Assembly (NCBI GenBank): GCA_900320225.1
Contig: ONRL01000027.1
Location: forward strand, 1-32,287
Length of the DNA stretch: 32,287 bases
DNA from: an uncultured Lentisphaerota bacterium
GTDB taxonomy: Bacteria; Verrucomicrobiota; Kiritimatiellia; RFP12; UBA1067
Direction: 5' to 3'
In this document: positions 1 to 32,287 of the stretch, in pieces
Layout: the number at the start of each line of letters is the position of its first letter
Numbering within the stretch: position 1 is the first letter of the stretch
Notes under the pieces: generated by a model
Database searches by the model: none
Told to the model about the DNA's origin: nothing
What the model saw: the letters and a program-made list of their open reading frames with translations, nothing else
Made by a program: the position numbers and the translations under genes

Positions 1-1838
1 TGGCCGAACGCCGCCGCGACCTCGTCCACCGTGAGCGCCCGGTCCCACACGGCCACCTGGTGGATCTGCCCGTTGAAGCTCTTCGTGGCGTTGCCGTTGT
101 TGATCATTGCCCCCTTCGTCGCGTTGTAGTAGTCCGACAGCCCCGTGTACGCCCCCTCGCTGCCGAACCGGATCTGGCCGAAGACTTTGTAGGTGGAATA
201 GGCGTCGGTGGAGATGTTCTTGGTCTCGAACTTGAAGCCGTGCGCCTTGCTGCAGAGGACGGCGGTCACGGAGTCCGTCAGGTCATGTCCTTCGGCGTCC
301 TTGCCGGCGTCGTTCACGACGAACGCGACGTCGTACCACTCGTTCGTCGTCAGCGTCAAGGTGCTGAAATAGTACTGCGAGTGCGCGATGCAGATGCCCA
401 GGATGAGGTTGGTGCCGGAGGTGGCGGAGGCTCCGCTGCCAGCTCTGGCAACGCCCACCTGGTACCCCGACCAGTTGCCCCAGTCGAGTCCGTTGTTGTA
501 GAAGTAGCCGTACGCGCCCGGCAACGCGCCGTAGTGCACCTGCGGACGGATGCGGGCGATCACCGTTGAGGAACCGGCGATCGCGGCGCGCGGCACGTCG
601 AGCGTGGTATGCCACGCGGAGTAGATCGTCTCGCCGGCCGCGTTGACCGTGACGTTCGTCGCGATGGGAAAGTCCATGCAGGGGCTCCGCACCGTCACGC
701 CGCGCCCCGGCAGGTAGACGTCCGCGTCCTGCCACCGCGGCCCGCCGAACGGCCCGCTCTTCGCCGTGGGCACGACGTGCGCGCGGGCGTAGGCGTTCGC
801 GTTCGTGCCGCCCCAGAAGCGCACGTCGCGCACCTCGTTCGTCTGCACGAGGCCGTCGCCGTTGATGTCGCGGTCGAACCGCCACCAGTGGACGGCGTCG
901 GCGTAGGGGTCGGCGGCGGACGGCTCCGCCGTGCCGAACGCCTCCTTGATCTCGTCCACCGTGAGCGCGCGGTCCCACACCGCGAGCTGGTGCACCCATC
1001 CGCTGAAGTGCTTGTGGACGTCGCCGGTGTTCTGCGAAAGGGACGGGCTGTAGTTCGTCCACCCCGTATGCCTCGTCATGCCCGGGAGACGCGTCGTCGT
1101 CTTCGCCGGCCCGCTCGCGTAGTTGCTCGCAACCGCGACCGTCTGCTGGTTCAGTCCCTTGTCGCCGGAGACGACGAACGTCATGTAGTTCGTCCCGTCC
1201 TCACCCAGCCGCAGGCTGTAGGCCACGTCGTACCACTGCCCCACCGACATCGACATCTTCTTGTCGCTGCCGCCGGGATAGGTCCGGGCCAGAAACGCAT
1301 ACGGGTAGAAGAGCGTGCCCGGTCCGCGCGTGCTGGAGCCCTTGATGAAACCGAACGCCTGGCTGATGGACTCGGTCCAGTTGTAGCCGTTGTTGAAAAG
1401 GACGCAGTCCGCCGCCGACACGGCGTTCCCGTCGTGCATGACGCGGGCGACGACCGTGATGTCCTTGCTGTCCACCTGGATGTTGCCGAACTCCAGACTC
1501 GCCTGGAAACACTGGTTCGTGGTCGTGTAGCGCGTCTCGCACGGCGCGTAGAGCGCGGTGCAGTTGACGGTCTTGCGCTGGGTGGGGAGGCGCACGTCCA
1601 TCCGCGACCAGAGCGGACCGCCCTGCGCGCCGTACACGGCCGTCGGCACGGCGGCGGACGGGTCCCGCGCGTCGTGGATCTCGCTTTTCTGCACGACCGC
1701 GCCGTCCGCGCCGCCGTTGTCGAACTTCCACCACAGCCGCGCGTCGTCAAACACCGACGCCGCAGCGGCGCCAGCACACGCGCACGACGCAAGCAGCGCC
1801 AGATGCCGGCGATTCCTGAATGCCTTCGTGAAAACCAT
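1..1838 (-). CDS. Secreted tandem LamG-domain protein (3' end outside window)
   Basis: This is an open frame of at least 612 codons that runs off the left edge without a stop. The start is the ATG at 1838, preceded by a GGAGAGGAG Shine-Dalgarno. Residues 1 to about 27 form a Sec signal peptide (RNRR, then LALLASCACAGAAAA). Two similar concanavalin-like (LamG) modules follow, at about 30-310 and from about 312 to the edge. Each opens with an aromatic-rich strand (LWWKFDNGG; VHWWRFDRD) and closes with the LamG C-terminal signature (GWVHQLAVWDRALTVDEI; GQIHQVAVWDRALTVDEV). LamG folds usually bind glycans or other surface ligands; the ligand here is unknown. It begins 16 bp after the stop of the upstream LamG gene, so the two are probably co-transcribed. 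The LamG assignment is secure; an enzymatic domain beyond the edge cannot be excluded. Confidence 0.88.
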   Translation of the reverse strand, partial: MVFTKAFRNRRHLALLASCACAGAAAASVFDDARLWWKFDNGGADGAVVQKSEIHDARDPSAAVPTAVYGAQGGPLWSRMDVRLPTQRKTVNCTALYAPCETRYTTTNQCFQASLEFGNIQVDSKDITVVARVMHDGNAVSAADCVLFNNGYNWTESISQAFGFIKGSSTRGPGTLFYPYAFLARTYPGGSDKKMSMSVGQWYDVAYSLRLGEDGTNYMTFVVSGDKGLNQQTVAVASNYASGPAKTTTRLPGMTRHTGWTNYSPSLSQNTGDVHKHFSGWVHQLAVWDRALTVDEIKEAFGTAEPSAADPYADAVHWWRFDRDINGDGLVQTNEVRDVRFWGGTNANAYARAHVVPTAKSGPFGGPRWQDADVYLPGRGVTVRSPCMDFPIATNVTVNAAGETIYSAWHTTLDVPRAAIAGSSTVIARIRPQVHYGALPGAYGYFYNNGLDWGNWSGYQVGVARAGSGASATSGTNLILGICIAHSQYYFSTLTLTTNEWYDVAFVVNDAGKDAEGHDLTDSVTAVLCSKAHGFKFETKNISTDAYSTYKVFGQIRFGSEGAYTGLSDYYNATKGAMINNGNATKSFNGQIHQVAVWDRALTVDEVAAAFG

Positions 1839-1854
1839 AGACTGCTCCTCTCTC

Positions 1855-3275
1855 CTAACGGACGCTGATGGTCACGCCGCCGGGGGGCGGCGCGGTGTAA
1901 ATGAGCTTCGTGCCGTCCTCCACGGTGGCGCGGACGCGGCGCAGGTTCGCGTTGAGGCTGTCCGCCAGACGCTGGAGCGCGGCGGACGAGTCCGTACCGC
2001 ATTCGATCAACGTGACGCGCTCCCGATGATGCGCCTTGTTGAAGGCTTTCGCCTCCAGTTCCAGCCCCGCGCCCTCCGCCGCCTCGACGCCCTTCACGAC
2101 CGTGAGCGGCGTCGCGTCCACGTCCTGCGGCAAAGCGATCCTCAGCGTCGCGCCATCCTCGATGGCAAGCGTCTCCAGCACCCGCTCGTCGTCCAGCGTC
2201 ACCGTGTAGTCGCCCGCCGGCAGAACGGCCGCGTCCGACGCGCCCGGCACCGAGTTCGTGTCCTCCACGACCTTCCAGTTCCCGTTCGTGGCGAAGAAAC
2301 CGCTCGCGAGAGCGTCGTCCTCCTTCACGTTCCACGTGAGCGTCCGCGCGGGCAGTTTGAAGCGCTGCCGGTCGATCTTCGCGTTGTACGCCGCCTTCGA
2401 GGCGGAGATTGAATTGGTGTAGACCCGGATCGCGTAGATGTCGCCGGTGAAGGCGTACGCGCCGAGCGTGGGATGGACCCGTCCGCCCACCTGCACGTAG
2501 TTCGTTCCGGTATCCCACCAGTTTTCATAGGCTTCGTGCCGGGCCGGGGAGCCGTCGATGTAGGCCGCGCTGTTGATGACGCCCGCGAGCGTATGGCTTC
2601 CGACCGTGCCGCGGGTGAAATTGGTCGTCGCGAGAGCCGTGGAGTTCCATTGGGTATGGCTTGGCCCGAATGCAAAGAACTTGTTGCCGATGCCGGCGCT
2701 GAACAGCATCACGGACGTGTCGTATTTCAGGTTACGGAAGACGGTCTCCAGCGACGAGAAGGTCTGGTGGACGGTTCCCGTGGCGGCGGCTTTCGTGCCG
2801 AAGCACATCAGCGCCGAGTCCGCCCACATGCCCGTGCCGAGCGTCAGGTCCTGTCCGCCCGGGACGAGGTTCTTCCACGTGTTGGTCGCCGAGTCGTGCA
2901 GCCCGCGCCCGGCGTTGTCGATGCCGTCCCAGTGAGAGGCGAGCCCCTCCTGGACGTAGCTCGAGCTCGTGAGGAACCGCTGGCAGTCGATCCGATGGTT
3001 GTGCGCGAGCTGCGCCTTTGTCAGCCGCGTGCCGTAGAGGCGGATGGCGTACACCTCTCCGTACCAGAGATAGTCGGGGGTCTTGCCGGGCATGATGCGC
3101 CCGTCGATGAAGATGCTTGGCGCATGATACCATGGGTTGGCGATCACGCCGTCGTTGCGCGCGTCGGCGTTCTTGAACACGTCCGTCACGATGCCGCCGT
3201 CGTCATAGCGGGCCGCGAGGAAGTTGATTTCGGAGGGGATGAATTCCTGGTAGATGCGCTTCGTCGTGAGAACAG
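1855..3275 (-). pseudogene. 3' part of a frameshifted LamG protein (third LamG module and C-terminal beta module)
   Basis: This frame continues the protein that starts at 4301, but in a different frame from about position 3270. It has no credible start or ribosome-binding site of its own. The first residues in this frame (TTKRIYQEFIPSEINF) complete the second LamG module. A third module follows from about 2958 (SSSYVQEGLASHWDGIDNAG) and ends near 2345 with AYNAKIDRQRF. The last ~160 residues form a different, beta-rich module containing PGASDAAVLPAGDYTVTLDD, of the kind often seen at the C-terminus of large secreted PVC proteins. The stop is TAG at 1855-1857. The frame is intact and GC3-biased to the end, so the break is either recent or a sequence error. 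Confidence 0.8.
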
Positions 3276-4301
3276 GACGAACCGCGACTTGATGCCGCTG
3301 TTGAACAGGATGCGTCCGTTGGTCGCCGTCCGCTTGAAGACCACCTCGATTGTCTTGTATTCCGGCGCGGCCGTCGCCCCGGCCGCCGAGACGCCGTTGA
3401 CGACGAGCGCGCGCCCTTCCGCGTTCCAGGCGGCGTTGTTCGTGAGCGTCAGGTCGTAGCCGCCGCCCGCGAGGTTCTTCCACGTCGTCGCGGTCGGGTC
3501 GTGAACGCCCGTGCCCACGTTGTCGATGCCGTCCCACTGCACGAGCAGGCCGTCCTGCACGTAGTCCGCGGCCGTGGGCCCCTGCTCCTGCGCCGCGGAC
3601 TGAAACCGCTCCCGGTCGATCGCGTGGTTGGCGGCGATCTCCTCCGCCGTCAGCGCCACGTCGTACAGGCGGATGGCATACACCTCGCCCGTCCAGTCGT
3701 AACTCGTGTCGCTGGACTTCCTGTTCCCGACGGCCACCTTGCCATCGCCGACGCCCCAGCCGTTGACGAGGCTGCCAGAGGCGCAGGCGACGCCGTTGGA
3801 ATACACGTTCGCGACGCTATTGCCCGAATAGGTTGCCGCCGCCGAACAGAAGGCCTCCGTGTCAAGCGACCAGCCGATGTATTTGGTCGAAGCGGCTCCG
3901 TCGAAATAGAGCTTCTTGGGAATGCCCGCCGCCGGATCGAAGGCGACGATCCGCGACGCGAGCCCGCTCACGAACAGCAGGCGCCCGCCGTCCTTGGCCA
4001 TCCGGTAGACGACCTCAATGGTCTTGTAGGCTGGCGCGGCGCTCGCGCCCTGCGCACCCAGGCCGGAGACGAACAGCGAGTTGCCGCGCGGCATCCAGCG
4101 GCCCTTGGAGGTCAGGGTCATGTCGAGGTTCCCCTTCAGGTCCTTCCAGACCGTCGCGTTCGGGTCGTGCACGCCCGTGCCGGCGTTGTCGATGCCGTCC
4201 CACTGGGCGATGAGCCCCCGCTGCACGTAGCTCGCGCTCGTCGCGGCGCACGCCGCACCGGCGATGAACATCGCCGCCATTCCTGCAAGCGTCTTCCTCA
4301 T
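3186..4301 (-). CDS. 5' part of a frameshifted secreted LamG-repeat protein
   Basis: The start is the ATG at 4301, with AGGAG eight bases upstream and a signal peptide right after it (MRKTLAGMAAMFIAGAACAA). An upstream start at 4382 would add 27 residues that overlap the promoter, so it is rejected. The first LamG module starts at residue 25 (YVQRGLIAQWDGIDNAGTG) and the second near position 3563 (YVQDGLLVQWDGIDNVGTG). The modules are about 220 residues apart and share strand order, a WK(D/N)L motif and a closing (D/E)VYAIRLYDVALTAEEI. After RFVLF near 3275 this frame loses similarity and hits a stop at 3186, while the frame used downstream to 1855 picks up the fold. The intact protein would have about 815 residues and three LamG modules, and would be secreted. 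Ligand unknown. Confidence 0.85.
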   Translation of the reverse strand: MRKTLAGMAAMFIAGAACAATSASYVQRGLIAQWDGIDNAGTGVHDPNATVWKDLKGNLDMTLTSKGRWMPRGNSLFVSGLGAQGASAAPAYKTIEVVYRMAKDGGRLLFVSGLASRIVAFDPAAGIPKKLYFDGAASTKYIGWSLDTEAFCSAAATYSGNSVANVYSNGVACASGSLVNGWGVGDGKVAVGNRKSSDTSYDWTGEVYAIRLYDVALTAEEIAANHAIDRERFQSAAQEQGPTAADYVQDGLLVQWDGIDNVGTGVHDPTATTWKNLAGGGYDLTLTNNAAWNAEGRALVVNGVSAAGATAAPEYKTIEVVFKRTATNGRILFNSGIKSRFVLFSRRSASTRNSSPPKSTSSRPAMTTAAS

Positions 4302-4353
4302 TCGATGCTCCTGTTGTGCTCCTGAATTTCTGATTGTGGATCCAAGTGTTGGA

Positions 4354-4382
4354 ATTATCGCATAAACCCCTTCCGGTTGCAA
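4354..4382 (-). promoter_or_regulatory. Sigma70-type promoter of the LamG operon
   Basis: On the minus strand TTGCAA (4377-4382) is followed by exactly 17 bases and GATAAT (4354-4359), 52 bases before the ATG at 4301. The -10 matches the consensus at 5 of 6 positions and the -35 at 4 of 6. Confidence 0.65.
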
Positions 4383-4403
4383 GCGAAATCACGTGGCCGG
4401 GGC

Positions 4404-4432
4404 TTGCAAGGTGGGCGAGAAATTGGTATCAT
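4404..4432 (+). promoter_or_regulatory. Sigma70-type promoter of the CotH gene
   Basis: TTGCAA (4404-4409), a 17-base spacer and TATCAT (4427-4432) lie 33 bases before the ATG at 4466. The -35 hexamer is the same self-complementary TTGCAA as in the divergent LamG promoter, 27 bp away, so both promoters face outward from one short control region. Confidence 0.65.
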
Positions 4433-4465
4433 AACGGCATCTCAAACCAAAACAAGGTGGGTACC

Positions 4466-7400
4466 ATGTCTTATCGCTCCATTTTCACCGGACTGGCCGT
4501 CGTGACGGCCGGGGCCCTTTTCGCCGACGACGTTCCCTTCGTCTGGAACAACTGGTTCACGGAGGACTACTCCGGCCTCAACGCCACGACGTGGGCCGAT
4601 ACGGCCGGCACGTGGACGCGCAGCGCGCAGGACCAGTCCTCGCTCGAGGAGGAGAACGGCCAGCGCTACCTCCAGGTGGGTGCGGGGCCGAACGACCTCA
4701 AGTTCACCGCGCCCACGAGCTCGGGCAGCTACAAGCCCGTCTGCGTCGACTCGCGCATGACGTTCGTCGCCTCGCGCAACGGCGAGGAGTACGCCTCCGC
4801 GCCCACGGACTCCTACGCCGGCCTCATCCTGCGCCGCACCGAGACCGAAACCGCCACCAACCTCACGTTCGTCGGCTGGACGGCGCGTAACTGGACGGAA
4901 GTCTCGTCGCCGGACGTCACGCCCCTGGAGGAGACGTACTTCGACGTCCGCATCGAGCTCGACCTGTCGGTCCGCCCCAACAAGGTGCGCTACACCGTGA
5001 ACGGACACGTCCTTGCGGCGGCCGACGGCGCCACGTGGCTCGACGCCAACACCTCGGGCCGAGGCAACAAGGCGTACAGCGCCAACGACAACGTGAAGGA
5101 CCACGTCCACCACGTCGTCTTCTGCGGCACGGGCCGCGTGGGCGCGTTCAGCGGCCAGCAGGCCACCGCCAAGGCGCCGCGCGCCACGGTCGCGTTCGAC
5201 GCACCCGCCGGTAACCGCGTGGCCGCCGGCACGGAATTGACGTTCGGCGTCACGCCCAACGACGGCGCCACGGTCGGCACGCTCCGCTACGTGTGGCGGC
5301 GCGTGGACAGCACCTTCAGCCGCTCCGACGACGTCCTCGCGACCTCCGCCAGCTACACCGTCACCGCAGCGGACTACGGCCATTGGCTGCTCGTGGAGGC
5401 GTATGACGAGAACGGCTTCGTCGGCATCGGCAGCAACTACGTGAGCCGGCTTCCCGTCCTCTACATCCAGACGGACGACGGCTTGATGCCCACCGCGCAG
5501 AAGGAGGAGCACGACGCGACGATGCGCACGGTCCTCGGCGAAACGCAGTTCTCCTCCAAGGAAATCTACAGCGGCCCGCTCACGATCAAGGTGCGCGGCA
5601 ACTCCACGAAGGGCCTTCCCAAGAAACCCTACAAGCTCAAGCTCGACTCGAAGACCAACATGTTCGGGCTCGACCCGGACGGCAACAAGAACAAGCACTG
5701 GGTGCTGCTCGCGAACTACTACGACGAGGGCATGCTCCGCAACAAGATCGCCTACGACATGTCGCACGAGCTGGGCGTGCCCGTGTGGCAGAAGAGCACG
5801 TGGGTGGACGTGATCCTCAACGGACAGTTCCTCGGCTGCTACCAGTTCTGCCAGCACATCCGCGTGGGCGCAGACCGCGTGAACATCTACGACTGGGAGG
5901 ACGCCGCCGAGACTGTCGGCAAGGCCGCGCTCAAGGACGCGACGATCGCCGCGCAGCTCGCCGCCATCGGCGTGACGGACAAGGGGCAGTTCTCCGAGAA
6001 CTTCAGCTGGGTGAACACGGGCGTGTTCACGCCCACGAACGGGCAGGGGTCCGTCGACATCTCGTCCGTCAAGGGCGTGAAGAAGAACGACATCAGCGGC
6101 GGATACCTCTTCGAACTCTCCAACGAGTACGACGAGCTCTCGCAGTTCCAGGTCCACGCCGGCATCAAGGACTCCCTCTACAAGGTGATGCTCAACAAGC
6201 CCGAGTACCTCTTCACGAGCGAGCTGATGATGGACGTCTGCCGGAACTACTGGACGGACCTCTTCGACGCCTGGACCGGCGGCACCGGCACCAGCGCCGC
6301 CGGCAACAACTGGCTCGACCTCTGCGACCTTGACTCCATGACGGGCTTCTGGCTCACGATGTACATCATGGGCAACAGCGACTCCAGCTACAAGAGCCGC
6401 TACGCCTACATGGACCGCGGCGAAAAGATGTTCATGGGCCCGGTGTGGGACTTCGACTGGGGCTGCGGCAGCCCGCAGGTGCGCAAGTGGGGCACGAACG
6501 ACGTCGGGCAGGTGTACCTCAAGGATCCCTCGCCGACCGGTTGGTCGCCCGGCGGCAACGTCGCGAACTTCATGGCAGAGTGGTGCAGTTCACCCTACTT
6601 CTGCATGAAGCTGCGCGAGAAGTACCTTGCCATCCGTCCGTACCTGACCGCGCTTCTGGCGGACGGCGGCACCTACGACCAGCACGTCGCCTACATCCGC
6701 GAATCGGGCATCGCGAACGAGAACCGCTGGTTCTACCGCACGGGCTTCAGCGGCCCGACGGGCGACGCAGCCGTCTTCAAGCAGTTCCTGAAGGACCGCC
6801 TCGCCTGGCTCGACGGCAAGTTCACCACGCTCGACACGACGGTCGCGAACATCGGCACCCTTCCCCGCAACTATCCGCTCCGCCCCGCGACCTCGATCCT
6901 CACGCCGTCCTTCCCGAACCTTTCGGGCAATCCGGCGCCCGACCAGCCGCTGACCGTCAGCGTCGCTGTCACCGACGCGCGCGCCGCCACGCTCGACGTG
7001 TTCGTCAACGGACGGTTCGTCGCGAACGCGCCCGTGGAGAACGGCGTCTGCACGCAGGAGATTCCCGCCGGCACCCTGATGGGCGTTCCCGGCGCGAACA
7101 ACCTCGTCTCGTTCCTCGCGCGCACCTCCTCCGGCGCATTTCTCACGAACAAGATCTCGAACGCGAACGTCGCCACGCGCGCCTACGCGCAGCCCGTCGC
7201 CTCCGGCGCGCGCACGCGCAACGTCACGCTCACGCACAGCGTCCCGTACAGCTACCTCGACGAGCTATATCCGGCGATCACGAACAACGCCTCGCAGTTC
7301 GCCACCGACGCCGCGTACGACGGCCTCGCCGAAGGCGCCTCGCCGTTCGGCAAGTCGATCCCGCTCTGGCAGGATTACGTGGCGGGGACAGACCCCACGG

Positions 7401-7585
7401 ACGAGGACGACCGCTTCACCGCGAACATCTCCGTCACAAACGACCAAGTGTTCATCAGCTGGGATCCAGACCTGAAAGGCGACCGCGTCTACACCGTCAA
7501 GGGCGCGGCCGAACTCACCGACACGTTCGTGGCCCCCACGAACAGCGCCTCCCGCTTCTTCAAGGTGGAAGTGTCGCTCCCCTAA
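4466..7585 (+). CDS. Secreted CotH-family kinase-like protein with lectin-like and Ig-like domains
   Basis: The start is the ATG at 4466, with AAGGTGG upstream and a signal peptide cut after LFA (residue 20); the frame is open further upstream but without a start signal. Order along 1039 residues: a beta-sandwich, lectin-like region (~25-240); an Ig-like domain (~245-325, with YVWRRVD and YTVTAADYGHWLLVEAYD); the CotH domain (~330-800); an Ig-like region (~830-920); and a C-terminal module (~966-1039) with WQDYVAGTDPTDEDD and ending SRFFKVEVSLP. CotH hallmarks are VRGNST (376), PKKPYKLKL, LLANYYDEGMLRNKIAYDM and the metal-binding WDFDWG (661). CotH proteins are atypical protein kinases, first known from spore coat phosphorylation; secreted homologues occur on bacterial surfaces. 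At residue 463 a Gln stands where I expect the usual Glu of the YxxxE segment, so activity is uncertain. It is divergent from the LamG operon. Confidence 0.88.
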   Translation: MSYRSIFTGLAVVTAGALFADDVPFVWNNWFTEDYSGLNATTWADTAGTWTRSAQDQSSLEEENGQRYLQVGAGPNDLKFTAPTSSGSYKPVCVDSRMTFVASRNGEEYASAPTDSYAGLILRRTETETATNLTFVGWTARNWTEVSSPDVTPLEETYFDVRIELDLSVRPNKVRYTVNGHVLAAADGATWLDANTSGRGNKAYSANDNVKDHVHHVVFCGTGRVGAFSGQQATAKAPRATVAFDAPAGNRVAAGTELTFGVTPNDGATVGTLRYVWRRVDSTFSRSDDVLATSASYTVTAADYGHWLLVEAYDENGFVGIGSNYVSRLPVLYIQTDDGLMPTAQKEEHDATMRTVLGETQFSSKEIYSGPLTIKVRGNSTKGLPKKPYKLKLDSKTNMFGLDPDGNKNKHWVLLANYYDEGMLRNKIAYDMSHELGVPVWQKSTWVDVILNGQFLGCYQFCQHIRVGADRVNIYDWEDAAETVGKAALKDATIAAQLAAIGVTDKGQFSENFSWVNTGVFTPTNGQGSVDISSVKGVKKNDISGGYLFELSNEYDELSQFQVHAGIKDSLYKVMLNKPEYLFTSELMMDVCRNYWTDLFDAWTGGTGTSAAGNNWLDLCDLDSMTGFWLTMYIMGNSDSSYKSRYAYMDRGEKMFMGPVWDFDWGCGSPQVRKWGTNDVGQVYLKDPSPTGWSPGGNVANFMAEWCSSPYFCMKLREKYLAIRPYLTALLADGGTYDQHVAYIRESGIANENRWFYRTGFSGPTGDAAVFKQFLKDRLAWLDGKFTTLDTTVANIGTLPRNYPLRPATSILTPSFPNLSGNPAPDQPLTVSVAVTDARAATLDVFVNGRFVANAPVENGVCTQEIPAGTLMGVPGANNLVSFLARTSSGAFLTNKISNANVATRAYAQPVASGARTRNVTLTHSVPYSYLDELYPAITNNASQFATDAAYDGLAEGASPFGKSIPLWQDYVAGTDPTDEDDRFTANISVTNDQVFISWDPDLKGDRVYTVKGAAELTDTFVAPTNSASRFFKVEVSLP

Positions 7586-7597
7586 GCCGCCGCGGCG

Positions 7598-9202
<1,605 letters not shown>

Positions 9203-9246
9203 TGTTAACTCCGTAGTTGATCGTTGGTAGTTGGTAGAGTGGAGAC

Positions 9247-9951
9247 CTATTTTGCGGATGACAGGAACGCCGTGGCGTCGGCCATCGTGCGGTCCGTGAG
9301 CGCCGTCAGGCACCAGCTCTGCATGTAGTTGTAGGTGTTGCGCGTGTAACCGGCCAGGCCGATGAAGAACAGCGGACTCCACGCCACGTTGTCGTACTTC
9401 TGCGCGTACTCGCGCGCGAAGACGACACGGCCGGTTTTGTTGTCGTAAATGCGCAGCTTGGCCGTCCAGTTCTGGACGGAGTATTCGGCGGACAGGACGG
9501 AGCAGAACATCCACGCATACTCCACGCTCAGTTCGTCATCGCTGACGAACGGGCCTTCGAACGTGACGTCCACGTTGTAGTCCGCCGGCACCGCCCGCAG
9601 CAGGAAACCGTTGTCCTCCAGGATGTTCTGCGCCCGCCGGAGGAACACCTCCGTCTTCTCGATCTTCGGGATCAGCGTCTCGGTCCTCGCCGTCTCATAG
9701 TGGCCCGGATACCAGCCGCGGCGTCCGTGTCGTCCCCACGCCGGCCCACCATCCACGTAGTAGGACTGGTAACCGTACACGGGTACGTACTCCGTGATCG
9801 TGGCGGCGAACCCGCTCAGCGCGAGCTTGGTCTCCCGATCCTTCGGCGCCTGCGACATCTGCACCTGCACGGGCGCCGTCTCGTGCCAGGTAAAGCATCC
9901 GCTCAGCGCGAGCGCGCACGCGCACGCGAACACCAGATGAATCTTTTTCAT
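9247..9951 (-). CDS. Lipoprotein of unknown function
   Basis: The protein has 234 residues. The N-terminus MKKIHLVFACACALALSGCF is a lipoprotein signal with lipobox LSGC, so the mature protein is anchored at Cys19. I do not recognise the family. The middle has a Tyr/Gly/His-rich loop (YVDGGPAWGRHGRRGWYPGHY). It is followed by an alpha/beta region (KIEKTEVFLRRAQNILEDNGF, then ADYNVDVTFEG) of the sort seen in small envelope lipoproteins that measure a helix against a strand, such as DUF4136-like proteins. A hydrophobic stretch (SPLFFIGLAGYTRNTYNYM) is near the C-terminus. The start is one base after the stop of the preceding gene, with AGGAG inside that gene's end, so the two are translationally linked. 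Confidence 0.75.
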   Translation of the reverse strand: MKKIHLVFACACALALSGCFTWHETAPVQVQMSQAPKDRETKLALSGFAATITEYVPVYGYQSYYVDGGPAWGRHGRRGWYPGHYETARTETLIPKIEKTEVFLRRAQNILEDNGFLLRAVPADYNVDVTFEGPFVSDDELSVEYAWMFCSVLSAEYSVQNWTAKLRIYDNKTGRVVFAREYAQKYDNVAWSPLFFIGLAGYTRNTYNYMQSWCLTALTDRTMADATAFLSSAK

Positions 9952-9952
9952 G

Positions 9953-10666
9953 TCATTTGTCTCCTGACTTCTTGAGTTGACGGTCGATGAGGCGCACCTC
10001 GTTGGTCGCCCCTAGTTGCAGATAGGCGGCACGACATTGCGAAACTGACACGTCCGGATGCGCACGCCCTTCGCGTGCAGCGTCAACGGCCCCTTCACCC
10101 TCCTCCTCAAGGAAGGTGCGCTCCACGGCGCTCCAGGCGTCGAGTGGATCGCTCGCCGCCGCCGCGCGCAGGGTCTTGGACGCCTCCGGGAATTTGCGTT
10201 CCTGCCGCAGCGCATACGCCTGCGCCACAAGCCGCTTCGCCTCCGCAATCGGCACCGCCGCCGCGGCCGCATCCGCCGCGCACGCGACCACGCGCACCTG
10301 CGCATTCGTCGCGCACGTGTTCGTCACGGCACACGGACTCGACGTGAACGGCCACAGCCGCCCGTCCAGCGAGAACGAGCCGTTCGTCCCGCGGCTCACG
10401 CCGAGACGCCAGACCGTACCACCCTCCCCTTCCGGCGCCGTCCCGCCGATCCACACCTCGCGCTGGCGCGAACGCCGCTTCCGCACGATGCGCCAATCCA
10501 CGTTCGTGCACACGGCTGCGACCGCTTCGGCATCCGGCATGTACCGCGTCCACGACGCGAACACGCCGGCGAGCGTGGGCTCCACCACATCGCGGCAGTA
10601 GTCCGCCGCGCAGGAGCTTGCCGCCAGCAACGCGGCCCCGAAAATTATCTGCACTCGACTTCTCAT
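9953..10666 (-). CDS. Secreted protein of unknown function with TPR-like helices
   Basis: The protein has 237 residues. The start is the ATG at 10666, with AAGGAG seven bases upstream and a signal peptide behind it (MRSRVQIIFGAALLAASSCAA). A run-in from 10723 would put 19 residues ahead of the signal and overlap the GH2 stop, so it is rejected. The N-terminal half is Cys- and Trp-containing with beta character (VWIGGTAPEGEGGTVWRLGVSRG). The C-terminal half has helices that resemble one or two tetratricopeptide units (AEAKRLVAQAYALRQERKF, then PEASKTLRAAAASDPLDAW). No family recognised. It lies 13 bp after the GH2 gene and one base before the lipoprotein gene, which suggests an envelope role linked to one of them, but this is inference from position only. 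Confidence 0.7.
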   Translation of the reverse strand: MRSRVQIIFGAALLAASSCAADYCRDVVEPTLAGVFASWTRYMPDAEAVAAVCTNVDWRIVRKRRSRQREVWIGGTAPEGEGGTVWRLGVSRGTNGSFSLDGRLWPFTSSPCAVTNTCATNAQVRVVACAADAAAAAVPIAEAKRLVAQAYALRQERKFPEASKTLRAAAASDPLDAWSAVERTFLEEEGEGAVDAAREGRAHPDVSVSQCRAAYLQLGATNEVRLIDRQLKKSGDK

Positions 10667-10679
10667 CGGCTTCTCCTTG

Positions 10680-13070
10680 TTAAGGACGGATCTCAGCCGT
10701 GGCCGGTTCAAGGCCATCGGCACGCGCCGTAAGGCGCGCGGGCACGCCCGGCTTCACGCGCAGGTACACGCCCGCGCGGCCGAACTTGAGCGGGTGGGAC
10801 GACACGTCCTTGAAGCTGTCCATCCCGCGCGGGTCGGAGTTGCCCACGGCGAGGATCTCGCAGCCTTCCGCCGCGAAGGACACGCGTCGGTCGTCGTTCG
10901 GCACGAAGTTGCCGGCCGCGTCGGCGAGCGTGACCTGCACCACGCAGAGGCTGCCGTAGACACGCTCCGGCGCAAGCGCCACGCGTGCGGCCGCGCCGGC
11001 GGTGCGGATCACCTGCGTGCCGCACGCCTTCCCGTCCTTTCCGTACGCGACGACCTTCAGCTCGCCCGGCTCGTAGGGCACGTCCATCCACATCAGGCGG
11101 TAGCGCGGCAGGATGGAATAGTAGTCGTCGAGGTTGCCCGCGTTGGGGTCCTTCCGGCGGCGCCCGAGCGACTTTCCGTTCAGGAAGAGCTCCGCCTCGT
11201 CCGCGCTCGTGTAGGCGAACACGGGCACGGTCTTGCCCTTCTTCTCGGGGAAGTTCCAGTGGCACGGCACGAGGTACAGCGTGAACGCGTCGCGGTTCCA
11301 GTGCGCGCGGTAGAGGTAGAAGCGGTCCTTCGGGAACGCGCAGAGGTCGCAGATGCCAAAGTAGGAGCTGCGGGAGTCGTTGTACGGCGTGGGCTCGCCG
11401 AGGTAGTCGATGCCCGTCCACACGAACTCGCCGCCCACGAACGGATCGCGCGTCATGCGCAGGAACTCGCGGTCGGGGATGTCGCTCCAGCGCGCGGAGT
11501 TGAAGTCGTAGGAGTCGACACGCTTCGCGGCCCAGGCGAAGTCGGTCTTGTTCGTCGGGAGCTTCTCCGCGTAGAAGCCCCACTCGGAGAGCGCGGAGGC
11601 GCTCTCGGTGTAGAGGAGGGGCTTGTCGGGCGCGTGCGCGCGCATCTTGTCGTACATCCCGTTGTAGTTCCATCCCGTGATGTCGAGCGCGTCGTAGTCG
11701 CCGCGCTCGCCGGCCTTCGGGAAGCAGCTGCCGATGCCCACGGGACGCGTGTCGTCCTCCGCGCGCACGGCGTGGCGGAAGCGCGCGCAGCGCTCCGCGC
11801 TCGTGCCCGTGGCGAGGCCGTTCGCCCAGCTTTCCTGTCCGGGCGGCATCACGCGCCCGATCGAGATCTCGTTGCCGATCGACCACGCGAACACGCACGG
11901 GTGGTTGCGGTCGCGGCGCACGAACCGCGCGAGCTGGCGCGAGACGAAGTCCTCCAGCGGCTCGTCGCCGCGCCCGCACGTCTCCTGCCACTTGTCGAAG
12001 CACTCGTCCCACACGAAGATGCCCATCTCGTCGCAGAGATCCAGCACGCCCGACGCGGGGCAGTTGTGGCTCGTCCGCAGCGCGTTCATGCCCATGTCGC
12101 GCATGACGGCGAGCTGGCGGCGCATCGCGTCCTTGTCGAACGCCATGCCGAGCGGGCCGAGGTCGGAGTGCAAATCGACGCCGTTGAGCTGCACGCGCTT
12201 CCCGTTGAGGATGAAGCCGCGGTCTGCGTCGAAGCTGAACTCGCGCAGGCCGATGCGGCGCACGAGCGAGTCGGCAAATCCCTCGCCGCTCACGCTGATC
12301 TCGAGCGTGTAGAGCTTCGCGCCGTCCACGAGTTCCCACAGTTGGGGATTCGGCACCTTGAGCTTCAGCGTGAAGTCCTCGTCGGCGTAGCCGTCCACGT
12401 CGAAACCCTTTTTCGCCGTCGCGACCACCGCGCCGGACGGGTCCTTCAGCGTGGCGCGCGCCACGCCCTTCGCCTTCTTCAGGCGGCGGCTCGTGACGAC
12501 GCCCCGCACCTTCACCTCGGCGCGGTTGGTCAGGACATCTTTCGTGACGACCTGAAGGTCGTCATCCTCGATGTAGATGTCATCGGTCTTCACGAGATGC
12601 ACTGGGCGGTAGATGCCGCCGCCGGGATACCAGCGCGACTTGAAATTGTCGGTGTCGACCTTCACGAGGATCTTGTTTTCGCCCTTCATCAAGTACGGCG
12701 TGAGGTCGGCGCGGAAACCGAGATAGCCGTAGTCGCCGCGTCCGCACGGGTTGCCGTTCGCGAACACCGTCGCATGCGCCATCACGCCCTCGAAGTCGAG
12801 GAACACGCGCCCCTTCGGCAGGTCGGCGCAGGTGATGGTGGTTTCGTACGTGCCACGTCCGCGCCACGGCAGCTTGCCCGTGTTGCCGTCGAGCGCCGGG
12901 TCGAACGGGCCCGCGATCGCCCAGTCGTGCGGAAGCGTCACGGAAACGGCGGACGCGCCCTCTTTCGTGAACGTCCAGCCCGCGTGGAAATCCGCGACCG
13001 TGCGCGCCGCGCACGCGCCGGCGGCCAGCGCCGCCACAAACGCAAGGATCGATTTCTGCTGTAGTCTCAT
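10680..13070 (-). CDS. Secreted GH2 glycoside hydrolase (beta-galactosidase-like)
   Basis: The protein has 796 residues with a signal peptide (to ~21, AGACAA). Domains in order: GH2 sugar-binding jelly roll (~25-165; LPHDWAIAGPFDP, WYPGGGIYRPVHL), Ig-like sandwich (~170-275), TIM barrel (~280-590) and C-terminal Ig-like domains (from ~600; VPVFAYTSADEAELFLNGKSLG, and VQVTLADAAGNFVPNDDRRV). The acid/base is Glu401 in SIGNE; the likely nucleophile is Glu489 in LLYTES. RTSHNCP and WDECFD are GH2 barrel landmarks. The fold suits exo-beta-galactosidase or a related beta-glycosidase; the sugar cannot be told from sequence alone. The start ATG at 13070 overlaps the rsmB stop as ATGA, with AGGAG inside rsmB, so translation is coupled to an rRNA methyltransferase gene, an odd partner. 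Confidence 0.92.
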   Translation of the reverse strand: MRLQQKSILAFVAALAAGACAARTVADFHAGWTFTKEGASAVSVTLPHDWAIAGPFDPALDGNTGKLPWRGRGTYETTITCADLPKGRVFLDFEGVMAHATVFANGNPCGRGDYGYLGFRADLTPYLMKGENKILVKVDTDNFKSRWYPGGGIYRPVHLVKTDDIYIEDDDLQVVTKDVLTNRAEVKVRGVVTSRRLKKAKGVARATLKDPSGAVVATAKKGFDVDGYADEDFTLKLKVPNPQLWELVDGAKLYTLEISVSGEGFADSLVRRIGLREFSFDADRGFILNGKRVQLNGVDLHSDLGPLGMAFDKDAMRRQLAVMRDMGMNALRTSHNCPASGVLDLCDEMGIFVWDECFDKWQETCGRGDEPLEDFVSRQLARFVRRDRNHPCVFAWSIGNEISIGRVMPPGQESWANGLATGTSAERCARFRHAVRAEDDTRPVGIGSCFPKAGERGDYDALDITGWNYNGMYDKMRAHAPDKPLLYTESASALSEWGFYAEKLPTNKTDFAWAAKRVDSYDFNSARWSDIPDREFLRMTRDPFVGGEFVWTGIDYLGEPTPYNDSRSSYFGICDLCAFPKDRFYLYRAHWNRDAFTLYLVPCHWNFPEKKGKTVPVFAYTSADEAELFLNGKSLGRRRKDPNAGNLDDYYSILPRYRLMWMDVPYEPGELKVVAYGKDGKACGTQVIRTAGAAARVALAPERVYGSLCVVQVTLADAAGNFVPNDDRRVSFAAEGCEILAVGNSDPRGMDSFKDVSSHPLKFGRAGVYLRVKPGVPARLTARADGLEPATAEIRP

Positions 13071-14287
13071 GATTTTTCTCCTGTAAGAACATGTCGCACG
13101 AGGGCGCAGGCGAAGGCGCCGTCGTAGCCCGTCTCGAACGGCACGGACTCGCGGCGGTCCACCTCGGTGAAATCGGGATGGGCGGCGAGGAACGCCGCGA
13201 CCTGCTCCGCGTTTTCCTCGGGTTCGTTCGAGCAAGTGGAGTAGACGAGGCGTCCGCCCGGCTTCACGTGCGTCGCCGCCGCCGCGAGGATATCCTTCTG
13301 GAGGGCGACGAGCTGCGCGAGGTGGTCTGCGTTCCAGCGCCAGCGGGCGTCGGGACGCCGGCGGATCACGCCCGTGTTCGAGCACGGCGCGTCCACCAAC
13401 ACGCGGTCGAAGAGCTTGCCGTCCTCCACCTTCTGCACGGCCGTGACGTTATCAAGCTTCATCCGCACAAGGTTTTCCTTCAGGCGCGCGAGGCGCTTCG
13501 GGTTGACCTCCTGCGCAACGATCATGCCGGCGGCCGCGCAGGAGCGCGGCCCTCCCATGCGCCACGCGATCTGCACGGTCTTGCCGCCGGGCGCGGCGCA
13601 GAAGTCGAGCACGGACAACCCCTCACCTGGGGCAACGGGCATCTTGCCCGTCGAAAGATCAAGCAAATCCACGGCGCCCGCCGTGGCGGGATCCTGCACG
13701 ATGAAGTCGCCTTCGGCGAAACCGGGCTGGTCGGCCACCTTCTCGCCGCGCGGCAGCTTCTCGAACGAGCCCTTGCGCGCAAGCCACGTCTCGGCCGGCG
13801 TGTTGTGCCAGCGCGCGAGCTTTTCCGCGCCCTCCGCGCCGTAGCGTTCCGTCCAGCGCGACACGAGCGCGTTCGGGAAAGACTCGCGCTCCGCGAGTGG
13901 CGCGGCGGCGAGCTTCGCCTCGAACTCCGCACGCCGGCGGAGGAGGTTGCGCAGGACGCCGTTCACCACGCGGTCGAGCCGCTTGCCGCGGTCGCCGAGC
14001 TTCGCGGCGGCGACGGTCTCGTTCACGGCGGCGAAGTCCGGCACGTCCGGCATATAGAGGATCTGCGACGCGCCCACGAGCACGAGCGCCTCGAGCTCGC
14101 CCTTCGGCCACGTCTTGAGGAGTTCGCCCAGCACGGCGCGGAGCGGACGAAACCGGCGCACGGTCGTGTAGACGAGATCCTGCACGAACGCGCGGTCCGG
14201 GCCGCCCTTCGGCAGCATCTCGTTCGGAAACTCGTGCGTCGCGATCCAGCGAGCCACGATGAACGCAGCTGTACGGCGGCTGTTCAC
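13067..14287 (-). CDS. rsmB: 16S rRNA m5C967 methyltransferase RsmB
   Basis: The protein has 406 residues. An NusB-like RNA-binding helical domain (~1-130) precedes an SAM-dependent Rossmann domain. SAM motif I is DFCAAPGGKT (228-237). The two catalytic cysteines are Cys302 in DAPCSNTG and Cys352 in STCSNEPEEN. The start is GTG at 14287, overlapping the ridA stop as GTGA. Two stretches look like insertions relative to the E. coli protein as I recall it: LSTGKMPVAPG (~211-221) before motif I, and GGPRSCAAA (~245-253) after it. Each corresponds to a palindromic repeat listed separately, and each falls in a loop, so function is probably kept. Confidence 0.95.
   Translation of the reverse strand: MNSRRTAAFIVARWIATHEFPNEMLPKGGPDRAFVQDLVYTTVRRFRPLRAVLGELLKTWPKGELEALVLVGASQILYMPDVPDFAAVNETVAAAKLGDRGKRLDRVVNGVLRNLLRRRAEFEAKLAAAPLAERESFPNALVSRWTERYGAEGAEKLARWHNTPAETWLARKGSFEKLPRGEKVADQPGFAEGDFIVQDPATAGAVDLLDLSTGKMPVAPGEGLSVLDFCAAPGGKTVQIAWRMGGPRSCAAAGMIVAQEVNPKRLARLKENLVRMKLDNVTAVQKVEDGKLFDRVLVDAPCSNTGVIRRRPDARWRWNADHLAQLVALQKDILAAAATHVKPGGRLVYSTCSNEPEENAEQVAAFLAAHPDFTEVDRRESVPFETGYDGAFACALVRHVLTGEKS
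13529..13557 (-). repeat. Palindromic repeat element, in frame inside rsmB
   Basis: The core is an inverted repeat with 8-base arms around a tetraloop (ggccgcgc-tcct-gcgcggcc on the minus strand, with one spacing variation) preceded by GGGAG. It belongs to the same family as the copies at 15504, 23359, 24558, 27083 and 31243. It encodes GGPRSCAAA in the loop after SAM motif I of RsmB. Confidence 0.75.
13629..13660 (-). repeat. Second palindromic repeat type (GKMPV-encoding), in frame inside rsmB
   Basis: A perfect stem acgggca-tct-tgcccgt spans 13635-13651. On the minus strand it encodes STGKMPVAP, a peptide string that I recall as recurring in unrelated Planctomycetes and Verrucomicrobia proteins. 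It sits just before the SAM motif of RsmB, where homologues are about nine residues shorter. Confidence 0.6.
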
Positions 14288-14658
14288 GCGACTGCGATGG
14301 CCTCGATTTCGATTTTCACGTCCTTGGGGAGACGCGCCGCCTGCACACAGCTGCGCGCGGGCTTCGTGTCGCCGAACAGTTCGGCGTAGACGCCGTTGAC
14401 GGCGGCGAAGTCGTTCATGTCGCTGATGAACACCGTAGTCTTCACGACCTTGTCGAGACCCGCCCCTGCCGCCTCAAGAACATTTCGCAGGTTCGTGATC
14501 GCCTGGCGCGTCTGGGCTTCGGCCGTGGTCGCCACCACCGCGCCCGCAGCCGGGTCGATTGGAATCTGACCGGAACAGAAGATGAAGCCATTGGCGCGAA
14601 TGGCCTGGCTGTAGGGTCCGAGCGCCTGCGGTGCAGTTTCGGTGGAAATGATGTCCAT
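14284..14658 (-). CDS. ridA: RidA-family reactive imine/enamine deaminase
   Basis: The protein has 124 residues, normal for the YjgF/YER057c/UK114 family, which trims reactive 2-aminoacrylate and related enamines formed by PLP enzymes. Family landmarks are APQALGPYSQAI, FIFCSGQIPIDPAAG and the C-terminal PARSCVQAARLPKDVKIEIEAIA with its conserved Arg and Glu. It is a cytosolic trimer in known cases. The start ATG at 14658 has GAGG ten bases upstream. It is the first gene of a six-gene minus-strand run, and its stop overlaps the GTG start of rsmB. Confidence 0.95.
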   Translation of the reverse strand: MDIISTETAPQALGPYSQAIRANGFIFCSGQIPIDPAAGAVVATTAEAQTRQAITNLRNVLEAAGAGLDKVVKTTVFISDMNDFAAVNGVYAELFGDTKPARSCVQAARLPKDVKIEIEAIAVA

Positions 14659-14688
14659 TGTCTTTACCTCGTTTGTTGAAGCGCCACT

Positions 14689-14697
14689 ATTTTACCA
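14689..14697 (-). promoter_or_regulatory. Extended -10 promoter element of the ridA operon
   Basis: The minus strand reads TGGTAAAAT, an extended -10 (TGn-TAAAAT), 30 bases before the ridA ATG. No clear -35 is present, as is common with extended -10 promoters. The ten-base block 14688-14697 is the exact reverse complement of 14761-14770. Confidence 0.5.
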
Positions 14698-14760
14698 CAT
14701 TCCCTTCGGGTTTGCCGCCATTTTCTCACCCACTAATCGGTGGCGCGCGGACGGCATTTA

Positions 14761-14769
14761 TGGTAAAAT
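14761..14769 (+). promoter_or_regulatory. Extended -10 element of the HTH-EIIA gene, possibly leaderless
   Basis: TGGTAAAAT is an extended -10. Its last base is only seven bases before the ATG at 14777, so transcription would start at or next to the A of the start codon. There is no Shine-Dalgarno. Confidence 0.5.
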
Positions 14770-14776
14770 ACGCGCC

Positions 14777-15502
14777 ATGGGTTATCAGTTGATGGATCTG
14801 AAGAGCGCTGCCGCCCATTTGCACATGAAGGTGAACGACCTTCGGCATTTCGCGCAGCGAGAGGAAGTCCCCAGCGTCCGACGCGGGGACGCCTTCTTCT
14901 TTGAGCATCGGCTTCTCGACGAATGGGCCCAGCGCCGCGTGATGGCGATTTCCGACAAGCAGCTCACCGGAGAGCACCAGCTCGCCATGGCCGAACGGCG
15001 TCAGGCGGATGGTCACGACTTTCACATCGCTGACATTCTTTCCCCGGCGGTCATCGCACCTGCCCTTACGTCCAAGACCCGCGCTGGCGTGCTGCGCGAC
15101 ATGACCGACTTCGCCGATTCCACCGGACTCCTCTACGACCCCGAGACGCTCTTCGTGGAATTGCAGGCGCGCGAGGAAGTGGCCTCCACGGCGGCGGGAG
15201 GCGGCGCCGCTTTTCTCCATCCGCGCTACCACGACCCTTATCTTTTCCAGGAGACGTTCCTTGCGCTCGGGCGTACCGTGCGGCCCGTGTTCTTCGGCGC
15301 CCAGGACGGCACCGGCACGGACCTCTTCTTCCTCATCTGCTGCACGGACCACGCGCTCCACCTGCACATCCTCGCGCGTCTCTGCCTGCTCGCGCACGGC
15401 ACCGCGCTGCTGGATGAGCTTAGGGTGTCCCCTGATGCCGAGACGATGCACGCGGCCATCAAAAAAGCCGAAGACGAGTTCCTCGGCCACATGCATCCGT
15501 GA
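14777..15502 (+). CDS. DNA-binding (excisionase/MerR-like HTH) - PTS EIIA (PtsN-like) fusion protein
   Basis: The protein has 241 residues. Residues 1-58 form a small winged-helix domain of the excisionase type (MDLKSAAAHLHMKVNDLRHF, then VPSVRRGDAFFFEHRLLDEW). Residues ~85-238 match PTS EIIA of the fructose/nitrogen class: ILSPAVIAPALTSKTRAGVL, the phospho-acceptor His148 in GGGAAFLHPR, and a second conserved histidine region (DHALHLHILARLCLL). EIIA-Ntr proteins carry a phosphate from HPr-type proteins and act by protein contacts; the fused DNA-binding domain suggests direct phospho-dependent transcription control. I recall a similar PTS IIA + HTH annotation in Chlamydia. The start at 14777 lacks a ribosome-binding site; Met6 is an alternative. 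The gene is divergent from ridA. Confidence 0.85.
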   Translation: MGYQLMDLKSAAAHLHMKVNDLRHFAQREEVPSVRRGDAFFFEHRLLDEWAQRRVMAISDKQLTGEHQLAMAERRQADGHDFHIADILSPAVIAPALTSKTRAGVLRDMTDFADSTGLLYDPETLFVELQAREEVASTAAGGGAAFLHPRYHDPYLFQETFLALGRTVRPVFFGAQDGTGTDLFFLICCTDHALHLHILARLCLLAHGTALLDELRVSPDAETMHAAIKKAEDEFLGHMHP

Positions 15503-15503
15503 T

Positions 15504-15530
15504 CGGCCGCGCGGGAGCGCGGCCCTCCCG
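15504..15530. repeat. Palindromic repeat element between convergent genes
   Basis: The 29-base gap between the stops of the HTH-EIIA gene and the convergent lipoprotein gene consists almost only of this element: a perfect ggccgcgc-ggga-gcgcggcc hairpin (15505-15524) followed by ctcccg. It may help end transcription from both sides, but no T-tract follows on either strand. Confidence 0.75.
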
Positions 15531-15531
15531 A

Positions 15532-15933
15532 TTAGAGCGTCTTGACGTATTTTTCGAGAATGCGGAAGTCGGAGCGGATTGTCACATTTGAGCGGGCCTT
15601 GACAAATTTCGTCTTGCGGTCGACCACGGTGATGACGAGCAACATGTCGTCCCGGTCGCGGAACCCGCTGAATCCCGCGTCGTTGTATTCCCAGGCCGTG
15701 ACTTTCGCCGTCATCACGAGATCGGCCTCCTCCCGGTTGTCCTTCACGTCGAAGCCGCGCGCGCGCAGCGCACGCTTCAGGGCGCTCTCGACGCGACGTT
15801 CGGTCTGCGCGACGAAGAACGACGATCCGGCGGGGAACTTGTCCCTGTGTTTCGGCAGGACCTCCTCCACGGAGCCGGGCGTCCAGCACCCGCAGAGCGC
15901 GAGGAGAGCGAGGGTTGTCAGTATTCGGCGCAT
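15532..15933 (-). CDS. Small lipoprotein, unknown function
   Basis: The protein has 133 residues. The signal MRRILTTLALLALCGC gives a lipidated Cys16. The mature part has a helix-strand pattern (VESALKRALRARGFDVKDNREEADLVMTA is the core region, positions ~49-77) like DUF4136/LptE-size envelope lipoproteins, with FSGFRDRDDMLLVITVVDRK as the next strands. No catalytic motif is seen. The start at 15933 lies inside the 3' end of murE with a 16-base overlap in another frame. It is therefore the last gene of the mraZ cluster and probably translated by reinitiation. The function may be linked to the envelope, but that is inferred from its position and lipid anchor only. Confidence 0.75.
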   Translation of the reverse strand: MRRILTTLALLALCGCWTPGSVEEVLPKHRDKFPAGSSFFVAQTERRVESALKRALRARGFDVKDNREEADLVMTAKVTAWEYNDAGFSGFRDRDDMLLVITVVDRKTKFVKARSNVTIRSDFRILEKYVKTL

Positions 15934-17015
15934 ACGATTCGGTCGTCGAACGGCAGCACGCGCGCGCCGATCGTCTGTGTGGTTTCATGCCCTTTTCCGC
16001 ATACGACGACGGTGTCGCCGCGCGCAGCGTGCGCGAGGGCGTAGTGGATGGCCGCGCGCCGGTCGGGCTCGACCGTTACCGCCGCGCCTGCGGGGATGCC
16101 GGCGACGATTTCCGCGATGATGTCTTCGGGGCGTTCGCTGCGGGGATTGTCGCTCGTCACCACGAGGCGGTCCGCCCACCGCGCGGCGGCGGCACCCATG
16201 AGCGGACGCTTCGCGCGGTCGCGGTCGCCGCCGGCGCCGAACACGGCCCACACCTTCCCCTTCGTGAAGGCGCGGACGGTGGAGAGGACGTTCGCGAGCG
16301 CGTCGTCGGTGTGCGCGAAGTCCACGAACACCTCCGCGGCGCTGCGCGTCTTCACGCGCTCGAGGCGTCCCCAGCGCGGCGTGAGCGACGGCACGGCGGC
16401 GCGGATCGACTCCTCCGCGACGCCCGCGGCGCGCGCGAGCGCGGCCGCGACGAGCACGTTCTGCACGTTGTAACGTCCCGCGAGCGGACTCCGCCGGGAC
16501 ACGAAATCGGCGAACTCCGCGTCGCGCGGGACGGAGATCCCGCAGGTGACGAGGCGCAGCGGAAGCGCCGCGAGCTCGTCCGCGAGGCGCCTCCCCCAGT
16601 CGCCGTCCACGCACACCACGGCGGGCGCGCCGGGGTTCTCCGCCGCGAGCCGCTCGAAGAACAGGCGCTTCGCGGCGAAGTAGGCCTCCATCGTCTTGTG
16701 GTAGTCGAGATGGTCCTCGGAGAGGTTCGTGAACGCGCCGCCCGCGAAACGCGTACCGGCGGTGCGGTTCTGGTGGATGGCGTGGCTCGACACCTCCATC
16801 ACGCAGTTCGCGAGGCCGTTCGCCTCCATCTCCGCGAAGATATCCATGAGCACCTTGTTCGGCGGCGTCGTGTAGCCGGTGGAGAATTTCCGCGACCCCG
16901 TGTCCACCTCCACCGTCGTGACGTGCCCCGTGCGCCCGATCGGCTTGAGGAATTCGGCGAGCACCCAGGTGGTGGTGGTCTTGCCGTTCGTGCCGGTGAT
17001 GCCGTAGACGTTCAC
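15918..17015 (-). CDS. murE: MurE ligase (UDP-MurNAc-tripeptide synthetase) lacking the N-terminal domain
   Basis: The protein has 365 residues against about 490 for typical MurE. It opens directly on the ATP-binding P-loop of the central domain (VYGITGTNGKTTT at residues 3-15). Substrate and Mg sites follow: TPPNKVLMDIFAEM, VMEVSSHAIHQNR, FTNLSEDHLDYHKTMEAYF. The C-terminal domain has VFVDFAHTDDALANVL, FGAGGDRDRAKRP, the DNPR motif (SDNPRSE) that marks meso-diaminopimelate-adding MurE, and VVCGKGHE. What is missing is the whole first domain, which binds the UDP end of UDP-MurNAc-dipeptide. The start is fixed by the context: GTG at 17015 overlaps the ftsI stop as GTGA, leaving no room upstream. 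The motifs are intact, so this is probably a working short enzyme and not a pseudogene. Confidence 0.9.
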   Translation of the reverse strand: MNVYGITGTNGKTTTTWVLAEFLKPIGRTGHVTTVEVDTGSRKFSTGYTTPPNKVLMDIFAEMEANGLANCVMEVSSHAIHQNRTAGTRFAGGAFTNLSEDHLDYHKTMEAYFAAKRLFFERLAAENPGAPAVVCVDGDWGRRLADELAALPLRLVTCGISVPRDAEFADFVSRRSPLAGRYNVQNVLVAAALARAAGVAEESIRAAVPSLTPRWGRLERVKTRSAAEVFVDFAHTDDALANVLSTVRAFTKGKVWAVFGAGGDRDRAKRPLMGAAAARWADRLVVTSDNPRSERPEDIIAEIVAGIPAGAAVTVEPDRRAAIHYALAHAARGDTVVVCGKGHETTQTIGARVLPFDDRIVCAEY

Positions 17016-18835
17016 GTGTCGTCGTCCTCCGGAACCTCCTCGGGCACGTCCGGCTCCACGGCGAGGTAGCGCAGGACGAACGAGGCGATGGTGCTGAACG
17101 TGAGGCCGGCGCAGACGCCGCCCTGGTGGTTGAAGACCGGGACGCCGCGCGCCTCGGACGTGTCGCGCCGCCGGCAGGTGAAAGGCCGGTGGTAGGTGAC
17201 AAGGATCACGACCTTGGGCTTCGAGGCAGGGACGATGCCGATGAACGACGCGTTGAATTGGTCGTCGTAATACCCGCCGCCGGGCTTCGTGATCTGCGCG
17301 GTGCCCGTCTTGCCGGCCACGGTGTAGCCGGGCACGGCGGCACGGCGCGCCGTGCCGCCCTTCTTCGCCACGCCGAGCATCATCTCGCGCACCTTCCGCG
17401 CCGTGTCGGGCCGGATGGGATGCCCCAGCACCTGCCGTTCGTGCTGGTACACCACGGACGACACGTCGGAGGCGGGTTCGTCGTGCAGCACGACGCGCTC
17501 GACGAGATAGGGCTGCAGCAGCTCGCCGTCGTTCGCGATGCAGGCGTAGGCCGCGGCCAGCTGGATCGCCGTCACCGACACGCCCTGCCCGATGGGCGCG
17601 CGCGACTGCTTGAGCTTGTCCCACTTCTGCCAGGGCGGGAGCAGTCCCTTCTCCTCGCCCGGCAGCTCGATGCCCGTCTTGCGCCCGAAGCCGAAGTCCG
17701 ACATGTACGACCACAGACGCTTGGGGCCGAGATCGCATCCGAGCTTCCCGTAGACGACGTTGCAGGAGTGGACGAGCGCGTCGCGCACGGTCAGGAAGTC
17801 GTCCATCTTGTGCGAGTCGGTGGGCAGACGGTAGTAGCGCGGGTCCTTCCGGTCCGTGCTGATGACCGTGTCCGGCCCCACCAGGCCTTCGTTGAGCGCC
17901 GCGCAGGCCGTGATCGTCTTCATCACGCTGCCGGGGTCGTAGACCTGGGCGACGGCGTAGTTCTTGCGCAACGCGGCCGTGGAGTCGGTGAAACGGCTGG
18001 GGTCGTAGTCCGGCAGCGTCGCCATCGCGAGCACGGCCCCCGTCTTCACCTCGAGCACGATCGCCCACACGCGCTCGGCCTGGTGGTGGAGACGCCCTTC
18101 CATGAGGATCCGCTCGACCTCGTGCTGGATGTTGTGGTCGATCGTGAGGTACACGTCGTTGCCCGGACGGGCCTCCGTGTTGATCTCGCGCAGGATGCGG
18201 AGCTCGCGCCCGTGCGCGTCCTTCAGTCCGGTCACGCGCCCGGGCACGCCCTTGAGCTGCCGCTCGAAGCGCTGCTCGATCCCCGCGGCGCCGACGGCGT
18301 TCGTGACGTCTCGGCTCACGAAGCCGACGACCTGCGACAGGTTCCGCCCCTGCGGGTAGACGCGCACGATCTTCTCCGACACGCAAAGTTCGTGTATTTT
18401 GGAGAGCTTGGCGTGTACGGTTTCGTCCTCGTTGGTCGTCAGGAGCACGTACCGCCGCCGACGCCTCGCCCATTCCGCGTAGGCATCCATCACCTTTTCC
18501 TGCGGCAGGTGCAGCGACGTGGCAAGGTTGGTGATGTTCGCCCACCGGACGGCGGGAGCTACCGACCTTCCGGGATGGACGGGGTCCTCGTTGCCGGCCT
18601 TGGGATCAACCGCGTATTCCCAGACGACCTTCGTGCGGGCGTACGGCACGCCCGTCGAGGAGTAGATGCTCCCGCGCACGGCGATGGAGTTCCGGACGAG
18701 CTTGTAGGTGGGCTCCTTTTCGATTTCGACATAGCCAAGGTGCAACATGACCAGGCGCGCGGCCAAGCCGACAAGACCGACGCCCAGAAGGACGACCGGC
18801 AGCCAGAACCTGAACCTTTCGCCGTGCCAAGCCAT
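17012..18835 (-). CDS. ftsI: Division-specific peptidoglycan transpeptidase (PBP3/FtsI class B)
   Basis: The protein has 607 residues. A cytoplasmic N-terminus and one membrane helix (~11-33) are followed by a dimerisation/pedestal region (~45-230; IAVRGSIYSSTGVPYA, VVGFVSRD, GIEQRFERQLKG) and a penicillin-binding transpeptidase domain (~255-590). Active-site motifs are SVMK (Ser303, Lys306), SCN (357-359) and KTGT (509-512). It cross-links septal peptidoglycan in the periplasm. The C-terminus is acidic (PDVPEEVPEDDD) and has no PASTA domain. The start at 18835 has only a weak GGCGG upstream, 14 bases after the ftsL-like stop, so it may rely on coupling. The next gene, murE, overlaps its stop. 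Confidence 0.93.
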   Translation of the reverse strand: MAWHGERFRFWLPVVLLGVGLVGLAARLVMLHLGYVEIEKEPTYKLVRNSIAVRGSIYSSTGVPYARTKVVWEYAVDPKAGNEDPVHPGRSVAPAVRWANITNLATSLHLPQEKVMDAYAEWARRRRRYVLLTTNEDETVHAKLSKIHELCVSEKIVRVYPQGRNLSQVVGFVSRDVTNAVGAAGIEQRFERQLKGVPGRVTGLKDAHGRELRILREINTEARPGNDVYLTIDHNIQHEVERILMEGRLHHQAERVWAIVLEVKTGAVLAMATLPDYDPSRFTDSTAALRKNYAVAQVYDPGSVMKTITACAALNEGLVGPDTVISTDRKDPRYYRLPTDSHKMDDFLTVRDALVHSCNVVYGKLGCDLGPKRLWSYMSDFGFGRKTGIELPGEEKGLLPPWQKWDKLKQSRAPIGQGVSVTAIQLAAAYACIANDGELLQPYLVERVVLHDEPASDVSSVVYQHERQVLGHPIRPDTARKVREMMLGVAKKGGTARRAAVPGYTVAGKTGTAQITKPGGGYYDDQFNASFIGIVPASKPKVVILVTYHRPFTCRRRDTSEARGVPVFNHQGGVCAGLTFSTIASFVLRYLAVEPDVPEEVPEDDDT

Positions 18836-18849
18836 TCACGCGACCGCCG

Positions 18850-19287
18850 CTAGCGGATCTTCCGTCTTGTCGTTCCTTTCCGAGACTGCGCCGCAGGGGC
18901 GACCTGCGCCATGTTCGCCGTGGCCATGCGCTCCCGGGCGCGGACGACGGCGATCTGACCCGGCAGCGGACGCCCCGCCGCGTTCATGCGCACCACCTGG
19001 TCCGCACGCGGGATGTTCATCTCAAGACCGAAGCGCACGAGTTTCTCCTGCAGGCGGTCCACCGCCATCAGCTCGTTCCAGCGCGCCGCCACGCGCTCGG
19101 TTTCCTTCACCAACTGCTTGTAGGTCTTCTCGGCCTCCTGCAGTTCCTGCGCGACCGACGTGCACCGCATGCCCAGCACGCCGTAGCACATCGCCATGGC
19201 GAACCCCGTCACAAGCAGCGCCACGACACCCGCCGTGTTCACCGTGAAACGGGAGTGCTTGTTCACCTTCCTGTTTCTTCTCCTCAT
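18850..19287 (-). CDS. ftsL: FtsL-like bitopic division protein
   Basis: The protein has 145 residues. A basic N-terminus (MRRRNRKVNKHSRF) leads into one membrane helix (~18-40, TAGVVALLVTGFAMAMCYGVLG). A heptad-like coiled coil follows (~45-80, VAQELQEAEKTYKQLVKETE), then a basic tail. This is the layout of FtsL/FtsB family scaffold proteins that recruit FtsI and FtsW. Sequence identity to FtsL is low in general, so the call rests on size, topology and the position between rsmH and ftsI. The start ATG at 19287 overlaps the rsmH stop as ATGA, with GGATGG upstream; the open frame to 19413 is part of rsmH read in another frame. Confidence 0.75.
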   Translation of the reverse strand: MRRRNRKVNKHSRFTVNTAGVVALLVTGFAMAMCYGVLGMRCTSVAQELQEAEKTYKQLVKETERVAARWNELMAVDRLQEKLVRFGLEMNIPRADQVVRMNAAGRPLPGQIAVVRARERMATANMAQVAPAAQSRKGTTRRKIR

Positions 19288-20210
19288 GCCGCCATCCTTT
19301 CTACTGTTCGCAACTTGGCGCTGCGCGCCCGTGGGTTGACATCCGTTTCTTCTGCCGACGCGACCACCGCGCGGCGCGTGACTGGGCGGACCCGCGGGAG
19401 AAGCCCCTCCCACCGCTCCCCGCCCTGCTGGAGCGAAACCATCCGTCCGGCATGCGCGGCGAAGAACCGCTTCACGATCCGGTCCGTCAAGCTCTCGAAC
19501 GTGATCACCGCGAACCGACCGCCCGCCTTCAGGACGCCAAGGCCGCCGTCCAAGGCCCGCTCCAGCTCGCCGATCTCGTCGTTCACGGCCATGCGGAGCG
19601 CCTGGAACGTCCGCGTGGCCGGATGGTGCGGCCCGTGCCGCCCCACCGTTCTCTCGACCAGCTCCGCCAGCTGGCCCGTCGTCTCGATGGGACGCGCCGC
19701 ACGCGCCTGCACGATCGCGCGCGCGATGCGCCGCGCGTTCGGCTCCTCGCCAAGCGTCTGCAGAATGCCCGCCAGCTCCGCCTCCGTCCGCGTCGCCACG
19801 AGCGACGCCGCCGTCACATCCCGCGACCGATCCATCCGCATGTCAAGAGGCCCGTCCGCCCGGAAGCTGAACCCACGGCCGGGTTCATCCAGCTGAGGAC
19901 TCGACACGCCCAAATCAAGCAAAATCCCATCGACTTCTCCTATTCCTTTTTTCTGCACGATCTCCGCAAGCGACCCGTGGCACCCGTGCACCAGCACCAC
20001 GTTCGCGCCCGCCACGGACTCCAGCCGCGCGGCGCTCTCCGCCAGGGCCTGTTCGTCGCGGTCAATGCCCACGAGCGTCGTGCCGGCGCCGCCGCGCAGG
20101 AGAATCTCCCGCGCATGGCCGCCACGCCCCAGCGTTCCGTCCACGTACACGCCGCCCGGACGGATCGCCAGCGAATCAACCACCTCTCTGAGAAGAACCG
20201 GAATGTGCAT
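19284..20210 (-). CDS. rsmH: 16S rRNA m4C1402 methyltransferase RsmH (MraW)
   Basis: The protein has 308 residues, full length. The SAM-binding start is IRPGGVYVDGTLGRGGHA (~16-33). The characteristic second block is DGILLDLGVSSPQLDEPGRG followed by FSFRADGPLDMRMD. TRTFQALRMAVNDEIGELE and the C-terminal GGRFAVITFESLTDRIVKRFF are also diagnostic. It methylates N4 of C1402 in the ribosomal decoding centre. The start ATG at 20210 has GAGGGAG upstream, 14 bases after the mraZ stop. The order mraZ-rsmH-ftsL-ftsI-murE is the classic dcw order. Confidence 0.96.
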   Translation of the reverse strand: MHIPVLLREVVDSLAIRPGGVYVDGTLGRGGHAREILLRGGAGTTLVGIDRDEQALAESAARLESVAGANVVLVHGCHGSLAEIVQKKGIGEVDGILLDLGVSSPQLDEPGRGFSFRADGPLDMRMDRSRDVTAASLVATRTEAELAGILQTLGEEPNARRIARAIVQARAARPIETTGQLAELVERTVGRHGPHHPATRTFQALRMAVNDEIGELERALDGGLGVLKAGGRFAVITFESLTDRIVKRFFAAHAGRMVSLQQGGERWEGLLPRVRPVTRRAVVASAEETDVNPRARSAKLRTVERMAA

Positions 20211-20224
20211 GTTCCCATTCTCCC

Positions 20225-20707
20225 TCAGAAACGCAGCCGCTTCCGGGCGGCCCGCAGGTTTTCCGCATTCTCCGCCGAACGGCCAGGCGCGTTCTCGGGG
20301 GCCCAGAGACGAGCCATTCGAACGGCGCCCTTCATCACGACGGTACCCTTTAGGTTCGCATACTCCAGCAGCCTGTCGCAGATGCGGATGCGCCCCTGAA
20401 CGTCAAACTCGAGAAGTTCAGAGTCCTCGCCTACGCTTTCAAGCACGTCATTGTATTCATCGCCTGTCAGGGCTTCGTCCTGAATGCCCGCCAAACGCGA
20501 TTCAAACATGCCCTTCGGGATGAGCAGGAGACAGGGTTGCCCCTCCTCCTTCATCACGTAGACGTAGTCATCACCCAAAGCACGGCGCCAGACGCTTGGT
20601 ATCGTCAGACGCTTCTTCGGGTCAAGAGGACGCTCAAAGGTGTTCACCAGTGCGCTGGGGAGCACTATTGCCGTCTCTTGGACACTCTGTTTGCCTTCTA
20701 TTGACAT
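20225..20707 (-). CDS. mraZ: Transcriptional regulator MraZ
   Basis: The protein has 160 residues and carries two AbrB-like swapped-hairpin half-domains with DNA-contacting loops: LDPKKRLTIPSVWR (~28-41) and FDVQGRIRI (~99-107). MraZ forms a ring-shaped multimer and binds runs of TGGGN direct repeats with 10-bp spacing to control the dcw operon it begins. The N-terminus has about 18 residues more than usual ahead of the first loop. There is no Shine-Dalgarno before the ATG at 20707, so a later start such as the GTG codons near residues 15 and 21 is possible. Eight regularly spaced GTGGGG boxes lie 214-295 bases upstream and one box lies at 20732-20737. Confidence 0.93.
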   Translation of the reverse strand: MSIEGKQSVQETAIVLPSALVNTFERPLDPKKRLTIPSVWRRALGDDYVYVMKEEGQPCLLLIPKGMFESRLAGIQDEALTGDEYNDVLESVGEDSELLEFDVQGRIRICDRLLEYANLKGTVVMKGAVRMARLWAPENAPGRSAENAENLRAARKRLRF

Positions 20708-20718
20708 CGCTGGACATT

Positions 20719-20747
20719 AGTAAACACTATTCCCCACCGAAAGTCAA
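20719..20747 (-). promoter_or_regulatory. Candidate mraZ promoter with an embedded GTGGGG box
   Basis: TTGACT (20742-20747) is followed by 17 bases and TTTACT (20719-20724) on the minus strand. The -35 is good and the -10 is weak. The spacer contains a GTGGGG box (20732-20737), a position where bound MraZ would block RNA polymerase. The start of transcription would fall within a few bases of the mraZ ATG. Confidence 0.35.
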
Positions 20748-20920
20748 ACCCAATTTTATAATTTTTTTAAAAAAAATTTCTCCCCCATTGCCACCTGTGA
20801 TCGGAGAATTACGAGAAACCCTGAAAATAAGGGCGAAAACGCGCCTCAGGCGCTGAAAGAAGGCTTACCTGAAAGACAGCAGGGACTCGCCTCCCTCAGG
20901 AGACGGCAGCCCCGCGCGCG
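20748..20920. other. Non-coding spacer with AT-rich tract upstream of mraZ
   Basis: The interval between ilvC and mraZ (20708-21101) carries no convincing gene. This part holds an AT-only run of about 28 bases (20752-20779) with T- and A-tracts in a GC-rich genome, which could act as an UP element or bent DNA. An open frame of 63 codons across 20865-21056 is low-complexity Gly-rich and is not accepted as a gene. Confidence 0.5.
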
Positions 20921-21002
20921 CCCCACCCATCCCCACCAAGCCCCACTCTCGGCCCCACCCATCCCCACACCCGGCCCCACTCATCCCCACACTCGGCCCC
21001 AC
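20921..21002 (-). promoter_or_regulatory. Array of eight GTGGGG boxes, candidate MraZ operator
   Basis: On the minus strand GTGGGG occurs eight times; its plus-strand complement CCCCAC starts at 20921, 20931, 20941, 20953, 20963, 20975, 20985 and 20997. The steps are 10, 10, 12, 10, 12, 10 and 12 bp. The last part is a 22-bp tandem repeat (units at 20950, 20972 and 20994). The known MraZ site is TGGGN repeated every 10 bp, so the spacing and sense fit. G-quadruplex formation is another possible role. Confidence 0.5.
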
Positions 21003-21012
21003 CCATCTCCGC

Positions 21013-21063
21013 AAAAAAAGAAACCGCGCGGTGCCACCGGACAGTTCCGGATGCACCGCGCGG
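21013..21063 (-). terminator. Rho-independent terminator of ilvC
   Basis: An 11-bp perfect GC-rich stem (21053-21063 pairing with 21024-21034) encloses a smaller CCGGA/TCCGG hairpin. It is followed on the minus strand by TTTCTTTTTTT (21013-21023). It starts 38 bases after the ilvC stop. Confidence 0.9.
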
Positions 21064-21101
21064 GTTGTCCCTCGGCCGCGACCGAGGTCGTACGGGATTC
21101 C

Positions 21102-22214
21102 TTACTTCACGATCTTGCGGCCGCGCACGCCCGCCGCCGTCGCGGCGTTGGCCTTGGCCTTCTCATGCGGACGCAGCGAGCGCACGGCCGCGCCGGCCTG
21201 CCACATCTCGCCGTCGTGCATGGCCTGCAGCTTCGCCGCCATGAATTCCTTGTAGTCGGGACGGCCCGTGTCGCGAATGACTTCCTTCGCCTCCTTCATC
21301 GTCTTCACGCTCGCGTAGAGTTTCTTGAAGACGGGCTCCACGGCCTTGCGGAAAATCGGACGCCACTTGAGCGCGCCATGCTGGGCCGTCTGCGAGCAGT
21401 TGGAGTACATCCAGTCCATGCCGTTCTCGTCCACGAGGCGGATGAGGCTCTGCGTGAGCTCCTCGCACGTCTCGTTGAACGCCTCGCTCGGGCTGTGGCC
21501 GTTCGCGCGGAGGGTGTAGAACTGCGCTTCCATCACGCCACAGAGCGCACCCATGAGGATGCCGCGTTCGCCCACGAGGTCGCTCGTGACCTCACGTTCG
21601 AACGTGGTGGGGAAGAGATAGCCGGAACCCACCGCGATGCCGATCGCGATCGTGAGCTCGCGCGTCTTCGCCTCGTCGGCGCCGTTCGGCTCGTAGGCGT
21701 AGGAGCTGTTGATGCCCGCGCCGGAGAGGAAGTTGCGACGCACGGACGTTCCCGAACCCTTCGGGGCGACCATGACGAGCATCACGCCCTTCTGCGGCTT
21801 GATGCCCGTGAGCTTGTTGTAGACGTAGCCGAAGCCGTGCGAGAAATAGAGCGCCTTGCCGGGCGTGACGTACTTCTCGATCGACTTCCAGATCACGGGC
21901 TGCGAGGCGTCGGACGTGAGCATCATGATCACGTCGCCCTTCTCCGCGGCCTCCTCAACCGAGAACAACGTTTTGCCGGGCACCCAGCCGTCCTTGATGG
22001 CGCGCTTCCAGCTTGAGTTGGGCTTCGTGGATTTGCGCTGCCCGACGATCACGTTGATGCCGTTGTCGCGCATGTTGAGGGCCTGTCCCGGACCCTGGAT
22101 GCCGTAGCCCAGCACCGCGATCGTCTTGCCCTTGAGGACCTTCTGGGCCTTCTTGAGCGGAAATTCCTTACGCGTCACGATCTTCTCGACGACGCCGCCG
22201 AAGTTGATGTCCAT
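21102..22214 (-). CDS. ilvC: Ketol-acid reductoisomerase IlvC
   Basis: The protein has 370 residues. It converts acetolactate or acetohydroxybutyrate to the dihydroxy acid with NADPH and Mg in branched-chain amino acid synthesis. The nucleotide fold is AVLGYGIQGPGQALNMRDNG with VGQRKST after it, where the Arg and Ser/Thr favour NADPH. The Mg-binding domain includes FEREVTSDLVGERGILMGAL and GHSPSEAFNETCEELTQS. Length and motifs such as SHGFGYVYNK and DWMYSNCSQTAQHGALKW look like the Bacteroidetes-type enzyme and not the ~330-residue class of E. coli-distant bacteria; a possible sign of transfer or of shared ancestry. The start ATG at 22214 has AAGGAG upstream. No ilvB, ilvN or ilvD is adjacent. 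It has its own promoter and terminator. Confidence 0.96.
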   Translation of the reverse strand: MDINFGGVVEKIVTRKEFPLKKAQKVLKGKTIAVLGYGIQGPGQALNMRDNGINVIVGQRKSTKPNSSWKRAIKDGWVPGKTLFSVEEAAEKGDVIMMLTSDASQPVIWKSIEKYVTPGKALYFSHGFGYVYNKLTGIKPQKGVMLVMVAPKGSGTSVRRNFLSGAGINSSYAYEPNGADEAKTRELTIAIGIAVGSGYLFPTTFEREVTSDLVGERGILMGALCGVMEAQFYTLRANGHSPSEAFNETCEELTQSLIRLVDENGMDWMYSNCSQTAQHGALKWRPIFRKAVEPVFKKLYASVKTMKEAKEVIRDTGRPDYKEFMAAKLQAMHDGEMWQAGAAVRSLRPHEKAKANAATAAGVRGRKIVK

Positions 22215-22259
22215 CTTTCTTTACTCCTTTTTTTCTCCGCTGAGGCGGAATTGCGAGAT

Positions 22260-22288
22260 AGTATAGCACAACGCGGAAAAGATGTACA
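22260..22288 (-). promoter_or_regulatory. Promoter of ilvC
   Basis: TGTACA (22283-22288), a 17-base spacer and TATACT (22260-22265) on the minus strand lie 45 bases before the ATG. The short leader carries a small hairpin TCCGC-CTCA-GCGGA (22236-22249) just before the Shine-Dalgarno. Confidence 0.55.
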
Positions 22289-22290
22289 CG

Positions 22291-25200
22291 CTAAAGTGCC
22301 CTTTGTACGCAACGCGTGCGCCAGTAGGCGGCCCACAGGAGCGAGGGGCGTCCCGCGACGGCCTCGTCGAACAACTTCGCCGCCTCGTCTAGCTTCCCCG
22401 CGTGGAACGCCTTCAGCCCGCGCAGGTACTTCGCCTGGCAACGGTTCGCGCGCTCGGCCTCCTTCTGCGAGGTCCCCGCGAAGAACTTGCGGCTCGCATG
22501 GAGCTCCTTCGGAAACGGCTTCTCCAGCCGCGCGATCTCGCCGTCCAGCGCAGTGAGCTCAGCCTTCACCGCCGCCGCGTCGGGCGCGCGGCCCTCCGCC
22601 TTGGCGAGGCGCACGAGCGCCTCGGCGCGGTAGAAGTTCATCTCACCGGGAAGGTTCCAGCCCGCGCACGCGGCTTTCAGCGCTGCGCGCGCCCCCGGCG
22701 CGTCTCCCTGCGCCTCGCAACACTCGGCGAGGAAGATGTTGGCCTGCGGCGCCACGCCGGCGGACGCCCCCGGCGCGCACTGGAGATTCTCGGGATACTC
22801 GAGCGCACGGCGGAAGAACGCCGCCGCCCCTTTGTTGTCGCCGCGCGCGCGGGCTTCAAGTCCGCAACCGAGCGTCGCGTCGGTGAAGTAGGAGAGCAGC
22901 GAGCGTCCGCCCTCCCACACGTGGAACGTGCGCGAGGTGAGGATTGCGAGCGCCTTGTCGAACTGGCGCGTCTCGTTGTAGAGTCCCGCGAGGCGCAGCA
23001 GCACCGGGTCATACTTCTCCACCACGGAACGACGCGCCTCGAGATACGCGAGACGCTTCTCGGCGGGCATCTTCAGCTTTTGCGCAAGCTCGTCGACCTC
23101 CAGCAGCACGTGCGCGTTGCCGGGATCCGCCTCCATCGCGCGCAGGTAGAACCCGTACGCCTCCTCGTTCGGTACGCCCGACGGCACGCCCGTGTTGGTG
23201 AAGTACGTGCCGGGATGCGCGAGCGCGAAGCCGAGGCACCGCAGCGCGAGCGCGTGGTCGCCCTTCTTCGCCACGCACGCGCGCCACGCCGCGATCGCGT
23301 CGTCCTTGCGGTCGCGGAACCAGAGGATTTCCCCGAGGTAGTAGTGCGTGTTCGCCGCGGGAGGGACGCGCTCCTGCGCGTCCGCCCCACCCTTCGCCGC
23401 CGCCGCGAGCGCCGCGTATTCCTCGGGACGGCTCGGGAAGCAGTAGTCGCCCGGTTCGGCGGCGGCCTTCTGCCACGCCTTCATGGCCTCGTCGCCGTGG
23501 CCCATCTGCTGAAGCGCCCACCCGCGCATGTACGCGAACATCGGGCTGCGCAGCGACGCGCACGCGGCCACCGCCTCGCGCACGCCGAGAAGATCGCCTG
23601 CGCCGCACGCGACCGGCTTTTCGCGCGCCGCGAGCGCCTCGGCGGCCTCGCAGAGCGCCACCACCTCGTCCCACGCGCCGAGTCCCGCGTAGTCGCAGAG
23701 CGTCTCCATGAGCTGCGCCGCGCGCAGGCCGCGGTCCTTCAGCTCGCTCTGCACGATCTTCTCCGCCGGCGCGCCACTGAGGAACCCGCGTTCGGCGAGG
23801 CCCCAGTTTTCGAGCGGATCGCATGCGACGGCCGCCGCGAGTTCGCGCTTCGCCGCGGGCGCCTGGCCACGACGGCGCAGGATGAACGCCTTAATCACGT
23901 GCAACTTCGCCTCGCGCGCGCCGCGATCAAGCGACTCGTCGATGAGCGTCTCCGCCTCGTCCCACGCGCCGCGCAGGCACGCGAGACGCGCCAGCTCCAC
24001 GTACGCCTCGCGCGCGTGCGTGGCGCGCCACGTCACGCGCCACAGGAGATCCTCGGCCTCCTTGAACTTCCTCTGCTCGCGGCAGGCGAGCGCAAGCATG
24101 TACTCCGGCTCCACGTCCTTCGCGCGCGTGTAGTTGCGATTCACGCGGTCCGCCGCCGCGCGGAAGAACTTCTCGGCGTCGGCCCAGCGCAGCTCGCGCA
24201 TCGCGTGGTAGCCAAGCTGCAGGTTCGCGGCGGAGTGTCCAGGGTCGATCTCGCACGCGCGCCGGTAGTAGGGCATCGGGTCGATGAGGCCGTTCTTGAA
24301 CTGGTCGAGGCGCAGGCCCGTGAGGTACGCCACCTCTGCGCTCGCGATCTTCTCGGGCTGCTGCGGGTTCGCCACCTTCTCGGGCAGCGGGTCGTGCGGA
24401 TCCTCGGGCACGGGCGTGTAGGAGAGGAACACCTTGCCGTTTGCATCTGTGATTTCGGCGGTGAATTGCTGATCCTTCGCCACGGCGTCCACCTTCACCG
24501 TCTTGCACCACGGCGCGTTCGGCCCGATGGCGATGTTGCCTTCGGTGAAGACAACATGGGAGGGACGCGCTCCTGCGCGTCCGCCACGGTCGCGCGGGAG
24601 CGCGACCCTCCCGCCGTTGTCGCCGCAACTCACCTTCACCGTGCAGCCCTTCAGCTCGCGTGTGGAGTGGAAGCCCACGAGCAGCTTGTCCTTCGCCTGG
24701 CGCTCCACGTTCACCGCGCCGTCGAGCGTGGCGTTCTTCACACCGCCGATGCCCTTCACGGGATACCAGAACTGCGACACGCGCCGCGTCTCGTACGGGG
24801 CGATCCAGGAGTAGTCGGGCTGGTTGTCGCTCCAGCAGCCGACCATCAGCTCAAGGTACGGGCCGTCCGTGTCGGTGAGCACCTTGGAGTCCCACAGCTT
24901 GCCGGCCGGGAAGTTGCCCCAGAGGAAGAACTTCTTGCCGATCGTGACGTGGCGGTTGGAGGTGTGGACGGTTCCCGCGTTCTTACCGTGGTCATAGCCG
25001 GCGAGCCAGTCGTTGTCGGGATCCCACGCGAAGATCGAGCGCGAACGGTGTACGAAGTTCTTCCACCACGAGAGGTCGGCGTCCATGCGCTCCTTCTCGC
25101 CGGGATGACCCGAGGCGCCGACGCTGCCGATGGGGAAGCTCGTCCAGGACGCCTTGTGGTGGTCGTAGCCGAGGTGGCACGCGGGCGGGAAGATCACCTG

Positions 25201-25857
25201 GTAGTCGTCGCCGCAGTGGACGGCCACGTTGGCCCAGTAGAGCATGGACTCGATCTGCGCGCCGCGGTTCATGAAGATGTTCTCGGCGCGCAGCACGGCG
25301 CGGTCCTTCAGGAGGGAGAGGCCGATCGTCCATTTCAGGCGCGCGGTGAGCTCGGTCTCGCCGAGCCAGATCGTCTCGGTGCCATCTCGACGCTTCTCGT
25401 GACGCCAGTCAATCGGCATGGAGCTCGTGGGACGGTGGTGGTGCGGGAAGTTCCACTCCACGCCGCCGGAGATCCACGCGCCGAGCATGCCGATGAGGGC
25501 GGGCTTCACCACGTGCTGGCGATAGAACGCCTCGTAGCCGGTCTGCTTGTCGGTGAGGTTGAGGAGGTGTCCGCCGTGTTCGGGCAGCACGCCCATCTGG
25601 AGCCAGTCGTTCTCAAGCGTGAGGTAGAGATAGTCCTCGGGTCGTTTGTCGTCGTGCAGCACGTCCTGCGCGGGATACGGGTAGATGCGCCCCTGCGCCC
25701 CCTGGTAGACGCGTCCCGTGTAGAAGAGGGGCGTCTTCTCGTAGCCGCCCGGCACGTAGGTGGGCAGCGTGATCGTTTCTTTGCGGAAGGCCACGCCGTC
25801 CGCGCACGCGGCCAGCGCGCCGGCCGCGCAAACGGCCATAGCGAGGATGTGTTTCAT
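22291..25857 (-). CDS. Secreted DUF5107 protein with a long TPR region
   Basis: The protein has 1188 residues. A signal peptide (MKHILAMAVCAAGALAACA) is followed by a beta-rich galactose-mutarotase-like DUF5107 domain (~25-400). Landmarks are RIYPYPAQDVLHDDKRPEDY, LENDWLQMGVLPEHGGHLLN, GGVEWNFPHHHRPTS and YWANVAVHCGDDYQVIFPPA. From ~515 to the end are repeated helix pairs of the TPR type (AANLQLGYHAMRELRWADAEKF; LRGLKAFHAGKLDEAAKLFDEA). DUF5107-TPR proteins are found with glycan-degrading genes in gut bacteria; the His/Glu/Asp-rich first domain suggests carbohydrate binding or hydrolysis, not proven by this sequence. Two palindromic repeats fall within it, at residues ~415-434 and ~823-833. 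The start at 25857 is fixed by the signal peptide. There is no Shine-Dalgarno, and a -10 box ends seven bases upstream. Confidence 0.85.
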   Translation of the reverse strand: MKHILAMAVCAAGALAACADGVAFRKETITLPTYVPGGYEKTPLFYTGRVYQGAQGRIYPYPAQDVLHDDKRPEDYLYLTLENDWLQMGVLPEHGGHLLNLTDKQTGYEAFYRQHVVKPALIGMLGAWISGGVEWNFPHHHRPTSSMPIDWRHEKRRDGTETIWLGETELTARLKWTIGLSLLKDRAVLRAENIFMNRGAQIESMLYWANVAVHCGDDYQVIFPPACHLGYDHHKASWTSFPIGSVGASGHPGEKERMDADLSWWKNFVHRSRSIFAWDPDNDWLAGYDHGKNAGTVHTSNRHVTIGKKFFLWGNFPAGKLWDSKVLTDTDGPYLELMVGCWSDNQPDYSWIAPYETRRVSQFWYPVKGIGGVKNATLDGAVNVERQAKDKLLVGFHSTRELKGCTVKVSCGDNGGRVALPRDRGGRAGARPSHVVFTEGNIAIGPNAPWCKTVKVDAVAKDQQFTAEITDANGKVFLSYTPVPEDPHDPLPEKVANPQQPEKIASAEVAYLTGLRLDQFKNGLIDPMPYYRRACEIDPGHSAANLQLGYHAMRELRWADAEKFFRAAADRVNRNYTRAKDVEPEYMLALACREQRKFKEAEDLLWRVTWRATHAREAYVELARLACLRGAWDEAETLIDESLDRGAREAKLHVIKAFILRRRGQAPAAKRELAAAVACDPLENWGLAERGFLSGAPAEKIVQSELKDRGLRAAQLMETLCDYAGLGAWDEVVALCEAAEALAAREKPVACGAGDLLGVREAVAACASLRSPMFAYMRGWALQQMGHGDEAMKAWQKAAAEPGDYCFPSRPEEYAALAAAAKGGADAQERVPPAANTHYYLGEILWFRDRKDDAIAAWRACVAKKGDHALALRCLGFALAHPGTYFTNTGVPSGVPNEEAYGFYLRAMEADPGNAHVLLEVDELAQKLKMPAEKRLAYLEARRSVVEKYDPVLLRLAGLYNETRQFDKALAILTSRTFHVWEGGRSLLSYFTDATLGCGLEARARGDNKGAAAFFRRALEYPENLQCAPGASAGVAPQANIFLAECCEAQGDAPGARAALKAACAGWNLPGEMNFYRAEALVRLAKAEGRAPDAAAVKAELTALDGEIARLEKPFPKELHASRKFFAGTSQKEAERANRCQAKYLRGLKAFHAGKLDEAAKLFDEAVAGRPSLLWAAYWRTRCVQRAL
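23359..23387. repeat. Palindromic repeat element inside the DUF5107 gene
   Basis: The core ggacgcgc-tcct-gcgcgtcc (23364-23383) is a perfect hairpin, with GGGAG on one side. It is read in frame as GADAQERVPP, at a turn between two TPR helix pairs. This is a different reading frame from that used in the other coding copies. Confidence 0.75.
24558..24612. repeat. Complete double-hairpin palindromic element inside the DUF5107 gene
   Basis: The outer arms gggaggg (24558-24564) and ccctccc (24606-24612) enclose two perfect hairpins: ggacgcgc-tcct-gcgcgtcc (24563-24582) and ggtcgcgc-ggga-gcgcgacc (24588-24607). The other copies in the window look like halves of this unit. It is read through in frame as about 20 Arg/Gly-rich residues (~415-434) between the DUF5107 and TPR regions. 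Confidence 0.8.
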
Positions 25858-25864
25858 GCGCACA

Positions 25865-25893
25865 AGTATAGCATACCCGCGCGCCGACCGCAA
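25865..25893 (-). promoter_or_regulatory. Promoter of the DUF5107 gene, likely leaderless
   Basis: TTGCGG (25888-25893), 17 bases and TATACT (25865-25870) on the minus strand fit in the 39-base gap after the GH20 stop. Only seven bases separate the -10 from the ATG at 25857, so the mRNA would begin at the start codon. Confidence 0.55.
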
Positions 25894-25896
25894 ATG

Positions 25897-27351
25897 CTAC
25901 TCCAGCGGCGCGCAGTTGACGCCTGCGGCGATGAGGCGCTTGCGGTGAATCGCCATGCGCCGTTTGAAATCCTCAAAGTCGCGTTTCCGCGCGTCCGCCG
26001 TCCACACCGCCTCCGCGAACGCGCACGCGCGCGGCCACAGCTTGAAGGCGAGGTCGTACTCGTTCCACACGCACTCGCTCCACATGCAGCACTCCGCGCC
26101 CAGCACGTGCTTTTTCGCCGCGTCGGTCATGCCCGCGCACGGGTCGAAGGAATAGGCCTTCGCGAGCGAGCAGCGCATCTTCGGGCTCAGGTAGGTGAAC
26201 GGATCGTCCGGCACGCCCTGCGGCACGGAGAAGTATGTCATCCCGAGTCCCGAGACGACCACGTCGTGTCCCTTCTCGGCGGCCTCGATCCCGTATTTGG
26301 GCTTGCGCCAGTTGTGCACGATCGTCTCCGTGCCGGGATTGCCCGCGAGAATCTCGTCCCAGCCGACCGTGCGACGTCCCTTCTTCGCGAGATAGTCCGT
26401 GAAGTTCCGCGTCACCCACGCCTGCAGCTCATCCTCGTCCTTGAGGCCGAGCGCCTTGATGCGGGCCTGGCACTTGGGGCATTCCTTCCACCGCTTCTTC
26501 GGGCACTCGTCGCCGCCGATGTGGATGTACGCGCCGGGGAAGAGCGCGCACACCTCGTCGTACACCTGCTCCATGAACCGGATCGCGTCGTCGTTGCCGG
26601 CGCAGAGGACATCGTCCTGCACGCCGTTGAACATGCACGGCACGCGCGGCAGCCCCTCTTTGCACGCGAACTCGGGGTGCGCCGCGAGGAGCGCGCGGGT
26701 GTGCCCCGGTACCTCGATCTCGGGCACCACCGTGATGAAGCGCTCCTTCGCGTAGGCGAGGATCTCGCGGATGTCCGCCGCCGTGTAGAAATAGGGGCCG
26801 TACTGCTGGCCGTTGCCGCGAAAGTCGCCCTTCGTCCCGCGGCAGCCGTGCATGGGCGACTCGGGGCGCACCGACCCGTACTTCACGAGTTCGGGGAAGC
26901 GCGGGATGTCGAGACGCCAACCCTGGTCCTCAGTAAGGTGCCAGTGGAACACGTTGAGCTTGTACTCGGCCATCTGGTCGAGCAGCGCCTTCACCGTCTC
27001 CTTGCCGAAGAAGTGCCGTCCTTCGTCCAGCATGAACCCGCGCCACCGAAACGCCGGCGCGTCCGTCACCGTTCCACACGGCAGGGAGGGACGCGCTGCT
27101 GCGCGTCCGCCGTCCACCGCCGCCAACTGCCCCAATGTCTTCCGCGCGTAAAACGCGCCCGCGTCGTCCGCGCTCGCCACCGTCACGCCGCCGGGCGTGA
27201 TGTCGAGGCGGTATCCCTCCGGCGGCAGCGCCGCATCGCGCACATCGCGCACGCTCGCCTCCACGTAGGTGCACGTCCCCTCGCGCCAGACCTGCTCCTT
27301 CGGCGTCGGCACGAGCGCGACGGTCACGGCCAACATGCCAAGCATGTGCAT
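25897..27351 (-). CDS. GH20 beta-N-acetylhexosaminidase
   Basis: The protein has 484 residues. A GH20b-type N-terminal domain (~14-100; GYRLDITPGGVTVAS, FYARKTLGQL) precedes the GH20 barrel: APAFRWRGFMLDEGRHFF, NVFHWHLTEDQGWRLDIP, VVPEIEVPGHTRALL, the catalytic pair Asp281-Glu282 in HIGGDE, then TVGWDEIL. The enzyme releases terminal GlcNAc or GalNAc by substrate-assisted catalysis. The N-terminus has 14 hydrophobic residues but no basic start, so export is uncertain. The start ATG at 27351 uses an AGGAG that overlaps the stop of the NagB-like gene nine bases upstream. The pair is logical: GlcNAc release, then GlcN-6-P deamination. A palindromic repeat adds GGRAAARPSL at 81-90. Confidence 0.93.
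   Translation of the reverse strand: MHMLGMLAVTVALVPTPKEQVWREGTCTYVEASVRDVRDAALPPEGYRLDITPGGVTVASADDAGAFYARKTLGQLAAVDGGRAAARPSLPCGTVTDAPAFRWRGFMLDEGRHFFGKETVKALLDQMAEYKLNVFHWHLTEDQGWRLDIPRFPELVKYGSVRPESPMHGCRGTKGDFRGNGQQYGPYFYTAADIREILAYAKERFITVVPEIEVPGHTRALLAAHPEFACKEGLPRVPCMFNGVQDDVLCAGNDDAIRFMEQVYDEVCALFPGAYIHIGGDECPKKRWKECPKCQARIKALGLKDEDELQAWVTRNFTDYLAKKGRRTVGWDEILAGNPGTETIVHNWRKPKYGIEAAEKGHDVVVSGLGMTYFSVPQGVPDDPFTYLSPKMRCSLAKAYSFDPCAGMTDAAKKHVLGAECCMWSECVWNEYDLAFKLWPRACAFAEAVWTADARKRDFEDFKRRMAIHRKRLIAAGVNCAPLE
27083..27111. repeat. Palindromic repeat element inside the GH20 gene
   Basis: The core ggacgcgc-tgct-gcgcgtcc (27089-27108) is a perfect hairpin with one loop change from the other copies and the same GGGAGG flank. 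It is in frame in the loop between the N-terminal domain and the GH20 barrel. Confidence 0.75.
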
Positions 27352-27360
27352 GGTCGGCTC

Positions 27361-28204
27361 CTAGATGTTGTACTTCGGCTTCTGGGCGGTGCCGTAGTCG
27401 GAGACGGCGCGCGTGCGTGACGGGGTAGTCGTCGCCCGGCTTGCCGAGGGCCGCGATGCGGAGGATCGTATTGGCCCAGAGGAAGGTGGGCGTCTCGTTG
27501 CGCGTCATGAGGAGCATCTTGCGCGCCTCCAGACACTGCTTCATGCCCATCGTGATCGCGCGGCGGGGGAAGTTCTCCAGGTTGCCGCCCACGCCGCTGT
27601 GGCGCGTGGAGTCGATCGTGCGCGTGAAGTCGTTGATCTCGAGGATGCGCGGGTTGGACTTCGCCACGCCCGGCCCCGGCTCGTTGAACGCCACGTGCCC
27701 GTGGATGCCGATGCCGCCGTAGCACACCTCGATGCCGCCCGCGTCCTTGATCATCTTCGGCAGGTCCTTGATGTTCTCAGGCGAGGGGAAGATGATCTGC
27801 TTCTTCGGCATCAGCAGGTCGGGACGGATGCGGTTGAAGAGGAGCGGACCGATCTGCCCGCGGAACGAGAGCGGGTTCGTCATCGGGATGAGCTTGTCTT
27901 TCACGTCGTCCACGTACTCGTCCATGAAGAAGAACCGCACGTTCTTCAGGTTGAGCTGGCGGTAGTTGATCTTCTCGGCCATCAGGCGGTAAGGCTGCGT
28001 GGGGCCGACGGGCATGATGAAGGAGACGATCTTGTCCCCTTCCGCCGCCTTCTGGAACTCGTTCACCATCTCCTCGGCGAGGTAGTCGTACACTTCGTCC
28101 AGCGTGGGGAAGAGGATCAGCTGCCCTTTGGCGCGCTTCACCAGCTCGTCCGTGTCCAGCGCGAGAATCTCGCGCACTTCCTTTGCTCTCTGCTTGCGTG
28201 TCAT
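27361..28204 (-). CDS. nagB: NagB-like glucosamine-6-phosphate deaminase, frameshifted near the 3' end
   Basis: The N-terminal 266 residues match the NagB/SIS-like deaminase fold: FIMPVGPTQPYRLM, the conserved VRFFFMDEYVDD with the first catalytic Asp, and GGIGIHGHVAFNEPGPG. The enzyme turns GlcN-6-P into Fru-6-P and ammonia in the cytosol. In the last motif E. coli has NDGH; here it is IHGH, so the Asp141 equivalent is His168, while His170 and Glu175 are kept. Near 27407, in a GCGCGC run, the frame shifts. Another frame then gives VSDYGTAQKPKYNI and the TAG at 27361, which fits a natural end; unrepaired, the frame runs on to 26930 through GH20. The start ATG at 28204 has AAAGGA upstream; the TTG at 28225 is less likely. 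Confidence 0.8.
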
Positions 28205-28246
28205 TGTTTTTCCTTTCCTTTGCAAAACACCCCGTCACCTCCGCGC

Positions 28247-28312
28247 TCACCTGAAGACGATGTACGCAGCGGGGCAGTCGATGCGGAACTTGCGGTAGAG
28301 GATGGGCCGCCA
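28247..28312 (-). other. Short coding-like remnant between the V-ATPase K gene and nagB
   Basis: A stretch of 21 codons ending in TGA reads WRPILYRKFRIDCPAAYIVF plus R, with G/C at nearly every third position like the real genes here. There is no start codon or ribosome-binding site for it. It may be the tail of a lost gene. The 136-bp gap around it shows no other feature and no clear promoter. Confidence 0.2.
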
Positions 28313-28340
28313 GGCACGACGCGCCGGGCACCCCAACGGA

Positions 28341-28787
28341 CTACTTGATCGCGCCGAGCGCGATGATCGTGAACACCATCGTGAAGATGGCCACGGTCTC
28401 GACGATGCCGAGCGCGCCGAAGTAGTTGGTGAGGCCCTGCCCCGTCTCGGCCTGCGCGTCGCACGCCGCGGCCGCCGCGCGGCCCTGGAAGAGCGCGGAG
28501 AGGCCGATGCCGAGGCCCGCGAAGATGCCAAGCAGCACGCAGGCGAATCCCGCGTCCACGATTTCCGTCTTGCCGAGCATGATGAACATGAGGATCATCC
28601 CGTACAGGGTCTGGGTGATCGGCGCGCCCACGAGACCGAGGAGGATGAACGGCGCCGGCTTGTTCGCGGCGTAGCACTTCTTCCACGCGCCTACAGCCGC
28701 CGACGCGGCGAAACCGGTTCCAAACGCGGACCCCGCCGCGCTCAATCCCAAGCAGGCGATCGCGCCCGCGACAATCATCGGATCCAT
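28341..28787 (-). CDS. atpK: V/A-type ATP synthase rotor subunit K (proteolipid)
   Basis: The protein has 148 residues and four membrane helices as two duplicated hairpins, the size of NtpK. The ion-carrying carboxylate is Glu130 in GIVETVAIF; the first hairpin has none. Thr58-Gln59 (APITQTLYG) and Gln101 (ALFQGRAAAA) match, as far as I recall, the Thr64, Gln65 and Gln110 Na+ ligands of Enterococcus hirae NtpK, with Glu130 as Glu139. This suggests Na+ coupling. It forms the membrane c-ring of the V-type ATPase. The start ATG at 28787 has a strong AAGGAG and lies 14 bases after the subunit I stop. Confidence 0.94.
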   Translation of the reverse strand: MDPMIVAGAIACLGLSAAGSAFGTGFAASAAVGAWKKCYAANKPAPFILLGLVGAPITQTLYGMILMFIMLGKTEIVDAGFACVLLGIFAGLGIGLSALFQGRAAAAACDAQAETGQGLTNYFGALGIVETVAIFTMVFTIIALGAIK

Positions 28788-28801
28788 CTTCGTTCTCCTT
28801 T

Positions 28802-30559
28802 TTAATTCTTTCTGAAGGGTTTGAAGGCATATCCCGCCCAGGAAATGCCCTTGTGGTTTGAAAACTCAAGCGTGTTGAGGCGCACGGCGTGCACGAGGAT
28901 CGAGAGACCCGCCATCGCGAAGTTGAGCACGTGGCCCACGAGCAGGATCAGCACGAGCGGAATCCACTTGATCCAGATCGGCAGGGCCAGGCCCACGGCC
29001 ATGTCGTTGAAGTTCTGCGCCACCTTCACGGACGCCAGGCCCACCGCGAACAGGCGCACATAGGAGATGATGTCGCCCAGGCAGCTCATCACGTTGAGCG
29101 GCAGCATGCCGAGCTCGATGCCGCGGCTCTTCAACTCGTTCCCCTTCAGCGTGAACCCGAACACAAGAACGAGCGACACGCCCAGCTCCCAGTAGAGCCA
29201 CTGCGGGAACGTGCTGAAGATGCCCACGATGGAGCATGTGGTCCAGTACATGAAGAACACGATCCCCGCCCAGCCGAACTGGCTCAGGCACACGCGGTCG
29301 TTGATCATGGAGATGCCGCTCCACACGCGCGCGATCATCAGGTGCGACGCGCCGATGGTGAAGCAGAGCAGCATCATGTTGCCGTAGCTCGGGTCCGCCA
29401 GCCACTTCACCGTGGCCCAGTCGCGCGCAAACGGCAGTCCCGCGCCGAACCACGTGTTCGAGAGCAGCCCCCAGATGATTGTCGCCGTACTGAACACGGT
29501 GAGCAACGTGAGCCAGCTGCGCACGAGCGCCGGACGGTGCCGCTTGTCGGGACCGGGGCGCGTCTTGACCCACCCCCACGCCGTGAGCGCGAGAATGATC
29601 GCCCCGTAGCCGCCGTCGCCCACGAGCATCGCGAAGAAGAGGGAGAAGTAGCAGAGGAACGGCACAGACACGTCCGACTCGTTGTACGCCGGCGCGATGC
29701 CCAGTCCCGAGAACAGCGCGGTCACCGGACGGAATAGCTTCGGCGGACGGATCAGCGTGGGCGGCGTCTCGTCCGGACGCGCCTCGCGCAGCAAGATGCC
29801 CCATCCGCGCGACACGGCCTTCGCGCGCAGACGCGGCACGGAGTCCACCGGCACCCAGCCCGTGATCCAGGAAATCTCGCCCTGCGTGGCCAGCACGTCG
29901 CGCGCAGCCGCGAACGCCACCTGGTCCTTCAGCGCCGGATAGCGCGCCTCGATCGTCGAGACGCGGGCGTTCGCCTCCGCGAGCGCCGCGCGGCACGCGG
30001 CCGCATGCGCCTCCGCGGCCGCGAGACGAGCCTGCGTGGCCGACAGCCGTTCGGCCGGCAGCGCCACCTCCGTCCACCCCTCCGGCAGCTCTTCGCCGAA
30101 AAAGGCCTTCCCCTGCGGTGGACGTTCCCCGTTCACCGCAAGCCGCACGGGCACGCCCGCCGCGCGCAGCGATTTCGCCAGTTCGGGATCGAAATCGCCG
30201 AACGGCGCGTAGGCACGCATCGTCTGGCGCAACGCGTCCGCCTCGTCGTCCGCCGCCTGGCGCGCGGCGTCCACCTTCAGAATCTCCTCGACGAGCACCG
30301 CGCTTTTCGCGTTCTCCAGGCGCGCGGACTCCTCGCCCTTCGGCGCCGACGCGTCCTTCCCCGCCTCGCGCGCCGCCTTCGCGACGATCCGCACGGCGCG
30401 CTCCGCGGCGGCAAGCTCCTCCTTCGCGGACGCGAAATCCGGCGAATCCGCGGCGGAGAGATCCAGATGCACGCACCCGATGTCGCGCAGCGACTCCAGC
30501 GCCTTCACGCCCTCGCGCGCCACGCACAGGAGCGTGAGATGCTTCATCTCGACGATCAT
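28802..30559 (-). CDS. atpI: V/A-type ATP synthase subunit I (stator a-subunit)
   Basis: The protein has 585 residues. The cytoplasmic half (~1-300) has long helical and Ala/Glu-rich coiled segments (DVLATQGEISWITGWVP closes it). The membrane half carries about seven or eight helices, starting with FLCYFSLFFAMLVGDGGYGAII. The essential Arg that faces the rotor is in DIISYVRLFAVGLAS. The last helices (LVLILLVGHVLNFAMAGLSI, then VHAVRLNTLEFSNH) are typical. Together with subunit K it forms the ion path. The start ATG at 30559 overlaps the subunit D stop as ATGA; MIVEMKHLTLL is the usual N-terminal sequence type. Confidence 0.94.
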   Translation of the reverse strand: MIVEMKHLTLLCVAREGVKALESLRDIGCVHLDLSAADSPDFASAKEELAAAERAVRIVAKAAREAGKDASAPKGEESARLENAKSAVLVEEILKVDAARQAADDEADALRQTMRAYAPFGDFDPELAKSLRAAGVPVRLAVNGERPPQGKAFFGEELPEGWTEVALPAERLSATQARLAAAEAHAAACRAALAEANARVSTIEARYPALKDQVAFAAARDVLATQGEISWITGWVPVDSVPRLRAKAVSRGWGILLREARPDETPPTLIRPPKLFRPVTALFSGLGIAPAYNESDVSVPFLCYFSLFFAMLVGDGGYGAIILALTAWGWVKTRPGPDKRHRPALVRSWLTLLTVFSTATIIWGLLSNTWFGAGLPFARDWATVKWLADPSYGNMMLLCFTIGASHLMIARVWSGISMINDRVCLSQFGWAGIVFFMYWTTCSIVGIFSTFPQWLYWELGVSLVLVFGFTLKGNELKSRGIELGMLPLNVMSCLGDIISYVRLFAVGLASVKVAQNFNDMAVGLALPIWIKWIPLVLILLVGHVLNFAMAGLSILVHAVRLNTLEFSNHKGISWAGYAFKPFRKN

Positions 30560-31164
30560 GCGGCCTCCCCCTCGCCGGGCGACCGGCTTTTCGCGATCTT
30601 GCCGCGCGTGACGGCGGCCGTCTGCTCGTCGCCGATCGCGATCTTGATCACGCGGATGTTCTCCCGACAGGAGGGGATCTTCACCTTCTCGAAGAGGTTG
30701 ACGCGCTGGGACGTGGTGCGCAGCTCCTCGGCAACGCGCCGCCGCTGCTCCTCCAGCACCACGCGCTCGCTCTGGAGCGCGAGGACGCTCGTCCACGCCG
30801 CCACGGCGTCATCAATCCACGCAGGCGTCGCCCACAGGTCGATTGGCTTCACCTCCGTATCGATGCCGTCGAACACGGGAATCTCGACGCCGGCGATGTT
30901 CGCCAGCGACGTGCGGATATTCTTCACCGAGACCAGACCCTCCAGCTCCGGACCGCCCGTCGCGAACAGCGCCACCCAGCCGTCCAGACGCGCCCGCACC
31001 TCCCGTTCGCGGGCGGACACGGCGTCCGCTTTCGCCACGATTCCGGCGATTTCGCCCTGCAACTGCTGTTTCTTCAACTGCAGCATGGGGAGAAAGCGCT
31101 GGAACCGCTTGAGCGCGTCCGTCTGAGCCTTCAGCTCCGTTTTGGTCAGTTTGATCTTGGCCAT
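30556..31164 (-). CDS. atpD: V/A-type ATP synthase subunit D (central shaft)
   Basis: The protein has 202 residues. It is almost all long helices: N-terminal LTKTELKAQTDALKRFQRFL and C-terminal TSQRVNLFEKVKIPSCRENI, which pair as the coiled-coil axle inside the A3B3 head. The tail is charged (KSRSPGEGEAA). It is the first gene of a D-I-K operon with its own promoter. Subunits A, B, C, E and F are not in the window, so the usual E-A-B-D-I-K order seen in Chlamydia and spirochaetes is split here. Confidence 0.92.
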   Translation of the reverse strand: MAKIKLTKTELKAQTDALKRFQRFLPMLQLKKQQLQGEIAGIVAKADAVSAREREVRARLDGWVALFATGGPELEGLVSVKNIRTSLANIAGVEIPVFDGIDTEVKPIDLWATPAWIDDAVAAWTSVLALQSERVVLEEQRRRVAEELRTTSQRVNLFEKVKIPSCRENIRVIKIAIGDEQTAAVTRGKIAKSRSPGEGEAA

Positions 31165-31193
31165 CTCTAATCCGCCGTCAAAAATCGCCGGAT

Positions 31194-31222
31194 AGTATAC
31201 ACTTTCGCGGGTGGTAAATCAA
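31194..31222 (-). promoter_or_regulatory. Promoter of the V-ATPase D-I-K operon
   Basis: TTGATT (31217-31222), a 17-base spacer and TATACT (31194-31199) on the minus strand, 29 bases before the ATG at 31164. The same TATACT -10 is used for ilvC and the DUF5107 gene. Confidence 0.6.
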
Positions 31223-31242
31223 GATTCGCAACGGGGAAATGC

Positions 31243-31268
31243 GGTTGCGCGGGAGCGCGACACTCCCG
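31243..31268. repeat. Degenerate palindromic repeat element
   Basis: It resembles the element at 15504 (gcgcgggagcgcg core and a trailing cactcccg with one mismatch), with weaker arms. It directly follows the stop of the glycoside hydrolase gene at 31269, between that gene and the V-ATPase promoter. Confidence 0.55.
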
Positions 31269-32287
31269 TTAGAATTCTTCGCGGGCCTGCAACGTGCCGT
31301 CGGAGGCGATCTGCAGGTAACCCGCATGGCCCGGAAGCACCGTCACGACATGGCCGCCGCGCCGGGCTTCCACGGGCGACTCGCCGCCGTTCCAGAATAC
31401 CCAGCCCGTCGCGCCCTCGCCCGGCACGCGGAACGTCTCAAGCGTCTCGGGATCCTCCGCGCGGCGCGTGAACGCGCAGCCCGCCGCGCGCAGCTTCTCG
31501 CCCACCACGAGCCGCAACGCGGCGGCATCGTCCGTCGGCAGCGCCTCGGGATCCAGCACGAGCTTCACGGAACACTTCCCCGCCGCGCTTTCCGTGATCT
31601 TCGACCAGTTCGCACCCCAGTATTTGAGCGCGGCGTCTATCGCGTACGCCCGCTCCAGATACGCCATGCGCGTGTCCTGCGACATGCGCGGCTCCTCGCG
31701 GAGACGAATCACCACGTCAGGAGGGTTCTCCGCCAGACGCAGCTTGCCGAACGTGCGCGCCATCCGCGAGAAGAGCGCCGCCGTGGGACGCGGCACGCCC
31801 GTCGCGTGCACCATGCCGCACGGGAACAGCCCTTCCATCGGATCGCGCCAGTGCCAGGAGAGGAGCGCGGTCGCCCCCAGCCCGAACGCGTGCGACACGA
31901 GATTGCGGAACCGCGCCGTGTAGGTTTCGTCCGTGTCGCCGTGGTGCCACGGATCCTCCTTCACGAACGTGGGATGGCACTTCGCGCCGCACTCCGGCAT
32001 CGTCAGGGGTTTCCCCAGCGCGCGCATGTCGACGTCCTTCAGGTCGCGGAACATGCGGTCCGGCGGACCGTAGTAGTGGCGGTCGGTGAAGTCGAGGTCG
32101 AGCGTGCACCACGCCGGGTCCTTCGAGGCGGTACCGCCCGCCCAGCCCTGGCTCCAGCCGACGGAGACGAGCACGTCGGGCCGCCCTTCGCGCGCGGCCG
32201 CGCGGCAGGAGGTAAGCCAATGGCGCATCCGCTTCGCGCTGTCCCACGACGGCGGCAGCTTCATGACCGGCTCGTTGCGGATGTCGA
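31269..32287 (-). CDS. Clan GH-A glycoside hydrolase, GH5-like (5' end outside window)
   Basis: The frame is open to the right edge and reads DIRNEPVM just inside it, so the ATG at 32264 is internal, not the start. The Glu of RNEP is the expected acid/base on strand 4 of a GH-A barrel. The Glu in LTMPECGAKC is the expected nucleophile on strand 7, and LLSWHWRDP is a strand-8 segment with aromatic residues. After the barrel comes an alpha/beta region (LRLVVGEKLRAAGCAFTR) and a small beta domain (VFWNGGESPVEARRGG) like those of GH42 or GH5-related beta-glycosidases. At least 339 residues are visible. The substrate cannot be named. It is separated from the V-ATPase operon by 104 bases. Confidence 0.8.
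   Translation of the reverse strand, partial: DIRNEPVMKLPPSWDSAKRMRHWLTSCRAAAREGRPDVLVSVGWSQGWAGGTASKDPAWCTLDLDFTDRHYYGPPDRMFRDLKDVDMRALGKPLTMPECGAKCHPTFVKEDPWHHGDTDETYTARFRNLVSHAFGLGATALLSWHWRDPMEGLFPCGMVHATGVPRPTAALFSRMARTFGKLRLAENPPDVVIRLREEPRMSQDTRMAYLERAYAIDAALKYWGANWSKITESAAGKCSVKLVLDPEALPTDDAAALRLVVGEKLRAAGCAFTRRAEDPETLETFRVPGEGATGWVFWNGGESPVEARRGGHVVTVLPGHAGYLQIASDGTLQAREEF

Follow-up and report, generated by a model that had tools for sequence, protein, structure and literature searches.

The window, the whole stretch of 32,287 nucleotides analysed here, is a single contig from the MAG of an uncultured Verrucomicrobiota bacterium; the MAG has 5.2 Mb in 351 contigs and is 95% complete. 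Its minus strand carries, in order, ilvC, an intergenic region, mraZ, rsmH, a small ORF, a penicillin-binding protein gene and a gene for a MurE-like ligase. The first dcw gene, mraZ (20225..20707, minus strand), encodes the cell-division cluster repressor. The protein matched PF02381 with 37.6 bits against a cut-off of 23, and its match to NF001477 (E 1.4e-13) fell under the equivalog cut-off. It shares other marks of the MraZ family: its gene stands before rsmH in the dcw cluster, it has two DxxxR motifs (D29/K31/R33 and D102/Q104/G105/R106 were invariant in 30 orthologues), and a model of the monomer, with a pLDDT of 85, matched MraZ structures at an E value of about 1e-10. MraZ proteins 73-74% identical to it were found in Verrucomicrobia bacterium UBA3624 and in another uncultured Verrucomicrobia MAG. 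The second dcw gene, rsmH (mraW; 19284..20210, minus strand; TIGR00006, E 5e-96), lies directly downstream of mraZ. The small ORF, which occupies the position of ftsL, had no family match, and our reading of the dcw genes after it as a penicillin-binding protein and a MurE-like ligase goes beyond family matches. Upstream of mraZ, ilvC (21102..22214, minus strand; TIGR00465, E 1e-90) ends in an intrinsic terminator at 21013..21063 on the same strand, a stem at 21024-21063 followed by a T-run. The stem folded at -34.5 kcal/mol with a z score of -6.1. Within the genus, ilvC adjoins mraZ in only part of the genomes.

In the mraZ promoter we found a site with the layout of a four-box MraZ operator (20702..20737, minus strand), its boxes placed at exact 10-bp steps. 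Box 1 is GTGGGG (20732-20737), box 2 GTGTTT (20722-20727), box 3 ATGTCC (20712-20717) and box 4 ATGTCA (20702-20707), the last of which includes the ATG start codon of mraZ. Read from 20737 down to 20702 the operator is GTGGGGaata GTGTTTacta ATGTCCagcg ATGTCAatag. The sequence-only reading of this DNA had noted a ninth GTGGGG copy in the candidate promoter; that copy is present, at 20732-20737, but it is box 1 of a complete operator and not a lone box. The candidate promoter itself (20719..20747, minus strand) consists of a -35 element TTGACT (20742-20747), a 17-nt spacer and a -10 element TTTACT (20719-20724), so placed that box 1 falls within the spacer and box 2 overlaps the -10 element. 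We read this promoter from conservation among congeners, in which the TTGAC part is kept and the -10 element reads TTTAAT; it falls under the threshold of the consensus sigma-70 scan, which returned no promoter above threshold.

A comparison of mraZ promoters across the order showed that about 45 genomes have four boxes at exact 10-bp steps between the -35 element and the start codon. A degenerate form of the four-box pattern occurred once per genome in 14 of the 16 members of the genus, always at mraZ, while reversed-pattern controls gave one match in total. The promoter box is degenerate, roughly RTGKS plus A, G or T, and among relatives box 1 swaps between GTGGGG and GTGTCA (in G008, for example). 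A phylum-wide search for GTGGGG triplets turned up two mraZ promoters in another family of the class with GTGGGG, GTGGGG, GTGGGG and GTGTCA at 10-bp steps, and the mraZ upstream region of E. coli MG1655 carries GTGGGA, GTGGGG and GTGGGA at -44, -34 and -24. The MraZ site of Burkholderia is described as four GTG-type repeats in a 7+3-nt layout (PMC7761207), and two structures, PDB 9sz7 and 9r4j, show MraZ of M. genitalium on a promoter with four boxes. Because of these comparisons (across the order, with the other family, and with E. coli, Burkholderia and M. genitalium), the promoter site appears to be a standard MraZ operator and GTGGGG a standard MraZ box. We take this four-box site to be the primary MraZ operator on sequence grounds, separate from the array described below.

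The distal array, a putative auxiliary MraZ operator, is a row of eight GTGGGG boxes at 20921..21002 on the minus strand, which is the strand of mraZ. Counted on the forward strand the copies begin at 20921, 20931, 20941, 20953, 20963, 20975, 20985 and 20997; on the minus strand their 5' ends are at 21002, 20990, 20980, 20968, 20958, 20946, 20936 and 20926, giving steps of 12, 10, 12, 10, 12, 10 and 10 bp toward mraZ. This alternation of 10 and 12 bp amounts to a period of about 10.9 bp. Two of the three 12-bp steps read GTGTGGGG: here the GTGGGG box at +12 shares bases with a GTGTGG box at +10, which places overlapping GTGTGG registers at 20987-20992 and 20965-20970 (minus strand). The array reaches from 214 to 295 bp upstream of the start codon (A of the ATG at 20707), and the array stands 189 bp upstream of box 1 of the promoter operator. 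Tandem Repeats Finder (TRF) returned a 22-bp unit in 3.5 copies with 87% matches, and its score of 119 was the highest in the window. The sequence-only reading had described eight copies in one orientation at 10- or 12-bp steps, about 215-295 bp from the start codon, partly a 22-bp tandem repeat and right behind the ilvC terminator. All of this held on recounting, and folding confirmed the terminator hairpin and its T-run. The eight copies compare with about 0.024 expected by shuffling (82 bp, one strand). The GTGGGG count of the window as a whole is unremarkable (24 on both strands, against a shuffle expectation of 18.75), and what is unusual about the array is its clustering and phasing, not the number of GTGGGG in the window. 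Directly after the array, at 20903..20920 on the minus strand, is a G+C-rich GCGCGCG element; most distal arrays of the genus are followed by one, and a GCGCGCG stretch was seen at the matching place in L003, L004, L005, L007, L008, L012, L013 and L014.

We trained a weight matrix on 120 promoter boxes, all from genomes outside the genus, and scanned both strands of the window with it for four boxes at 10-12-bp steps. Two loci stood out, the promoter operator with 23.1 bits and the distal array with 21.2 bits; the next best site scored 13.8. The identification of the GTGGGG repeats as MraZ boxes, proposed in the sequence-only reading, thus gains from the matrix rank, from the match to the promoter operators and from the boxes of the other family and of E. 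coli, and we regard it as well supported by sequence comparison. The proposal that the array is the expanded MraZ operator of this gene stands in part: the array has the features of an auxiliary operator, but it is neither the only operator nor the main one.

Distal arrays of 4-13 boxes were found at mraZ in 7 of the 15 genus genomes that have the gene (the figure of 13, for G009, includes GTGTGG boxes); three genomes had one or two boxes and five had none. The upstream comparison of related genomes, which the sequence-only reading had proposed as a check, thus gave a box number that ranges from 0 to 13 between congeners and a 10/12-bp phasing that the arrays share. Each of the seven arrays had a best-fit period within 10.4-11.1 bp, and the pooled phase coherence exceeded that of every one of 20,000 random-step and 20,000 random-unit-length simulations, with the reservation that the 22-bp units arose by duplication within each array, so that the counts and step statistics are not fully independent. 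Alignments of the arrays are likewise partly driven by the repeats themselves. The array is not essential, since G002, G007 and G014 lack it despite closely related MraZ proteins, and others have only one or two boxes. At L013 and L014 a 7-bp ACGAACC/ACGAATC satellite about 230-290 bp upstream of mraZ adjoins the lone remaining distal box.

Tandem duplication of the units within each species and a copy number spread as widely as 0 to 13 are what one would see in a neutral minisatellite with a 22-bp unit, formed near mraZ when a G-rich seed was multiplied by slippage. We consider this origin improbable. Between species the spacers diverge while the boxes and their phasing are retained, every copy in the genus has the orientation of mraZ and its promoter boxes, with none reversed, and an independently trained box matrix recognises the copies. 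We also looked for off-target arrays in the genus, in 115 genomes of the family and in a sample of 388 from the phylum, using a pattern search for the genome-wide checks. Within the genus, comparable arrays occurred at mraZ only, coding or exact short repeats aside, and neither the family nor the phylum genomes searched showed a comparable intergenic satellite with 10/12-bp steps anywhere but at mraZ. The same satellite at sites unrelated to mraZ was the outcome that had been named beforehand as speaking against an operator. Three-box GTGGGG patterns off mraZ were mainly exact 12-bp repeats, which on the other strand code for (TPPV)n linkers, along with a few short tandem triplets, so that the off-target units are mostly different from those of the array.

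Exact 12-bp repeats of the GTGGGGTGACTG type are the antisense of the (TPPV)n linkers that a widespread ORF encodes, and form a coding minisatellite whose copy number varies between genomes; they were seen at G000:C221:7658-7687 (L058) and at L036, L048, L053, L079, L080, L083, L110, L114 and L120. At L050 (G005:C103:56345-56386) there are five 9-bp GTGGGGACR repeats, apparently intergenic and unrelated to mraZ. Three 12-bp GTGGGGGACAAR repeats at L035 (G009:C19:13384) and L082 (G082:C149:3746) are common to two genera, and in G009 they adjoin a tRNA-like end.

The array presents eight successive runs of four G on the coding strand, and a G-quadruplex upstream of mraZ in S. aureus is reported to affect expression (PMC11796246), which raises the reading of the array as a control element of mraZ whose G runs adopt a four-stranded form, in DNA or in RNA. 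We give this reading very little weight. A GT directly precedes 43 of the 44 runs of at least four G in the arrays, and the runs keep helical spacing; a quadruplex needs neither, and the arrays do not show G runs conserved alone with free spacing and flanks. Promoter boxes, moreover, swap to GTGTCA or GTGTTT, neither of which contains a G run, and with the likely start site downstream of it the array need not be part of the mRNA.

At least four different genes lie upstream of mraZ among the array-bearing genomes. They are ilvC in the genome of the window (G000), G009 and G013, a transporter-like gene in G005 and G006, and two divergent genes, an AAA ATPase in G011 and a dynamin-like GTPase in G008. 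G005 and G009, which pair as sisters in the MraZ tree, differ in their upstream neighbours; G013 and G011 have MraZ proteins that are identical over the compared stretch, and again their neighbours differ. Homology between G013 and G011 starts at -238, where their shared array has its outer edge, and the only intergenic islands conserved between G000 and G013 run from -245 to -173 (the array and GCGCGCG) and from -47 onward (the promoter operator). The homology edge, the islands and the changing neighbours together point to the array as the outer edge of the mraZ unit and not the tail of the upstream gene. The boxes might instead serve a different regulator with GTG-type direct repeats, or be the operator of the divergent or upstream gene, given that the specificity of the array for MraZ is read from sequence and that the divergent gene is close by in G008 and G011. 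Such a role is highly improbable in our view: mraZ is constant while the upstream genes change among array-bearing genomes, and the boxes share sequence, orientation and phase with those of the mraZ operator.

The position of the array bears also on a role in which bound MraZ acts as an insulator or roadblock against upstream read-through into the dcw cluster. The array is directly behind the ilvC terminator in the window genome and directly behind the co-directional transporter-like gene in G005 and G006, and several congeners have hairpin-plus-T-run elements between array and promoter. We nevertheless think an insulator unlikely, if less so than the other alternatives, since the ilvC terminator of G000 is already strong and since G008 and G011 keep the array although their upstream gene is divergent, which leaves no co-directional read-through to block. 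L011, L013 and L014 have long near-perfect hairpins, with T-rich runs behind them, between the array and the mraZ promoter, at a distance of about 90-190 bp from the promoter operator; these may terminate an upstream transcript (compare UpsM of Rhodobacter). An Rfam scan gave no match, and a search by alignment and folding for a conserved RNA between array and promoter yielded no common structure, just unrelated hairpins.

MraZ is among the most widespread bacterial regulators and forms a ring. Because a row of its boxes follows mraZ through the genus, the distal array is probably a second, enlarged operator, and we put the probability that it is an auxiliary MraZ-binding operator at roughly 0.78. 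Box identity, orientation, helical phase and linkage to mraZ can be read from the DNA, and binding by MraZ is what we infer from them; the array would then be a lineage-specific enlargement of a known type of operator. Against it speaks the alternation of 10 and 12 bp, since characterised operators keep strictly to a 10-bp step. MraZ rings could occupy the array as several units of three or four boxes or as one long wrapped complex, which would keep a high local concentration of MraZ beside its own promoter. The complex might also bridge the gap of about 190 bp to the four-box promoter operator, and bridging would tighten the autorepression of mraZ and of the dcw genes downstream or give it a more switch-like character. 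We offer bridging as a tentative mode of action. More speculative still is the fuller picture in which a multi-ring or wrapped assembly bridging to the promoter operator forms a division-cluster switch that is tuned by box number and evolves by gain and loss of 22-bp units. A rigid, phased loop between array and promoter was considered and found unsupported; we do not claim one, because the gap ranges from 149 to 246 bp among congeners and its helical phase is not conserved. An mraZ mutant of M. genitalium is reported to have been complemented only in cis (PMC8475190), which fits a role for local MraZ concentration.

The congeners form a natural series of 0, 1, 2, 4, 5, 8 and 13 distal boxes beside one conserved four-box promoter operator, in which one can test directly how ring stoichiometry, DNA wrapping and repression are related. 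To our knowledge, MraZ operators have three or four boxes. That of E. coli consists of three TGGGR repeats at 10-bp steps and resembles the array in box, in orientation to mraZ and in its direct repeats; E. coli, however, has three boxes beside the promoter only, whereas the window has a promoter operator and, 189 bp further upstream, eight boxes at 10/12-bp steps. The operators of Burkholderia cenocepacia and Mycoplasma, four 7+3-nt GTG-type repeats over the promoter and start site, are like the proximal operator here, and the accessible parts of their reports describe no long distal array (PMC7761207, PMC8475190). Rhodobacter shares with the window an extended regulatory region upstream of mraZ, the UpsM leader with a terminator 84 nt upstream of the gene (PMC5089854), but UpsM is an RNA element, whereas our searches here yielded no conserved RNA or Rfam match. 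S. aureus, like the window, has G-rich repeats upstream of mraZ (PMC11796246). Those repeats were read as four-stranded DNA, whereas the box phase and conserved GT in the window point to protein boxes, and our data suggest a check for MraZ boxes wherever else G-rich stretches at mraZ have been called G-quadruplexes.
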